Assembly (NCBI GenBank): GCA_029243025.1
Contig: JAQWSU010000034.1
Coordinates: forward strand, 1 to 64,000
Source: Pirellulaceae bacterium
GTDB taxonomy: Bacteria > Planctomycetota > Planctomycetia > Pirellulales > Pirellulaceae
Length of the DNA: 64,000 bases
Direction of reading: 5' to 3'
The notes below the pieces were generated by a model. That model ran no database searches, had not been told where the DNA came from, and saw nothing but the letters and a program-made list of their open reading frames with translations. This document shows positions 1-64,000 of the stretch, piece by piece; position 1 is the first letter of the stretch, and every line of letters starts with the position of its first letter. The position numbers and the translations under genes are program-made.

Positions 1-562
1 AGTCAAAGTAGCCGCCTGCATTAGAATTTAACGTGGGGTCGTAGTACGCCGCCTTGTACCACTCATCTTCGCTGGGAAGAAACCAAGTCGCACCGGGGTT
101 ACGACTGATGCTGTTGTTCGTAATTCCCTCGTCCGTGATCGTGTAAGCACCGGTTTCCGTGTTGCCCGTCCCCTGCCCATTGTGAAGCCAGTTCGTGTAA
201 CGCAACGCGTCATAGAAACTAACGTACACCACCGGGTTCTCGCCACGGTTTGAATTGACCGTATAGCCAAAGCTACCGGACGATCCGTTTTGGCTGATGC
301 CACCATTAGTCCCCGACATTTCTGAGTTGTAAAGGCTGTAGGTATCGGTGGCCGCCACAGCAGTCAGAAACGCCGCGTACTCGCTGTTGGTGACCTCGGT
401 GGCACTGATCCGGTATTAATAATCGACCGCACCATAACCGGTGTCATCGTCGGCGTTATTGATATTGCCTACCGTCACCATCAGGCTCGCATCGGCTTGC
501 TGACTGATGAGAAGCGTCAAGAAGCCGGCAGAGGTCAAAAGGACAAATCGAGAAAACAGCAT
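1..562 (-). pseudogene. Formylglycine-generating-enzyme-like (SUMF1) exported protein, in-frame stop, left-truncated
   Basis: The start at 562 is preceded by an AAGG-type ribosome site and opens a signal peptide of about 25 residues (MLFSRFVLLTSAGFLTLL). The early part contains GNINNADDDTGYGAVDY and, after a stop, YRISATEVTNSEYAAF, then NPVVYVSFYDALRYTNWL and FLPSEDEWYKAAYYD. These are typical of the FGE-sulfatase (SUMF1) fold as found in planctomycete proteins that often end in PEP-CTERM. Codon 49 is TAA (416-418), where relatives have a sense codon, probably Glu or Gln; the frame is then open to the window edge. It could be a nonsense mutation, a sequencing error or a decayed copy. The C-terminus lies outside the window. 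Members of this fold are often not true sulfatase activators. Confidence 0.75.
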
Positions 563-812
563 CGGAAAACCTTTCGTAGGCGAGAAAACAAACGCCAATC
601 AGGGGGTTGGGGCCGGGGAGAAAGATGAACTAAAAATAAATGTCGTCAATCGCGGCCATTTCGAACTCCGAAGGATTTAAGCGTCCCTTTGAGTTTTCAA
701 AAGATCTGTGTTTGCGTCAAGCATTTTGTAGAGCTGACAGCTTTTCAGGGTGCAAAAGTTGATTCGATGATCCGTTCAATCAACGGGTCAAGAACGATCA
801 GGCCCCGCCAGC

Positions 813-1697
813 ATGCGAGCCCCGGCATTCCCTGGAAGCTACCGAATTGAAAAGCAACCTCTGATACGTCCGAAGACTCAGGTCACTGACGATTCCAGGA
901 TTCAAATATGCTCGCAAATCGTAAAGCCCAGAACTCTCCAACAAATGGCAACGAAAGAATCACTGGCAAAAGTACGCGATACGCTCCTGAGTCGCGGCTC
1001 CCCTGCCACGGGCCGTTCTTTATCGCCACGCTCCGTCCAATCGTATTTGTTGACGATGGTCTCCTGCCTGAACTGGGCAAATGAAAAGGGCTGGTTAGGC
1101 CAGAGGGTATCCAGTCCTTTGGATGCTAATGAGGTTAGGCGATTCCTGGCGGCTGTCGCCGAGGAATGTCCGCATGATCCCGTTGGATGGACTCAGCTTG
1201 CCCAGGTGCAGTTGTGGATGGGTTTGAGGCTCAACGAAGCTATGGTACTCTCGCACGATAAGAATACAGACATTCGCATCTTTCACGACGAGATTACTTT
1301 CAGCGGCAGAGTACAGAAAAACGGGCAGAAACAGTCTATTCCAATTGTCAGCCCGGAATTCCTTGACCTAATATCATCGCAGAGAATAGGATTTGTAGTA
1401 GATCTGGTAGGACAGAAAGGCCAACGACCTACGACGCCTTATGCTGGCAGGGTGCTCGCACGAGCTGGAAGACGGGCTGGAATTGTTGTGAGCGGATCAG
1501 GAAAGTCAGCCAGTGCGCATGATCTACGACGCACATGCTTGCAGAACTGGGCCGATGATGGCGTAGCTCCTGCGGATCTCCAGCACTTGGCACGGCACGC
1601 CAGCCTGGACGTAACTCAGAAATACTACATAAAGAAAAACAATAGCGTTCTTCGGGATCGCGTTTTTCAGGTACAGAATAGGTACACAATTCCATGA
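813..1697 (+). CDS. Tyrosine recombinase / phage-integrase family protein
   Basis: A 294-residue site-specific recombinase. The catalytic set is visible: Arg139 in WMGLRLNEA, Lys169 in QKNGQKQ, the His236-x-x-Arg239 box (HDLRRT), His262 in ARHASLD and the nucleophile Tyr271, nine residues after His262. The N-terminal SAM-like core-binding region is SPRSVQSYLLTMVSCLNWAN. The first 44 residues look poorly conserved, so the ATG at 945 (MATKESLAK) is an alternative start. The IntI-specific insertion is not visible, so it is not obviously an integron integrase. No attachment sites or cassette array were recognised nearby. Its stop overlaps the next ORF's first ATG (ATGA), although the next gene has an unrelated function. 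Confidence 0.88.
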   Translation: MRAPAFPGSYRIEKQPLIRPKTQVTDDSRIQICSQIVKPRTLQQMATKESLAKVRDTLLSRGSPATGRSLSPRSVQSYLLTMVSCLNWANEKGWLGQRVSSPLDANEVRRFLAAVAEECPHDPVGWTQLAQVQLWMGLRLNEAMVLSHDKNTDIRIFHDEITFSGRVQKNGQKQSIPIVSPEFLDLISSQRIGFVVDLVGQKGQRPTTPYAGRVLARAGRRAGIVVSGSGKSASAHDLRRTCLQNWADDGVAPADLQHLARHASLDVTQKYYIKKNNSVLRDRVFQVQNRYTIP

Positions 1698-4186
1698 AAG
1701 CCTACGTATACAGTCTGAACGTGATGATGCCCCATCACGCGTTCCGACTGCTTCTGCCGTTTTTCATTTGCTTGCTGCTACCCTCAATCCGACTCACCGC
1801 CGCAGAGTCACAAGATCAAAATGAGATCGATTTTTCTCGTCAGATCCTGCCAATTCTGTCTGACAAGTGCTTTGTCTGTCACGGCCCTGATGCCCAGGAA
1901 GAAGACAGTTTACGTTTGGATTCCATGGAAGCAGCCACCGCCGATCGGGGTGGGTACCAAGCGATCAATCCCAAGCATCCGGATGAAAGTGAACTGCTAA
2001 CCCGAATCCATTCTTCGGATGACCCGATGCCACCCGAAGATGCCGAAAAGCGGTTAACAGAGGAAGAGCGCAGCCTACTGACCCGCTGGATTAAACAGGG
2101 TGGACAGTACGCAAAACACTGGGCGTTTGTTCCGCCCACCAAGCAACTGCCAGAGGCGCAGCAGAACGATGATGGCAGCACGATCATTGATGCCTACATT
2201 TCTCAGCAATTGGCACCCATAAACATTGACTTGGCCCCGGAAGCAGATCGCGCCACCTTAGCGCGACGCGCGTCCCTTGTCTTGACCGGGTTACCCCCCA
2301 CTCCCGATGCATTAGAAGCTTACCTGAATGACTCCAGCGATAGCGCTTACGAAACGTTCGTCGACCATCTGCTCGAAAAACCCAGCTACGGAGAACACCA
2401 GGCCAGGTATTGGCTGGATGCCGTCCGCTATGGCGACACCCACGGCTTGCACTTAGACAATCGACGAGGCATTTTCCCATATCGAGATTGGGTGGTTCGT
2501 TCACTCAACGAAAATCTCCCCTTGGACGAGTTCATCACTTGGCAATTGGCGGGCGACTTGCTGCCCAATGCAACATTGGCACAAAAATTGGCAACGGGCT
2601 TTGTCCGGATGAACCCAAGCACCTCCGAGGGTGGCGCGCTACCGGAAGAGTTCCAGGCCAAAAACAATTTCGACCGTACGGAAACAGTTGGTACCGTGTT
2701 GCTGGGTATGACCCTAACTTGTGCCCGATGTCACACGCACAAATACGACCCAATCACCCAAACCGAATACTATCAACTTTTCGCGTTTTTCAACAACACA
2801 GCCGAGTCATCGATGGACGGCAATGCCTACATCTATGGCCCCACGGTGAAAGCGCCCAAAGATCAAACAGCTTGGCAACAATGGCATCAATTAAACAAGC
2901 AGCGTGATGAGTTACTTGCCAACTTTGAAACCACATCCAAGACAGATCGATCGACAGAAGAAACCCAAAAGTGGGAAAACGCCACTCCAACCCAACGACT
3001 CCAGTCGATCACCGCCGAAGATGGCCCCCGCTCCGACCACCCGCTCAGGGCCCAGGCGACAGAATTAGCGAAGGCGATCGCGGCGGCTGAATCAGAGTTC
3101 ACCACGAGCTTGGTGGCACAGGACCTTCCCGAAGGTCGAGCGACGAAACTTCTGAAACGTGGCGAGTACAATCTGGCGACAGGGGATCCGCTCGTCCCCG
3201 ATGTGCCCGCCATCATGGGGGCACTCCCCAAAGATGCTTCACGCAACCGTTTGGGATTCGCCCAATGGCTCACTTCGCGAGATCACCCGCTGGTCGCAAG
3301 AGTTCTGATCAATCGAATTTGGCAACGCACCTTCGGCGACGGTTTAGTTCGATCCCCCGAAGACTTTGGTCTCCAGGGGCAACAGCCGACTCACCCAGAA
3401 TTGCTCGATTGGCTGGCCGTCGAATTGCAGGACAGTGGCTGGGATTTAAAACACATGCTGCGTTTAATGGTCAACAGTCGGACCTTCCGACAACAATCGA
3501 ATTGGCGCACCGATCTGGATGACCCGGAAAACCGAATGTTTGCACGCGGCCCGAGCTACCGGCTTGATGCAGAAGTCTTGCGAGATTTGGCACTCTGGGC
3601 CAGTCAATTGCTTGACCCACATCGGGGCGGCGAGGGCGTCAAACCTTACCAACCCGGCGGCATGTGGCTGGCGATGGCTCACCCCGCCAGTAACACCAAA
3701 AAGTACCAGCGAGACAAAGGTCAACGTTTATATCGCCGCAGTCTCTATGTTTACTGGAAACGCACCAGCCCACATCCAATGATGACACTTTTCGACGCAC
3801 CTGACCGCGAATCAAGCTGCGTGCGTCGCTCCCGAACCAGCACCTCGCTCCAGTCCCTCGGCTTGCTCAACGAAACCCAGCGAATCGAAATGGGTAGAAA
3901 ACTAGCCGAACGCCTCATGAAAGAAGCCGATGACGATGATTCTCGCATCAACCTACTTTTCCTTTTATTGGCAAGTCGCTCTCCAGACTCGACCGAACAA
4001 ACAGCTTGTCAAAATCTGCTCGGTCAGATGCGAAAACGATATCAAGATTCCGAAGCAGATGCTCTGGAACTGTTAACCATTGGCGATGCAAATCGTGACG
4101 AATCCTTGAAGCCCGCCGAACTGGCGGCTTGGACCCAACTCGCAGTGACCGTCCTTGCGAGTGATGCCGCGATCTTGCTCTATTAA
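1694..4186 (+). CDS. PSCyt1-DUF1549-DUF1553 (PSD1) exported cytochrome-like protein
   Basis: An 830-residue planctomycete surface protein. A signal peptide precedes a cytochrome-c-like PSCyt1 domain with CFVCH (Cys59, Cys62, His63) and a possible Met ligand in DDPMPPED near residue 112. DUF1549 follows, with a second CxxCH (CARCH near residue 343), then DUF1553 with PLVARVLINRIW and DFGLQGQQPTHPELLDWLA. The C-terminus ends in the family's usual SDAAILLY-type tail. The ATG at 1724 (MMPHHAFRLLLPF) may be the true start, because it begins directly before the hydrophobic segment. The DUF1501 gene follows 56 bases downstream, the standard partner. Function is unproven; a redox role tied to extracellular polysaccharide breakdown is inferred from family context. 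Confidence 0.93.
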   Translation: MKAYVYSLNVMMPHHAFRLLLPFFICLLLPSIRLTAAESQDQNEIDFSRQILPILSDKCFVCHGPDAQEEDSLRLDSMEAATADRGGYQAINPKHPDESELLTRIHSSDDPMPPEDAEKRLTEEERSLLTRWIKQGGQYAKHWAFVPPTKQLPEAQQNDDGSTIIDAYISQQLAPINIDLAPEADRATLARRASLVLTGLPPTPDALEAYLNDSSDSAYETFVDHLLEKPSYGEHQARYWLDAVRYGDTHGLHLDNRRGIFPYRDWVVRSLNENLPLDEFITWQLAGDLLPNATLAQKLATGFVRMNPSTSEGGALPEEFQAKNNFDRTETVGTVLLGMTLTCARCHTHKYDPITQTEYYQLFAFFNNTAESSMDGNAYIYGPTVKAPKDQTAWQQWHQLNKQRDELLANFETTSKTDRSTEETQKWENATPTQRLQSITAEDGPRSDHPLRAQATELAKAIAAAESEFTTSLVAQDLPEGRATKLLKRGEYNLATGDPLVPDVPAIMGALPKDASRNRLGFAQWLTSRDHPLVARVLINRIWQRTFGDGLVRSPEDFGLQGQQPTHPELLDWLAVELQDSGWDLKHMLRLMVNSRTFRQQSNWRTDLDDPENRMFARGPSYRLDAEVLRDLALWASQLLDPHRGGEGVKPYQPGGMWLAMAHPASNTKKYQRDKGQRLYRRSLYVYWKRTSPHPMMTLFDAPDRESSCVRRSRTSTSLQSLGLLNETQRIEMGRKLAERLMKEADDDDSRINLLFLLLASRSPDSTEQTACQNLLGQMRKRYQDSEADALELLTIGDANRDESLKPAELAAWTQLAVTVLASDAAILLY

Positions 4187-4242
4187 ACAAGATGTTGTTT
4201 CGAGTTGCACGACACGACAGAGCGATACCTGAGGAAGCAAAG

Positions 4243-5742
4243 ATGACAAACCCAATTCGCGAATCAGAACTCATGATGACACGCCGACAATTGTTCGGTC
4301 GTTCCGCATTGGGCCTTGGCACAGCTGCGATGACGAGCCTGATGGGCAAGCAACTGTTCAGTGCCGACAACAACACACTGGATGGGATTCACCATCCGGC
4401 CAAAGCCAAACGTGTCATCTACCTGTTCATGAGTGGCGGCCCCAGCCATCATGATCTCTGGGATTACAAACCCAAAATGCAAGACATGTTTGGTGAGCAA
4501 CTACCGAGCGAAATCCGAGACGGTCAACGTGTCACGGGCATGACAGCCAATCAGAAAAACGGACTCCCCCTCGCACCAACCAAATATAAATTCACCAAAC
4601 AAGACAATAACGACCAAGGCGTTTGGGTCAGCGAACTATTGCCCCACACGGCCCGTGTCGCAAAAGAACTGTGCGTTGTCCACAGCACATTCACCGAAGC
4701 AATCAATCATGACCCGGCTATCACTTACATCCAGACGGGAAGCCAAATACCTGGCCGCCCTAGCCTGGGAGCTTGGCTCAGCTACGGCCTGGGGACCATG
4801 AATGAAAACTTGCCTCACTACGTTGTCATGCACGCCAAAACCAGTTTCCCTGAACAAAGCCTGTTCAACCGACTCTGGGGAACCGGATTTTTGCCATCGG
4901 ACCACCAAGGCATGCTGCTCCGCAGCCAAGGAGACCCCGTTCTCTACTTGAGTAATCCTGCCGGCGTCACCCCAGCAGACCGTCGCGCCCAGCTCGACGC
5001 CTTGGCTGCAATCAACCAAGCACAACACGACCGTTTCGCTGACCCCGATATGCTCTCGCGAATTCGTCAACATGAATTGGCCTATCGTATGCAAACCTCC
5101 ATCCCGGAACTGATGGACCTTTCGAGCGAAAGCGATGACACCTTTCAACTTTATGGAGAAGCCGCGCGTCAACCCGGCAGCTTCGCAGCTTGCTGCCTGA
5201 ACGCTCGACGCTTGGCAGAAAGAGGCGTCAGAAATATCCAAATATTCCACCGAGGATGGGACGCACACGGCAATCTGCCAAAAGAACACGAGTCGCAGTG
5301 TAAAGACATTGACCAGGGAAGCGCTGCCCTGATCACCGATCTCAAACAACGTGGCATGCTCGATGACACGTTGGTCGTATGGGGAGGTGAATTTGGCCGA
5401 ACGTCTTACTGCCAAGGCAATTTGACGCGTGAAAATTACGGGCGGGATCACCACCCTCGTTGCTTCACGGTTTGGATGGCCGGTGGCGGCGTGAAACCCG
5501 GAATTACTTACGGGCGAACGGACGACTACGGATATAACATCACCGATGCCGACGGCCAGACGCTCACCCCTCAACCGTCGAAGGAAAAATGGACGCCGGG
5601 GACGATGCATATTCATGATTTGAACGCCACCATTCTGCACCTACTTGGCATCGATCATGAAAAGCTTACCTACCGCTATCAAGGTCGCGACTTCCGATTA
5701 ACGGACGTTCATGGTCACGTGATTCAAGATTTACTCGCGTGA
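4243..5742 (+). CDS. DUF1501 family protein (sulfatase-like, Tat-exported)
   Basis: A 499-residue protein that starts at 4243 because a GAGGA site lies just upstream; an ATG at 4192 would add a non-family extension. The N-terminus has a Tat-like signal (MTRRQLFGRSALGLGTA). The alkaline-phosphatase/sulfatase-like fold is indicated by RVIYLFMSGGPSHHDLWDYK, MHIHDLNATILHLLG and VVWGGEFGRT. There is no CxPxR formylglycine motif, as expected for DUF1501. It is the partner of the preceding PSCyt1/PSD1 gene and very likely in its operon. The biochemical activity of the family is not established. Confidence 0.93.
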   Translation: MTNPIRESELMMTRRQLFGRSALGLGTAAMTSLMGKQLFSADNNTLDGIHHPAKAKRVIYLFMSGGPSHHDLWDYKPKMQDMFGEQLPSEIRDGQRVTGMTANQKNGLPLAPTKYKFTKQDNNDQGVWVSELLPHTARVAKELCVVHSTFTEAINHDPAITYIQTGSQIPGRPSLGAWLSYGLGTMNENLPHYVVMHAKTSFPEQSLFNRLWGTGFLPSDHQGMLLRSQGDPVLYLSNPAGVTPADRRAQLDALAAINQAQHDRFADPDMLSRIRQHELAYRMQTSIPELMDLSSESDDTFQLYGEAARQPGSFAACCLNARRLAERGVRNIQIFHRGWDAHGNLPKEHESQCKDIDQGSAALITDLKQRGMLDDTLVVWGGEFGRTSYCQGNLTRENYGRDHHPRCFTVWMAGGGVKPGITYGRTDDYGYNITDADGQTLTPQPSKEKWTPGTMHIHDLNATILHLLGIDHEKLTYRYQGRDFRLTDVHGHVIQDLLA

Positions 5743-5749
5743 ACATCCC

Positions 5750-5911
5750 TTAAACTTCGTACCCTTTTTGTCCGGCAATGCGTTTCCCGTTGGCGCGCCA
5801 CGCCTGATCGATCATCGAATCCCATTCCACGTTCCGGGCCCGCCACCCATCTCGCAAGACGATTTTATCCATTTTTGGAGTCGAAACGCTGGGCGAACCG
5901 TATGACACCGC
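5750..5911 (-). pseudogene. Short ORF remnant, possible 3' end of a decayed gene
   Basis: A minus-strand frame runs from after a TAG (5912-5914) to a TAA at 5750-5752. From the ATG at 5872 it reads 40 residues, including KIVLRDGWRARNVEWDSMI and ANGKRIAGQKGYEV, with composition unlike random antisense. There is no ribosome site at the ATG and plausible coding sequence continues upstream of it (SYGSPSVSTPK). It fills the gap between the DUF1501 gene and the PEP-CTERM gene. I do not recognise the family; it may be a gene tail left after deletion, or chance. Confidence 0.25.
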
Positions 5912-5975
5912 CTAGGATAGGGGAAGGATCAGATGCACGTGCCAAGGGAAACAGCAAAGTTAAGGCAAAAATCGA

Positions 5976-7052
5976 ATGTTTCAAAATACGCCGAAATCCT
6001 CCACTTCATTTTTGATTGTTGCTTTCATCTCCTTTCTGAACCTAGCCAGCGGGGCAGAGATCGGCGTGATCAGCGACTTCCAAAGCGGATCCGCCGAAGG
6101 ATGGACAAACGAACGGGCCTTAGAAGCGATTCAAATCAAAAATGGCGGACCAAACGGCGCTGACGACAAGTTTTTGTTCGTCGAGTCAACAGGTACAAGT
6201 GGCGCCGGTTCTCGCATGGCAACCCGCAACGAATCAACAGCCTGGGAAGGTGACTACAGTGGCGTTACGGCGGTAGAAGTTGATCTGATGAATCCAACGG
6301 ACTCTCCGGAACTTGAAATGCGACTGGTTCTATTCGGTCCCTCTGTGAAGACTCAGCGATGGACTTCTGATCTCGCCTTAATCGTTCCGAACGACGGCCT
6401 TTGGCGACACTACTCCTTTCCCGTCGACGAAGAATCGATCGTGAGAGTCTTGGGAAACGCCGACTACGAAGAGATGCTCAACGACGTGCAGTTCGCCATG
6501 CTCCGACACGACGAGGGGCGAGCGAGTTCACGCGGCACAGCGATCGCGGCAACGCTCGGCTTTGACAACATTGAACTGGTGGGACTCGTCTCCCTGCTCG
6601 GAGACTTCGACGGCAGCGGTGTGGTGGATGTTCAGGATGTCGATCTACTGCTTCAAGAGGTTCAACGGGGGAGAAACGAACCGTCGTACGACCTGAACGC
6701 GGACAACCTCGTGAACCGCGCGGACATTCAGAAGATGCTCAACTCCCCAGAGATTCTGAATTCCTACATCGGAGACGCGAATTTGGACGGGATCTTTGAC
6801 TCGTCAGATTTTGTGTTTGTATTTCAGGGAGGCGTCTACGAGGATGCGATTCCAGGGAACGCGACCTGGGCGACGGGTGACTGGGATGGTGACGGTGACT
6901 TCACGACCAGCGATTTCACTTTCGCTTTTCAGGAAGGTGGCTACGACCAAGGAGCTCGCCCGCAAGCGTTCGCCGTTCCAGAACCCTCAAGTATTGTGCT
7001 CGCCTGCCTTGGATTTCTGGTGTTGCTGGGCCAACGACAAAACAGACGCTGA
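5976..7052 (+). CDS. PEP-CTERM secreted protein with dockerin-like calcium repeats
   Basis: A 358-residue protein with a signal peptide (FLIVAFISFLNLASGAE) and an N-terminal beta-rich domain of about 190 residues resembling a carbohydrate-binding fold. Two dockerin/EF-type segments follow: GDFDGSGVVDVQDVD with DLNADNLVNRADIQ, and GDANLDGIFDSSDFV with GDWDGDGDFTTSDFT. The C-terminus is a PEP-CTERM sorting signal: VPEPSSIVLA, a hydrophobic stretch, then the basic tail QRQNRR. Such proteins are processed by an exosortase at the membrane. The ligand of the N-terminal domain is unknown. A hairpin follows 22 bases after the stop. Confidence 0.9.
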   Translation: MFQNTPKSSTSFLIVAFISFLNLASGAEIGVISDFQSGSAEGWTNERALEAIQIKNGGPNGADDKFLFVESTGTSGAGSRMATRNESTAWEGDYSGVTAVEVDLMNPTDSPELEMRLVLFGPSVKTQRWTSDLALIVPNDGLWRHYSFPVDEESIVRVLGNADYEEMLNDVQFAMLRHDEGRASSRGTAIAATLGFDNIELVGLVSLLGDFDGSGVVDVQDVDLLLQEVQRGRNEPSYDLNADNLVNRADIQKMLNSPEILNSYIGDANLDGIFDSSDFVFVFQGGVYEDAIPGNATWATGDWDGDGDFTTSDFTFAFQEGGYDQGARPQAFAVPEPSSIVLACLGFLVLLGQRQNRR

Positions 7053-7074
7053 GATCTTCAACGACTGCTGTCGC

Positions 7075-7091
7075 CCGGAACAACGTTCCGG
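7075..7091 (+). terminator. Hairpin downstream of the PEP-CTERM gene
   Basis: A perfect 7-bp stem CCGGAAC/GTTCCGG with a 3-base loop lies 22 bases after the stop codon. No T-run follows, so it is a weak terminator candidate or an mRNA-stabilising hairpin. Confidence 0.35.
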
Positions 7092-7321
7092 AATGACGTC
7101 AATTCCTCAGTTGCGCGTGCCATGCCAAACGCCGCTGAACATCAGAAAATGCAAATTGGCAGTGCGATTCACGCTTCCTGCAACCGAGAAACCTGCGAGC
7201 TCTCGTATTTCCTGCGCCCTCTCCGCTAGTCGCTACCAGCAATTGGTGTTAGCTTTGAAAGTCGGGTCCGCCCCCGTCTCCCAACTCATCACACCTTCAA
7301 GTAGATTCCAAGACCTCAGAC

Positions 7322-7630
7322 ATGTCACACGACTCCGAGCAGCCCGAGATTCCTTTGAGTGAGAACAGCAGTCCACTCAACGTCCCTGTCTTCAATTGTA
7401 TCGTTCATATCGCGATTACGGAGTCCGGTGCCGTCCAGGCTCGTGTCGCCAATCTTCCGGGCATCGAGGTTACTGCACCGAACGAACGTGCTGCCCTTAG
7501 CCAAATTGTTCCGATCTTCAAACAACACGTGATGGACTCGCTAGAGAAGCAGGAGAAGATAGGTTGGATCGATCCGCCGCCAGCAGCCGGACCGAGCGAA
7601 CAAACTCGTTTGATTCCGGTTCATCTCTAG
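7322..7630 (+). CDS. Small HicB-like protein
   Basis: A 102-residue soluble protein. The central part (FNCIVHIAITESGAVQARVA, then LPGIEVTAPNERAALSQIVP) resembles the partial RNase-H-like fold of HicB antitoxin-related proteins, in which a beta-hairpin is followed by a helix. No HicA toxin is visible next to it and no DNA-binding tail is evident, so a stand-alone HicB-like planctomycete protein is more likely than a toxin-antitoxin system. No strong ribosome site is seen. The C-terminal tail is proline-rich (IDPPPAAGPSEQ). Coding status is likely; the function is not known. Confidence 0.7.
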   Translation: MSHDSEQPEIPLSENSSPLNVPVFNCIVHIAITESGAVQARVANLPGIEVTAPNERAALSQIVPIFKQHVMDSLEKQEKIGWIDPPPAAGPSEQTRLIPVHL

Positions 7631-7787
7631 TGACTTCCTGCGCTCTTGGCCCAATAATTAGAGCCACTCAGCGAAGAATCAAGCAGCGTAGCTAGATCAG
7701 ATCGCAATCGGTAACCTGGGCTTCGAGAAACCGCAGACGCAGCTGGCTGGCCGATCTTGGGCTGACCCAACCAACCGTACTTTTTTT

Positions 7788-9050
7788 GTGGGAGCCTCCC
7801 CCTTGTTAGAGAGCAGCCACCAATTTTTTCACCGGGCAGCAGATGTTTTACAACTCGATGCAAAAGTTCGCGAAATCCTCTTGCGACCGAGTCGCGTTGT
7901 CAAAGTGGCAATCGTCGAAGAGGACGATGAAGGTAAGCTGATGCACTACACCGCTTACAGGGTGCAACACAATGACGCTCGCGGCCCGTTCAAAGGCGGC
8001 CTGCGTTATCATCCTTCCATGGACGAAGATCATGCAGCCGCCTTGGCAAGTCTCATGAGCTGGAAAACGGCGGTCGTGGATGTCCCCTTTGGCGGCGGCA
8101 AAGGAGGAATTGACTGCGATCCGCGCGAGATGAGTCGTTTCGAAGTGGAACGCGTCACTCGAAGCTTTGTAGGTCGCACCAAAGAAATCATCGGGCCCAC
8201 CATCGATATTCCTGCACCCGACGTGAACACCAACGGGGAGGTCATGGCTTGGATTATGGACGAGTACAGCAAACACTGCGGGTTTTCGCCGGGTGTGGTA
8301 ACGGGCAAGCCTGTCCATTTGTTTGGCTCTGATGGACGAGAGGAAGCGACCGGCCGAGGCGTGATGTACGTTTTGGACGAAGCACTGCGTGATCAGGGTC
8401 GCACACTCAAGGGAACCACCATCGCCTTGCAAGGATTCGGCAACGTCGGCAGTAACGCGGCGCGCCTGATCGACGAACAAGGCGGAAAGATTGTTGCTGT
8501 AGCGGATCATCTGGGCGGAGTGGCCAGGAGCGACGGCCTTGATATTGACGAACTTCTCAAATGGGCCACCCAACATCGCACCATCGCCGGTTTCCCAGGT
8601 GGGAGCGCTTTTGAGGGCCCGGAGATCATCACCTGGCCCGCAGACGTGCTGATCCCAGCTGCGCTGGAGGACGCAATCACAGTGGACAACGCCGCTGACG
8701 TTCGTGCGAAGATCGTGATCGAAGCAGCCAATTCGCCCACGACCCCCGAAGCCGACACCCTTCTCAAAAACAACGACGTTGTGGTCGTTCCTGATATCCT
8801 TGCCAACGCGGGAGGAGTCACGGTCAGCTATTTTGAATGGACGCAAAACATCCAACGTTATCGTTGGGATTTAGAGAGCGTCAATAGCGAACTCGAGAAG
8901 TTCATGCGGCGGGCTTACACGAGTGTGAAGGCCATTTCGCAACAGAAATCCTGTGACCTTCGCACGGCCGCATTTATCCTGGCAATCCAGCGTGTTGGCC
9001 GTGCTGCGTTCTCTCGAAGAAGCATCCGAGAAGAAATCAACCTGAGTTAA
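7788..9050 (+). CDS. gdhA: Glu/Leu/Phe/Val dehydrogenase (glutamate dehydrogenase type)
   Basis: A 420-residue NAD(P)-dependent amino-acid dehydrogenase that interconverts glutamate (or a related amino acid) and 2-oxoacid plus ammonium in the cytoplasm. The substrate site shows GPFKGGLRYHP and FGGGKGGI with both conserved lysines, and the catalytic Asp is in PAPDVNTNG. The Rossmann motif is ALQGFGNVGSNAA. Length fits the hexameric class. No ATG is available at the N-terminus: GTG at 7788 or TTG at 7803, the latter with GGGAG upstream, are the candidates. The symbol is by family; substrate preference cannot be told from sequence alone. Confidence 0.93.
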   Translation: MGASPLLESSHQFFHRAADVLQLDAKVREILLRPSRVVKVAIVEEDDEGKLMHYTAYRVQHNDARGPFKGGLRYHPSMDEDHAAALASLMSWKTAVVDVPFGGGKGGIDCDPREMSRFEVERVTRSFVGRTKEIIGPTIDIPAPDVNTNGEVMAWIMDEYSKHCGFSPGVVTGKPVHLFGSDGREEATGRGVMYVLDEALRDQGRTLKGTTIALQGFGNVGSNAARLIDEQGGKIVAVADHLGGVARSDGLDIDELLKWATQHRTIAGFPGGSAFEGPEIITWPADVLIPAALEDAITVDNAADVRAKIVIEAANSPTTPEADTLLKNNDVVVVPDILANAGGVTVSYFEWTQNIQRYRWDLESVNSELEKFMRRAYTSVKAISQQKSCDLRTAAFILAIQRVGRAAFSRRSIREEINLS

Positions 9051-9116
9051 CGTTTGACTTCATACCGAAGCTTCGTTTCATCCTCAATCATCCATGTGCG
9101 ACAATAATTATCGCAC

Positions 9117-9797
9117 TCAAGCGATCGACCGAACCGTTACAAATGCCTCGGCTGCAATCACGCCAACTAAAGAACCTCGCCAGCGAGCCAAGGCATCCAG
9201 AGCCTCGATCGAGCGAGTTGCTGGAAACTCATGCATTTGGCTTTGATAACAAGCCATCGCTTCTTGTTTGATCTGCAGAGTTTCACTGATATCGACAAAA
9301 TGCGTAGGCAAAAAGCCCGCTTCTACGTAGGGAATATTCCAGTGAGTTTCCGACTGGGTTTCATAACAGTAAATCGAGTGAATCGAACGTCCCACGCTCG
9401 AAGTCGGGCGCCATGCAACCGACAACGAGTGAAAGAAAGTCCGATGATCTCGATGCACATCAAACGGAAACGGGACGTAAAGAATCTCTGGCTCCACCTC
9501 TTGAACGATTTTCCCGACGAGAGAATTGACCGCGTAGATGGGTTCCTCGGCAGCCAACAAGGCAGGTACTTCTTCGAAAATCAATTCTTGAACGCCCATG
9601 ACCTCCGCGGCCTGGCGACATTCCGCCCGAACTTGATCCCAAGCATCGGCCGGCCAGACCGGATGCGGCCGTTCACGACCATGGCCCGTCAACACGGCCA
9701 CGGTCACGTTGTCCCCAGCCCGACTGTGTTTTGCAATCGTTCCTCCCACGCCGAGCGTTTCATCATCCGCGTGGGGTGCCACCACTAACACGTTCAT
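9117..9797 (-). CDS. PIG-L family deacetylase
   Basis: A 226-residue zinc-dependent N-acetylglucosaminyl deacetylase-type enzyme. The metal site shows PHADDETLG (His, Asp, Asp) and the second histidine motif VHRDHRTFF. There is no signal peptide, so it is cytoplasmic. Its ATG overlaps the stop of the carbamoyltransferase gene (ATGA), which indicates translational coupling. The pair probably modifies the same sugar-containing product, one by N-deacetylation and one by O-carbamoylation. The substrate could be a GlcNAc-containing glycolipid, a thiol precursor or a surface polysaccharide; the sequence does not decide. Confidence 0.9.
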   Translation of the reverse strand: MNVLVVAPHADDETLGVGGTIAKHSRAGDNVTVAVLTGHGRERPHPVWPADAWDQVRAECRQAAEVMGVQELIFEEVPALLAAEEPIYAVNSLVGKIVQEVEPEILYVPFPFDVHRDHRTFFHSLSVAWRPTSSVGRSIHSIYCYETQSETHWNIPYVEAGFLPTHFVDISETLQIKQEAMACYQSQMHEFPATRSIEALDALARWRGSLVGVIAAEAFVTVRSIA

Positions 9798-11569
9798 CGA
9801 ATCACCTCCTCGGGTGAGGTTTGCTGGGGTGATTCAGGTTTCTCGATAAGAAAACGGCCAACAGCCAACGCATCGATCCCGGTACTCCAAAAGGTACGAA
9901 ACGCATCGCGCGGAGAACAAACGATTGCCTCGCCCTTAATATTGAAGGATGTATTCAGAATAACCGGCACGCCGGTGCGTTCCTCAAAGGCTTTAAGAAG
10001 TTGATAGTAGCGAGGGTTCGTCGCTTGGGACACGGTTTGCACGCGCGCGGTTTGGTCAACATGCACGACTCCGGGAACATTTTCCTTTGCATCCTCCGTC
10101 GCATCGAACGCTAAGATCATGTAGGGAGCCGATTCCGCCCGCTCCAGAAATCGACCCGCCGACTCTTCGGTCATACTTGGGCAAAACGGTCGCCAATACT
10201 CACGAAACTTGATCGCACTGTTGACACGATCTCGTGCTTCAACCGACCTGGGATCAGCCAGAATGGAGCGGCCGCCAAGTGCACGAGGCCCGCCTTCAAG
10301 CCGCCCTTGAAACCAACCGACGACCTTCCCCTCCGCCAGCAACTCGGCAGCATCTTCTGCGATATTGTCACATGCGCGATAAGTGTAGCCACAAGCCTTG
10401 ATCTGCGTCTCGATCTGATCGTCGGTGTAGCCGGGACCAAGGTAGACATGCTGCAAAGCTTGAGGACGATTTCCCGTTTCCTCATGATAAACACCAACCG
10501 CAGCGCCGATCGAAGTTCCGGAATCATTTGGAATTGGAAACGGCCACACGCGCTGAAACAGACCACTCTTGTGAATTCGACTATTCAACTTGACATTTAG
10601 CCCCACACCGCCGGCAACGCACAAATTCGTTTGCCCCGTTTCCTGTTGCCAATGCGTAACCAGTCGAACGACCGTCTCTTCTAATAAACGTTGTGTCTCA
10701 AAAGCCAGATCTTCATGAATCGGTTCGATCGGGACCGGTCCCTGACGTGGCTGCAACCCCAGCTGCTCTGCCAATTCGTCAGTGAAACGGTCGGAATAGG
10801 TATGCCGTCCATGGTGAATGTATTTTGGAGGCAGCTCGTAATCCCAGCCTTGTGGCCCGGGCGTCAAAACTCGTTGCAGTTTTTCTCGTAGCTCAAGATT
10901 CTCTCGCCCGTAGGCGGCCAATCCCATTACCTTGTACTCGCCGTCATAGGCCCGAAAGCCCAGCATTTCGGTCATGGCCGCGTAAAACCAGCCCAAGGAG
11001 TGTGGAATCGTTGTCTCATGCAATAACGTTAATTGGTCACCTTTACCTTGCCATAACGTTGTACATTCACAGTCGCCTGAACCGTCAACAACTAACACCA
11101 AAGCTTCTTCCAGTGGACTCAACCAGAAGGCTTTCGCAGCATGACACTTGTGATGCGGATACGATCGCAACTCGGGCAGGCGATCTGCCGGTACACCAAA
11201 ATACCGACCGAGCTGACTCTGCACTCTTCTGGCAACCGATGCCTGGTTGAAAATTGACAAGTTAGATTTCTGCCAACCAAGAGTACCTGCATCCGGAGGA
11301 TATTTCTGATTGATCGAATCGTAAAAACGGGCAATCGTCCCGTCGGAGTAACCGTCTAAATCCCATCCGTAGGAGATAAAGTCAACGTCCGTCAGTTCGA
11401 TATTACCGAGCTGAAGGCAGGCCTCGATAGATCGAATCGGGAAGATATTCTCCGCGTGTTTAAAGCGAATCAAGCGTTCTTCTTCCACGTATGCGGTGAG
11501 AATTCCGTCCTGAAGCAGACACGCCGCCGAATCGACGCCATGAAAGAAGCCGAGAATATTCATTGCCAT
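9794..11569 (-). CDS. Carbamoyltransferase, NodU/CmcH/TobZ family
   Basis: About 591 residues when started at 11569 (MAMNILGFFHG); an upstream in-frame extension to 11644 lacks family similarity. The enzyme transfers a carbamoyl group from carbamoyl phosphate via carbamoyl-adenylate to a hydroxyl of a sugar or antibiotic. Visible motifs are FHGVDSAACLLQDG at the N-terminus, HHKCHAAKAFW and LVVDGSGDCE of the Kae1-like ATP and metal site, CVAGGVGLNVKLN, and the C-terminal GWFQGRLEGGPRALGGRS. Length is normal for the family. It overlaps the PIG-L deacetylase by four bases, and the desaturase lies upstream on the same strand, so the three may act on one envelope glycolipid. Confidence 0.92.
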   Translation of the reverse strand: MAMNILGFFHGVDSAACLLQDGILTAYVEEERLIRFKHAENIFPIRSIEACLQLGNIELTDVDFISYGWDLDGYSDGTIARFYDSINQKYPPDAGTLGWQKSNLSIFNQASVARRVQSQLGRYFGVPADRLPELRSYPHHKCHAAKAFWLSPLEEALVLVVDGSGDCECTTLWQGKGDQLTLLHETTIPHSLGWFYAAMTEMLGFRAYDGEYKVMGLAAYGRENLELREKLQRVLTPGPQGWDYELPPKYIHHGRHTYSDRFTDELAEQLGLQPRQGPVPIEPIHEDLAFETQRLLEETVVRLVTHWQQETGQTNLCVAGGVGLNVKLNSRIHKSGLFQRVWPFPIPNDSGTSIGAAVGVYHEETGNRPQALQHVYLGPGYTDDQIETQIKACGYTYRACDNIAEDAAELLAEGKVVGWFQGRLEGGPRALGGRSILADPRSVEARDRVNSAIKFREYWRPFCPSMTEESAGRFLERAESAPYMILAFDATEDAKENVPGVVHVDQTARVQTVSQATNPRYYQLLKAFEERTGVPVILNTSFNIKGEAIVCSPRDAFRTFWSTGIDALAVGRFLIEKPESPQQTSPEEVIR

Positions 11570-11683
11570 GATTATACTGTTCGATCCCTTTGTGCGATCC
11601 ACGCCGTGCGCATACATTGCGGCAGTCTTTGGATAATAGACCACAGTAATCGGCGCCGCAAATTCCGCTGCCCATCGGCAGAA

Positions 11684-12625
11684 TCACTTTTTTTCTACCG
11701 GAGCAGTATCCTCAAGTGGATGCTTGACAACATTTGTCGCCAAGCCAACCGACTCAAGTAATCGGATCGTCGAATAAGTCACATCAAATTCCCACCACTT
11801 GTGTCCGTGAGCTGCGCAACGCTGATGCGCGTGATGATTGTTGTGCCAACCATCACCATTACTGATCAAAGCGAAGAGAATGTTGTTTCGACTTGAGTCC
11901 TTCGTATCGTAATTTTGATAGCCGTAAACGTGACCGAATGAGTTGACGGCCCAAGTAATGTGCCAAACCAGCACCGTACGCAGGAAAACACCCCAAACGA
12001 GTAAACTGACCCCTAGCTGAATTGCCCCCATCCATTCACGGGTCGTGCCCCACCCGATTCCAAAACCCACGCCAAAGATCAAAAGCGCATGCAAAATATA
12101 AAGCCAAAACCAATGAAGTTTCCGTTCACACCAGAAGTAGAAGGGATCCCGCAAGACATCTCGGCAATAGCGTTCGTAATGCACGGTAGAGTCGTGACTT
12201 CGATTCTTGACCAAAACCCACCCGACGTGTCCCCAAAACAGATTAACCAACGGACTATGGGGGTCCGGTTCCCGGTCGGAGTGCTGATGATGCAAGCGAT
12301 GGATCGCAACCCACCTCGCAGGCGAATCTTCCAAACAGCAGATCGCCAAGGTGACGACAACGTACTCCAACCACTTTGGCAACGTCAACGATCGGTGCGT
12401 CAACATGCGGTGGTAGGCAAGATTGATGCCAAGCGTCCCAAAGATATAGAGGCCGACCACACACAGCCCCACGCCCAACCAACTAAAACACCACGGCAAC
12501 AGCACCAACAAAGCCGCCAAGTGAATCAACACTAAATTTATCGCATAAGGCCAGTACAGTCGCATCGGATCTGTCGCCACTGGACGCGTCAAGCGATTTT
12601 CGTCCATCCCCCCAACTTTCTTCAT
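11684..12625 (-). CDS. Fatty-acid desaturase (acyl-CoA delta-9 type)
   Basis: A 313-residue integral membrane di-iron enzyme that introduces a double bond into fatty acyl chains. All three histidine boxes are present: HRMLTH, HRLHHQHSD and HNNHHAHQ, separated by hydrophobic segments such as LIHLAALLVLLPWCF. The start at 12625 is chosen because GGGAGG lies just upstream; an upstream ATG at 12664 would add 13 residues. The order of boxes and length fit the stearoyl-CoA desaturase-like bacterial group. It lies 114 bases upstream of the carbamoyltransferase on the same strand and may be co-transcribed with it. Confidence 0.92.
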   Translation of the reverse strand: MKKVGGMDENRLTRPVATDPMRLYWPYAINLVLIHLAALLVLLPWCFSWLGVGLCVVGLYIFGTLGINLAYHRMLTHRSLTLPKWLEYVVVTLAICCLEDSPARWVAIHRLHHQHSDREPDPHSPLVNLFWGHVGWVLVKNRSHDSTVHYERYCRDVLRDPFYFWCERKLHWFWLYILHALLIFGVGFGIGWGTTREWMGAIQLGVSLLVWGVFLRTVLVWHITWAVNSFGHVYGYQNYDTKDSSRNNILFALISNGDGWHNNHHAHQRCAAHGHKWWEFDVTYSTIRLLESVGLATNVVKHPLEDTAPVEKK

Positions 12626-12852
12626 ACCGACCTCCCATCGATGATCTTTGCTGCATCCTCTCATGAATCATCGAACAGGGGAAGCATGCAACGATCCACA
12701 ACGGTCGACAAGCATTTTTCTCGCGGCCAAATGGCTCCCACCATCCAACAAACAAAACGGCACAGATGGCCCCAGACTCGCAAAGTCAACGCAACCACAC
12801 CATTCCACCAGCCAATCTTGGCGGCGGACCTATCGCAGACAAGTCGATTTTT

Positions 12853-14493
12853 TTATGAGGGCACAAAGAGAGGCACAAATTCGAACCGTCGCCCATCGAA
12901 CAAGCCACGATCGCTCAGTTTGTATTCTGGAATCACCAACAGGGCCATGAATGAGAGAGTCGTAAAAGGAGCACGAAGTTTGCAGCCCCATGTTTTCGCC
13001 AAACCATCCAAATCGACGTAGCCAGCGGCCACTTTTTCACATGATGCGGTCGACATCAATCCTGCCACCGGTAAAGGTAAGACTTTTTGTTGACCGCTTC
13101 GAGCTACCGCCAGCCCCCCCTTGGCAGCGATGATCAAATTGATGGCATCCGTTAAGTCGTCATCTGACACACCGACCGCAATCACATTATGGGAATCATG
13201 CGCAACGGAGGACGCAATCGCTCCTTCCTTCAAGCCAAAATTTCGCACGAACGCGATGGCCGGCTCTGCCCTTGTGTAGCGATTCACCACGACCATTTTA
13301 AGAATGTCACGGCTTGTATCCGAGACCACTCTTCCATCCCGCAGCGTAGGTTCGACCACTTGGTGCGTCGTGATCAATTGCCCATCGACAGCCTCAATCA
13401 CCCTCATCTGCGGTTTGCTGGCATCGAGCGAGAGGGCGTTGCGAACAATCGGGACCGCATGAAACTGGTTCACGACTGAGGCATCGGGCGCATCGATCAG
13501 GCAGCGGCCCTCGGTCGCGACAAGTTGCCCCTCGATAAACGTCCGAAGTATGCGAAACTGTTGAAGATTATCGACCTCAATCAAGTCGGCCGGATCCCCT
13601 ACTCGCAGTTGGCCAACATTCAATTGGTAATGTTCAATCGGATTCAAACAGGCCGCTTGCAAAACGTTCATCACATCGATACCTGCTGCAACTGAACGCC
13701 GTACTAATTGATCGATATGACCTGCCATCAAGTCATCTGGATGTTTATCGTCACTGCAAAGCATGCAAAGTGCTGGAAACTGATCGATCAGCGAAGATAG
13801 TTCATCGAAATTTCGTGCTGCCGAACCTTCGCGAATCAAAATTCGCGTTCCATAACCAATTTTTTCTAGCGCCTCCGCTTTCGTGAAGCATTCGTGGTCG
13901 GTGCTGATCCCTGCCGCGAAATAGTTCTTCGATTGTTCGCCCCGGAGCCCTGGCGCATGCCCGTCGATGGGTTTATTACGATCGACTGCGGCCTTGAGTT
14001 TGGCCATTACGTCCGTATTCCCGGATAGCACTCCCGGGTAATCCATCATTTCGCTGAGATAGCAAATCCGGGGGTCGTCCAACAATTCCGCCACTTGTGC
14101 TACCGAAATTTCAGCGCCAGCCGTCTCAAATTTGGTCGCCGGCACGCAGGAAGGAGCTCCGAAGAAAAACTTCATCAGCACCGTGCTCGCCTCATCCATC
14201 ATGTATCGGACCCCCTCCAAGCCCAGCACATTGGCAATCTCATGTGGGTCAGAGACAGTTGCTACCGTACCGTGCAAAACAGCGACACGAGCGAACTGTG
14301 ACGGCACCAGCATTGAGCTTTCAATGTGCACATGAGAATCGACAAAGCCAGGCAATAGAAAGTTGCCATCTTGGGCATTCGTTTCACGGATCGAAGCGAC
14401 TACGCCGCGCTCAACGACAATTTCGGCCGAAAAGATTTTGCGGTTTGAGATGTCGACAAGCCTTCCGGACAACTCAATTTGGTCACCAGCCAT
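12853..14493 (-). CDS. ade: Adenine deaminase
   Basis: A 546-residue amidohydrolase that converts adenine to hypoxanthine and ammonia in purine salvage. The metal-binding motif GFVDSHVHIESSM, the second-site segments SDPHEIANVLG and DGHAPGLRG, and the Asp-containing MLCSDDKHPDDL are all visible. The C-terminal DSHNVIAVGVSDDD segment is characteristic of the Ade branch rather than adenosine deaminase. Length matches the family. Transcribed alone; 227 bases separate it from the desaturase downstream. An inverted repeat lies just upstream of the start. Confidence 0.93.
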   Translation of the reverse strand: MAGDQIELSGRLVDISNRKIFSAEIVVERGVVASIRETNAQDGNFLLPGFVDSHVHIESSMLVPSQFARVAVLHGTVATVSDPHEIANVLGLEGVRYMMDEASTVLMKFFFGAPSCVPATKFETAGAEISVAQVAELLDDPRICYLSEMMDYPGVLSGNTDVMAKLKAAVDRNKPIDGHAPGLRGEQSKNYFAAGISTDHECFTKAEALEKIGYGTRILIREGSAARNFDELSSLIDQFPALCMLCSDDKHPDDLMAGHIDQLVRRSVAAGIDVMNVLQAACLNPIEHYQLNVGQLRVGDPADLIEVDNLQQFRILRTFIEGQLVATEGRCLIDAPDASVVNQFHAVPIVRNALSLDASKPQMRVIEAVDGQLITTHQVVEPTLRDGRVVSDTSRDILKMVVVNRYTRAEPAIAFVRNFGLKEGAIASSVAHDSHNVIAVGVSDDDLTDAINLIIAAKGGLAVARSGQQKVLPLPVAGLMSTASCEKVAAGYVDLDGLAKTWGCKLRAPFTTLSFMALLVIPEYKLSDRGLFDGRRFEFVPLFVPS

Positions 14494-14524
14494 ACGTCTA
14501 ATTCACTCGAGGGGTTGGGAGATG

Positions 14525-14537
14525 ATCAAGTCTTGAT
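14525..14537. promoter_or_regulatory. Inverted repeat upstream of adenine deaminase, possible operator
   Basis: ATCAAG-T-CTTGAT is a perfect 6-bp inverted repeat 31 bases upstream of the adenine deaminase start, next to an A/T-rich stretch. A transcription-factor site is possible, but the match to any known regulator is not established. Confidence 0.2.
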
Positions 14538-14704
14538 TTAAGAAAAATAACAGTCTAAAAGGGTATTCCGGCGCGACGGGCATCAGCTTTGCAACGACCG
14601 GTCTAGGGATCTTCGAATAGGGTTCCAACAACCCTCCTGGATCTCTGCCCGACAAGGATGCTCGACATCCAAGTAAACGGTCAGTCCACTCGGTTCTTGA
14701 GCAG

Positions 14705-15169
14705 CTAATTGGCTGCTCTGCTTCGCTTTCGTTGCAAGGCTCGACAGGTCACCAACTTTCGGTAGGTGAACATCACTTGCAGGTTGAGCCGCGCGAACAG
14801 AAACCGAGTGATCAGCCCCCACAAGCCCGACTTGTGCGAATATTCGATGTGTTCGCGTATCTCAGTGACGTCCGTGCCTGTTGCGTCGAAGGAGTGAGTG
14901 TGCTCCCATTTACGCGCCGGTCCCTGCAATTGGACGTCGGTAAAACCATGGTCGGTCACGTTGCGATGTACTGCCGTCCACTTTATTGGCAGAGGTCCGA
15001 GCCAGAGCGTGAATCGCGACTTGGACCCTTCGGCAAGTGGCTCAATCTCGTGCAACTGCACAATGACGGGCGGAGGTGTCAGTTTCTTCAGCGCACTCGT
15101 ATCACGATGAAAGTCTCGAACCGCGGCTTGGCTTGCATGCACCTTAAACACAAAATCGAAAACCGGCAT
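14705..15169 (-). CDS. SRPBCC-family protein
   Basis: A 154-residue protein of the START/polyketide-cyclase-like lipid-binding fold. The N-terminal strand and helix read FDFVFKVHASQAAVRDFH, and the middle contains PARKWEHTHSFDATG, the typical long hairpin of this superfamily. The end is basic (ALQRKRSRAAN). There is no signal peptide. It probably binds a hydrophobic ligand, but neither ligand nor reaction can be assigned. It is followed by adenine deaminase on the same strand, 211 bases away. Confidence 0.8.
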   Translation of the reverse strand: MPVFDFVFKVHASQAAVRDFHRDTSALKKLTPPPVIVQLHEIEPLAEGSKSRFTLWLGPLPIKWTAVHRNVTDHGFTDVQLQGPARKWEHTHSFDATGTDVTEIREHIEYSHKSGLWGLITRFLFARLNLQVMFTYRKLVTCRALQRKRSRAAN

Positions 15170-15702
15170 TACTGACTCACTTTCGATAAACCAATCCGAA
15201 CGATTCGACCGTCAGAAGAATCCAGACCGGCCGCCACGGGGTGCAAAATGTTTCACTCGACCAAATCCAGCCCGAGCGACAAGCCTTTTGTCAACGATGT
15301 GCTAAAAACGCAAGACAACTCACACGCGGATTCTCGTCACCGTATTGGCAGGCTTTTTCGGCCAAATCCTACTTAGACTGTAGGCATGACGGCAAAAATG
15401 GGGATAGTTTCCTCCAATTGAACGGCCATCTCCCCAATCACGGGAAGGACATTCTCGTTGAAGCGCTCCGCTTACCAAAGGCCGAACCGAACCATTTCGT
15501 TAGAAAACTGCGAGGCAATGGCCGATAATTCCGAGCTACATGGAATCTTTTCGGCAAATCTGCCGTCCGAATCGACTCCGATCGCCGACGACAAGTTTTA
15601 CAGATTCTGCCCAAAAGAGCGCCGAGCAGGGTTGAAGAATGGCAACGTTTTTCATCATGATATCACTGACCCGACGTGTTTGTTGACAACAAGGAATCCA
15701 CC
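15170..15702. other. Non-coding gap between divergent genes
   Basis: About 530 bases between the SRPBCC gene (minus) and the acyl-CoA synthetase (plus). Short ORFs here have no family resemblance or ribosome sites. I see no RNA gene or repeat; promoters for both flanking genes must lie here. Confidence 0.5.
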
Positions 15703-17262
15703 ATGCCGCTAGCAGGACCACCCCTCGCTGCTCCCTTTGATATCCAACGGCTGCTTGAAACCGGTCTATCGACCAAGCCTGATGAAATCGCACTTCGATC
15801 ACTTGACGCTTGTTGGAACTGGAAGGAATTAGCAGAACAGTCGACTCGGCTTGCTGGGCATCTATTGAGCCAGGGACTTCAAGCTGGGGATCGAGTTGCG
15901 TCGTTGATGCCCAATCGGGGTGAATTAATCATTCATTACCTAGCTTGCATGAAGGCTGGATTGGTCGCCACCCCCTTGAACTACCGTTATCAGCCGCCAG
16001 AAATTGATCACGCTTTGAAGATCAGTGACGCGTCGCTTCTGTTGTTCCATGCGGAGCGTGAACAAGAGATCTCAAAAAGCAAGCTGGCAAATCAATTACC
16101 TCTCGGCCAGATTCGTTATTCTGGCCCGAAGTCACGCAAGCCAAATTTGGAATGGTTTCTCTCTAACGACTCCCCCATCGATGACTTTCCAGAAATTCAA
16201 CGGGACACCCCGGCCTTTATTTATTTCACGTCAGGCAGCACTGGAAAACCCAAGGGGGTGACCCATACGCAAGCCACGATCGGCTGGATGATTGCCAGCC
16301 ACATCGCCGCCCTTGAGTTTACTTCTGAGGATGTGCTCCTCCCCAGTTCTTCGTTGTCTCATATCGGTGCATGTTTATCGTCATTATCCTGTTTGGCTTG
16401 TGGCGGCCGGGTAGATGTGGCTCATCTGACAGATGGCGATGAGGTATTACAACTGCTCGAGCAAACGCGCCCCACAATTCTGATCATGTTGCCTGCCGCA
16501 TTGACTTGTCTTGTCAACGAACATGCGGCCACCAAGAACCATTTCAGCTCCTTACGCGCCTGTTTCTCCGGCGGCGACTCCGTGTCTCCAGCGCTCGAGC
16601 ACGCGTTTTCAAAGCTGACAGGCATGACGATTGATGAAGTCTACGGCATGTCCGAAATCGGGCTCGCCACCACAAATCGACCCTCTGGCACTAACAAACT
16701 GGGATCTATCGGACAACTGGCCGATGGATACCAAGCATCGATACGCAATTCGGATCAGGAGGAGGTTCCCACAGGCGACGACGGCCAACTGTGGATGAAG
16801 TCTCCCGCCAATACGATCGGATATTGGGGCCACCCAGAAGCCATGCAGAAAACAATCCAGGACGGCTGGTTGGATACCGGTGACTTGGCACGAGCAGACA
16901 GCGACGATTATATCTGGTTCCTCGGGCGAAAAAAACGGATTACCGTTCATGACGGATCGAACATTTGCCCTCAAGAAATCGAAGCCTCTCTCACCGACCA
17001 TCCATCAATCGACAGTGCGTGCGTCGTGGGTATACAGGATATGATCCACGGTGAAACGGTATGCGCTTACGTCACCCTCAAAGACGGAAAGAAACAACCC
17101 ACCGTCGCGGAACTCATCAAACACTCTCGAAATCAAGTCGGCTACAAAGCGCCGGAACAGATTCGATTCCTGGAAAGCATGCCTTTGAATACCACAGGCA
17201 AGCTGGACCGCAAGATACTGAAGCGAATGGCGACAAATAATCCCAGCCAGTCGTCGCAGTAA
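15703..17262 (+). CDS. AMP-binding acyl-CoA synthetase / ligase
   Basis: A 519-residue member of the ANL superfamily that activates a carboxylic acid with ATP to an acyl-adenylate and then a CoA thioester. The start at 15703 follows an AAGGA site; an upstream GTG at 15676 is less likely. Motifs in order: YFTSGSTGKPKGV (ATP loop), YGMSEIGLATT, GWLDTGDLA, GRKKRITVHDG hinge region and the C-terminal NTTGKLDRK with the adenylation lysine. Fatty-acid or aromatic-acid specificity cannot be read from the sequence. It stands alone, followed by a hairpin and a PSCyt gene. Confidence 0.92.
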   Translation: MPLAGPPLAAPFDIQRLLETGLSTKPDEIALRSLDACWNWKELAEQSTRLAGHLLSQGLQAGDRVASLMPNRGELIIHYLACMKAGLVATPLNYRYQPPEIDHALKISDASLLLFHAEREQEISKSKLANQLPLGQIRYSGPKSRKPNLEWFLSNDSPIDDFPEIQRDTPAFIYFTSGSTGKPKGVTHTQATIGWMIASHIAALEFTSEDVLLPSSSLSHIGACLSSLSCLACGGRVDVAHLTDGDEVLQLLEQTRPTILIMLPAALTCLVNEHAATKNHFSSLRACFSGGDSVSPALEHAFSKLTGMTIDEVYGMSEIGLATTNRPSGTNKLGSIGQLADGYQASIRNSDQEEVPTGDDGQLWMKSPANTIGYWGHPEAMQKTIQDGWLDTGDLARADSDDYIWFLGRKKRITVHDGSNICPQEIEASLTDHPSIDSACVVGIQDMIHGETVCAYVTLKDGKKQPTVAELIKHSRNQVGYKAPEQIRFLESMPLNTTGKLDRKILKRMATNNPSQSSQ

Positions 17263-17287
17263 TCCCTTCAGCTGCCCGGACCGCTGA

Positions 17288-17312
17288 GACGCCGCCTATT
17301 CCACGCGGCGTC
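17288..17312 (+). terminator. Hairpin downstream of the acyl-CoA synthetase
   Basis: A perfect 8-bp stem GACGCCGC/GCGGCGTC with a 9-base loop starts 25 bases after the stop codon. It lacks a T-run, so termination is plausible but not certain. Confidence 0.35.
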
Positions 17313-17431
17313 CTCCCAGCAAGAAGCTCAAAATCGGCTCCCCACGGTCCGCGGCAACATGTTATCCTGGGAGGGCGGATTGGCAAAGTAAATCCATTCA
17401 ATCTTCCATTCGTCTTTCCCCCCTGCCTGCC

Positions 17432-20080
17432 ATGAAACGATTTTCATCTCAACCATGCGTTGCGGCGTTAACGGTCATGCTCGGCCTCTCCTCGAGTACG
17501 GCAACATCGGCCATTGAACCACCTGCATCCCAACAGAGCTCGGCTTCCGACCTCACTTTCGAACGTGATGTACGTCCGATCCTCAAGGCAATGTGCTTTC
17601 ATTGCCACGGAAAAGAAGAGGAGGATCGACAAGGCGAATTCGACGCGCGGCTTGTACGACTGATGAAATCCGGAGGAGATTCCGGCAGCGCTATCAGCCC
17701 AGGCAATGCGGCCGATAGTTTGCTCTGGCAACGTGTGAACGCCGACGAGATGCCCGAGGGCAAAAAAAAGCTAACTTCGGAACAAAAACAGACCCTTCAT
17801 GACTGGATCAATCAGGGTGCTTTGACAGCCCGCCCCGAGCCGGATGATGTAAACGATGCGCGTTTCACCTTGGAAGAACTTCGCCACTGGGCGTTTCAGC
17901 CGATCGGCACTCCTTCCATTCCTCGAGTTTCTGACTACGTTGTCCGCACGCCTATCGACGCCTTTATCGCTAAGGTACTTGCCGAAAATCATTTACCATT
18001 TTCACCTCAAGCCGACCGATCAACTCTCATCCGTCGCATCACGTTCAATCTCACAGGACTTCCACCGACGCCTAATGAAATACACCGTTTTGTCACGAAC
18101 CCGAACCCCGATGCCTACGAGCGACTCGTCGATCGACTCTTGGCATCGCCCCAATATGGAGTTCGCTGGGCACGACATTGGCTGGACGTGGCGGGCTACG
18201 CAGAAACCCAAAGCGATCAAAACAACGTCAAACGGCCCCACGCCTGGCGCTATCGCGATTACGTTATCCGAGCGTTCAACGACAATCTTCCGATTAATCA
18301 ATTCTATCAAGAACAACTTGCCGGTGATGAAATGATCACCGACCCGTTGCACCCCGATGACGCACGGCAACAAGCGTTACTAACCGCCAGCGGATTTCTT
18401 CGCATGGCGCCCGACGCAACCCAAACCAGCAACAGCTTGGCGAATCGCAATCTCGCTGCTACTGACGCCGTCAAAGTAATCAGCTCCACCATGCTAGGAC
18501 TCACCGTCGGATGTGCTCAATGTCACGATCACAAATACGATCCAATTGGCGTTGACGATTACTATCGATTTCGCGCCATTTTCGATCCCCTGTTTCCGCT
18601 TGAACAGTGGCAACTTCCCAGCACAAGACTTGTCGACTTCACTCCGGCGAAAGAACAAGCGGACGCCGATCGTATTGAAAGAGAGGCACAGGCGAGGGAG
18701 TCCGATCTCAACGCGCGACGGACCAATTTAGGAGAACAGATCCTAGCACGCAAGTTAGCCGATGTCCCCGAACCAGACCGCCAAGCAACACGGGTAGCCG
18801 TGAATACAGAAGCCGCACAACGAACGAAGGAGCACCGACGCCTTCTCGACCTCTACCCGATGGTGAAGCCGGTCAGCCGCATTGTCGGCATCTTAATCGA
18901 GTACGATATGCCGTCCTATCGAAAATTCGAAAAAGAACAGCAGCAGATCGCGGCTCTTAGGGCGACTAAGCCGCCGAAACGACTGGTCATGGCAAGCCAG
19001 GAACGGCCCGACGTCGTCCCTCAGAGCGTTGTGTTCTTTCGAGGAAATCCGGAAGCTCCCCGAGAAGAGGTACGCCCCAACGAACTGGCTGTCTTAGTCG
19101 ATGAAAAACGTCCGAGCAGGCTACCGATCAACGACCCTAGCTTGTCCACAACGGGGCGTCGTTCGGCCTATGCTAAACAACTGACCGACGGCAGCCACCC
19201 GCTGGCTGCTCGTGTCTTTGTCAACCGTGTGTGGCTTCACCATTTCGGCCGCGGTTTAGTGGATACCCCAAGTGATTTTGGCCTTTCAGGCATTCGCCCG
19301 TCGCATCCCGAATTACTGGACTGGATCGCCGATGACTTCCAACGCCATGGCTGGGATCTGAAAAGACTGCACCGCCTAATTTTGCTATCGACCACTTTTC
19401 AACAGCAGTCAACACGAACTCGGAAACAGGATTCCATTGACCCCGATAATCGCCTGCTCGCCCGAGCCAATCTACGCCGACTTGCCTCAGAAGAAATTCG
19501 CGATGCCATTTTGTCAGTCAGCCACAATTTGACAAAGCGTCTGGGAGGTCCCAGCGTACCGGTGACTGAGGACACGGAAGGAAAAGTGGTAATTGGCAGA
19601 AAATCTTTACGAGACGGAATTGCAGTGGGAGTGGACAACGGCCACGTCACTGCTTCGCGACGCAGTCTGTTTATCGAGCTCCAACGCAACCTCCCACTCA
19701 ACATGTTAGCCACGTTTGACCAGCCCGTGATGTCGCCAAATTGTTCCCAGCGAACATCCACGACCGTCGCAAGTCAGTCACTTTGGTTTTTGAACGATAG
19801 CGCAATCGTGCAATTCTCAACTGACCTCGCAAAACAGATTATGCAAGATCAGCAGATGACTTTCGACCAACAGCTCGATGCTATTTTCCTTCGCTTATTC
19901 GCCGTTCGCCCCACATCGTCGGAACGAGATTCCTTGCTGAGTTTCACTGATCGGCTTGAACAACTATTCCAACAAACAAGCGACACCGAGTCTTCCCAAG
20001 GCCGTTCCGCTCGAGTCCGAGCTGTTGCCACCCTTTGCCAAACCCTAATGGCCTCGAACCGTTTCCTTTACATCGATTAA
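17432..20080 (+). CDS. PSCyt1-DUF1549-DUF1553 exported cytochrome-like protein
   Basis: An 882-residue member of the same family as the gene at 1694. It has a signal peptide (AALTVMLGLSSSTATSA), PSCyt1 with CFHCH (Cys55, Cys58, His59) and a Met candidate in ADEMPEGKK. DUF1549 carries LTGLPPTPNEIHRF and GCAQCHDHKYDPI (Cys361). DUF1553 carries HPLAARVFVNRVW and DFGLSGIRPSHPELLDWI. A charged, probably helical insertion of about 130 residues (from roughly residue 400) separates the two DUFs. The end ASNRFLYID matches the family. It is followed after 42 bases by its DUF1501 partner. Confidence 0.93.
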   Translation: MKRFSSQPCVAALTVMLGLSSSTATSAIEPPASQQSSASDLTFERDVRPILKAMCFHCHGKEEEDRQGEFDARLVRLMKSGGDSGSAISPGNAADSLLWQRVNADEMPEGKKKLTSEQKQTLHDWINQGALTARPEPDDVNDARFTLEELRHWAFQPIGTPSIPRVSDYVVRTPIDAFIAKVLAENHLPFSPQADRSTLIRRITFNLTGLPPTPNEIHRFVTNPNPDAYERLVDRLLASPQYGVRWARHWLDVAGYAETQSDQNNVKRPHAWRYRDYVIRAFNDNLPINQFYQEQLAGDEMITDPLHPDDARQQALLTASGFLRMAPDATQTSNSLANRNLAATDAVKVISSTMLGLTVGCAQCHDHKYDPIGVDDYYRFRAIFDPLFPLEQWQLPSTRLVDFTPAKEQADADRIEREAQARESDLNARRTNLGEQILARKLADVPEPDRQATRVAVNTEAAQRTKEHRRLLDLYPMVKPVSRIVGILIEYDMPSYRKFEKEQQQIAALRATKPPKRLVMASQERPDVVPQSVVFFRGNPEAPREEVRPNELAVLVDEKRPSRLPINDPSLSTTGRRSAYAKQLTDGSHPLAARVFVNRVWLHHFGRGLVDTPSDFGLSGIRPSHPELLDWIADDFQRHGWDLKRLHRLILLSTTFQQQSTRTRKQDSIDPDNRLLARANLRRLASEEIRDAILSVSHNLTKRLGGPSVPVTEDTEGKVVIGRKSLRDGIAVGVDNGHVTASRRSLFIELQRNLPLNMLATFDQPVMSPNCSQRTSTTVASQSLWFLNDSAIVQFSTDLAKQIMQDQQMTFDQQLDAIFLRLFAVRPTSSERDSLLSFTDRLEQLFQQTSDTESSQGRSARVRAVATLCQTLMASNRFLYID

Positions 20081-20122
20081 TCACCCCACCGTTCGCTCCC
20101 GCCTGATTGGCCGAGACAAATC

Positions 20123-21586
20123 ATGCCGACTCGCCTCTGCTCACGACGCCATCTCCTGAAGACATCCGCTTTCGGATTAAGCTCGCTTGCAGCCGCATAT
20201 CTCCTGCAACGTGACGGAGTCCTGGCTGACGACTCGGCAATTCCAGTCAAGCCGGAATTGGAGCCACAAACGTTCGATTTGTCGGTAAAGCGGCCACACC
20301 ATCCGCCCCAAGCTAAAGCCATGATCTCCATGTTCATGCTGGGCGGACCGAGTCAAATCGACCTCTTTGACCCGAAGCCAGAGCTAATCAAACGGCACGG
20401 ACAACTTTTCCCAGGTGATGTAAAGTTTGACAATCCGGCACAAGCAAGTCGCGAAATCATGGCGCCCGCTTGGAAGTTTCGTCAACATGGTGAATGCGGC
20501 ATGGAACTCTCCGAGTTGCTTCCGCACCTCGGTACAATCGCAGACGACATCTGCTTGATCCGGTCGATGCACACTGGATCGAACAACCACCTGCCATCGA
20601 ATTACGCATTGAACACAGGCCGCAGCGTCGGGGGTCGCGCTGTCCTTGGGAGTTGGTTGCTCAACGCTCTCGGTAGCGAGACCGATGACTTGCCTGCCTA
20701 CATCGCGTTAACTGACCCGCGAGGTCTTCCCCTGATTGGCGGCGAAAATTGGAACAATGGTCCGCTACCCTCGATTTACCAGGGTACGATGGTCAGACCT
20801 ACCGAGCCACGAATCTTCAATCTGCAAGCACCCACCCACCTCAAAGGTTCCGCCCAAGTGGCTCAGCTGGAACTGCTGCGTCAAATCAATCAACAACATC
20901 TTGACCAACACCCCTATGAAGACGACCTGGCGGCACGCCTCGCCAGTTACCAGCTCGCCGCGCGCATGCAACTGGCGGCACGAGAAGCCTTCGATATTTC
21001 CTCAGAATCTTCCGCAACGCTCCAAATGTACGGCATTCACCAGAAGGTGACGCGAGATTACGGCACTCGATGCCTGATCGCGCGCCGATTAGTGGAACGT
21101 GGCGTACGTTTCGTTCAAATCCTTTGCCAAGGTCAAGTCTGGGATCATCACGGATCAATCCTCACCGCATTACCCGAACGCTGCCAAGAAATCGATCAAC
21201 CGGCAGCCGCCTTAGTAAAGGATCTTCGTCAACGCGGCTTACTCGACACGACTCTCGTCCACTGGGGAGGTGAGATGGGTCGTTTGCCGGTCATCCAATT
21301 TCGTGAAGGATTGACGCGTCGCAATAAGGTCGGACGCGACCATAACACCTATGGCTTTAGCATGTGGGCAGCTGGCGGAGGGCTCCGACGCGGACATGTC
21401 CATGGAATGACAGATGATTTCTCACACCAAGCAATCGAAGGAGTGGTTCATCATTACGATTGGCTTGCTACGGTCTTACATCAATTCGGTCTCGATCACC
21501 GTCGCCTCAGCTTTCGATCCGGTCCGCGCGAACATAAGCTCGTTGAACAAGCCGACGCACAAGTCGTCAACGAACTACTCGGCTAA
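20123..21586 (+). CDS. DUF1501 family protein (sulfatase-like, exported)
   Basis: A 487-residue protein with a twin-arginine-like signal (CSRRHLLKTSAFGLSSLAAA). The sulfatase-like core is shown by AMISMFMLGGPSQIDLFDPK, YDWLATVLHQFGLDHRRLS and VHWGGEMGRLP, with GRDHNTYGFSMW before the C-terminal part. It lacks a formylglycine motif. Directly downstream of and probably co-transcribed with the PSCyt/PSD1 gene. It differs from the DUF1501 copies at 4243 and 25553, so the pairs are diverged paralogues rather than recent duplicates. Confidence 0.92.
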   Translation: MPTRLCSRRHLLKTSAFGLSSLAAAYLLQRDGVLADDSAIPVKPELEPQTFDLSVKRPHHPPQAKAMISMFMLGGPSQIDLFDPKPELIKRHGQLFPGDVKFDNPAQASREIMAPAWKFRQHGECGMELSELLPHLGTIADDICLIRSMHTGSNNHLPSNYALNTGRSVGGRAVLGSWLLNALGSETDDLPAYIALTDPRGLPLIGGENWNNGPLPSIYQGTMVRPTEPRIFNLQAPTHLKGSAQVAQLELLRQINQQHLDQHPYEDDLAARLASYQLAARMQLAAREAFDISSESSATLQMYGIHQKVTRDYGTRCLIARRLVERGVRFVQILCQGQVWDHHGSILTALPERCQEIDQPAAALVKDLRQRGLLDTTLVHWGGEMGRLPVIQFREGLTRRNKVGRDHNTYGFSMWAAGGGLRRGHVHGMTDDFSHQAIEGVVHHYDWLATVLHQFGLDHRRLSFRSGPREHKLVEQADAQVVNELLG

Positions 21587-21628
21587 ACAAGAAAATCAGC
21601 GATCCCGCCCGGCTCATTTCGCCACGAA

Positions 21629-21664
21629 CTCAGACTCAGACTCAGACTCAGATTCAGATTCAGA
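21629..21664. repeat. Hexanucleotide tandem repeat
   Basis: Six tandem hexamers, four CTCAGA followed by two TTCAGA, starting 43 bases after the DUF1501 stop. In one frame they would spell Ser-Asp repeats, but no credible gene covers them, so this looks like replication slippage in non-coding DNA. Confidence 0.85.
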
Positions 21665-21759
21665 CAATCCTCGTCATTCAGGCGAGAAACATGTATCACC
21701 TCTAGCGAACACCAAGAGTCTCCACCGTTCGGCTCCCCACCCCAAAAGGCGCAAATCAG

Positions 21760-21978
21760 ATGTCATGGGTGATCCTGTGCTCTCGAACACTCCCACTACA
21801 GGCTGAAGCTGCCGAGATGAAATCAGCTGACAAGAAAGAAAACGGCGACGTCACCAAACGACTTACCGGAACTTGGCAAGTCAATCACACCCCGATTGGG
21901 CCAACCGATCACGCACTGACAGTCAGCCTCCATGCCGACCATTCGGTAATCGGATCGACGGGGATCAATCGGCTATAA
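21760..21978 (+). CDS. Short ORF, possible truncated lipocalin-like protein
   Basis: A 72-codon ORF. The second half reads KRLTGTWQVNHTPIGPTDH, which resembles the first strand (LxGTWxV) of planctomycete lipocalin-like domains. The protein stops at TAA after INRL, far too short for the fold, and no ribosome site is clear. It may be a truncated gene remnant or chance. The rest of the stretch to 22564 shows no recognisable gene. Confidence 0.25.
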   Translation: MSWVILCSRTLPLQAEAAEMKSADKKENGDVTKRLTGTWQVNHTPIGPTDHALTVSLHADHSVIGSTGINRL

Positions 21979-22596
21979 AAAGTCGTTGGGAAATCGACAG
22001 TGACAGGTTTTTTAGGCTACTATTTCTCATGACTAGGCGGGCGGCCCTTCCAGAAGCCGTTCACCGAGAACAAGCGTTCCCGAACTCGTTGGAATCCCTT
22101 AACCTGGTCGAGATAGAGCAAAATCGGTTGAGTCTTTCAGGGGCATCTTGAAAAACTCCTTTTAAGCGGCACAAGTGATTGATTGGCTGGCTCCCCTGTT
22201 GCCTTCGGGAAGGCCAACTTTCTAATTCTCACTCCAGATTGAGCCTCTCGACCTCCAAATTTCCAGGAAACGGGACAACGCTCGCTTGCAGGCAGACAAC
22301 GGCCTGATCTTGCCTAACAGATCCGCTTGTAGGATGCTCTAATCTTGAAGCCATCCATTTTTCTGGACATCATTTTCCCCAGATTTAGCCTCAAACTTAA
22401 TGCGAATTTCCTAACTGGCTTGATTCACAACTTACGCAAACATCCCCGCTCGACATACTTGCTAAGCTGCGATGAGCACGACCTTGCTACCGTCGTGCGG
22501 CTAAATCTTCCGACCAGTTTTCGTAGCGTTGAACCACGGATTTTGTTAGGCTAGGAGGATATCGATGCGTCCCTCTTTCCCTTTGGTATTCCTCCT
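21979..22596. other. Non-coding gap upstream of the third PSCyt gene
   Basis: About 600 bases with no recognisable gene. It ends with a strong Shine-Dalgarno sequence (AGGAGG, 22553-22558) seven bases before an ATG at 22565 that is out of frame with the PSCyt gene. Confidence 0.5.
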
Positions 22597-25506
22597 ATGC
22601 CAACTGTACGATTCATGTCGAAAAACAACGCAATCCGTTGCAGCTACCTTGCTGGCCTCCTACTTTTGTCTGTTAGCCCAGTCATTGCTGCGGACAATTC
22701 CGAGGTCAATTTTGGTCGAGAGATCCAGCCAATTTTGGCGAAGCATTGTTACCAATGTCACGGCCCCAACGAATCGGAAGGCGGTCTGCAGCTCGATACA
22801 CAATCAGGAATATCGGCAAAACTCGATTCTGGAAATGTGGCAATTGTAGCCAGTAATGTGGCTCAAAGTGTGATTCTCGATCGAATTCGATCAACCGACG
22901 AATCAGAACAAATGCCGCCAGAAGGCAAACGATTATCTGAGATCGAAATCACCTTGATTGAAAAGTGGATTTCACAAGGCGCGCATTGGTCTGGGCACTG
23001 GGCGTTCGAACCAGTTGTTCGACCGAATGTGCCGACGCCGCGGAATAACTCATGGTCGCAAGATCCGATCGACGCCTTTATTTTATCCGGATTAGAAGAG
23101 GCACAACTTCGCCCTTCACCGCCGGCATCTAAGGCCACCCTCCTGCGACGTGCCTATTTTGACCTGACCGGTTTACCGCCTACGCCAGCGGCCGTGAACG
23201 ACTTTCTGGCAGACAATTCACCGGAAGCTTTTGAGAAGGTTATCGATAAATTGCTGGCATCGAACCATTACGGTGAGAAATGGGCCCGCCATTGGCTGGA
23301 CTTGGTTCGCTATGCAGAGACCAATGGCTACGAACGGGACTCCCGAAAAGATTTGATTTGGAAATATCGCGACTATGTCATCAAAGCCTTCAACGCTGAC
23401 AAACCGATCGATCGTTTTATTACAGAACAAATTGCCGGCGACGAAATAGCCGACCGCGATGCGGACAGTATCACGGCAACAGGTTTTTATCGTTTGGGCA
23501 TTTGGGATGATGAACCGGCAGATCGCCCCCTCGCCAGATACGACTATCTGGATGATATCCTCCGCACAACAGGTGAAACTTTTCTCGCCATGACGATCGG
23601 GTGTGCCCGTTGCCATGACCATAAGATCGATCCCGTTACCCAAAAAGATTATTATTCGATGCTGGCCTTCTTTTCCGACATATCTCCTCACGGAAAAGGC
23701 AACACCAATCACATCGCTCTCACCAACCCGCAGCAACAGTCTGACTTCGAGCAACGTGTCGCACAGAAACAAGAACGGGAACGCACCCTCACGGAGAAGA
23801 TCGCTGGTCGCGAGCACGAATTCCGCCAAGCGATGCAAAAGCAGCATCCCGAGGTAGCCCTACCGACCCCGGAAGCCGATTCGCAGGTTTCCGAGATCAT
23901 CTTGCCGACTTCGATGACGACAGGACAACCGTGGGAATACAGCTTCACACAGCCATCTGACAATTGGTTCGAAATCGCCTTTGACGACAGTCAATGGCGC
24001 AAGGGCGATGGCGGATTCGGAACGCAAGGCACCCCGGGTAGCAAAGTTCGCACCCCGTGGAAAAACGCCGATATCTGGCTGCGAAAAGATTTTCGTCTCA
24101 CCCAAATACCGTCCCAATTAAGCCTGAAGCTTCATCACGACGAAACTACCGAAATCTATTTAAACGGAAAACGGGTGGCGATGCTGACCGGTCACGTCAC
24201 CGAATACATCACTCTTGACATAAGCGATGCGGCCAGCGATGTCTTACAGACGGGCCGCAACACTCTCGCGGTCCATTGCCATCAGACAGGAGGCGGGCAG
24301 TACATCGACGTCGGCTTGATCAGCGAAGACAAATCGCCGTCCTTGCAAACGCTTGTTGATCGATACGGCAAGCAGCTATTGGGAACCGATTCGATCGGCG
24401 AGTGGCAACAATGGAAATCCAAATTATTGGCCAGTAAGGAGACCACTCTCGAGTTAAACCCGGCCTTTGCAATGGCAGTCAGTGAACGAGGACGCAATCA
24501 GACCTGGGTCCTCGCTCGCGGCAATCCTTCCGCCAAAGGCGATGAAGTTGCAGCTGCTTTTCCGCAGATCTTAAATCCTCCGGAGGTCGATCCGAGCGCG
24601 CATTCAGCCGATTCCTCACCCACCTCGGGAAAACGTCGGCTACTGGCCGAATGGATAACAAGTCCGGACAATCCGATGACTGCACGGGCGTTTGTAAATC
24701 GTATTTGGCAGCATCATTTTGGTGTCGGCATCGTGCGCACCGCAAGCGACTTCGGTTTTCAAGGGTCAGCTCCAACCCATCCAGAGTTGCTCGATTGGTT
24801 GACGGCAGAATTCGTCGAGAACGGCTGGCAGCTAAAGGCACTGCACAAGCAAATGATGATGACAGAAACCTATCAAATGTCATCCGCCCCGAATCCCGAA
24901 GCACTCGCAATTTCACCCACCAATGATCTCTTTTGGCGATTCAACATGCGACGACTTACCGCTGAGGAGATTCGTGACGCGATCCTTGCCATGACGGATA
25001 CACTCAACCCGAATATGTTTGGACCAAGTGTGTATCCCCCGTTGCCCCAGGAGGTATTGGCCACTGCATCCAGACCGGGCGCTGCCTGGGGCAAATCGTC
25101 GGTCGAAAATGCGTCTCGACGGAGTATTTACATTCACGTCAAACGATCATTGCGGCACCCGATGCTCGCCAGTTTTGACTCGCCGGACACAGACACCAGC
25201 TGTGCGGTACGTATTTCCACAACGGTTCCAACTCAGGCTCTCGGCATGCTGAACGGTCAATTCATTAATCAGCAGGCTACAAAATTCGCAAATCGGCTGC
25301 AAAAAAGCTTTCCCAACGATGTCGAACAGCAAATCGTGTCTGGCATCCACCTCACAACCGGACGCTCTGCCACGAACGCAGAGATCCAAACAGATCTCGA
25401 TTTCATCAAAGACTTGCAACAAACGGAAAAACTTTCCGAAGCCGATGCGTTACGTAACTACTGTTTGGTCCTGTTGAATGCAAACGAGTTCGTATACCTG
25501 GATTGA
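22597..25506 (+). CDS. PSCyt1-DUF1549-DUF1553 protein with an inserted beta-sandwich domain
   Basis: A 969-residue exported protein. The signal peptide is AIRCSYLAGLLLLSVSPVIA; the start may be 22597 or 22615 and neither has a ribosome site. PSCyt1 carries CYQCH (Cys51, Cys54, His55) and EQMPPEGK. DUF1549 carries LTGLPPTPAAVNDF and GCARCHDHKIDPV (Cys336). From about residue 430 to 575 there is an inserted beta-rich segment (FEIAFDDSQWRKGDGGFG, WLRKDFRL, TEIYLNGKRV, GRNTLAVHCHQ) resembling a galactose-binding or GH2 N-terminal sandwich. DUF1553 follows with RAFVNRIWQHHFG and PTHPELLDWL. The DUF1501 partner starts 46 bases downstream. Confidence 0.93.
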   Translation: MPTVRFMSKNNAIRCSYLAGLLLLSVSPVIAADNSEVNFGREIQPILAKHCYQCHGPNESEGGLQLDTQSGISAKLDSGNVAIVASNVAQSVILDRIRSTDESEQMPPEGKRLSEIEITLIEKWISQGAHWSGHWAFEPVVRPNVPTPRNNSWSQDPIDAFILSGLEEAQLRPSPPASKATLLRRAYFDLTGLPPTPAAVNDFLADNSPEAFEKVIDKLLASNHYGEKWARHWLDLVRYAETNGYERDSRKDLIWKYRDYVIKAFNADKPIDRFITEQIAGDEIADRDADSITATGFYRLGIWDDEPADRPLARYDYLDDILRTTGETFLAMTIGCARCHDHKIDPVTQKDYYSMLAFFSDISPHGKGNTNHIALTNPQQQSDFEQRVAQKQERERTLTEKIAGREHEFRQAMQKQHPEVALPTPEADSQVSEIILPTSMTTGQPWEYSFTQPSDNWFEIAFDDSQWRKGDGGFGTQGTPGSKVRTPWKNADIWLRKDFRLTQIPSQLSLKLHHDETTEIYLNGKRVAMLTGHVTEYITLDISDAASDVLQTGRNTLAVHCHQTGGGQYIDVGLISEDKSPSLQTLVDRYGKQLLGTDSIGEWQQWKSKLLASKETTLELNPAFAMAVSERGRNQTWVLARGNPSAKGDEVAAAFPQILNPPEVDPSAHSADSSPTSGKRRLLAEWITSPDNPMTARAFVNRIWQHHFGVGIVRTASDFGFQGSAPTHPELLDWLTAEFVENGWQLKALHKQMMMTETYQMSSAPNPEALAISPTNDLFWRFNMRRLTAEEIRDAILAMTDTLNPNMFGPSVYPPLPQEVLATASRPGAAWGKSSVENASRRSIYIHVKRSLRHPMLASFDSPDTDTSCAVRISTTVPTQALGMLNGQFINQQATKFANRLQKSFPNDVEQQIVSGIHLTTGRSATNAEIQTDLDFIKDLQQTEKLSEADALRNYCLVLLNANEFVYLD

Positions 25507-25552
25507 CATAATACCGTCCTCGATTACGAGACGTTAAGAGGAATCAATACCG

Positions 25553-27013
25553 ATGAAGACACGTGGACAATTCTGCCGACGCACTCGACGCGAATTCCTC
25601 TGGCAAGCCGGTGGCGGTTTCACTGCCCTGCCCCTCATCTCGATGCTGTCCCAGGACGGCTTCTTGGCAAATCAGTCCCATGCGGCTGATGGCGCGACGA
25701 AGTTTGACAATCCACTTGCACCGAAACCTCCGCACTTTGCCCCCAAGGCGAAGAGCGTCATCTTTTTGTTCATGTACGGTGGTCCCAGCCACATCGATAC
25801 GTTCGACTACAAGCCGAACATGTACGGCATGGACGGAAAAACCATCGACGTGAAAACGTTTGGTCGAGGGGGACATCGCAACAAGGGTCGGATCGTCGAA
25901 CCCAAATGGAAATTCAAACAATATGGTGAATGCGGCAAGTGGGTGAGTGATCTTTTCCCCAACGTAGCAACCTGTGTCGATGACATTGCCTTTTTACATT
26001 CGATGACTGCTGACTCTCCAATCCACGGCTCGGCAATGCTCATGATGAATTCCGGGAAAGTGCTCAGCGGCAGTCCAGCTCTGGGGTCGTGGGTCAACTA
26101 CGGTCTCGGCACCGAAAACGAAAACCTACCCGGATTCGTGGTGATGCTCGACAAAAAAGGAGGACCGATTAGCGGCGCAAAGAATTGGTCGAGTGGCTAC
26201 ATGCCCGCATCTTATCAAGGGGTCGTGATGCGTTCCGCTGGCACCCCCATCTTGAATCTCAAAGTCGCAAAGGGAATGAGCCAATCCACTCAACGAAAAG
26301 TGCTTGATCGATTGCTCGCAAAAAATCGCGAACATCAAGCAGAGCGGATCGACAACTCGGACCTTGCCGCCCGAATCGCCAGCTATGAGTTGGCCTACAA
26401 AATGCAGCAACATGCCCCCGAGGCAGTCGATATCTCCCAAGAAACGGAGGCGACCCAAAAACTTTACGGCCTCGATCGACCCCGTACCGAGGACTTTGCC
26501 CGAAAATGCATCCTTGCTCGTCGTCTGGTTGAACGTGGCGTACGTTTCATCCAAATCTACTCGGGTGGTGCCCACAATGATGACAACTGGGATGCTCATG
26601 GTAATTTAGAACACAATCACAACCATCATGCGGGCAACACCGATCTCCCCATCGCTGGACTGCTCAAAGATCTCAAACAGCGAAATCTGCTCGACGAAAC
26701 GCTTGTCGTTTGGGGTGGTGAATTCGGTCGACAACCGACCGCCGAATATAACGAAGGAACCGGTCGCGATCACAACTCCTACGGATTCACGATGTGGCTC
26801 GCCGGTGGTGGCATCAAGGGCGGCATGAGTATCGGAACAACCGACGAACTCGGAGCAGCCGCCGTCGAACGTCCGCTTCATGTAAAACACTTACACGCCA
26901 CCATCTTGAACCAACTTGGATTCAACCCAAATCAACTTTCCTATTTTTACGGCGGACTCAACCAAAAGCTGGTCGGTGTCGAGGAAGTGGATCCGATCCA
27001 CGAATTGATCTGA
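25553..27013 (+). CDS. DUF1501 family protein (sulfatase-like, exported)
   Basis: A 486-residue protein with a twin-arginine-type N-terminus (RRTRREFLWQAGGGF) and an AGAGGAA ribosome site. The core shows SVIFLFMYGGPSHIDTFDYK, HLHATILNQLGFNPNQLS and VVWGGEFGRQP, with GRDHNSYGFTMWLAGG. The HNDDNWDAHGNLEHNHNHH segment is His-rich and could bind a metal. It completes the third PSCyt/DUF1501 pair of the window. The enolase-superfamily gene follows 29 bases downstream, so the transcript may continue into sugar-acid metabolism. Confidence 0.93.
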   Translation: MKTRGQFCRRTRREFLWQAGGGFTALPLISMLSQDGFLANQSHAADGATKFDNPLAPKPPHFAPKAKSVIFLFMYGGPSHIDTFDYKPNMYGMDGKTIDVKTFGRGGHRNKGRIVEPKWKFKQYGECGKWVSDLFPNVATCVDDIAFLHSMTADSPIHGSAMLMMNSGKVLSGSPALGSWVNYGLGTENENLPGFVVMLDKKGGPISGAKNWSSGYMPASYQGVVMRSAGTPILNLKVAKGMSQSTQRKVLDRLLAKNREHQAERIDNSDLAARIASYELAYKMQQHAPEAVDISQETEATQKLYGLDRPRTEDFARKCILARRLVERGVRFIQIYSGGAHNDDNWDAHGNLEHNHNHHAGNTDLPIAGLLKDLKQRNLLDETLVVWGGEFGRQPTAEYNEGTGRDHNSYGFTMWLAGGGIKGGMSIGTTDELGAAAVERPLHVKHLHATILNQLGFNPNQLSYFYGGLNQKLVGVEEVDPIHELI

Positions 27014-27042
27014 GCTCCCCAATACGTCCCCGAAACACCGTT

Positions 27043-28182
27043 ATGAAAATCTCTGCGGTCAACCTATTCCCACTCCGTGGCGCAACTCCCGACGGCGGAT
27101 GGGACGAAAAGCTGCTCAACGAAGAACAAAATCTACACACGCTGGTGGAAGTCATCACTGACGAGGGGATCAGCGGCGTTGGCAGCGTCTTTACCTCAGC
27201 GAAACTCGTCGAAGGAGCCATCGACGTCTTTCGCCCATTCCTCCTCGGCGCCTCCGCACTCGACCCAGCAGCGACCTGTGAAACGCTCCATCAGCATAGC
27301 TTCTGGCAAGGACGAGGTGGCGCCGTAACCCATGCGATCTCTGGGATTGATATCGCCCTCTGGGATATTCTGGGAAAGGCAACCAACCAACCCATTAGTC
27401 GTCTCCTCGGCGGAAGATACCGTGAAACAATCAAGCCCTACGGATCCTTACTGATGGCTGATCCGGACCTGATGCGTGCAAGATTGGAGACCGCACTCGA
27501 GCGAGGCTTTCGAGCATTTAAGATCGGCTGGGGGCCGTTCGGACGCGAAAGTCGCCAAACCGATGAGGCCATCGTTAAAGTAGCGCGCGATACGGTTGGC
27601 TCGGAAATCGAGTTGATGGTCGATGCGGGGGGCAGCGATGGTTTCTGGCCACATGGCTACAAATGGGCGATCAATACAGCGCGCATGCTGGCCGACTACG
27701 ACATCACATGGTTCGAAGAACCACTTCGGCCAGACGACATCGATGGCTACGTCACACTCACTCAACATTCCCCCGTGCCGATTGCCTCCTGTGAGGTACT
27801 CACCCGCCGCCAGGCATTTCTCCCCTGGATTGAGAGGCACGCGGTGGACTACATTCAACCGGATGTAACTAAGGTGGGCGGTATCAGCGAACAGCACCGC
27901 ATCGGACAGGCTGCTGATGACCATTCGATTCTCATGATACCTCACGGATGGAACACAGCGATTGGCCTCGCCGCCGACCTTCAGCTGGTCGCGGCCGCTG
28001 GCAATGCACGATGGGTGGAATACATCACTCCAGCTCCCTACATTGAAGAACTGATGGCTGAACCGATTACCTTTGCCGGGGATGGCTCCATCCAAATCCC
28101 CAGCAAACCGGGACTCGGTATCAATTGGAATCATGACGCGGTCGAAAAGTTTAGCGGCCGCCGACTTCAGAGCCAAAGCTAA
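27043..28182 (+). CDS. Mandelate racemase/muconate-lactonizing family enzyme (sugar-acid dehydratase type)
   Basis: A 379-residue enolase-superfamily enzyme; it starts at 27043 (MKISAVNLF) rather than at an upstream in-frame codon inside the DUF1501 gene. The barrel shows FKIGWGPFG with the first catalytic lysine, metal ligands in MVDAGG and TWFEEPL and a Glu in CEVLTRR, and the general-base His in IPHGWNTA. These place it near sugar-acid dehydratases such as rhamnonate or galactarate types, but the exact substrate is undetermined. Its stop overlaps the convergent SMP-30 gene by four bases. Together with that lactonase it suggests oxidative sugar catabolism. Confidence 0.9.
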   Translation: MKISAVNLFPLRGATPDGGWDEKLLNEEQNLHTLVEVITDEGISGVGSVFTSAKLVEGAIDVFRPFLLGASALDPAATCETLHQHSFWQGRGGAVTHAISGIDIALWDILGKATNQPISRLLGGRYRETIKPYGSLLMADPDLMRARLETALERGFRAFKIGWGPFGRESRQTDEAIVKVARDTVGSEIELMVDAGGSDGFWPHGYKWAINTARMLADYDITWFEEPLRPDDIDGYVTLTQHSPVPIASCEVLTRRQAFLPWIERHAVDYIQPDVTKVGGISEQHRIGQAADDHSILMIPHGWNTAIGLAADLQLVAAAGNARWVEYITPAPYIEELMAEPITFAGDGSIQIPSKPGLGINWNHDAVEKFSGRRLQSQS

Positions 28183-29078
28183 TCCGATTTTGTTGATTGC
28201 CCACGAACCTTCATGGGAATCGCATAGAAACCTTTGCGGGCGGTGATAAACAACGTCTTTCGATCCTTTCCTCCGAAGACAACATTTGCGGGGCTTTCCG
28301 GAGTTGGGATCGTCAAGACCAGCTCGCCTTGAGCGCTGTAGACCTTTACACCGCCATGTGTCAAATAAAGATTCCCCAACTCGTCCAACGTGAGGCCATC
28401 CGATCCTTCCGGCGCCGCAAGTTGTCGATTCTCCAGGGCTCCATCCTCTCCGATTTCATAAGCGTAGGTTTTGTCGTCGCCCGCATCAGCTACATAAAGT
28501 GTCTTCCCATCCGCTGTCCCAACAACGCCATTCGGCTTGACAAGGTCATCGATCACGCGAGTTACGGATTTCCCATTTGGAGAGCGATAATAAACAAAGA
28601 ACCCACCCTGTTCGAGTCCGCTCATATCACCATATCGCGGATCAGTGAAATAGATTCCGCCACGAGGGTCAATCCAGAGATCATTGGGGCTATTAAGTTT
28701 CTTTCCATTGAATTGATCGACCAGCACGGTGGCTTTACCGGAAGGCGTAACCGATGTGAGCCGTCGGGCACCGCCCTCGCAACAAAGTAAATTTCCATCG
28801 CGATCAAAGTACAATCCATTCGCGCGTCCGGTTCCTTCACGGAAGGTCGACAACTGCCCATCGGTGGACCAACGATGAATGCGTGAATTTGGAATATCGG
28901 TAAAATAGACATTTCCTTTCTCGTCAACTGCAGGACCTTCTGTAAACAGAAATCCGTCCGCCAACTGAGCTACTTTCGCTCCTTCTGCTGTGAGTTCCTG
29001 TGTATCGGCGCACATCGCATCCCCCCACATACACACAACGATTAGGCTCACCGTGAAAATCCGATTCAAGTGGATCAT
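28179..29078 (-). CDS. SMP-30/gluconolactonase-like secreted protein
   Basis: A 299-residue six-bladed propeller of the SMP-30/gluconolactonase/LRE family, which hydrolyses sugar lactones with a divalent metal. The start at 29078 has a GAGGAAAG site; a 10-residue upstream extension is unlikely. It has a signal peptide (IFTVSLIVVCMWGDAMC), so it acts outside the cytoplasm. Motifs include FTEGPAVDEKGNVYFTDIPN, LNSPNDLWIDPRGGIYFTDP and LVKPNGVVGTADGKTLYVAD. It converges on the enolase-superfamily gene and diverges from the DUF5722 gene with about 100 bases between starts. Confidence 0.92.
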   Translation of the reverse strand: MIHLNRIFTVSLIVVCMWGDAMCADTQELTAEGAKVAQLADGFLFTEGPAVDEKGNVYFTDIPNSRIHRWSTDGQLSTFREGTGRANGLYFDRDGNLLCCEGGARRLTSVTPSGKATVLVDQFNGKKLNSPNDLWIDPRGGIYFTDPRYGDMSGLEQGGFFVYYRSPNGKSVTRVIDDLVKPNGVVGTADGKTLYVADAGDDKTYAYEIGEDGALENRQLAAPEGSDGLTLDELGNLYLTHGGVKVYSAQGELVLTIPTPESPANVVFGGKDRKTLFITARKGFYAIPMKVRGQSTKSD

Positions 29079-29179
29079 GACTCTTTCCTCGCTTATAGTA
29101 ATGCTCACCCAGGAACTTGCTTCCTAGGATCGAAATGCAGGATTCCCCATCAATTTAGCCAATAGTAACCGACGAACCA

Positions 29180-30520
29180 ATGTGTGAAATGGCCAGCGAT
29201 CTCAACTTTTACGTCGCGTTCTGGAAAACAATCCATTCCTTCTGCAGTCATCTTTGTTACACCTGTTTGGCTTGTTTCTTTTTCACCAGTAGTTTGGCTG
29301 CAGCAGAACCATCTGCCTCCACCGAAAAATATCCACAAGCGGCATCGAAAAAGGGACTCCAAGTAGAAATCATTGACGATGCCTTAGCGCTTGGCGTCAA
29401 GCATGCGGCGTTAAACGTTAATCTCTCTCAGCTAATTGACCCCAACATCGATCGCGCTGATGACAGACCGTCCTGGCAAACACCCGATCGCATCTATTAT
29501 TTCAAGCGTGCCTACCTCAACTCACTCGACCGCAACATCAAGGCCCTCTCTGACCAGGATGTGATTGTCAACTTAATCATCCTCGTCTCTCATACCGGCG
29601 ATGCCTCGGTTGACCGACTAATGATCCACCCACAATATGATCCGAAAGCACCCAATCGGCTCGGCGCTTTCAATGCGGAAACGGTGGAAGGTCAGCAATG
29701 GCTATCAGCCACGATGGAATTTTTGGCTAATCGATGGTCGCGCCCCGATCAACAGTTCGGCCGTGTCGCCGGCTACATCCTTGGCAACGAGGTGAATTCC
29801 CATTGGTGGTGGAGCAATATGGGTCATGTGACAATGCAGGAGTTTGCCAACAACTACCTGGCCGCCACGCGACTGGCTCATGCGGCCATTCGACGCCACA
29901 ACGCTTGGGCGCGAGTCTATATTTCTCTGGAGCATCACTGGAACATTTATTTCCCTAGTGGAGCCGCATCGCAAGCGTTTGCCGGCAAACCGTTTCTCGA
30001 TTATTTTGCGCAGCAGGCTCGTGCTGGGGGTGACTTTGACTGGCATGTCGCCTTCCATCCTTACCCTGAAAATCTTTTTGAGCCACGTTTCTGGAATGAC
30101 AAAACAGCCCTCCCTAAGGCCGACACTCCGCGAATCACCTTTAAAAATCTCGAAGTGCTAACTTCCTACCTTCGCCGAGCGGAGTTGCGTTACGCGCAGC
30201 AGCCACGAAGAGTAATCTTGAGCGAACAGGGATTTCATACCCCCGATGGAGACGATGGCGAACGTGTCCAAGCTGCCGCTTATTGCTATGCCTACAAGAA
30301 GGTTGAGGCACTACCCGGCATCGATGCTTTCATCCTGCATCGACATGTCGACCATCCCCATGAAGGCGGACTACGGTTAGGATTGCGACGTTTCCAACCT
30401 AGCGAAAAAGATCCTCGGCCTCCCAAGCTGATCTACAACTGCTTCCGAGTCGCCGATACGCCGGACTGGGAGGCTGCGTTCGAATTCGCACTGCCAATCG
30501 TTGGGCGCGATGATTGGTAA
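29180..30520 (+). CDS. DUF5722 family exported glycosidase-like protein
   Basis: A 446-residue protein with an N-terminal hydrophobic segment (CLACFFFTSSLAAA) and a TIM-barrel-like body. YILGNEVNSHWWW and VILSEQGFH put conserved glutamates at the positions typical of acid/base and nucleophile in clan A glycosidases, and VAFHPYPENLFEP lies between them. I assign it to DUF5722, whose activity is not established. Exported location and neighbours (lactonase, sugar-acid enzyme, sulfatases) fit a role in polysaccharide breakdown. No clear ribosome site is visible and the ATG at 29189 is an alternative. Confidence 0.8.
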   Translation: MCEMASDLNFYVAFWKTIHSFCSHLCYTCLACFFFTSSLAAAEPSASTEKYPQAASKKGLQVEIIDDALALGVKHAALNVNLSQLIDPNIDRADDRPSWQTPDRIYYFKRAYLNSLDRNIKALSDQDVIVNLIILVSHTGDASVDRLMIHPQYDPKAPNRLGAFNAETVEGQQWLSATMEFLANRWSRPDQQFGRVAGYILGNEVNSHWWWSNMGHVTMQEFANNYLAATRLAHAAIRRHNAWARVYISLEHHWNIYFPSGAASQAFAGKPFLDYFAQQARAGGDFDWHVAFHPYPENLFEPRFWNDKTALPKADTPRITFKNLEVLTSYLRRAELRYAQQPRRVILSEQGFHTPDGDDGERVQAAAYCYAYKKVEALPGIDAFILHRHVDHPHEGGLRLGLRRFQPSEKDPRPPKLIYNCFRVADTPDWEAAFEFALPIVGRDDW

Positions 30521-30832
30521 AAATATAATTCGTGGAGCAGCGGACCATCATTCTGACTAATATCCCTCCCAACACTTTTCCTCGCCCCTTTCATTAGAAA
30601 TACCATCACAAACGTTTGGATGACTGTCGTCGACCGAACCACTTGCTGAAATGCCACCTACGAAATGGCATCAGCCCTTCGTAAAAAACAACGTTTCATC
30701 GCCCCCTTCTCTTCTGTTACGATAACGCACGCGGCAGGGAACTTTGACTCTCTTGCAACGCGCCGTAGCCTTTCCTGGCGTGTTCTGCTTCCACGGTATT
30801 GGCTTCCAAAATCCAACAAGGAGCGATGTAAA
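30521..30832. other. Non-coding gap upstream of the SPFH gene pair
   Basis: About 310 bases. An in-frame extension of the SPFH gene reaches 30665, but it lacks family similarity and the true start has its own ribosome site, so this is treated as a promoter-bearing gap. No RNA gene was seen. Confidence 0.5.
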
Positions 30833-31831
30833 ATGACCATCCTTTCAGCTTTCTTGGCTGGCATTATCGTCTACGTTTTCATTCGAGTGATCCTCACCGG
30901 TTTTTACATTGTGCGCCCGAACGAACGTGCCGTACTCACATCTTTTGGTCGCGCCACACGGCTTCCCAACAACCCTCCGGCAACACCCCATTTATCAGAC
31001 GATGAACACGAACGATACAACTATCCGGCTGTCCACGTCATTCGCCCCGGTGGTCCCTACTTCAAATGGCCTTGGCAGAAGGCCCACAAAGTCAACGTAT
31101 CGACGCAGGCCGTAGATTTAGTTTGGGACCCTTCCAAATCCCAAACGACCATCGAAGCCGTCACCAAAGACAACCTTACAACCGGTGTTAATGGCCAAAT
31201 CCGATTTCGCGTCAGCGAGAGCAATCTTTACGCTTATCTGTTTGGCGTCGCGAGTCCGTTAGAACATGTGATGGGTTATTTCATTTCGATCTTACGAGAA
31301 CGCATTGCCGTCTTCGTCGACCCCAAGGGTCCACCATTGGTGAATAAACAGGAGAACCTCAGCGATTCTGACGAGGCAAGTTTACCAGAACTTTCAGAAG
31401 GGGTTTCCATTAACGATCTGAGAAAAAACTTGCCAACTCTCAACACCTACATGGAACAACAGTGTGAATCAACTCCTGGTCGATACGGCGTTGAACTCGA
31501 CGCAGCTTTAATTACATCCATTGACCCTCCTCAGGAAGTCGATCGAGCGTTATCCGCCATCAACAGCACCAGAAATCAAGTGGCGGCGGACATCAGCACG
31601 GCCAAGGCGGACTCAGAGCAGCAAATCACGATGAGCAAGCGAGCGGTGGAAATAGCCGCCAACAACGCCCATGCCGAGGTGGCCCCCCTCAAGGAACTTG
31701 CCACCACACTGCTCTCAATCAAGCAGGAGGGAGGAGCCAACGCCGTTCAGGCTTACCTGCGAAACATGCGCATCCCACTCTTAAAACAAACAAAGCGAAT
31801 CGTGACGACAACAACCAACCCCGTGAAATGA
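30833..31831 (+). CDS. SPFH/band-7 family membrane protein
   Basis: A 332-residue prohibitin/flotillin-type protein. The start at 30833 follows AAGGAG. A transmembrane segment (SAFLAGIIVYVFIRVILTGF) is followed by the SPFH core (IVRPNERAVLTSFGRATRL, VIRPGGPYFKWPWQKAHKV) and then a helical C-terminal region (STRNQVAADISTAKADSEQQ) likely to form coiled coils for oligomer assembly. The next gene is a second SPFH protein 12 bases downstream, in the same frame, with a near-identical leader sequence. The two probably form a hetero-oligomeric membrane scaffold. Precise role unknown. Confidence 0.9.
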   Translation: MTILSAFLAGIIVYVFIRVILTGFYIVRPNERAVLTSFGRATRLPNNPPATPHLSDDEHERYNYPAVHVIRPGGPYFKWPWQKAHKVNVSTQAVDLVWDPSKSQTTIEAVTKDNLTTGVNGQIRFRVSESNLYAYLFGVASPLEHVMGYFISILRERIAVFVDPKGPPLVNKQENLSDSDEASLPELSEGVSINDLRKNLPTLNTYMEQQCESTPGRYGVELDAALITSIDPPQEVDRALSAINSTRNQVAADISTAKADSEQQITMSKRAVEIAANNAHAEVAPLKELATTLLSIKQEGGANAVQAYLRNMRIPLLKQTKRIVTTTTNPVK

Positions 31832-31843
31832 GGCGATGTAAAT

Positions 31844-32713
31844 ATGAACCCGTTTGAAATCGTAATTCCATTTGCAATTGGCATCGTCAGCATTCCGTTG
31901 GTACTCGCCATGGCCCAGGGACTCGGTCTGTTTACGACCGTTCGGGAATGCCAATCTCAAGTCTTTACCCTGTTCGGCAAGGTGATCGGAACGTGGGACG
32001 AACCGGGCCTCCATTTCCCCATCGTGCAGTTCGGGCCACGTGCCTTGCTGATTCCCATGTTCGGTAAACGACATATTGTGAGTACGGCCCTTCGACAACA
32101 TTACTTGCGAGGGCAAATGGTCAACTCCGAGGAAGGAACTCCCATGGGAGTGGGCATCTGGTATGAAATGCAGGTGAATAATCCCGAGTCCTATCTATTC
32201 GCCAACGCCAATCCCGAAGGCTCTTTACAAGCAAACGTTGCGAGTTCCACCATTTCGACACTCAGTAATCTAGAAATGGATAAAATGCTGGAAGATCGCC
32301 ACAGCTTGAGTCGTAATGTGCGGCAATCCGTATCACCGTTATCCGAGAAATGGGGATATCGCCTGGGCTCGGTTTACATTCGCAAAGTTTTCTTCACCGA
32401 CACGCAAATGGTAACCAACATCACCGACAAGGTTGTCAAGCGACTCGTCCAGGTGACCAGCGCCATGAAACAGGATGGCGAGAACCGTGTGGGCTTAATT
32501 CGCAGTGAAACAGCCAACAAGGTTTCGCAGAAGATGGCTGAAGCTGCGGCAACGAGACCCGACGTGGTGGGTGGCGCCATGAATGAAATCTCGCGCCAAG
32601 ACCCAGAGATCATGAACGCAGTTCTCGAGGTGATGGAAACAAATCAGTATCTCGAATCGAATGCCGAGATTAACGTCATCCCCGAAAACGCTACCGTGTT
32701 GCTTTCCAGCTAA
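31844..32713 (+). CDS. SPFH/band-7 family membrane protein, second of a pair
   Basis: A 289-residue protein with an N-terminal membrane segment (IVIPFAIGIVSIPLVLAMA) and an SPFH core (TTVRECQSQVFTLFGKVIG, EPGLHFPIVQFGP). The middle (SNLEMDKMLEDRHSLSRNV) is the typical band-7 helix, and AMKQDGENRVGLIRSETANK begins the helical tail. A GAGGCGATGTAAAT leader precedes the ATG and resembles that of the first gene (GGAGCGATGTAAA). The two proteins have diverged strongly outside the core. Co-transcribed and probably co-assembled. Confidence 0.88.
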   Translation: MNPFEIVIPFAIGIVSIPLVLAMAQGLGLFTTVRECQSQVFTLFGKVIGTWDEPGLHFPIVQFGPRALLIPMFGKRHIVSTALRQHYLRGQMVNSEEGTPMGVGIWYEMQVNNPESYLFANANPEGSLQANVASSTISTLSNLEMDKMLEDRHSLSRNVRQSVSPLSEKWGYRLGSVYIRKVFFTDTQMVTNITDKVVKRLVQVTSAMKQDGENRVGLIRSETANKVSQKMAEAAATRPDVVGGAMNEISRQDPEIMNAVLEVMETNQYLESNAEINVIPENATVLLSS

Positions 32714-32850
32714 CACGTTCGTCACAGCGACACGATTGACATGTCTCCCACAGAGTGATGTATCTTCGCTGCCGACGTTAACTGCTGTGAAGAAACAACG
32801 GGCAAATCCAACGCCACTTCAAAAGTGAACAAAGAGCAGCGTTACCCCCG

Positions 32851-32898
32851 TCGCACTGCGTTTTGCGCACCCGTTCGCACTGCGTTTTGCGCACCCGT
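32851..32898. repeat. 24-bp perfect tandem duplication
   Basis: Two identical 24-bp copies, 32851-32874 and 32875-32898, between the SPFH gene and the convergent DUF1080 gene. Each contains GCACTGCGTTTTGCGCAC, which itself has an inverted GTGC/GCAC character. A slippage duplication or small hairpin array; no gene is affected. Confidence 0.85.
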
Positions 32899-32959
32899 TC
32901 GTTACGTTCCCATGGGGCAAGCTTCTCCCAATGCCTGCCCCTCGACAGTCATTGGTCGC

Positions 32960-33682
32960 TCAATCGATTGTCTTGAGGCGCAAATCTTTGAATTCAACCC
33001 ACATCGGACTGCCACCATGCAATTGCAAAGCAATCAACCCTTCCAACAAGGCCAACTGGTCAGAATCCGTGAAATCTAAAATCTGCCTACCATTCAAAAA
33101 GTGCCGAATGTGATTCCCTTCGGCAATAATCACCACATCATTCCAGTCATTCAGCTTGAACAGATTTTTGTATTCATCAGCAGTGATCAGTTCACCTTGG
33201 ATCTCTTTGCCCTGATCTCCCCAGGTAGCTTTTTCACCAACAAGACAAATTCGACCGCGTTTCCCACCTTCGTCATAGATAAATCCGGCAACACTTGGCA
33301 GCTTTTCTTGATTTCGAATTTCGTGTTGGTAACCGCGGACCGCCCAATCATTCCGTGCGTTCTTTTTCTGTGATCGATACTGAATGCCGGAATTGTTAGT
33401 GGCGTTGCATCGAAAGGATAGGCGCAACTCAAAATCCTTCGGCTTGCCATCCTGCCAGATCAAGAAGGTGTTCCCATTCGCTTTTTTGTCGGGCGTTGTC
33501 TCTCCGCGAATGGCCCCGTCCTTGACCGTCCACAATCGCGGATCACCCTCCCAGCCGGCCAAATCTTTGCCGTTAAACAGACTCCGCATTTCCCCCGATT
33601 CGGGCGGTGCCACGATCACTTCAGCAGCAGTGACCACGTTTACCATTAACAACAAAAAGAAACCCAGCATAACACGATTCAT
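32960..33682 (-). CDS. DUF1080 (3-keto-disaccharide hydrolase-like) secreted protein
   Basis: A 240-residue protein with a signal peptide (MLGFFLLLMVNVVTAAE). The concanavalin-like DUF1080 fold is shown by SLFNGKDLAGWEGDPRLWTV, DFELRLSFRC, NNSGIQYRSQ and the C-terminal GLIALQLHGGSPMWVEFKDL. Family members hydrolyse 3-keto-glucosides or act as beta-sandwich binding proteins. Single-domain, normal length, periplasmic or secreted. Transcribed opposite to the SPFH pair. Confidence 0.93.
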   Translation of the reverse strand: MNRVMLGFFLLLMVNVVTAAEVIVAPPESGEMRSLFNGKDLAGWEGDPRLWTVKDGAIRGETTPDKKANGNTFLIWQDGKPKDFELRLSFRCNATNNSGIQYRSQKKNARNDWAVRGYQHEIRNQEKLPSVAGFIYDEGGKRGRICLVGEKATWGDQGKEIQGELITADEYKNLFKLNDWNDVVIIAEGNHIRHFLNGRQILDFTDSDQLALLEGLIALQLHGGSPMWVEFKDLRLKTID

Positions 33683-33924
33683 TTTCGACTCCAGTTTACG
33701 AGTGATCCGGCAGCTGCTAATTATGATCGATGAAGGCTTGCGCTTACAAGTTATTCCGCTGCGTTTTTATTTCCAACTCTACAATTCTGCACGGCATGTC
33801 AGCGGCCGCCGTTGAACCCGGCAGCACAGCCGCTTTTCCCTAAGCCCGTGGCTTGGACGCCAAGCAGAGGTGGCCCCAGTTCCGCCGGTCGCACGGTCGA
33901 TCAACCAGAAGCTCCCCACGGCTC

Positions 33925-34950
33925 CTATGCTTCGTCTACGTGGTCGGACTCGACATTTGACCGGGTGATATCAATCCAATCTTGAGGATAGCCCAAGGTG
34001 AACGGCACTTTGGCTGACAATCGCCGATAAAGCTCATCCGAGAGACTCCAATCACCTGCGAGCAAACTGGCCTCAATTTGCTGCTTGTTCCGTGCCCCAG
34101 CGATCACAGCTGTCACCCCCTTATTTTTGAGCAGCCAAGCCAGTGCAACTTGAGCTGGCGTCCGCTCGACGTCACGAGCAATTTGGACGAGTTCGCCGAT
34201 GACCTCAAAACTTTCATCGTTCCAGTATCTTGGCAGGTCGATTTCTGCCCTCAAACCCACGCGAGAATCCTTTGAGGGGCCTTGAGACTTGTCGTACTTT
34301 CCGCACAACATTCCACCGGCGAGAGGACTCCAACACAACATGCCCATACCTTGGTCAACGCACGCTGGCAGGATTTCACGCTCTACATCACGACGCAACA
34401 AATTGTACATATGTTGGGCACTGACGAAACGTTCCCAATTGTTTCGATCGCTGATACCGTTCGCCTTGGCAATCTGCCAGGCAAAATAGTTACTACAGCC
34501 GAGGTAACGCACTTTTCCGGAACGAACCTGATCATCCAGGGCACGGAGCGTTTCCTCCAAGGGCGTATGTGGATCGGGACCGTGGACCTGGAACAAGTCG
34601 ATGTAATCCGTTTTTAAGCGACGAAGACTCGCATCGACCGCTTCGACAATATGTTTCCTGGACAATCCTTTGGCGTTTGCAGAGTTTCCCATACGAAACC
34701 AACATTTCGTCGCCAGTACAAGATCATCTCGCTTACGCCCCGCAATGGCGGTTCCGAGCATTTCCTCAGAAACCCCTGAGCTGTACATATCGGCGGTGTC
34801 GATAAAGTTGCCACCCGCATCGAGAAATTGATTCGTAATCGCGGTAGCTTCTTCCTGCTCACAACCCCATCCACTCATACCAAACGTCATCGTCCCAAGA
34901 CAAATCCGCGAAACCAGCAGCCCAGAATTACCGAGATAGCGATACTGCAT
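33925..34950 (-). CDS. Aldo/keto reductase
   Basis: A 341-residue NADPH-dependent TIM-barrel oxidoreductase. The catalytic tetrad is visible: Asp51 and Tyr56 in FIDTADMYSSG, Lys82 in VLATKCWF and the His in LFQVHGPDPH. The C-terminal coenzyme region is VTAVIAGARNKQQIEASL. Substrates of this broad subfamily (YhdN/Gpr-like) are varied aldehydes or keto sugars and not predictable here. No signal peptide, so cytoplasmic. Transcribed alone. Confidence 0.93.
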   Translation of the reverse strand: MQYRYLGNSGLLVSRICLGTMTFGMSGWGCEQEEATAITNQFLDAGGNFIDTADMYSSGVSEEMLGTAIAGRKRDDLVLATKCWFRMGNSANAKGLSRKHIVEAVDASLRRLKTDYIDLFQVHGPDPHTPLEETLRALDDQVRSGKVRYLGCSNYFAWQIAKANGISDRNNWERFVSAQHMYNLLRRDVEREILPACVDQGMGMLCWSPLAGGMLCGKYDKSQGPSKDSRVGLRAEIDLPRYWNDESFEVIGELVQIARDVERTPAQVALAWLLKNKGVTAVIAGARNKQQIEASLLAGDWSLSDELYRRLSAKVPFTLGYPQDWIDITRSNVESDHVDEA

Positions 34951-35313
34951 TATTTACTCCGTCTTTATTTCCCAAAACGGTACAGGCCTCTGTGAACATG
35001 CACCAGCAACTCCAAACCGAATCTCGCGAACCACCATTAGCGTTCCCGTTATAAATCGGTCTCGCGCGGCCGCCCTTTTTTGACCGGGTCATCACTCAAA
35101 GGCCTGGTCAAGTCCACGATGATGCCCTCCGCCTAACGAAAACACAAGATGGCTAAGCGGAATCCGGCCCGCCATCCCCCTTGCATTGGGCTTTAGAGAT
35201 CCCCACCGATGAATTACGAGTCGAATCGTTTTCGTTCGGTTTCCGTATCACACGACGCGTCACCATCGAATACAATACAACGCGGCGCCGGCCTATCCCT
35301 CGGAGAACTTACC
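34951..35313. other. Non-coding gap between divergent aldo/keto reductase and sulfatase genes
   Basis: About 360 bases containing both promoters. An in-frame extension of the sulfatase up to 35209 has no family similarity. No other feature seen. Confidence 0.5.
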
Positions 35314-36858
35314 GTGACCCACTCCCCTCACACGCAGTTTTGTTCGCAAATCGTCCTTGCCCTCCTGCTCACAACGGCACCCATCGCGTTAGAAGCCGGG
35401 ACGAATCCCGACAGCCGTCCGAATATCCTCTTGATTGTCACCGACGATCAGGCCCCTCAAACCCTTCGAGCCTATGGCAACACCGTTTGCGAAACCCCCA
35501 ACATCGACCGCTTAGCTGCTCAGGGCATGACCTTAGACGGTGCCTATCACATGGGCTCTTGGGCTGGCGCTGTTTGCACTCCTTCGCGTCATATGATCAT
35601 GACTGGCCGTACGGTCTGGCACATTCCTGACCGAGCGCGTTCCCGACGGAACCGAAAGGCAACCGGGCGTAATCCAAACGAGGGCAACTCGAAATCGGTG
35701 CCCCCCAATCTAGCCGAACAATCGTTGCCAGCCATTTTCAACCGGGCTGGATATGACACGTTTCGCACCTGCAAAAAAGGAAACAGCTACGAAGGAGCCA
35801 ATCAACAGTTCACGGTCCGCCGCGACGCAACCAAACGAGGCAGCGAACCTGCAAACAGCAGCCAATGGCATGCGGATCAAACCATTCAATACTTACAGGA
35901 ACGCGTGCAGAGAAATGACCAGGATCCGTTTCTTATATTTCTGGGCTTTTCACATCCCCATGACACGCGTAACGGAACAGCGGAACTCTTACAGAAGTAT
36001 GGTGCAGAGAATGTCAAAGAACCACCGACAACCCTTAACCCTCTCGCTCCGACCTTGCAAATCAACTATCTGCCGGCCCATCCTTTTCCTCACGGGCATC
36101 CAGGATTACGCGACGAAGAAAAAGTTTCCGGCGTCCTGAAATCTCGAACGGAATCCACAATCCGCAATGAACTTGGACGTGAATACGCATGCATCGAACA
36201 CATCGACATCCAGATTGGCCGGGTGCTCAAGCAACTCGAAGACATGGGGGAACTCAAAAACACTTATGTGGTTTTTACCGCTGACCACGGTATCGCCGTT
36301 GGAAGACACGGGCTGACCGGCAAACAGAATCTCTATGAGCACACGTGGCGCGTGCCGCTCATCGTGCAGGGCCCACAAATCGAGCCGTCGACTCGATCCC
36401 AAGGAAACGTTTACCTCCTTGATATCTTGCCGACCCTTTGCGATCTTACCGCGGTAGCAATCCCGAAAACGGTTGAGGGGGCAAGCTTCCAAACGGTCCT
36501 GCTAGGCGAGCAGAATACCATCCGCGAGGTGCTTTATGGCGTCTATTGCGGCGGCACCAAGCCAGGCATTCGTTCTTTACGTCACGGTGATTGGAAGTTG
36601 ATCAAGTATGACCTACTCGGTGGCGAGATACGCCAAACGCAATTGTTCAACCTCAAGTCCAATCCCAACGAATTGTTACTGGAACACGCCAGTCCAAATG
36701 TCACCGCTCTGACGGGAAATCATCCGAATTCGGATCAGCGAAACCTGGCCGATGATCCACGATATGCGGAAGTGCGGCAAGACTTAGAGAATCGATTGTT
36801 CGCTGAGCAGCGTCGGCTTCACGATCCCTACCGACTTTGGGATCAACCGGCCCCCTAA
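35314..36858 (+). CDS. Sulfatase, type I formylglycine-dependent
   Basis: A 514-residue secreted arylsulfatase-family enzyme. GTG at 35314 is chosen because GGAG lies just upstream and it opens a signal peptide (FCSQIVLALLLTTAPIAL). The metal motif RPNILLIVTDDQ and the activation motif CTPSRHMIMTGR (Cys88 to formylglycine) are intact, as is VFTADHGIAVGRHG with the metal Asp and His. It removes sulfate esters from glycans or other substrates after maturation by a formylglycine-generating enzyme. A second sulfatase follows 193 bases downstream, suggesting a polysaccharide-desulfation unit. Confidence 0.94.
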   Translation: MTHSPHTQFCSQIVLALLLTTAPIALEAGTNPDSRPNILLIVTDDQAPQTLRAYGNTVCETPNIDRLAAQGMTLDGAYHMGSWAGAVCTPSRHMIMTGRTVWHIPDRARSRRNRKATGRNPNEGNSKSVPPNLAEQSLPAIFNRAGYDTFRTCKKGNSYEGANQQFTVRRDATKRGSEPANSSQWHADQTIQYLQERVQRNDQDPFLIFLGFSHPHDTRNGTAELLQKYGAENVKEPPTTLNPLAPTLQINYLPAHPFPHGHPGLRDEEKVSGVLKSRTESTIRNELGREYACIEHIDIQIGRVLKQLEDMGELKNTYVVFTADHGIAVGRHGLTGKQNLYEHTWRVPLIVQGPQIEPSTRSQGNVYLLDILPTLCDLTAVAIPKTVEGASFQTVLLGEQNTIREVLYGVYCGGTKPGIRSLRHGDWKLIKYDLLGGEIRQTQLFNLKSNPNELLLEHASPNVTALTGNHPNSDQRNLADDPRYAEVRQDLENRLFAEQRRLHDPYRLWDQPAP

Positions 36859-37051
36859 CGGCTTTCGCTCAGACGTCCATTTCAATCCCCAGAATAGAAA
36901 TACCAATCCGATTCGACACCGCTCTTAGGCGACTAAGTAGCGGTCAACTTCCCAAACCCTTCCTTTGCGATGATTGCAACTCGCACACCGAATCTTCCAT
37001 TACAACTTGGACCCAACTACAATTCACCTTCGGCACGAAATCCTGCTTACC

Positions 37052-38581
37052 ATGCATTCAAATAAGCCACCTGCCAACCTTCTCTCGATCGTATTGACAT
37101 TGCCCTTACTCACCCTTGTCGTCAGCGGGTTACAAGCTGCCGAACTGGCGGGTAATCGTCCGAATATCATCCTGATGTTGTCGGACGACATGGGTTATGG
37201 CCAACCGGGCTTCACAGGTGGCAATCCGGAACTCACCCCCAACATTGACCGGCTTGCATCCCAAGGTCTGCAACTCACACAATTCTACACGCATTCCGTA
37301 TGCGCACCCACTCGCGGAGCTTTGCTGACAGGCCGTTATGCCTTTCGCAACTGGATGGATTGGCGTTCAGAAGATTTCGGCAAGCCTACCTATCTGAATC
37401 GGCTAGGTCTGTCGCTGGCCGTCAATCAGGCGGGAGAAACGACCCGTCGTATTCATGCACTTGATACGAACGAGCGGACAGTCGCGGAAGCATTACAAGA
37501 AGCCGGTTATTTCACTGCACTCATCGGAAAATGGCATTGCGGCGAGTGGTTGAAGGAACACCTTCCGATGCAACAAGGGTTCAATCATCAATACGGTCAT
37601 TATGCCTGGGGTATCGATTACAACAAATTCATGATCCCCCACAATGCGCCGGTGCCTTTTGTCGTCTACGATTGGCACCGAAACGAACAACCGCTGCAGG
37701 AAACCGGCTATTCAACCGATTTAATCGCAGCGGAAACAGAACGTGTAATCGCCCAACAAACGACTCAACAACCGTTTTTCATCTACGTCCCCTTTAACGC
37801 CGTCCATGGACCGATCGATGTTGTCCCTCGACACACGAAGCGTTTCACTGCCCGTGAGGCCGCCTTAAAGTGTTTGGACGAAGCCGTCGGACGAATCGTT
37901 GCCGCTGTTGATCGCCATGGATTCACGGAAAACACTCTCGTTATTTTCACTAACGATAATGGTGGCTTGACCGAAGAAAGCAACCGCCCATTCCGAGGAA
38001 CCAAGAATACAACCTATGAAGGGGGCGTGCGAGTTCCCTGCGTGATGCGTTGGCCCGGCAAGTTCGTAGCGGGGAAAAAACATAATGGAATGATGCACAT
38101 CACTGACTTTTTCCCAACCTTGGTCAATTTAGCGGACGGCAGCTTGCAGCAACCCAATCCAATCGATGGTATCGATATGACTGAGATGCTCGCGCACCAG
38201 ACGCCGAGCCCGCGAACCGAAATCATCTACGAGGTGAGCGGGAGCGTCCGTATGCCGACCTTACGGCAAGGTGATTTCAAATTAATGGGTGATATGCTCT
38301 TTAACATCGTTGCTGATCCCTCGGAACAGACTGACGTCGCTGACCAGCACCCTGAGATGGTTCAACGCATGAAGTTACGGTTAAAAAAGGTCGGCCAAGA
38401 GCGGCCCCCTTTGGGAGACAAACCACTCTTGATGAGTCCATCCCTCCCTTACGTTTACGGGCGGGACGAAAACGACACACCACCCGAATGGTTGATCAAG
38501 CAGGTTAAACAGGTCAGAAGTACACAACCGAAAGAATGGCCTGCGGGTAAGACCCCTTGGCCGCAAGCCCCCCGTAAATAG
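37052..38581 (+). CDS. Sulfatase, type I formylglycine-dependent
   Basis: A 509-residue secreted enzyme, started at 37052 where a signal peptide begins (LLSIVLTLPLLTLVVSGL). Motifs are RPNIILMLSDDMGYGQPG, CAPTRGALLTGR (Cys84; Thr in place of the more usual Ser, still a CxPxR site), GKWHCGEW and VIFTNDNGG. It belongs to a different subgroup from the preceding sulfatase, so the two probably remove sulfate at different positions. The C-terminus is proline- and lysine-rich (WPAGKTPWPQAPRK). Confidence 0.94.
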   Translation: MHSNKPPANLLSIVLTLPLLTLVVSGLQAAELAGNRPNIILMLSDDMGYGQPGFTGGNPELTPNIDRLASQGLQLTQFYTHSVCAPTRGALLTGRYAFRNWMDWRSEDFGKPTYLNRLGLSLAVNQAGETTRRIHALDTNERTVAEALQEAGYFTALIGKWHCGEWLKEHLPMQQGFNHQYGHYAWGIDYNKFMIPHNAPVPFVVYDWHRNEQPLQETGYSTDLIAAETERVIAQQTTQQPFFIYVPFNAVHGPIDVVPRHTKRFTAREAALKCLDEAVGRIVAAVDRHGFTENTLVIFTNDNGGLTEESNRPFRGTKNTTYEGGVRVPCVMRWPGKFVAGKKHNGMMHITDFFPTLVNLADGSLQQPNPIDGIDMTEMLAHQTPSPRTEIIYEVSGSVRMPTLRQGDFKLMGDMLFNIVADPSEQTDVADQHPEMVQRMKLRLKKVGQERPPLGDKPLLMSPSLPYVYGRDENDTPPEWLIKQVKQVRSTQPKEWPAGKTPWPQAPRK

Positions 38582-38784
38582 AGGAGGCCGGCAAAAGCCA
38601 ACTTTTTCTCCGTCGACCTGCGCCGATTGCCCGAGCTCGCAGCGAATGGCAAGCTGCACCCAAGCGACTTTCCTCCAACCGACTTGATCTTTCTGTTGGT
38701 CAAGCTGGATTCGAGCGACCACTATCCGTTAGAATTGGCGGTAGTGAGATCCGTTCGCCAGGAAATCGAAGGGAAGCTGCAATT

Positions 38785-41700
38785 ATGTTTGCGATGATTA
38801 CGTCTCTGCCAACTCATTCACGGGCATTGAAGCTGCTGAGTTATCTGCTGACAACCAACTTGTTATTAATGGCAACTACTGCCTCCGCAAGTTGGCCCAC
38901 GTATCAACACGACCATTCACGTAGCGGATCGACCTCGCAACAGCCGCCCAAATCGCCAAGCGAACGCTGGGTCTACCAATCTCCGTCTCGCCCCGTTCCT
39001 GCATGGGACGAGCCAGCATTATGGGATGGCTGGTCCAAGGTACATGACCTGAAGAATCGGCAACCTTTTGACAAGGCGTTTCACGTTGCCGTTGCGGAGG
39101 GACGTGTCTACTTCGGTTCATCGATCGACGATCAAATCCACTGCGTCGACGCTTCCACGGGGCAACAGCTTTGGACCTTTTTCACCGAGGGTCCGGTCCG
39201 ATTGGCGCCGACGGTTGTGGGGGGCCAATTGTTTGTGGGTAGCGACGACGGATTCGTCTACTGCCTCGATGCGGAAAACGGAAAACTAAACTGGAAGAGT
39301 CGACCCGGGCCCAATGACCGGCGCGTGGTAGGCAACGGACGAGTCATTTCTCCATGGGCGATCCGCACGGGCGTCGTCGTCGTAGACGACACGGTCTATT
39401 GCGGAGCGGGCGTGATCCCCTCCGAAGGTGTTTACGTTGCGGCGTTGAATACGGCCGACGGCAGCGAGCGATGGAAAACGCAGATGTCCGACCTCCCAGC
39501 CCAGGGTTATATGCTCGCATCGAGTAGCCGTTTGTATGTCGTAACTGCCCGGGATACCCCTTTGGTGCTGGATGCAAAAACCGGCAAACGCCTCTTCAAG
39601 GTAAAAGGGGGAACCGGAGGAACTTATGCGTTACTGGCGGGCGACACATTACTGTATGGCCCGAATAAAACGGGTGACGTCAGCATGGTCGGCCAAAACC
39701 AAGACGTGCTGGCATCCTTCCGAGGCAATCACATGATTGTCGCGAGACCTTGGTCCTACCTCCAAAATAACGATAAATTAACGCTTTTGGACCGCGCTAC
39801 CTACGTGAAACTGTATGCCGAACGAGGCAACGTGGCCAAAGAGATACAGGCCGTTACCAAGAAAATGCAGGCTGCCAAGAAGGCTGATAAAACCAGCGAA
39901 GCCGACGCACTTGAAGTAAAACTGGACAACGTCAAATCGAGACAAAAACAGATTGCCCAAGAGCTCAAGGACTGCCTCAAATGGGAGGCAAGCTGTGACT
40001 GCCCTCATGCCTTAATCCTAACCGATGGAGCCGTAATTGCTGGCGGAGATGGCAAAGTCATGGCAGTCGACGCGGAATCTGGCGACGAACTTTGGCGCCG
40101 AGCGATTCCTGGCAAAGCGTACGGTCTCGCTGTGAGTGATGGAAACTTGTTTGTCAGCACCGACGAAGGCGCCATCCATTGCTTTGCCGATATCGATGAT
40201 AACGAACCTGATCCACAATTGCCGACTCGGGTCACCCTGCAATCCTACCCAGGTCCTCGAGTCACCGATGCCGCACAAGGCCCGGTCGAATTCCACGGAC
40301 CATTTACCGAATTCATTTCTCCGACAGCCGCTCGAATCTCCTGGGACTCAACTGAACCGATGACATCGGCGGTAACCTTTGGCGTCGATACGAGTGGCCC
40401 ATCGACACACAGCAAAACGGAGCCCACTCGGTATCACGAACTGGTGGTGGAAGATATTGAACCTAACGTGGTTTATCGCTTCAAGATCGGCGGAACCACC
40501 GCAGCGGGTCGCGAAATTGTCTCCCCCGAATACCGCTTCGATGCCTTCCTGAATTACCTGCCAGTCACCTGCCCAGACCGGCCATCCCCCTACCCCGAAG
40601 ATCAACTTTCGTCTCAATATCGGACCTTGGTGCAACAACTTCTCGATCGATGCGGAGCACGACGGGGCCACGCACTCGTATTGGGAGCGACCGATGGACG
40701 ATTAGCTTACCAGTTGGCCAAACTAAGTGATTTGAAAATCACCATCATTGAGCCAGATTCGACGCGTGTGAGTCAAATCCGAAAACAAATGGCTGCGGCC
40801 GGTCTTTACGGTTCGCGAGTTGCCGTGCACCAACGAGATCTCAATCACCTACCTTACGGTCCCTTCCTGGCCAATCTGATCGTATCCGAGCGTATGCTTG
40901 ACGACGGCAACTGGCCGACGAGTTTCCAAACAAGCTATGATTGCCTCCGACCGGCCGGAGGGACCTTCGCGCTTTACACAAACAGCTCGTCACCTAACAC
41001 CACTCCCCAAGCGCCCGGCTTTGAAACCGTGGCCTGGGAACCCAGCCAACTCGCGGGCGGACCCTTGTGGACGCACCGCCGTGACAAGCTTCCCGGCACG
41101 GGAGAATGGACCCACCAGTACGGCGGAACGGACAACTCCGCCTGCAGTCAGGATGACGTCGTTCAGGGTGAAATGGGCGTGCTTTGGTGGGGTCGCCCTG
41201 GCGCCCGCCCCATGCCCGACCGGGGAAATCGTAACCCACCTCCCGTTTCGGCCAACGGAAGACTTTATATCCAAGGCAATCGCACCTTGTTTGGAGTAGA
41301 CGCTTACAACGGCGCCATTTTATGGGCAAAACAAATCCCCAACATGCGACGTGCCAACATGCCACGTGACGGCTCCAACATGGTCGCCACCGATGACCAT
41401 CTGTACGTGGCGATGGGTGATCGCTGTGTTGCTTTTGATGGACAATCCGGCGATCGTTTGAAAGATTTCTCTGTTCCTGAATCAGAAACGGATCAAGACT
41501 ACCACTGGGGCTACGTTGCTCGACAAGGGAACCAATTAGTAGGTTCAGCCGTTCAGCGAGGCGCCCACTACCTTGGCGACAAGGGGGAATGGTACGACAG
41601 CGGCGAGCAAAAAGACGTCGCCCGAGTAACCAGTGCGAACATCTTCTCAATCGACACCTATACGGGTGACCAACAATGGACATATAGCCAGGGTGTTGTC

Positions 41701-42393
41701 ATCAACTCCACCATCACCATTGCTGACGGTCGCATTTACTTCATTGAAAGCCGCAGCGCTGATGCACGCGACGCGGATTCGGGCAGACTGGTTGATGAAC
41801 TTTCCAAGGACCAATATCTCGTGGCTTTGAATGCCTCCACAGGAAAGCTTGTTTGGGAAATTCCCTACGACTTCAGCAAGTGTCGCTCAGTAACCTATAT
41901 GACACACGGTAACGGGACCCTCCTCGTTACCGGAACCGACAAAAAGAACATCTTCCACACTTACGCCTTCAACTCCGAAGACGGCCAAGAACTGTGGCAA
42001 CACGAAACGAAAGAACTCAAGGGCCATCACACCGGGCACTTGGCGCATCCAACCATCGTTGGAGACCTCGTGTACTTCAACAAACACACCTACGAACTGC
42101 GCACCGGCAAAGTCCTGGGCGTACACAAATTCAACTGGCACGGATGTGGCGTGATGTCCGCTTCCAATCATTCCGTCTTCAGCCGCTACGAATATCATGG
42201 CATGTTGGACCTGAAGACGAACGAACGAACTGAATTCCTGGGCATTCGCAGCGGTTGCTGGCTAAGCCTCATCCCGAGCGGGGGTCTACTCCTGGCACCC
42301 GAAACCAGCGCGGGCTGTTCTTGCGGCCACTCGCTTCAAACGTCCATCGCCTACGTTCCGACCAAACTCATCAAACTTGAGCCCAACGAATGA
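38785..42393 (+). CDS. Exported multidomain protein: PQQ-type propeller, FN3-like, methyltransferase-like, PQQ-type propeller
   Basis: A 1202-residue protein with a signal peptide ending near LLLMATTASA. Residues about 40-330 and 420-480 contain PQQ/BamB-like repeats (CVDASTGQQLWTF, CLDAENGKLNWKS, AVDAESGDELWRR). A charged coiled coil lies at about 340-395 and a fibronectin-III-like segment at about 495-590. Residues about 620-735 form a Rossmann methyltransferase-like unit (ALVLGATDGRLAYQLAK, then ITIIEPDSTRV, with LIVSERML). A second set of propeller repeats fills 760-1200 (GVDAYNGAILWAKQ, ALNASTGKLVWEI). CSCGHS near the end is Cys-rich. Methyl transfer outside the cytoplasm would lack AdoMet, so the domain may be a structural or ligand-binding derivative. 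Function unknown. Confidence 0.87.
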   Translation: MFAMITSLPTHSRALKLLSYLLTTNLLLMATTASASWPTYQHDHSRSGSTSQQPPKSPSERWVYQSPSRPVPAWDEPALWDGWSKVHDLKNRQPFDKAFHVAVAEGRVYFGSSIDDQIHCVDASTGQQLWTFFTEGPVRLAPTVVGGQLFVGSDDGFVYCLDAENGKLNWKSRPGPNDRRVVGNGRVISPWAIRTGVVVVDDTVYCGAGVIPSEGVYVAALNTADGSERWKTQMSDLPAQGYMLASSSRLYVVTARDTPLVLDAKTGKRLFKVKGGTGGTYALLAGDTLLYGPNKTGDVSMVGQNQDVLASFRGNHMIVARPWSYLQNNDKLTLLDRATYVKLYAERGNVAKEIQAVTKKMQAAKKADKTSEADALEVKLDNVKSRQKQIAQELKDCLKWEASCDCPHALILTDGAVIAGGDGKVMAVDAESGDELWRRAIPGKAYGLAVSDGNLFVSTDEGAIHCFADIDDNEPDPQLPTRVTLQSYPGPRVTDAAQGPVEFHGPFTEFISPTAARISWDSTEPMTSAVTFGVDTSGPSTHSKTEPTRYHELVVEDIEPNVVYRFKIGGTTAAGREIVSPEYRFDAFLNYLPVTCPDRPSPYPEDQLSSQYRTLVQQLLDRCGARRGHALVLGATDGRLAYQLAKLSDLKITIIEPDSTRVSQIRKQMAAAGLYGSRVAVHQRDLNHLPYGPFLANLIVSERMLDDGNWPTSFQTSYDCLRPAGGTFALYTNSSSPNTTPQAPGFETVAWEPSQLAGGPLWTHRRDKLPGTGEWTHQYGGTDNSACSQDDVVQGEMGVLWWGRPGARPMPDRGNRNPPPVSANGRLYIQGNRTLFGVDAYNGAILWAKQIPNMRRANMPRDGSNMVATDDHLYVAMGDRCVAFDGQSGDRLKDFSVPESETDQDYHWGYVARQGNQLVGSAVQRGAHYLGDKGEWYDSGEQKDVARVTSANIFSIDTYTGDQQWTYSQGVVINSTITIADGRIYFIESRSADARDADSGRLVDELSKDQYLVALNASTGKLVWEIPYDFSKCRSVTYMTHGNGTLLVTGTDKKNIFHTYAFNSEDGQELWQHETKELKGHHTGHLAHPTIVGDLVYFNKHTYELRTGKVLGVHKFNWHGCGVMSASNHSVFSRYEYHGMLDLKTNERTEFLGIRSGCWLSLIPSGGLLLAPETSAGCSCGHSLQTSIAYVPTKLIKLEPNE

Positions 42394-42568
42394 GGCGACC
42401 ATGCCGCCCGCACGACGAACAATTCTCTCACTCGTGACGCAGCTGATCCAACGGAGCCACGGCCGTTTCCGTGAGCTTTCGTGCAACGACTCCGCATCAT
42501 CCAATCACTAGCAGCAACAGCCAAAAACCACCAACAGACAACCGAAAATTATCGAGGATCTGTTGAGA
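42394..42568. other. Gap downstream of the propeller gene
   Basis: Together with the remnant below this makes an 850-base stretch (42394-43243) without an intact gene. I see no RNA or repeat in this part. Confidence 0.4.
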
Positions 42569-43023
42569 TCAAACCCGAGTCAGCGAAACCCTCCTCGGAA
42601 GGACACCCAAAGAAAACAGTTGCAGGGTCGCCGGCACCATCGCTGCGATACAAAATGCGCGAAGATTGGCCCGGTTGTAGACAATCACAACGGTAAAGCT
42701 GGACACCATCACAATCTGAAAATTGACGATGCAAATCTTGAGCCGATCATTTGGCACCATCAATAAAATCAACGCAGCGACCAGAAACACGAGAACAGCG
42801 ATCGATACACCAAGATAAAGCGGAATCTCTCGCCCCGTTTCGGGATCCCCCTTTGCTCCTCGCGAACTTGTAAAAAACGTCGCTTTTGATAAGCGACGAG
42901 CAACACAATCGCAGCGACCAACATCCCCCCCTCATTGATGATCCGTCCCACACCGACAAGCCTGATATTTCCTGACGAGCGCATCACATTGCCCACGAAT
43001 GCCGTCACCAAGCCAAGCCTCAT
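42569..43023 (-). pseudogene. Remnant of a small membrane protein, frame broken
   Basis: The downstream part (42569 to about 42928, open but without an ATG at its upstream end) encodes a membrane-protein-like C-terminus: GDPETGREIPLYLGVSIAVL, FLVAALILLMVP, FQIVMVSSFTVVIVYNRANL and LRAFCIAAMVPATLQLF. The LRAFCIAAM segment resembles planctomycete membrane proteins I recall. Another frame upstream (42769-43023) encodes a further hydrophobic stretch (MLVAAIVLLVAYQKRRFL). The change of frame falls near homopolymers (G7, T6). A terminator-like hairpin lies inside, so they may instead be two unrelated pieces. No intact gene remains. Confidence 0.35.
42872..42898 (-). terminator. Rho-independent terminator-like hairpin
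   Basis: On the minus strand CGTCGCTT-ATCAA-AAGCGACG is a perfect 8-bp stem with 5-base loop, followed directly by six T. It is the best intrinsic terminator structure in the window. The nearest upstream minus-strand gene is the enoyl-CoA hydratase, about 345 bases away. Confidence 0.6.
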
Positions 43024-43243
43024 TACGTCATCGACTCAGCGTCTTCCATTTGGAGCAGCAGGTTGGAGCTCAGACTTACCTGGCATGCCATCATCCGTCA
43101 TCTGTGTTACCTTTTTTCATCCGGCGATCTTGATTGCCATCCATCAGCCAGGACACCTAAACTAATCTATTGGTTGGCGAATTTCAGCACGCAACCATCG
43201 TGGTGAAACTCTCGATTTTTCTATTCCGCCACCAACGTTGAAA

Positions 43244-44080
43244 TCATTTACCAGTAAATCGGGGCTCTCGCTTTTCCAAAAAATGAGCGACACCTTCTTT
43301 GAAGTCATGACAGCTAAAGCTTCTCACCATCAAATCATTCGCACTATCAATGGCCTCATCCAGCGACTGAAAAAGAGCTTCGTAAACCTGTTGCTTCATC
43401 ATCCGCAGCGACCGTGGGGAAACCTTTGTCGCAAGATGAATCGCATACTGCCGCACTTCATCCATGAGAGATTCCGCCGAGATCACGCGATTCACCAGAC
43501 CTATCCGAAGCGCTTCATCTGCATCGATCATCCTTGTCGAATAAAGCAGATCAAGTGCGTTACTGATTCCGATCAAGCGAGGCAATATCCAACTGACTCC
43601 GTGCTCAGCAATTAACCCCCGCTGGGCGAAAGCCGTTCCGAAACTCGCTTGATCGGAGGCAAAACGCACATCGCAATACAGCGGCAAAATGAAACCTAAT
43701 CCCACCGATGGTCCATTAATCGCGGCAATCACCGGTTTCGAGATAGCCGGAAAGTAACTGTAAGTGCGTTGAAAATCGACTGACGCCTGCGAACTTCGCC
43801 GAGCCGGCAACAGCTTTTCCCGAACTTCGACCAGACTTGCGGTGGCCCAGTCGATTCCCGCAATCCAGGAAAGGGCCTCCAAATCGGCTCCCGCACAAAA
43901 CCCGCGCCCCGCTCCGGTAAGGACAATCACCCTTACCTCATCATCCCCTTCAGCCTGTTTCATCGCGTGAAAAAGTTCATCTTCTAGCTCACGCGTCAAG
44001 GCATTGAGTCGATCAGGCCGATTCAGCGTAATCGTGGCGACTCGCTCGTCAACGTCGTATAGTAGCGACTCGAATTCCAT
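43244..44080 (-). CDS. Enoyl-CoA hydratase/isomerase family protein
   Basis: A 278-residue crotonase-fold enzyme acting on acyl-CoA thioesters in the cytoplasm. The start at 44080 follows GGGGAG; an upstream ATG at 44125 is less likely. Oxyanion-hole and CoA motifs are visible: TGAGRGFCAGADL and INGPSVGLGFILPLYCDVRF, then SFGTAFAQRGLIAEHGVSWI with the Glu used in hydration. The C-terminal helix HDFKEGVAHFLEKREPRF is the usual trimer interface. Hydratase versus isomerase or other crotonase reaction cannot be decided. Probably links to the acyl-CoA synthetase earlier in the window only by theme. Confidence 0.92.
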   Translation of the reverse strand: MEFESLLYDVDERVATITLNRPDRLNALTRELEDELFHAMKQAEGDDEVRVIVLTGAGRGFCAGADLEALSWIAGIDWATASLVEVREKLLPARRSSQASVDFQRTYSYFPAISKPVIAAINGPSVGLGFILPLYCDVRFASDQASFGTAFAQRGLIAEHGVSWILPRLIGISNALDLLYSTRMIDADEALRIGLVNRVISAESLMDEVRQYAIHLATKVSPRSLRMMKQQVYEALFQSLDEAIDSANDLMVRSFSCHDFKEGVAHFLEKREPRFTGK

Positions 44081-44265
44081 CAGACTCTCCCCTTTATGGA
44101 TGCTCACCCGTCGCCATGCGGGCAACTCCGCATGATCGCGAAAACGTCATCCTAGCGATGCACCGCCGGTCTTGCCATTGCAGGAGCCAACTTGCCAACT
44201 GGATCGACAAATTTTGGCGTCGCCCCAACATTTCTGCTAGAATATGCGCCAATTCATCCCTCTTT

Positions 44266-44311
44266 TTTCTCGCTCGGTGACACAATGATTTCTCGCTCGG
44301 TGACACAATGA
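44266..44311 (+). repeat. 23-bp perfect tandem duplication covering a start codon
   Basis: Two identical 23-bp copies (44266-44288 and 44289-44311), each holding CGCTCGGTGACACAATGA. The second ATG (44308) starts the DUF1592 gene. The first ATG (44285) opens an eight-codon ORF, MISRSVTQ, whose TGA overlaps the gene's ATG as ATGA. Confidence 0.9.
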
Positions 44312-47300
44312 AATTCATTAGGTTTGCCCTGCCGATCGTAATCAGCGCAATTCTGCTCGCATCAACTGCACAAGCCGATCCGAGCGCCGAATTTCAAGCG
44401 TTGCAGCAAAGCTACCAGGCTACCATTCGGCCATTGCTCTCGACCTACTGCAACGACTGCCACTCCACCGAGGCCAAGGAAGGCGAACTCGATCTCCAAC
44501 GATTCACAACGTTAGACGCGATTCGCGAAGATGCTTCCGTTTGGCAACGGGTCCGCACCATGCTTTCCAACGGTGAGATGCCGCCCGCTGACAGCGAACC
44601 CTTACCACCCGAGCAACGCAAACAACTGCAGCTTTGGGTCAACACTTATCTTCAGGCAGAGGCTTTTGCGAACGCCGGAGACCCGGGCCCAGTAGTCCTT
44701 CGGCGCCTTAACAATGCCGAATACACCTACACGATTCGCGATATCACGGGCTTGAACGCTCTGTCTCCCACTCGCGAGTTCCCGGTCGATGGCGCCGCTG
44801 GGGAAGGCTTTACAAACACGGGAATTTCGTTGTCGATGTCACCCTCGATGCTACAAAAGTATTTAGCGAGCGCCAAAGAAATTACCAATCACCTCGTACT
44901 GTTACCAGATGGAATTGCCTTTTCACCGCACCAATCCAGGCGAGACCGCACCGATCATTTGATCGGACAGATTCAATCGTTTTATCGCAAGTATACGGAT
45001 CACGAAGGAGGCTCACAGGTCGACCTCCATGGCATTAAATTTGCGACAAACCAGGGCGGGCGACTTCCGTTAAGTCGCTATCTGTCGGCCACCCTGGAGG
45101 AACGGGATGCTCTGACAAGTGGATCCACTTCGATCAAACAAATCGCGTCAGAGCGTGATCTAAGCGATAAATATCTAGGCCTGCTTTGGGACAAACTGCA
45201 GAGTGAGATCGACCAGCGAGAAGATCCACTCATGTACAACTTACAACAACAGTGGAAAGCTACCCAAAGCCCCGAACTACTGCTCGCCCGGATTACGGCT
45301 TGGCAACAAGCACTTTGGTCTTTCAACGCCATCGGGCATTTCGGCCGCGAAGATGGTCCATCCTCATGGATGGAGCCCCGCACCCCCATAACATTCAAAC
45401 AGATCGTCAACTGGCAATTACCTGACGTGGGGGATCGCGACCACGTTACCTTTTATTTGATTACCGGACATGCGGGTGATGGAGTCGCGGAAGACGTCGT
45501 CGTTTGGAAGAAACCACGCTTGGTCGCCGAAGGTCAACCGACCCTAGCGCTTTCCGATCTCCAGGGTGCCGAGCAAAGAATTCATGATACTCGGCAAGCC
45601 ATGCTGGGAAAGATAGACTTCTATCTCGCCGCAGTCACCCAGATTATTTTAGAGAAAAGTACCGCGAACACAGCTGCACAAGCTTTCCGAATTGACCCAC
45701 TCTTGCTCAACAACTGGCTCGATTACCTGCGCGCGGGAGGTGGACCTGTCACCGTACAAGGTCACTTTACCGAGCAAACGCTCTCTGTAGCAAACTACGA
45801 CTTCATCAATGGATGGGGTTCGAACGCGACGCCCTCGATCGTCGCGAATTCCTCGGATCAAGCGGTGAAAATCCCAGGTGACGCCAAGCCGCATGCCATG
45901 CTGGCCCATCCATCACCAACCAATTTTGCCGCCGTTGGCTGGCAGAGCCCTATCGACGCCCATCTAACAATCGAGGCCATCGCAAATGACGCTCACAACG
46001 CTGCCGGTAACGGTATCGAAGTAGCGGTGCAACATCGCACCAGTGCCTTCTCCGGTTTGCTCTGGAAAGCCATTTTACCGGAAGGCGGATCGGGCAAAAT
46101 GGTCCCACACACCTTGCGAATTCGAAAGGGGGAACTAATTTCATTCCTCGTCGGCCCCCACGAAGGGAACCACGGCTACGACCTAACACAGTTCAATCTG
46201 ATTATCCGAGAACCGACCGGCCAAAAACGAGTTTGGAACCTAGCCGCAGACGTGTCAGCCAATCTCACAGAAAGCAATCCTCGCAACGACAACTATGGAC
46301 ACGAAGCCGTCTGGCATTTTTTCCAAGGTCCCGTCGAAGAACACTTCAGCGCAATTCCCACCACCGCGGTAGTTCCAGACAAATCATTACTAAGCCAGTG
46401 GCAAAACGCATTGACGCCTACACAACAAACCCAGCTGGCAAGTAAGATTCGCAAGTTGGCCCTCGGTGCTCCCCCGGTTGAAGCCGACAGCCCCAACGCC
46501 AGGCTGTATCGACAATTGCAAAGCTTTCCTATTCCGATGGACCATCCCAAAGTTGCCAGCTCAGGCTCAACCGATGCACGTTTTGGCCATCCGCCTGCCA
46601 GTGAATCCATGAGTCCCTCCGACTTGGTCGTGAAAGCCCCAAGCATCACCGAATTCCGCGTTCCGGCCCAGCTTGCCAAGAACCGAAACTTGGTGACCGA
46701 AGTTGTACTTGATCCAACACACGGCCGGGAGGGCAGCGTTCAAGTCAAAGTAACGCAGGAAAAGCCCGGCAGTATCGACGCATGGCCTGATGTTTCCTTG
46801 ATCTTGACCGAAGGAAGCGACACCCACAAACGAATTCAAAAGGGATACGCACATTTCCGCGAACTCTTCCCGGCTGCCTTGTGCTATGCAAGAATTGTTC
46901 CTGTGGACGAGGTCGTTACACTTGCCTTATTCCACCGGGAAGATACCCCGTTGAAAACCTTGATACTGAAGGACCAGGAAGCGGCAACTCTCGACCGACT
47001 TTGGAACCAATTATTATTCGTCAGTCAAGAACCCTTCCAGTTGGCCGTGGCGTTCGAACAGATTTCGGAATTCGCCACGCAAGATCGGCCAGATTTAGTG
47101 AAAGCATTTCGCCCCACCGCGCAGAAAATCCGCGAACGTGTTGAAGCTTTCGAACAACAACTTGTAGCGACCGAGCCCGTTCATCTCGAATCCGTCATTG
47201 AATTGGCGAACCAAGCTTGGCGGCGCCCCCTCTCGCAAAAAGAACGACAGCAGCTTCGCGACTTCTACCGAACGCTACGTAACGAACAATTCAATCATCC

Positions 47301-48411
47301 TGAGGCCATACGTCTCACGTTGGTTCGCATTCTGACGTCTCCGGCTTTTCTCTATCATCAAGAGTCACCAAACGCTGGACACGAGCCCAGTCCCGTTTCA
47401 AACGAACAGCTTGCCAACCGACTGAGTTATTTCCTCTGGTCGTCCCTTCCCGATTCAGCGCTGCTGCAAACAGCTTCCGCAAATCGGTTAACAGAGGATA
47501 CGGTCTTAGTAGGGGAAACTCGCCGCATGTTGCAGGACCCACGTACTCGTCGACTGGCGATCCACTTTGCCTGCCAATGGCTTCACGTGCGAGACTTTGA
47601 CCTCAACATCGAAAAAAATGAAATACTCTATCCGCAGTTTTCGAAACTAAAATCAGCGATGTACGAGGAAACTGTTCGATTCTTTGAAGACATGTTTCGT
47701 AACAATGGCTCAATCCTTGACCTGCTCGATGCGGACCATACGTTTTTAAATGCGGAATTAGCACAACATTACGGCATCCCCAACGTAGACGGAGAGGAAT
47801 GGCAACGGGTCGACGGACTGCGTCAATTCGAACGCGGTGGAATCCTGGGAATGGGAACTTTCCTGGCGAGCCAATCGAGCGTCTCTCGAACCAGCCCCAT
47901 TCTGCGTGGCAATTGGATTTTCGAAACGCTTCTCGGTGAACGTTTACCGCGTCCTCCACCAAATGTGCCCCAAATCCCAGAGAAACTACCGCCAAATCTG
48001 ACCGCCCGACAAATGATCGAGCGACACAGTTCCGAAGCCGCCTGTGCAAAATGCCACCAGAAAATCGATCCCTATGGCTTCGCCCTCGAACAATTCGATA
48101 CGATTGGACGTTTGCGTCCTCAACGAGTTAACACCACCACGAAATTGGCCGATGAAACTTCTATTGAAAACGTTGATGCCCTCAGACAATACCTACTCAA
48201 GCAACGACGAGGAGCGGTAGTCGACCAATTCTGTCGGAAACTACTTGGATACGCGTTAGGCCGTTCGGTTCGTCTTTCGGATGAGCCGTTACTCGCAACA
48301 ATCAACCGTCAACTAGAAACCAATGACTGCCGTTTTTCAACGGCAGTCGAACTGATCGTAACTTCCCCCCAATTCCGAAAAATTCGGGGGCGTGAATTCG
48401 TCGCACCCTAG
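44308..48411 (+). CDS. DUF1587/1592/1588/1585/1595 multidomain exported protein with cytochrome-like motifs
   Basis: A 1367-residue planctomycete protein, long for its family. Signal peptide FALPIVISAILLASTAQA; cytochrome-like CNDCH (Cys48, Cys51, His52) and GEMPPAD. DUF1587 follows (RRLNNAEYTYTIRDITGL, DGAAGEGFTNTG). A large middle region of about 550 residues has beta-rich segments of unknown role. Then come DUF1595 (LANQAWRRPLSQKERQQL), DUF1592 (NRLSYFLWSSLPDSALLQ), DUF1588 (GGILGMGTFLASQSSVSRTS), a second CAKCH (Cys1246) with KIDPYGFALEQFD and DUF1585 (FCRKLLGYALGRSVRLSD). The DUF1552 gene, its usual partner, follows after 55 bases. Activity unknown; surface redox or glycan use is inferred. 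Confidence 0.93.
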   Translation: MKFIRFALPIVISAILLASTAQADPSAEFQALQQSYQATIRPLLSTYCNDCHSTEAKEGELDLQRFTTLDAIREDASVWQRVRTMLSNGEMPPADSEPLPPEQRKQLQLWVNTYLQAEAFANAGDPGPVVLRRLNNAEYTYTIRDITGLNALSPTREFPVDGAAGEGFTNTGISLSMSPSMLQKYLASAKEITNHLVLLPDGIAFSPHQSRRDRTDHLIGQIQSFYRKYTDHEGGSQVDLHGIKFATNQGGRLPLSRYLSATLEERDALTSGSTSIKQIASERDLSDKYLGLLWDKLQSEIDQREDPLMYNLQQQWKATQSPELLLARITAWQQALWSFNAIGHFGREDGPSSWMEPRTPITFKQIVNWQLPDVGDRDHVTFYLITGHAGDGVAEDVVVWKKPRLVAEGQPTLALSDLQGAEQRIHDTRQAMLGKIDFYLAAVTQIILEKSTANTAAQAFRIDPLLLNNWLDYLRAGGGPVTVQGHFTEQTLSVANYDFINGWGSNATPSIVANSSDQAVKIPGDAKPHAMLAHPSPTNFAAVGWQSPIDAHLTIEAIANDAHNAAGNGIEVAVQHRTSAFSGLLWKAILPEGGSGKMVPHTLRIRKGELISFLVGPHEGNHGYDLTQFNLIIREPTGQKRVWNLAADVSANLTESNPRNDNYGHEAVWHFFQGPVEEHFSAIPTTAVVPDKSLLSQWQNALTPTQQTQLASKIRKLALGAPPVEADSPNARLYRQLQSFPIPMDHPKVASSGSTDARFGHPPASESMSPSDLVVKAPSITEFRVPAQLAKNRNLVTEVVLDPTHGREGSVQVKVTQEKPGSIDAWPDVSLILTEGSDTHKRIQKGYAHFRELFPAALCYARIVPVDEVVTLALFHREDTPLKTLILKDQEAATLDRLWNQLLFVSQEPFQLAVAFEQISEFATQDRPDLVKAFRPTAQKIRERVEAFEQQLVATEPVHLESVIELANQAWRRPLSQKERQQLRDFYRTLRNEQFNHPEAIRLTLVRILTSPAFLYHQESPNAGHEPSPVSNEQLANRLSYFLWSSLPDSALLQTASANRLTEDTVLVGETRRMLQDPRTRRLAIHFACQWLHVRDFDLNIEKNEILYPQFSKLKSAMYEETVRFFEDMFRNNGSILDLLDADHTFLNAELAQHYGIPNVDGEEWQRVDGLRQFERGGILGMGTFLASQSSVSRTSPILRGNWIFETLLGERLPRPPPNVPQIPEKLPPNLTARQMIERHSSEAACAKCHQKIDPYGFALEQFDTIGRLRPQRVNTTTKLADETSIENVDALRQYLLKQRRGAVVDQFCRKLLGYALGRSVRLSDEPLLATINRQLETNDCRFSTAVELIVTSPQFRKIRGREFVAP

Positions 48412-48466
48412 CTCGACCATCTAATCTGTACCGTAATAACTCGCCCTCCGCTTTGGGAGACAAACG

Positions 48467-49771
48467 ATGGCTGCTCTTCATTTATCACGCCGCACCGTAT
48501 TACGTGGATTGGGTGTCAGCATTGCGTTACCGTGGCTCGAATCGATCCGTGCCTGGGGAGACAGCACCACGGGGCGCCGCGATTCCGATCAGGCCCCGAC
48601 ACGGATGGCCATTTTATTTTCCGGCTGTGGCTTTCACAATCGCGAGTGGTGGGCGAAAGGAGAGGGCGCCTCAATGGAATTGGGGAAGGTGTTGAAGCCA
48701 CTCGACGAATTTCGAGATCGCATGACTTTCATTCGCGGACTGTACAATGCGGAGGCATTGAAGGGGAACATCCACAGCTCTCAAACCGGAAACCTGTTAT
48801 CAGGCGCGCCCCTGGCAAGTGGCGGAACCATTCATTCCGGCACGAGTGTCGATCAGGTCGTCGCCAGGAGCCTTGCCGGCCAGACCAAACTTCCCAGTCT
48901 GGTACTTGGCTGCGAAAAAGCCAATCCGTCTGTCCACAAAAACTATTCCATGCTGTACAGCTCCCACATTTCCTGGAGCAGTCCAACAACCCCAACTCCA
49001 CTCGAAGTGTTCCCCGCACTCGCTTTTGACCAAATGTTCAAAGACAGCACACAACGGGGTGACCAAAGTGTGCTCGATGCAGTCCTCAACGACGCACGTG
49101 ATTTCCGCCGTGACATTAGCCGTCCCGACCAGCGAAAACTGGATGAATACCTGCAATCGGTTCGCGAAGTCGAACAACGAATTGAACGGGCCGGGACGCG
49201 AGGCGAACTTCAAGGCTGGCGACCCACCATGACGGAACCCAATATGGATCGGCCCCAAGACGGTTATCCCCAGAATATCGTCGAACACATGCGGCTCATG
49301 AGTGACATCCTGGTCCTCGCCTTCCAAACGGACACCACTCGGGTTTGCACACTCAAACTGAATAACGATCATGGAACTCTTCGCTTTCCCCATCTGGGCG
49401 TTGACTACATGATCCACCACCTGCTTTCTCACAACGATACGGATGACTGGCTGAAGGTCAACCAATTCTTCCTGGAGCAACTCGCGTACATCGCGAGACG
49501 CCTCGACGAGATCCAGGAAGGTGAGCGGACCGCACTCGACAATTCGATGCTGATGCTTTGCTCAAGCATGCTCAATGGCCACCACGACGCGACGCAGTTA
49601 CCCGTTGTGATGTTAGGAGGTGGCGGAGGCCGTATCCAGGGAGGCCGCAATCTGGATTACACCGGTAAATCAGACCGGCAGATGTGCCGACTCTATCTCA
49701 GCATGATGGACAAGATGGAAGTTCACCTCGACTCGTTCGGCGATGCCACCAAACCGCTGGACGAAGTCTAG
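48467..49771 (+). CDS. DUF1552 family exported protein
   Basis: A 434-residue protein with a GGGAGA ribosome site and a Tat-like signal (SRRTVLRGLGVSIALPWLES). The family body shows RMAILFSGCGFHNREWW, HSSQTGNLLSGAPLASGG, GTSVDQVVARSL and, near the end, VVMLGGGGGRIQGGRNLDY. DUF1552 proteins are found almost always next to DUF1592-type proteins, as here, and are probably exported as a folded partner. Catalytic role not established. Confidence 0.93.
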   Translation: MAALHLSRRTVLRGLGVSIALPWLESIRAWGDSTTGRRDSDQAPTRMAILFSGCGFHNREWWAKGEGASMELGKVLKPLDEFRDRMTFIRGLYNAEALKGNIHSSQTGNLLSGAPLASGGTIHSGTSVDQVVARSLAGQTKLPSLVLGCEKANPSVHKNYSMLYSSHISWSSPTTPTPLEVFPALAFDQMFKDSTQRGDQSVLDAVLNDARDFRRDISRPDQRKLDEYLQSVREVEQRIERAGTRGELQGWRPTMTEPNMDRPQDGYPQNIVEHMRLMSDILVLAFQTDTTRVCTLKLNNDHGTLRFPHLGVDYMIHHLLSHNDTDDWLKVNQFFLEQLAYIARRLDEIQEGERTALDNSMLMLCSSMLNGHHDATQLPVVMLGGGGGRIQGGRNLDYTGKSDRQMCRLYLSMMDKMEVHLDSFGDATKPLDEV

Positions 49772-49839
49772 GGTAAAACCCCATCGAAAACCAACGCTCA
49801 ACCGCACCACAATTCCTAGGCGATTGCTCCTAACGAATG

Positions 49840-50226
49840 TCAGTCTTGGGTTAGCATCTGCAAAGCCTCGTCGACCGAATCGGCATATTCGAATGGCGCC
49901 TTCGGGGAGTTTCGATTGATCAGCAATCGGGCCATATCAAACATCTCTCGTATCACCTGAGAAAGATTACAGAGGACAAGTCTTCCGCCAGCATCCTTCA
50001 CATGAGCCCGCAAACCAACATAAGGTAGGTAGCCGACGCTGGACATCATTTCAACCTTGCCTAAATCGACAATCACCTTGATGGCCGCTCTCTGCTTGAC
50101 GGCATCCATCAATTCTTGTTCCATTGAACGAGCCAGATCGTATTCCGTCACTCGTTCCAACAGGACGGTCAGCAGCAACACACCAGCCTGCTCGTCTACT
50201 CGGATATGTTCAAAAGCGTCAGCCAT
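49840..50226 (-). CDS. STAS-domain protein (anti-sigma factor antagonist type)
   Basis: A 128-residue cytoplasmic protein, started at 50226 (MADAFEHIRV) with GGAAGAG upstream; a 20-residue extension lacks similarity. The STAS fold is shown by GVLLLTVLLERVTE, KVIVDLGKVEMMSSVGYLPY with a phosphorylatable Ser in the MMSSVG loop, and GGRLVLCNLSQVIREMFDM. Partner-switching with an anti-sigma kinase is the usual mechanism. No kinase or phosphatase gene is adjacent, so its circuit lies elsewhere. Confidence 0.9.
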   Translation of the reverse strand: MADAFEHIRVDEQAGVLLLTVLLERVTEYDLARSMEQELMDAVKQRAAIKVIVDLGKVEMMSSVGYLPYVGLRAHVKDAGGRLVLCNLSQVIREMFDMARLLINRNSPKAPFEYADSVDEALQMLTQD

Positions 50227-50481
50227 ATCTCTTCCATTCTGAGGTTTACCTGTCAGGCTGGTCAATGCTGAAAGCATTACCGGCAATTCTACGATCTTTC
50301 ATCTCACCTAATTCGTATTCCTATCGCCTGTAGGCTTTCCCGATCCCTGAATTTGCATCCTGCCCTGACTTTTGCGATCGAGAGCACAGCTCGTCTGGAA
50401 ACAGTCACGTCGTTCCGATGCCGTCACTCTTCGCAGATCCTTGATTTGCCGCAGGAGGCGATCTGCAAATCAACGAAGTTT

Positions 50482-51353
50482 TCAAAACCAAAACCCTTTC
50501 CGCACCTTACGATGGCGAAAAGCATTTTCCAACAAGTTAGCGTCAAATTGTTCAGGCACCGTTCCTTCCGATGCATACAAATACAGAGCACCGATTACAA
50601 CCGCGTTCATGGCAGAGGAAACCAGCGAAACAGCAAGAATCCACAAAACTCCCAAGCCAATCGCAATCCCACCAACGATGAATTGTTGTGCTCCGAACGC
50701 CACCACACCCAAGACCATTGGAATGACACCCACCAGAGACGCCAGCAAGACAAACAAGCCGATCCCGACGTTCGCGACTAACGATTCCCCCCAAGTCGTA
50801 AGGACCGTTGGGCAGCCGCAATAGGCCCCGCTCGCTCGACAACGATAATCGGAACGACAAAATAGGTCATCGCCGACCAGGCCATGCCAACGAGACTGGC
50901 AATGATGGTACCGAGTCGTTCTGATTGAGATTCAATCACTTTGAGAATCAAACCGACGGTTGCTGAGACCAGGGCCCAACCAACGATCTGCGGCAGGCGG
51001 GCCACTGCGGCCGAAATCCCTTGGCGAATTGTGGGATCTCCACCACGAAACCGCGTAATTGCACTCGAAATAAGCGCTGTATTGAAAAAGATGATCACAA
51101 AATAATTAATGAAGTAATAGGCAAACAACACGATGCCACCAAGCATTTGCTGGGCGGTTGACATTTTGTTCGGATCGTCAGCCTTCAATTCGCCGAGTAT
51201 CCCCGTCGCCCAAAGCGGAACTGCAAAACTTCCCATCACACAGAGGCACGCAATTCCACTTAAGACCGGGAAAAGAACCAATTCCTTGTCCTGTTTTAAG
51301 ACGCGCCAACTTTCCATCGCTAGCGCCCAGCCATATTGAATACGTTGAAACAT
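50482..51353 (-). pseudogene. DUF6159-like membrane protein, frameshifted
   Basis: The upstream part (50778-51353) encodes an intact N-terminal half with MFQRIQYGWALAMESWRVL, VLFAYYFINYFVIIFFNTAL and PQIVGWALVSATVGLIL, then ends in a short odd tail (SLRLGGNR) at a TAG. In another frame the expected continuation resumes at once (TWGESLVANVGIGLFVLLAS) and runs to 50482, ending KVRKGFWF. A full protein would be about 290 residues, as in the DUF6159 family. The change sits beside a six-G run, so it could be a true frameshift, programmed slippage or a sequencing error. Six or more membrane segments; function unknown. Confidence 0.65.
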
Positions 51354-51486
51354 GCCAATCTCTCCGAGCCACGCCAATCAAATCCACGAACGGACCGGTG
51401 ATTATAGCGAGAAAGGGCGTATGTCTGCCAGCAGAGTTGCCATTGGCTCGACCGCCAATTTGTTACCGATAACACACGGGTCGCAG

Positions 51487-53904
51487 CTACTTAATCTCTA
51501 ACGTTTGCACTCGCTGATTCCGCCAAACCGTCACACTTCCGTCAAGACCCCTCTCGACTGCCGCCAAGAACAGCCTGACATCCGCGACAGGTTGACCAAC
51601 CTTCAACACAACGTCGCCTGGTTCCAATCCTATCTGTTGGGCAAAACTACCGGCCGCAACTTCTAAAACCATTACGCCTCGTACCTCAGCGAGACCCGCA
51701 GCAGATTTTTCGCCTTCCGTTTGTACATTCTTGACGAGCGCACCCTGCCATCGAGTTTTCATACTGCGTTTATGGGGCGAAAGCACCTTCGATTGTCCCC
51801 AGCCCTCGTTGATGATCTCTAGCTCCTCGGGTGATCCAGGCAAGACAGGAGTTCTGACGATTGCCCGTAACCGTTCGGACTGCACCCCAAACCCACTCAT
51901 CTCAAAATTCGCAAAGCCCCCCTGCCGCGCCGGTGATTCTTTTTTGACGCGATAATCGGCCACCGCCGGCTTCACAAAAAGCGCGTCACCTACCTTGGAC
52001 CGCAGGTCGGCCTGCGTCAACCGTTGTAATTCTTCCGCTGGTCGCAACTCAGCTTCATCTTGGTGAAAAAAGTTCCCGTCGATCTGAGACCCGTAGTTGC
52101 CGACTTTCATACCCGCGGGTGCATAGGGAGCAAACACAATGTTGTTTCGGAAGCTTGTGCCGTTCGATCGGTACCAGACGTGTGGATGGAACGTGTTGTT
52201 CACCAACACATTGTTTTCCACAATGCGCTCATAACCTTCCCGCAGTTTTATACCGCCACTTAAACAAAGATTATTGTAAATGTGATAATTACTCGACCCA
52301 TCATCCAGATCGATGTCCCAGCCTCGATCACAGCGCCATCGATTGTTTCGCAACACGGTTGTTTCCACTGCATCCCATCGATACATTTCCGGAAACTGCG
52401 CCAACCACTTTTCAGTTTCTTCTCGTTGCGGGTGCCAGAACCGATCGCGTCCCCAAGAGTTGAACGAGCCATGATCACCTGTCTCCTTCACGGTATCAAA
52501 CACGTCACAATACTCGATAAGATGTCCGCCGAACGCCCCATCACAAATATTGATCCCAGCTCTGGGAACATCATAAATACTGCAATGCTGCACCGTGATT
52601 CCAGCGGCCATGCAGAGATTAACGCCTGCTGTTTGTTTTTCAAAGCGACCATTTCGCGTCAGCAGGCAGTCGACAACCGTGCAGTCGCGGGGATAATCAT
52701 CTGTTTTCGGACCGGCTTTCCGATCCATTTGGTGAAGTTTATTTTTCTGATGATAATTATAAAGAGGCGAGCGCAGCGCCTGCGGATTCCCAACAAAGGA
52801 AATCGAACTCGCGCCTGCTTCCCGTACTTGGGTTTGCGAAATTTTAATGCGGCGATTGTATCCATTCACAAAAATACCGTTACTTCCCACTTGCTGGATC
52901 GTGCATCCAACCACGTCACAATCCTCGGCGCCATCAAACATCACGGCTCCACCTCGCCATGTGGTCCAATCGCTGCGAAGCAAGGGTTCGCGGTTTTTCA
53001 TAAACGTGCGAGCTGTGTGAGTCAATGTCAGTCCATGTAGTGTGATGTGGTGTACGGGTGTTTTTTGATCACCACGAAACACAATTAACTGTTCAAGCTG
53101 CACCGCCTCGACGTGCGCTTTCCGCATGTCGACTCCCAAGGGAGGAAATAAATACAGTCGATGCAACTTACTATCGTGAAACCATTCCCCAGGTGCATCG
53201 AGTTCTTCGAAAATATTCTCAACGAACCGATGCTCAGCATGAGGCATCGACTTGCGGTTGTTCTGCCACCCTCCCTCATAGCGAATCCCACCTTCTGAAT
53301 CAGATCCCGTGATCCGATAATGCATGTCACCCCAATGGCTATTGTGCATCGCATGAAAAAACCCACCGGTCGGGTCCCCCCAACGACCCGCACGTGTTGG
53401 GCTAATGCAATCCGCTGCTACTCCATTGAAATACTGGGCCGTAGAGTCAAAGTTCGGATAGCGTGCCATCGGCAAGCGCTGTCCATTAACAAAGAGTTGA
53501 TCGGTGTTGAAGTCGGGTGGAACGGCCACTTGCAGAATCTGACCATCGAACGGCTTCCAACTCAGCTGCAACTGACTTCCACCACTGAGCACCGGGCTTT
53601 CTCCGGGATACGGCTGCCACTTGACGGGTCGCTGCTCCGTCCCAGAGTCGATGGATTCCAACTTCAGCGTGTCACCCAAATAATGCGTACCGCCGCGCAG
53701 ATAAATATCAACCGACTGATCTCGAATCGTACGTGCGACGTCCCGAGCCCGATGCAGAGTCGCTAACGGTTGACCGAGCGTGCCGGGATTCCCATCCGCT
53801 CCCGCAGGATCAACATACAACTCGGCAGCCGTGCCACCCTGGGCGACGAACATTAACAAAAACAACAGCCGACAGCTTTTCATGGCATTCATCCCATTGA
53901 TCAT
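51487..53904 (-). CDS. Exported right-handed beta-helix protein with C-terminal PDZ domain
   Basis: About 805 residues. The signal peptide is SCRLLFLLMFVAQGGTAAE; the start is uncertain among ATGs at 53904, 53892 and 53883. ELYVDPAGADGNPGTLGQPL is the typical opening of pectate-lyase-like beta-helix proteins. Parallel beta-helix repeats follow (CDVVGCTIQQVGSNGIFVNG, TVVDCLLTRNGRFE, ITVQHCSIYDVPRAGINI, ERIVENNVLVNN). The last 70 residues form a PDZ domain (VMVLEVAAGSFAQQIGLEPG, DVVLKVGQPVADV). Beta-helix proteins of this group cleave or bind polysaccharides; the PDZ may dock a partner. Upstream, the FG-GAP genes lie on the same strand, about 275 bases away. Confidence 0.9.
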   Translation of the reverse strand: MINGMNAMKSCRLLFLLMFVAQGGTAAELYVDPAGADGNPGTLGQPLATLHRARDVARTIRDQSVDIYLRGGTHYLGDTLKLESIDSGTEQRPVKWQPYPGESPVLSGGSQLQLSWKPFDGQILQVAVPPDFNTDQLFVNGQRLPMARYPNFDSTAQYFNGVAADCISPTRAGRWGDPTGGFFHAMHNSHWGDMHYRITGSDSEGGIRYEGGWQNNRKSMPHAEHRFVENIFEELDAPGEWFHDSKLHRLYLFPPLGVDMRKAHVEAVQLEQLIVFRGDQKTPVHHITLHGLTLTHTARTFMKNREPLLRSDWTTWRGGAVMFDGAEDCDVVGCTIQQVGSNGIFVNGYNRRIKISQTQVREAGASSISFVGNPQALRSPLYNYHQKNKLHQMDRKAGPKTDDYPRDCTVVDCLLTRNGRFEKQTAGVNLCMAAGITVQHCSIYDVPRAGINICDGAFGGHLIEYCDVFDTVKETGDHGSFNSWGRDRFWHPQREETEKWLAQFPEMYRWDAVETTVLRNNRWRCDRGWDIDLDDGSSNYHIYNNLCLSGGIKLREGYERIVENNVLVNNTFHPHVWYRSNGTSFRNNIVFAPYAPAGMKVGNYGSQIDGNFFHQDEAELRPAEELQRLTQADLRSKVGDALFVKPAVADYRVKKESPARQGGFANFEMSGFGVQSERLRAIVRTPVLPGSPEELEIINEGWGQSKVLSPHKRSMKTRWQGALVKNVQTEGEKSAAGLAEVRGVMVLEVAAGSFAQQIGLEPGDVVLKVGQPVADVRLFLAAVERGLDGSVTVWRNQRVQTLEIK

Positions 53905-54121
53905 GACATCTTCAATTCGGCGAATTCTAACAAGAATGTCCACGTGATGCAGTCTTATCTGCAATTAGCTACAGGGAGCACAACAATCAAATCAACGATC
54001 GGTCCATCTATCCTCACCCTCACATTGCTCCAGATCACCGAAGGGGTAAAGCGGAAAGATTCCGCCCAGGACACAACCGACCACTGAACCGGCGGAGAGC
54101 ACCCCTCGCACCATTTACAAA

Positions 54122-54136
54122 CAGCGGTTACCGCTG
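54122..54136 (-). terminator. Hairpin downstream of the FG-GAP lipoprotein gene
   Basis: CAGCGG-TAA-CCGCTG is a perfect 6-bp stem with 3-base loop on the minus strand, 45 bases after the stop, followed by TTTGT. A weak terminator candidate. Confidence 0.35.
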
Positions 54137-54180
54137 AGGAGAATCAGACCCGTAAATGTTCTACCGAAACCAGCTTTAAC

Positions 54181-57100
54181 TTATTCGCTGGCGGCATCAG
54201 AATTCGTCTGTGAACTTTGATTTTGTTCGATTTTGATCGAACGGTCCGATTCGGTCATCGGTGTGGTGGTCGTCGTTCCATCTGGCCAACGTACCACAAT
54301 CTGCTCCAAACGACGTTGGGAGTCAGAGGTAAAAAACAGCGTGGGCGGTGATTGAGAAAGGTAGCCACCACCAGCGGAAAGTTCATTGGTAACAACTGGG
54401 CCTTGGCTATAGTGTGCGATCACCTTGGCCCCAATCGCCCTCGGATTACCTGCCGAACCAAGCAGCCGCACAGCAGTCCACTTCTGTTGTTCTGGTGCAA
54501 CGCGATGAAAGACATAAACGGGTCCATCATTGGTCGCAATACATAATTCTGGGCAAGCATCACCATTCATATCCACGCGACATAACGAAGTCGCATCTCC
54601 AGGCACTACAATACCACTTTGATGGGCAGGCAGTGGGACAAACCGTCCATTACCTTGACCGATCAGAAGCAAGCTCACTCCTCCATCCGCACGTCCCGTC
54701 TCAGCCTGTGGTCCAAAAAAGTTTTGTGCCACAACAAGATCTGCGAAGGCGTCGCCATTCGCGTCACAAACAGAAAGTCCAAAAATTGGCGCTACCTGGG
54801 CCATGACGGGCAGCGGAACAAATTCAAAATTGTCATTTCCTTGATTCAACCACACCCCACTGCTCAGTAACGTGGCTTCGTATCGATGTGCCGACGTCAG
54901 TTTCGATTCCGTATAGATTTCGTCAAGTGAAGCGATGGCAAAGTCATGAAATCGAGTAAATTTATCACCTAAAAACGGCATTGCATTGGTTGAGCAACTC
55001 TTCCCTCGGACCGGAAAGAGCGTTTCATCTTCGAATTCAGCTTCGACCAAATGAAATTGTCCCGATTGTTCAAAATCACCGTAATACAACAAGGCAGGCT
55101 GTTCGGCACTGGCATGATATTTTGTATTCCAGCCTTGATTCCCCACCGCGTAATCGAGATCCCCATCATTGTCGAAGTCATGGGGGATCACACTATTGAA
55201 CCAGCCAGACGTGCCCTGGAACGCACGCTGCGTTTGCTCGAGTCGTCCTTTCTGATTGCCAAATCGCATAACGGGCCCCCACTCGGTGGTGACAATCAAA
55301 TCGATCCATTGATCGCCGTCACTGTCTGACCACAGGGCACTCGTAACGAGGCCAGGGCGCACCAAACCCGGTGCTAAATCGGCAGTCACATCAAGAAATT
55401 TCCCCCCATTGTTTTGCAGCAAATAGCTTCGAGGCGAAAGCGGATACTTTCCTGGGACCACGCGCCCACCCACAAACAAATCCAGATCTCCATCACGATC
55501 GAAATCCGCAGCAGCTACAACGCTACCGCTGGTCTTCATAGCAGGCAGCGTCTCTCGGGGCGCTCGTTCAAATCCTCCTTGACCATCATTTAGATAGAGT
55601 CGGTCATGCAAGATTTCGTCACCGGGCTCGCATTCAACTCCGCCGCTGACGATGTAGAGGTCCAAATCGTTGTCACCATCAGAATCGAAAAAGAGGGGGG
55701 CCATATCCTCGACCGATGCTTCTTTACTCCAGGGCCCCGCCGATTTTTCCAGGAAACCTCCCTGCCCATCATTGATCAAGAGTCGACCGGCTTGCCCCGA
55801 CGCTCCTGCGACGAAAAGATCATCATCTCCGTCCGCATCGACATCCGCCCACGCCATCCCCGGGCCCAACTGAGAGAGTTGATTCGGCAGCAGCGGCTGT
55901 CGAGCATAATCATTGAATGGCGTCTCTTCGTGCTGGACGTGGGCAAGTAACGGAACCGATTGAAACAGTGCCTCCTGCTTGGACACCGAAGGCTTTCTAC
56001 CCAAAGATTTTGTTGAGGTTTCCGTGACGATGTAAAATTGGTCGACCGGCAAATCACCGTAGATTTGACGGTGCCCGTTTGGCCAAATCACTTCGAGTTC
56101 TTCCACGCGTTCGCATTCGCCAACACCAAAATGGACCAGCGGTTGATTGGAAGCCATAAAGCCCTGGCAATTGGAGAGCTGGCGCCATTGCATCCCATCG
56201 GACGTCTTAATACCTACGGTGGCACCCAATCCAAATCGGTTATCCGTTTCGCCCTGTAACCGCAAGGTAATTCGGTGGCTATCGGATGTTTGATTTCGAT
56301 AGACCGCCGGAGCTTCCTCGGCATTGTTAACAATCACATCGAGATCGCCGTCGCAATCCAGATCGCCTAAGGCGGCGCCGTAGCTGACTCGTGCCTCGCC
56401 CAGACCCCACTGCCCTTTCATATCTTCGAACCGCAGATCCCCCGTATTCCGAAAGGCCAAATTCGGATCTCGTCTTTGGGGCGAATCAAGCCAGACTTGA
56501 ATTTTTTCCGCCTCGGTTTTGGCTTGATTAGAAAGATTACGCAAATCACTGTTGGTCCAATCCCTGTTCATTCCATTCGTGACAAATAGATCGACCCAGC
56601 CGTCTTCGTCCAGGTCGGCGAACTTAAGAGACCAGGTCCAATCCGTATTTGCGACACCAGCCAATTGGGCGATTTCCATGAAACGATCAGTACCTGTGTT
56701 TAAATAGAGCGCGTTTCGCATGTACTGTCGGGGAGTTGGATGAGTCAAAAACCAACTTGTGGTTGACATGTCCCCCATCGAGGCCTTCTGCTTGTAATGA
56801 CTGGTCCCCGACATATCAGATCCCATCAGATCAAACCATCCATCATTGTTGATATCGGCCACATCCGACCCCATTGAATACCAGGGCGTGTGTGGTAAAG
56901 CCTTTGGAGCCACATCGGTGAACGTGCCATCACCATTGTTTTGATAGAGTTGGTCCGGACTGTAAAAATCATTCGACACATAAAGATCCAGGTGACCGTC
57001 CTGGTTGAAATCCCACCAATTAGCGGACAATCCCCAATAGGGGCCCACGAGTCCCGCATCGCGACTCACATCGGTAAACGTTCCATCCCCTTCGTTTCGA

Positions 57101-57972
57101 TAGAGGTGATCGTATTGCGCTGCCTTGACGATTCGCCGCCCACCTTCGGAATCGACAATCACGTCAACAAACTCACGATCCCCCTCAGGAATGAAATAAC
57201 TTCCGTCCGGACGTATTTGAGGAGCCGCCGGCGGTTCGGTCGGTTCAACGCGATTGGTCACCAAATAAACATCTAAATCACCATCGCGATCGTAATCCGC
57301 AAAAGCTGCCATCACGCTGGCACCTTGAAAGTCGAGACCGGCTTCTCTCGCCCGATCCTCGAAATGACCGGCCCCATCATTGATGAATAACGCATTGGGT
57401 TGCTCACTATTGCAGACGTAGAGATCCAAATCCCCATCGCTGTCAATGTCTATAAAGGTGGCACCCTGCGCTTGCGGAAGGCCTGACAAACCGGCCTGTT
57501 CCGTGATATCCTCAAACCGAAATGACCCAAGATTACGATAGAGTCGGCTGCCCACATTCGGCTGGGTCAAATACACATCCGGCAACAGGTCTCCGTCGCA
57601 GTCGCCAAGACCTATCCCACCACCGGGCAGCGAATTATAGATTTTCAACTGATAATCTGGACCGGGCTTCCAATTGTGCGCGAAATCTAACCCCGTCTCG
57701 CTGACGGGCAACGCAGCAAACCGTTTCTCCTGATCGCGGGACAGCCGAACCGGCAACCGAGCCGCTCGTAGGCCATCCTCCAATTCGTTCCATTCAAAAT
57801 CAGGCAGAATTGGAAGAGGCTTGCCCGGCTGTTCCCTGTGACTCGGCTGTTCCCTGTGACTCGACGGTTCACTGTGACTGGTGCTCGTTGAGTCACAGCC
57901 GGTCAGCGCACAACAGACCAACATCAAACAAGAAACTTGAGGAAGAACGCCGTGGAGCTTACAACTAACCAT
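54181..57972 (-). CDS. FG-GAP/ASPIC-UnbV (CRTAC1-family) lipoprotein, double-module
   Basis: A 1263-residue lipoprotein with lipobox LTGC (Cys26). A hydrophilic linker with three 18-bp repeats (SHREQP-like) follows. The body has two modules. In each, calcium-binding FG-GAP/VCBS repeats (DIDSDGDLDLYVCN, DYDRDGDLDVYL, DFNQDGHLDLYVSN, DVDADGDDDLFVAG, DFDRDGDLDLFVGG) precede an ASPIC/UnbV domain (GLGATVGIKTSDGMQWRQLS and NPRAIGAKVIAHYSQGP, with VIWPNGHRQ and VVRWPDGTT). It is likely surface-anchored and calcium-stabilised, binding ligands or cells. Its start is 20 bases after the preceding gene's stop, so the two are co-transcribed. Confidence 0.92.
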   Translation of the reverse strand: MVSCKLHGVLPQVSCLMLVCCALTGCDSTSTSHSEPSSHREQPSHREQPGKPLPILPDFEWNELEDGLRAARLPVRLSRDQEKRFAALPVSETGLDFAHNWKPGPDYQLKIYNSLPGGGIGLGDCDGDLLPDVYLTQPNVGSRLYRNLGSFRFEDITEQAGLSGLPQAQGATFIDIDSDGDLDLYVCNSEQPNALFINDGAGHFEDRAREAGLDFQGASVMAAFADYDRDGDLDVYLVTNRVEPTEPPAAPQIRPDGSYFIPEGDREFVDVIVDSEGGRRIVKAAQYDHLYRNEGDGTFTDVSRDAGLVGPYWGLSANWWDFNQDGHLDLYVSNDFYSPDQLYQNNGDGTFTDVAPKALPHTPWYSMGSDVADINNDGWFDLMGSDMSGTSHYKQKASMGDMSTTSWFLTHPTPRQYMRNALYLNTGTDRFMEIAQLAGVANTDWTWSLKFADLDEDGWVDLFVTNGMNRDWTNSDLRNLSNQAKTEAEKIQVWLDSPQRRDPNLAFRNTGDLRFEDMKGQWGLGEARVSYGAALGDLDCDGDLDVIVNNAEEAPAVYRNQTSDSHRITLRLQGETDNRFGLGATVGIKTSDGMQWRQLSNCQGFMASNQPLVHFGVGECERVEELEVIWPNGHRQIYGDLPVDQFYIVTETSTKSLGRKPSVSKQEALFQSVPLLAHVQHEETPFNDYARQPLLPNQLSQLGPGMAWADVDADGDDDLFVAGASGQAGRLLINDGQGGFLEKSAGPWSKEASVEDMAPLFFDSDGDNDLDLYIVSGGVECEPGDEILHDRLYLNDGQGGFERAPRETLPAMKTSGSVVAAADFDRDGDLDLFVGGRVVPGKYPLSPRSYLLQNNGGKFLDVTADLAPGLVRPGLVTSALWSDSDGDQWIDLIVTTEWGPVMRFGNQKGRLEQTQRAFQGTSGWFNSVIPHDFDNDGDLDYAVGNQGWNTKYHASAEQPALLYYGDFEQSGQFHLVEAEFEDETLFPVRGKSCSTNAMPFLGDKFTRFHDFAIASLDEIYTESKLTSAHRYEATLLSSGVWLNQGNDNFEFVPLPVMAQVAPIFGLSVCDANGDAFADLVVAQNFFGPQAETGRADGGVSLLLIGQGNGRFVPLPAHQSGIVVPGDATSLCRVDMNGDACPELCIATNDGPVYVFHRVAPEQQKWTAVRLLGSAGNPRAIGAKVIAHYSQGPVVTNELSAGGGYLSQSPPTLFFTSDSQRRLEQIVVRWPDGTTTTTPMTESDRSIKIEQNQSSQTNSDAASE
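57826..57879 (-). repeat. Three 18-bp repeats in the lipoprotein linker
   Basis: Two identical 18-bp copies (57826-57843, 57844-57861) and a diverged third (57862-57879) encode SHREQP, SHREQP and SHSEPS-like hexapeptides just after the lipobox. Length variation here would tune the linker without changing frame. Confidence 0.8.
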
Positions 57973-57992
57973 GAAAAGCCCGTTCGTCTAAC

Positions 57993-60269
57993 CTAATTTG
58001 TTGCGGGAAACTTCAACTCAGGTAACGGTCTCAAGCGAAAGCCCTCGAGACCTTCGGTAATTTCTACTGTTGAATCGATTGGTAGACCTTCGATTATCTG
58101 CTCCCCGGGACTACCCGGCCATTGAATTCGCACTTGAGCCACTCGATCTGCGTGTCCCAACCCAATTTCTTGCCGAATCGGCGATCCGCCGAAGCTACTC
58201 ACCGCCCCAACCGCACGGTGAAAACAATGCTTGCCACCCGGGCCATCCGTATAAACGCTGATACGAGCTCCCACGCCACGAGAATTGCTTTTTCGACCGC
58301 GCAGATAAACCGTCAAAAAGTGGTGTTCGTTTCCTGGATTGAGAAACAGTGCATTATGAAAACGATCCCCTGGATAGAAGCCGCCTAATTGATGATAGAT
58401 ATCTTGATCTCCATCATTGTCGAGATCGGCAAAGGCAACGCCATGGCCCTTCTGTAAATGGCCGAAACCGCCAGCAATTGAGACGTCTTGAAAACGTTTC
58501 CCGCCGTCATTTCGCAACATGACATTCGGCATCAATGCGGCGAAATCAGGTCGCCCGGTGGTCAAATAAATATCAAGAAACCCGTCATTGTCGAGGTCAC
58601 CGAAATTCGCCCCCATTGGCAAATAGGCATGATCCAAACCAACCGCCTTGGTCACATCCTCAAAGGTTCCATCTCGTAAATTTCGATACAAGCAAGGCGA
58701 TACGCCCCGATGAGGCAATCCCCAGTAGTCGGCGGCAACATCCGCATTGGTCGATTGGTAAGCAGCGACAAACAGATCGAGCCACTGATCATTGTCATAG
58801 TCAAAGAACCAGCAAGCAAAACTCTGTTGGCGCGGATCACTGACCAAAGCTTGTTCCGCGACGTCCGTAAATGTTCCGTCAGCATTATTGCGATAAAGTC
58901 GATTCACGCCGCGATTCGAAACATACAGGTCGACGTCACCATCATTGTCGTAATCCGCCGAGGCAACACCTTTGCAATAACGGTCATTGCAGACCCCTGC
59001 TTGGGATGCAATATCGAGAAACGTCCCATCGCCGTTGTTTCGAAATAGCTGAGATGGAAAATCACCTGCACCATTTTCGATTTCGACACGTGATTCGTTG
59101 CCCACATACAGATCCAAATCACCGTCGTTGTCCATATCGAGCCAAGTCGCCGCCTGAGTCGGATAAGCCACTTCCGACAGACCGGCGATTGCCGTAACAT
59201 CCCGAAAGTTTCCTTTGCCGTCATTCGCGAGCAACGAGTTCCTCATCTGCCCTTGATCACCAAGCCATGCACCGCGAAGCACTAACACATCCATGTCACC
59301 ATCGTTGTCGAAGTCCGCGGCAAGACAATTCAATCCCCCCAACTGCTTGTTCACCTGCGATCGTTGACTCACGTCACGATAGCCGGATCGACCGTCGCTT
59401 TCGTAATAGGTCAAACTGCCAGCCGGGTCATAAGTCGATGTCATGACATCTAACACACCATCGCCATTAAAATCTTCGGTAATTGCTCCACCGCAAAGAT
59501 TAAAGGTGTCGACCCCCAACTTCCCGGCGACGTCGACAAAGCGTCCAATCTGATATTCGGATTGCATTCTCTCAGCGGGTAGGCGGTACTGTTCAGGAAT
59601 CGCATTCGGGTATTCGTTCGTCGCCATCGCGGAGACATTCAACAGCCAGGCTGCCTCCAAGTCACGAGGCGTCATCGCCAAGAGTTTAAGCAGTGTTTCT
59701 CTTGCATGGAGCATCGGTGAGGGTTCCGAGTGAATTCCACCCTCTGCCAACGGAAACAGACAGCATTCTCGATTATGTTTTTCGACACAATTTCGATATT
59801 CCGCCTCACGCAAATACACCAAGGCTTGTAACTTAATCATGGAAGGTGACAACTTGCCTTGGTGTTTTTTGACCTGCTCGAAGGCGGTGCGAATGCTGTC
59901 CGCCGCGTCGTCGATCGATCCAAGTCGCAATTGATTCCAGCAAAGCTGAAGCAATAAATTGACCCGATCCTGATGCGGCACCTCAGATTGTTGCAACGCA
60001 GCTTGAAGACGAGGAACCTGGCCAGTTCCAAGATAGGCATTTTCTGAGTCCGCTATCTGCTCTGCGATCAACTTGAACTCTTCTAGATGTATTTCCTCGA
60101 CGCTTGCCTCGACGGGATTGATTTGATTGTTATCTGTTTCTCGCCCGTCATCGCCCGGTTTGCAACCGGCGCATAACACAATCATGATCAGGCACAGGCG
60201 GATCAATTCACCTCTCAACCAAAGTTTGCAGTGAGCACAAATCATCATCAGGCGGCGCCAGAGCCGCAT
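57993..60269 (-). CDS. TPR-like plus FG-GAP/ASPIC-UnbV (CRTAC1-family) lipoprotein
   Basis: About 758 residues, started at 60269 (MRLWRRLMMIC), ten bases after the preceding stop. A signal with lipobox VLCAGC precedes a helical, TPR-like N-terminal region (RVNLLLQLCWNQLRLGSIDD, LREAEYRNCVEKHNRE). FG-GAP repeats follow (DFNGDGVLDVMTS, DFDNDGDMDVLVLR, DMDNDGDLDLYVGN, DYDNDGDVDLYVSN, DLDNDGFLDIYLTT) and the ASPIC/UnbV domain ends the protein (NSRGVGARISVYTDGPGGKH, RIQWPGSPGEQ). Second of three tandem genes of this kind on the minus strand. Exported; molecular partner unknown. Confidence 0.9.
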   Translation of the reverse strand: MRLWRRLMMICAHCKLWLRGELIRLCLIMIVLCAGCKPGDDGRETDNNQINPVEASVEEIHLEEFKLIAEQIADSENAYLGTGQVPRLQAALQQSEVPHQDRVNLLLQLCWNQLRLGSIDDAADSIRTAFEQVKKHQGKLSPSMIKLQALVYLREAEYRNCVEKHNRECCLFPLAEGGIHSEPSPMLHARETLLKLLAMTPRDLEAAWLLNVSAMATNEYPNAIPEQYRLPAERMQSEYQIGRFVDVAGKLGVDTFNLCGGAITEDFNGDGVLDVMTSTYDPAGSLTYYESDGRSGYRDVSQRSQVNKQLGGLNCLAADFDNDGDMDVLVLRGAWLGDQGQMRNSLLANDGKGNFRDVTAIAGLSEVAYPTQAATWLDMDNDGDLDLYVGNESRVEIENGAGDFPSQLFRNNGDGTFLDIASQAGVCNDRYCKGVASADYDNDGDVDLYVSNRGVNRLYRNNADGTFTDVAEQALVSDPRQQSFACWFFDYDNDQWLDLFVAAYQSTNADVAADYWGLPHRGVSPCLYRNLRDGTFEDVTKAVGLDHAYLPMGANFGDLDNDGFLDIYLTTGRPDFAALMPNVMLRNDGGKRFQDVSIAGGFGHLQKGHGVAFADLDNDGDQDIYHQLGGFYPGDRFHNALFLNPGNEHHFLTVYLRGRKSNSRGVGARISVYTDGPGGKHCFHRAVGAVSSFGGSPIRQEIGLGHADRVAQVRIQWPGSPGEQIIEGLPIDSTVEITEGLEGFRLRPLPELKFPATN

Positions 60270-60279
60270 CGGGGTGTTT

Positions 60280-63200
60280 TCAGTTAAACGAGTTTCGATA
60301 CGCCTTTTTCTGTCGATATAACCGCAGGCGGTCTTCAATGGGTTTCACAAGTGCGGGGCCGCCGCTTTGCCCGGCCAATTGTACGGCTTGGCTCGCAAAT
60401 TCAACCGCCTTAATAAACTGACCGACCTCCGCGTAAGCTGCTGCCAGAGTATCCAATTCATTCGCAGTCGGATCATCCGATTGCTGACATACATGTTCCG
60501 CGATTTGCACGGCTCGTTGACCATTTCGCAATTCATCGTCGTCCATCGTTGCGAGCAGCCATGCGAGATCGTTGGCCGATCGCATTAGCTCGGGTCGGAT
60601 TGCGATCGCTTCTTCATAAGCCCTGATGGAATTTTCAATCTTACCCAAGGCCAGATTAATCGCGCCCAACTGCCAATGGGCGAGGGCATCCTCACGCAAT
60701 GTAAGGACTTGTCGCATGTCCTGCTCGGCTTTACTCAAGTCACCCATTTGCAAGCGTGCCAGGCCAAGCTTATACCGCAATTCAGGATCTTTGGGATTCG
60801 TTCCCAAAGCAACCTCAAAATGGGGTGCGGCAGCTTGTCCCTTATTGAAACCAAGCAGGACTCCCCCTAATTCGATGTGGGCTTGCCGATTTTCCGGTTC
60901 AAGTTCCAGGGCCAGCGTAAACGCCTCAGCCGCTTGACGAAACTCCCGTTTATCCAGAGAAATTGCACCGAGGAGGTTGAGTAATCCAGCAGACAAATAT
61001 TCGGGCTGTTCCTGCCGATGACGGACTAATTCCTGGATGTATTTCTGCGCCTCATCCGATCGATCGCCGTCCACCAGTTTCAACGCAATATTAAGCGGTG
61101 TAGAACCAGATGGCCTCAGTAACCAACGGCCAGGAAAGGGGATCGCTGCAGCGAGCACCTGCTGCCTGGTTGAGTCAAGCAACTCGGAATCGGACAAGAT
61201 CGTATCGACGGATACCGGCCCCTTGTACACCACTCGTAAACGACCTTGTTGATCGATCAGAAAGCTACTTGGCATTGGCAAAGGCCGCTGCCGACTCAAC
61301 AACGATCTCTGCACAACATCAAATTGCGTTGCCAACCGCTCCGTACCCCATCCGTTTCGAAACGGCAGATCCATTTCGGTCAACAAGGAAACAACTTTTG
61401 ACTGAGGTCCGTTTACCGCGTGGTTTTCCTGATCCACATTGATTGTAATCACCTCCACGCCCGCGTCACTCAAACGATCAGCTTGCCGCTTCCATTCGGT
61501 TAGTTCGGACAAACAAGGTTGGCACCAACTGGCCCACAAATTGACAAGTCGCGGTCGCTCCCCGGGAGATGTCAGTGGGACTGGTTCACCTTGCAAAGAT
61601 TTCGCCTCCCAACTTGGCAACGGAATCGGATTCAGCAGTACGATACGCGCCTTATCGCTGATCGGCGGCGCAGAGAATTCGGCGGGCTTTAACTCACGAA
61701 ACTCCTGCGGAACCTGCCAGACATCGACGGACTCCTGTCCTTCCACCACTTGATAAAATCGATCCGGTTCCAGGTTGACGAAAGCCTGTCGCTGACCATT
61801 AGGCCAAAAGACGATTAGCTTTTCAATTTGACGAGCGACACCCAACCCAAAATGCATCCATTTTGTGGATTGCGACAAGTAACCCTCTCCAGCCCGCAGA
61901 GTTTGCAATTGTTTATTGCCCAAGTCATCAATGACAACCACCCGCGCGCCAATGGCATCGCGATTACAATTGACTCCCTCCAACTTAACGGCGACATAAT
62001 GCTGTTCACCTTCCAATTCGTTCCGCACATAACGCACCTGGGGGCCGGAACGATTTGCGATCCACAGATCAACATCCCCGTCATAGTCCCAGTCAGCCAG
62101 GGATAACACGCGACCATCATCCATGAAATCGAGTCCGGTTGCCGCTGATACATTCGCGAACCTGACTCCACCCGTGTTTAGAAAGCAACAGTTTCTTTCA
62201 TGCCCACTTAGCGAACGTCCTGATCGGAGCAACGCATTGATCGCATTCCACCCCAAGTCGTAACGAATAATCTCGGACGTGGAAGCATGCTCTTCTGGAG
62301 ACTGCGCCACGACCTGGCGCCACCAGAAACTTCACAAATCGTTATTATTATCCGCAGTCACAAAGCCATTCGTCACATACAAATCCCGCCAACCATCATT
62401 GTTCAAGTCGACAAAAAGTGAGCCCCAGGCCCAGCGGCCCATGGTGACACCCAAATCAACGCTGCGATCCGAAAACCGCCCATCACCAAGATTCTCAAAC
62501 AACGAATTACCGCGTGCATGGCGCTGAAATCCGACCAGGTCTTCCCTTTCCGCTTGGGGTTTAAACTGTTGCTGTCGCGTAATCCGACTGCCCGCAGACG
62601 AGAACATATTACTGACGTACAAATCCATTTTCCCATCATTATTGTGGTCCCCCCAAGCTGCCGACATCCCTGGACCAATGTCTTCCACTTCCGCCACCGG
62701 AGCGACGTCCACAAAAAAGCCTTCTTCATTGCGATAGAGATTATTTCGCCCGAAATCATTGGCAACATAAAGATCAAAATCACCATCGTTATCGAAATCG
62801 TCCCACACTGACGCCAAACTGAATCGCAGATTATTTTCATCTAAGCCAATTTCCTGAGTCACGTCTCGGAAGACCCAATCGCCCTCATTCCGAAACATAA
62901 AATTCGAGCCACCATTATTTGCGTCGTGGTACGGCATGGGGCTAACAAAAATATCGGTGGGCCGAGTTTGGGCCGCTGCACTGTATCCACACACATACAG
63001 GTCAAGGTTGCCATCGGAGTCGTAATCAATCGCGTTAAACGAAAACAGCCGGCTATCCGTCGATATCCTATTCCTCAACGGAAATCGTCCCGTCCCATCA
63101 TTCTCATGCAAAAGCACTTCGGTACTTTGGGTAAGCAATAAGTCTTGGTCACCATCGTTATCAAGATCCACCCACAATGCGGCGCGGGTACTGTCAAGCC

Positions 63201-64000
63201 AATCGACCCCCGCCGCTTTCGATTCATCGACAAGTGATCCATCCGCTTGCCGAACAAGCAAACGATTCGGTAAAGCGGAAGGTTGACAAAGATAGATATC
63301 ATCCAGTCCGTCACCGTTTGCATCCCCGATCGCCATACCATTCCCGCGTCCTTCGACACCAATCGACCCCTCCAGGTTTCCATACCAATAGTCTCGACCA
63401 TGGATTAATTGGCTGTCTAACGCGGCTAGTCCCTCAAGGGCCGAACGTGTGCAATCGGAAAACAACATGGGACTGTTCGTGCTAACGACAACCTCCTCGT
63501 AATCGTCAACCCGTATCGATTTCAAACGAGGTGGTGTCGCTTGGCCAAAAATCGCCCAGCTGCAATCCCAGCGAGCATTGACCTGAGCCTGCCCTGTTTC
63601 GGCTGCTCCAACAAACTCGCAAAGCACCGTGGTCCTGGCGGCGTCTGCTTGCAAATCAACTTTGACAATCTTAAATTTGTAACGAAGTTCCGCATCTTCC
63701 TTGAACAGTTTCCGCAGGCTCCGCAAGTCGTCTGCAAAACCTTGTGCACCCTTTCGTCCTGCATTTTCCTTTTCCGCTTCATCGGGCCGCCGCACCAGAA
63801 ACGGCGGTTCGTCGACCGTCGTTTCCAAAGCCGGTCTGAGCTGCCCTCCTTGGTACGCTTCCGTACAAAGTTCCTTAAGTTCGCTCGAATTGGCTAAGGG
63901 AGGATGACTCACGACGCCACCAATCTTCTTCAATTGCCGCATCGCCAAATCACTAAACCGTTCGGAATCCCAACCATCGACCAGGGGATCTTCCCGAGCA
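60280..64000 (-). CDS. Candidate selenoprotein: FG-GAP/ASPIC-UnbV (CRTAC1-family) protein with TlpA-like thioredoxin and TPR domains, 5' end outside window
   Basis: One frame is open from the window edge to 60280 except for TGA at 62332-62334, giving about 1239 visible residues. Before the TGA are FG-GAP repeats (DANGDGLDDIYLCQ, DLDNDGDQDLLLT, DFDNDGDFDLYVAN) ending in YVTNGFVTADNNNDL. After it comes SFWWRQVVAQSPEEHA, then GRSLSGHERNCCFLNTGG, an FG-GAP unit (DWDYDGDVDLWIAN) and ASPIC/UnbV (RDAIGARVVVIDDLG, VFWPNGQRQ). A thioredoxin domain with WASWCQPCLSEL and about six TPRs end the protein. The part after TGA lacks a signal peptide and begins mid-domain, so an independent gene from GTG at 62308 is unlikely. 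TGA terminates other genes here, so recoding would be local. Nonsense mutation or sequencing error remains possible. Confidence 0.8.
62293..62334 (-). promoter_or_regulatory. Candidate bacterial SECIS element with the in-frame UGA
   Basis: Counting U of UGA as 1, GCGCCA (15-20) pairs with UGGCGC (26-31), leaving the apical loop GGUCG (21-25). An outer stem UUCUGG (7-12) pairs with CCAGAA (37-42). The E. coli fdhF SECIS also has GGUC in its apical loop, at 22-25 by my count. Position, loop content and stem length fit a bSECIS; no folding program was run. Confidence 0.65.

Follow-up and report, generated by a model that had tools for sequence, protein, structure and literature searches.

A candidate selenoprotein family of planctomycetes combining CRTAC1-like, UnbV_ASPIC and TlpA-like domains

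CRTAC1/ASPIC-UnbV FG-GAP proteins are composed of an FG-GAP propeller followed by the UnbV_ASPIC domain. The protein studied here, which is encoded in a window of 64,000 nucleotides (positions 1 to 64,000 of contig JAQWSU010000034.1 of a Pirellulaceae bacterium), has the same order, but it differs from them by a putative selenocysteine (Sec) site placed after the propeller repeats and before UnbV and by the presence of TlpA and TPR domains. With the TlpA/ResA-like thioredoxins, which include the UGC-containing TlpA selenoprotein family (PMC13188914), it shares a WCxxC TlpA-like domain and apparent export. Unlike that selenoprotein family, however, its TlpA domain has a plain CxxC, and the Sec precedes it by about 270 residues and is not part of the thioredoxin fold. 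The UshA-like, TonB-dependent receptor and DUF1573 selenoproteins have little or no thioredoxin character. They share bacterial SECIS/SelB decoding with the window protein and, as inferred from their names, are likewise exported or on the surface, whereas their domains and Sec motifs are unrelated and none of them has FG-GAP or UnbV.

An inventory of May 2026 comprises 119 prokaryotic selenoprotein families and subfamilies (PMC13188914). Its Table 1 contains neither the DLUS motif nor an entry for FG-GAP, UnbV or CRTAC1. In NCBIfam (June 2026), the Sec site is not covered by any model, and no report joining selenoprotein with UnbV was found in the open-access literature. The literature on selenoprotein together with CRTAC1 or FG-GAP consisted, judging from titles, of unrelated animal, clinical or food studies. 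Earlier notice cannot be excluded, since subscription papers, preprints and supplementary tables were outside the search, including the Porphyra planctomycete candidate list (PMC4807772, S9 Table). The deep-Sep filter requires Cys or known Sec homologues (PMC12013277). Because Cys forms are rare in the present family and other residues commonly replace Sec, filters of this type could miss such families.

The gene and its reading frame

The gene and its internal TGA are located as follows.

60280-64284 (window part 60280..64000), minus strand: selenoprotein gene, from one frame through the TGA and domain matches
62332..62334, minus strand: UGA codon for selenocysteine 651, from the same TGA column in 24 of 24 paralogues and many relatives

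An earlier note, made from the window alone, had described two apparent genes that share one frame and are split only by a TGA. This was confirmed on the minus strand: the ORFs 60280-62310 and 62332-63948 are in one frame and the TGA at 62334-62332 is the sole interruption. The codons between this TGA and the next possible start, the GTG at 62310, read SFWWRQV, the same seven that the note had given. When the contig was read past the window end, the full gene was found to encode 1,334 aa with Sec as residue 651. It starts with the ATG at contig position 64284, so 1,240 codons of it, counting the stop, lie in the window and form the C-terminal part. The terminal codon is also TGA (60282-60280). 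TGA is thus a real stop in this very gene, and its general reassignment fails to explain the internal TGA; a global code change, already excluded in the earlier note because TGA serves as a normal stop, is ruled out. Two other same-frame TGAs with long open sides, at 11686 (minus) and 31829 (plus), proved to be ordinary gene ends beside separate genes.

In Pfam searches, FG-GAP repeats were found before the TGA, and UnbV_ASPIC, AhpC-TSA/Redoxin (TlpA-like) and TPR matches after it. FG-GAP repeats followed by UnbV_ASPIC (PF13517, PF07593) satisfy the criterion for CRTAC1/ASPIC-UnbV membership, and the AhpC-TSA/Redoxin domain with CxxC satisfies that for TlpA/ResA-like proteins. A sequence match to CRTAC1 was also obtained (E 3.5e-8; human CRTAC1 structure 9etn). 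The N-terminus, CSFIAAGC, contains the lipobox-like sequence FIAAGC, judged by eye without a predictor, and export of the protein as a lipoprotein is inferred.

A tandem paralogue is located directly upstream, just past the window end (contig 64323-68393; L069:14324-18394). It is 67% identical over the compared 250 aa, has one in-frame TGA at the same site, and carries a hydrophobic segment at its N-terminus instead of the lipobox-like sequence. Two more FG-GAP/UnbV genes without in-frame TGA (window 57993-60338 and contig 54181-57972, minus) come after the selenoprotein gene on the same strand.

Evidence bearing on the internal TGA

A query of 250 aa spanning the TGA was used for the family search. 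In the source genome, 24 strong homologues were found, each with exactly one TGA in the matched stretch. The TGAs of all 24 align at one column in the motif DL-U-SFFWRQVVSQSP, in longer form DL-U-S-F-F-W-R-Q-V-V-S-Q-S-P. Many more TGA forms exist in relatives belonging to its family and order, with TGA retained in dozens of related genomes, and the top-scoring matches in a phylum scan of 392 genomes nearly all had one TGA. The gene is thus best placed in an extensive planctomycete selenoprotein family, apparently undescribed so far, of which the source genome has 24 copies. There is also a second subfamily of about 830 aa with the motif KPDG-U-(S/N/T)-C. One fragment, L124 (G118:C78:24884-25699), has three in-frame TGAs at fragment positions 49, 70 and 74, the first of which is at the Sec column; it is possibly a multi-Sec form.

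The source genome has the genes for Sec insertion. SelA was found with E 5.6e-143, selB, with the SelB winged-helix domain, adjoins selA, and the tRNA-Sec is 100 nt long with the anticodon TCA. The selD gene has one in-frame TGA of its own, which is common to many SelD proteins. The second-best tRNA-Sec match in this genome (L003) turned out to be a tRNA-Ser. A planctomycete origin of the genome was inferred from its planctomycete-type cytochrome/PSD gene and from the Phycisphaerales match L075. In the phylum scan, in which the SelA cut-off was E <= 1e-60 and genomes with strong TGA forms were counted by hand among the listed matches, SelA was present in 71 of the 74 genomes with strong TGA forms versus 241 of the 392 overall. 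Over two scans, strong TGA forms without SelA were found in five genomes (G084, G086, G247, G359 and G159), in four of which SelB was above the cut-off. In G003, whose TGA form is of the second subfamily, no more than a weak SelA match was obtained, but a tRNA-Sec is present. With a single exception, the SelA-negative cases tested thus had SelB or tRNA-Sec. The exception is G159, which carries the second-subfamily TGA form L174: none of SelA, SelB and tRNA-Sec was found in its assembly, which is 90% complete, and this remains unexplained.

A SECIS-like hairpin follows the internal TGA.

62304..62320, minus strand: SECIS-like hairpin GCGCCA-GGUCG-UGGCGC, starting 14 nt downstream of the first UGA base

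The typical hairpin of the family is GCGACA-GGUCG-UGUCGC, also 14 nt after the TGA. Across 43 sequences, 95.7% of the stem cells were paired, with compensatory changes at two pairs. In the same sequences no shuffle reached the observed covariation score, and few cells were changed; the high conservation of the site leaves covariation modest. At least five of the six pairs were present in 72 of 73 main-type Sec forms versus 3 of 20 homologues with other residues, and the terminal TGA of the gene is followed by only one of six. Synonymous codons follow the stem: Val+8 is GTG (35/35), Ser+9 is TCG (38/40), and Arg+5 is CGA or CGG, except for CGC where it faces a paired G, with L033 as the one exception. 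In the second subfamily the main-type register fits poorly (2.4 of 6 pairs) and a different hairpin is folded.

Codon choice was also constrained outside the hairpin. The base following the TGA was always A in main-type Sec forms, Ser+1 being AGY in 43 of 43 and never TCN, and Leu-1 was TTG in 38 of 42. This constraint is unexplained.

Cys homologues were sought by scanning the named genomes for a Cys codon at the Sec site, and two loci were found. L075, from a Phycisphaerales MAG, has TGC at the site in an uninterrupted 1,333-aa ORF with the same domains (DLCSFFWRQVVSLSP). It retains a perfect hairpin after the TGC, a relic that would be expected if TGA had changed to TGC recently. L076, with DLCSFFWRQVV, is likewise an uninterrupted ORF, of 1,147 aa, and L034 and L035 are more distant Cys homologues. 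In long homologues with neither Sec nor Cys, the residue at the site is E, D, A, Q or S.

The sequence-based criteria for a selenoprotein are thus satisfied: an in-frame UGA retained in homologues with conservation on both sides, a SECIS-like hairpin immediately 3' of it, SelA, SelB, SelD and tRNA-Sec all present in the source genome, and Cys at the Sec position in homologues, such forms being few. Although there is no protein-level evidence, we conclude with high confidence that the internal TGA encodes Sec. Actual Sec insertion is an inference; what was obtained by computation is the constancy of the TGA column, the presence of the Sec machinery and of the hairpin, the existence of Cys forms, and the finding that Sec, Cys699 and CxxC are kept or lost together (see below).

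Ordinary annotation would end a first protein at the TGA and start a second one at the GTG eight codons on. The GTG is constant in the 35 sequences with Val at this position, but this is because of stem pairing, which accounts for it without a start codon. An AGG lies only 2 nt before the GTG; at that distance it is too close to a start codon to be a ribosome site, as is generally known. In addition, the short amino acid stretch encoded from the TGA to the GTG is highly conserved, and retention of the TGA in 24 paralogues together with a SECIS-like hairpin would not be expected of a stop. The Cys orthologue L075, being one uninterrupted ORF, is direct evidence that both halves are parts of one protein. 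An ordinary stop is therefore very unlikely.

Readthrough of the UGA by other means, as Trp or Arg by a near-cognate tRNA or in a partly reassigned code, would result equally in a full-length protein. However, TGA is the normal end of the same gene, the genome has the full Sec machinery, and the hairpin goes with Sec and disappears where another residue is at the site. Moreover, Cys is the replacement in L075 and L076, and neither Trp nor Arg was seen at the Sec column among the aligned homologues. We regard this explanation as scarcely tenable. A single in-frame stop is the usual sign of a sequencing error or a decaying gene, but the TGA column is shared by 24 paralogues and recurs across many assemblies obtained independently, and the sequence is conserved over long stretches on either side, which rules out error, decay and chance.

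The earlier note had proposed a candidate new selenoprotein family member, unlike a decaying gene, and this proposal is supported. It had named as refuting results the absence of Sec machinery, a sense codon at the site in close relatives, and production of the halves as separate proteins. The machinery, the absence of which would have counted against Sec, was found in full; TGA was retained in close relatives, with no sense codon found; and both halves are joined in L075. The homologue alignment that it had called for showed a retained UGA column with Cys homologues. What goes beyond it is the multi-copy, phylum-wide extent of the family, the SECIS-like element and a coupled second redox centre.

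If the Sec reading is true, CRTAC1/UnbV would be a new selenoprotein family, in which Sec is outside the thioredoxin fold and tied to a separate CxxC domain on the same chain, and standard annotation would split many planctomycete genes in two. The presence of 24 paralogues of one selenoprotein family in a genome is a striking expansion; we did not find a comparable figure, without a systematic search. The Sec site also indicates where the active centre is, which makes it possible to test what FG-GAP/UnbV proteins do.

Redox residues and a proposed mechanism

Two further sites of the window protein are relevant to the role of the Sec.

62188..62190, minus strand: codon of Cys699, proposed resolving partner of Sec651, from the Cys column tally
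61513..61524, minus strand: CQPC (CxxC, residues 921-924) of the TlpA/ResA-like thioredoxin domain, from domain matches and the CxxC tally

The partner Cys, at +48 in the window protein, was present in 67 of 80 Sec forms versus 1 of the 20 forms in which a residue other than these two occupies the Sec site, that is, neither Sec nor Cys. The CxxC was tallied by alignment only in sequences long enough to include the TlpA domain, and was present in 71 of 71 long Sec forms versus 1 of 15 long forms with E, D, A, Q or S, nearly all of which have lost both the partner Cys and the CxxC. Of the two Cys forms of sufficient length, L075 has retained the partner Cys as well as the CxxC, and neither is left in L076. 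In a quick tree, the long non-Sec forms fell into roughly four independent loss events, of which one comprises a clade of 12 sequences, so the number of such events is overstated by these counts. The coupling was followed in three of the four losses; the L122 loss keeps CxxC.

These patterns suggest the following mechanism. SelB with Sec-tRNA(UCA) would recognise the short hairpin just 3' of the UGA and insert Sec651. The predicted product is an exported lipoprotein of 1,334 aa, in which the CRTAC1-like FG-GAP beta-propeller, the Sec site, UnbV_ASPIC, the TlpA/ResA-like thioredoxin domain and the TPRs are arranged in this order. Sec651 may be the reactive centre and form a selenenylsulfide with Cys699, and the CxxC of the attached TlpA domain may exchange electrons with the Sec651-Cys699 pair. 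The protein would then be a self-contained extracytoplasmic oxidoreductase. The direction of electron flow, the export and the substrate are inferred. The Sec651-Cys699 contact has not been shown, because the AlphaFold2 model built from three sequences was unusable (pLDDT 52 on average, falling to about 25 near the Sec site).

Such a Sec-Cys-TlpA relay within one exported lipoprotein is plausible and somewhat favoured by us. It remains possible, though we lean against it, that Sec is present outside a relay, as a metal-binding residue or a lone peroxidase-like centre, and that the TlpA domain serves another step. FG-GAP propellers are often metal-binding, the 651-699 contact lacks demonstration, and seven long Sec forms have the CxxC without the partner Cys. 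On the other hand, Sec, partner Cys and CxxC are lost together in most long homologues with other residues, and in the second subfamily, where the distant Cys is mostly absent, a Cys is found two residues after Sec instead (U-x-C).

Genomic neighbourhood

In the source genome (G000), 16 of the 24 members have, at a distance of no more than 6 kb, a gene whose product ends in a dockerin-like repeat plus PEP-CTERM tail. About 5 such neighbours would be expected, calculated from at least 150 such tails; this is a rough lower bound. A functional link between the Sec-CRTAC1 genes and these neighbours is only a suggestion. That the dockerin-like/PEP-CTERM surface proteins are partners of the Sec family is doubtful on present evidence. 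It is likewise speculative, and we think it unlikely, that there is an unrecognised extracytoplasmic selenium redox system of planctomycetes, in which many members of an expanded propeller-TlpA family would fold, oxidise or protect a neighbouring dockerin-like/PEP-CTERM surface protein and the family would be a main selenium consumer of these bacteria.

Neither the window gene nor its tandem paralogue is one of the 16, but a PEP-CTERM ORF of another type is located just upstream of the pair. The neighbours are exported proteins with varied N-terminal domains such as LamG and CBM9. Examples of the neighbourhood loci in the source genome are given below.

L153:4606-5946
L149:1848-3254
L157:4163-5341
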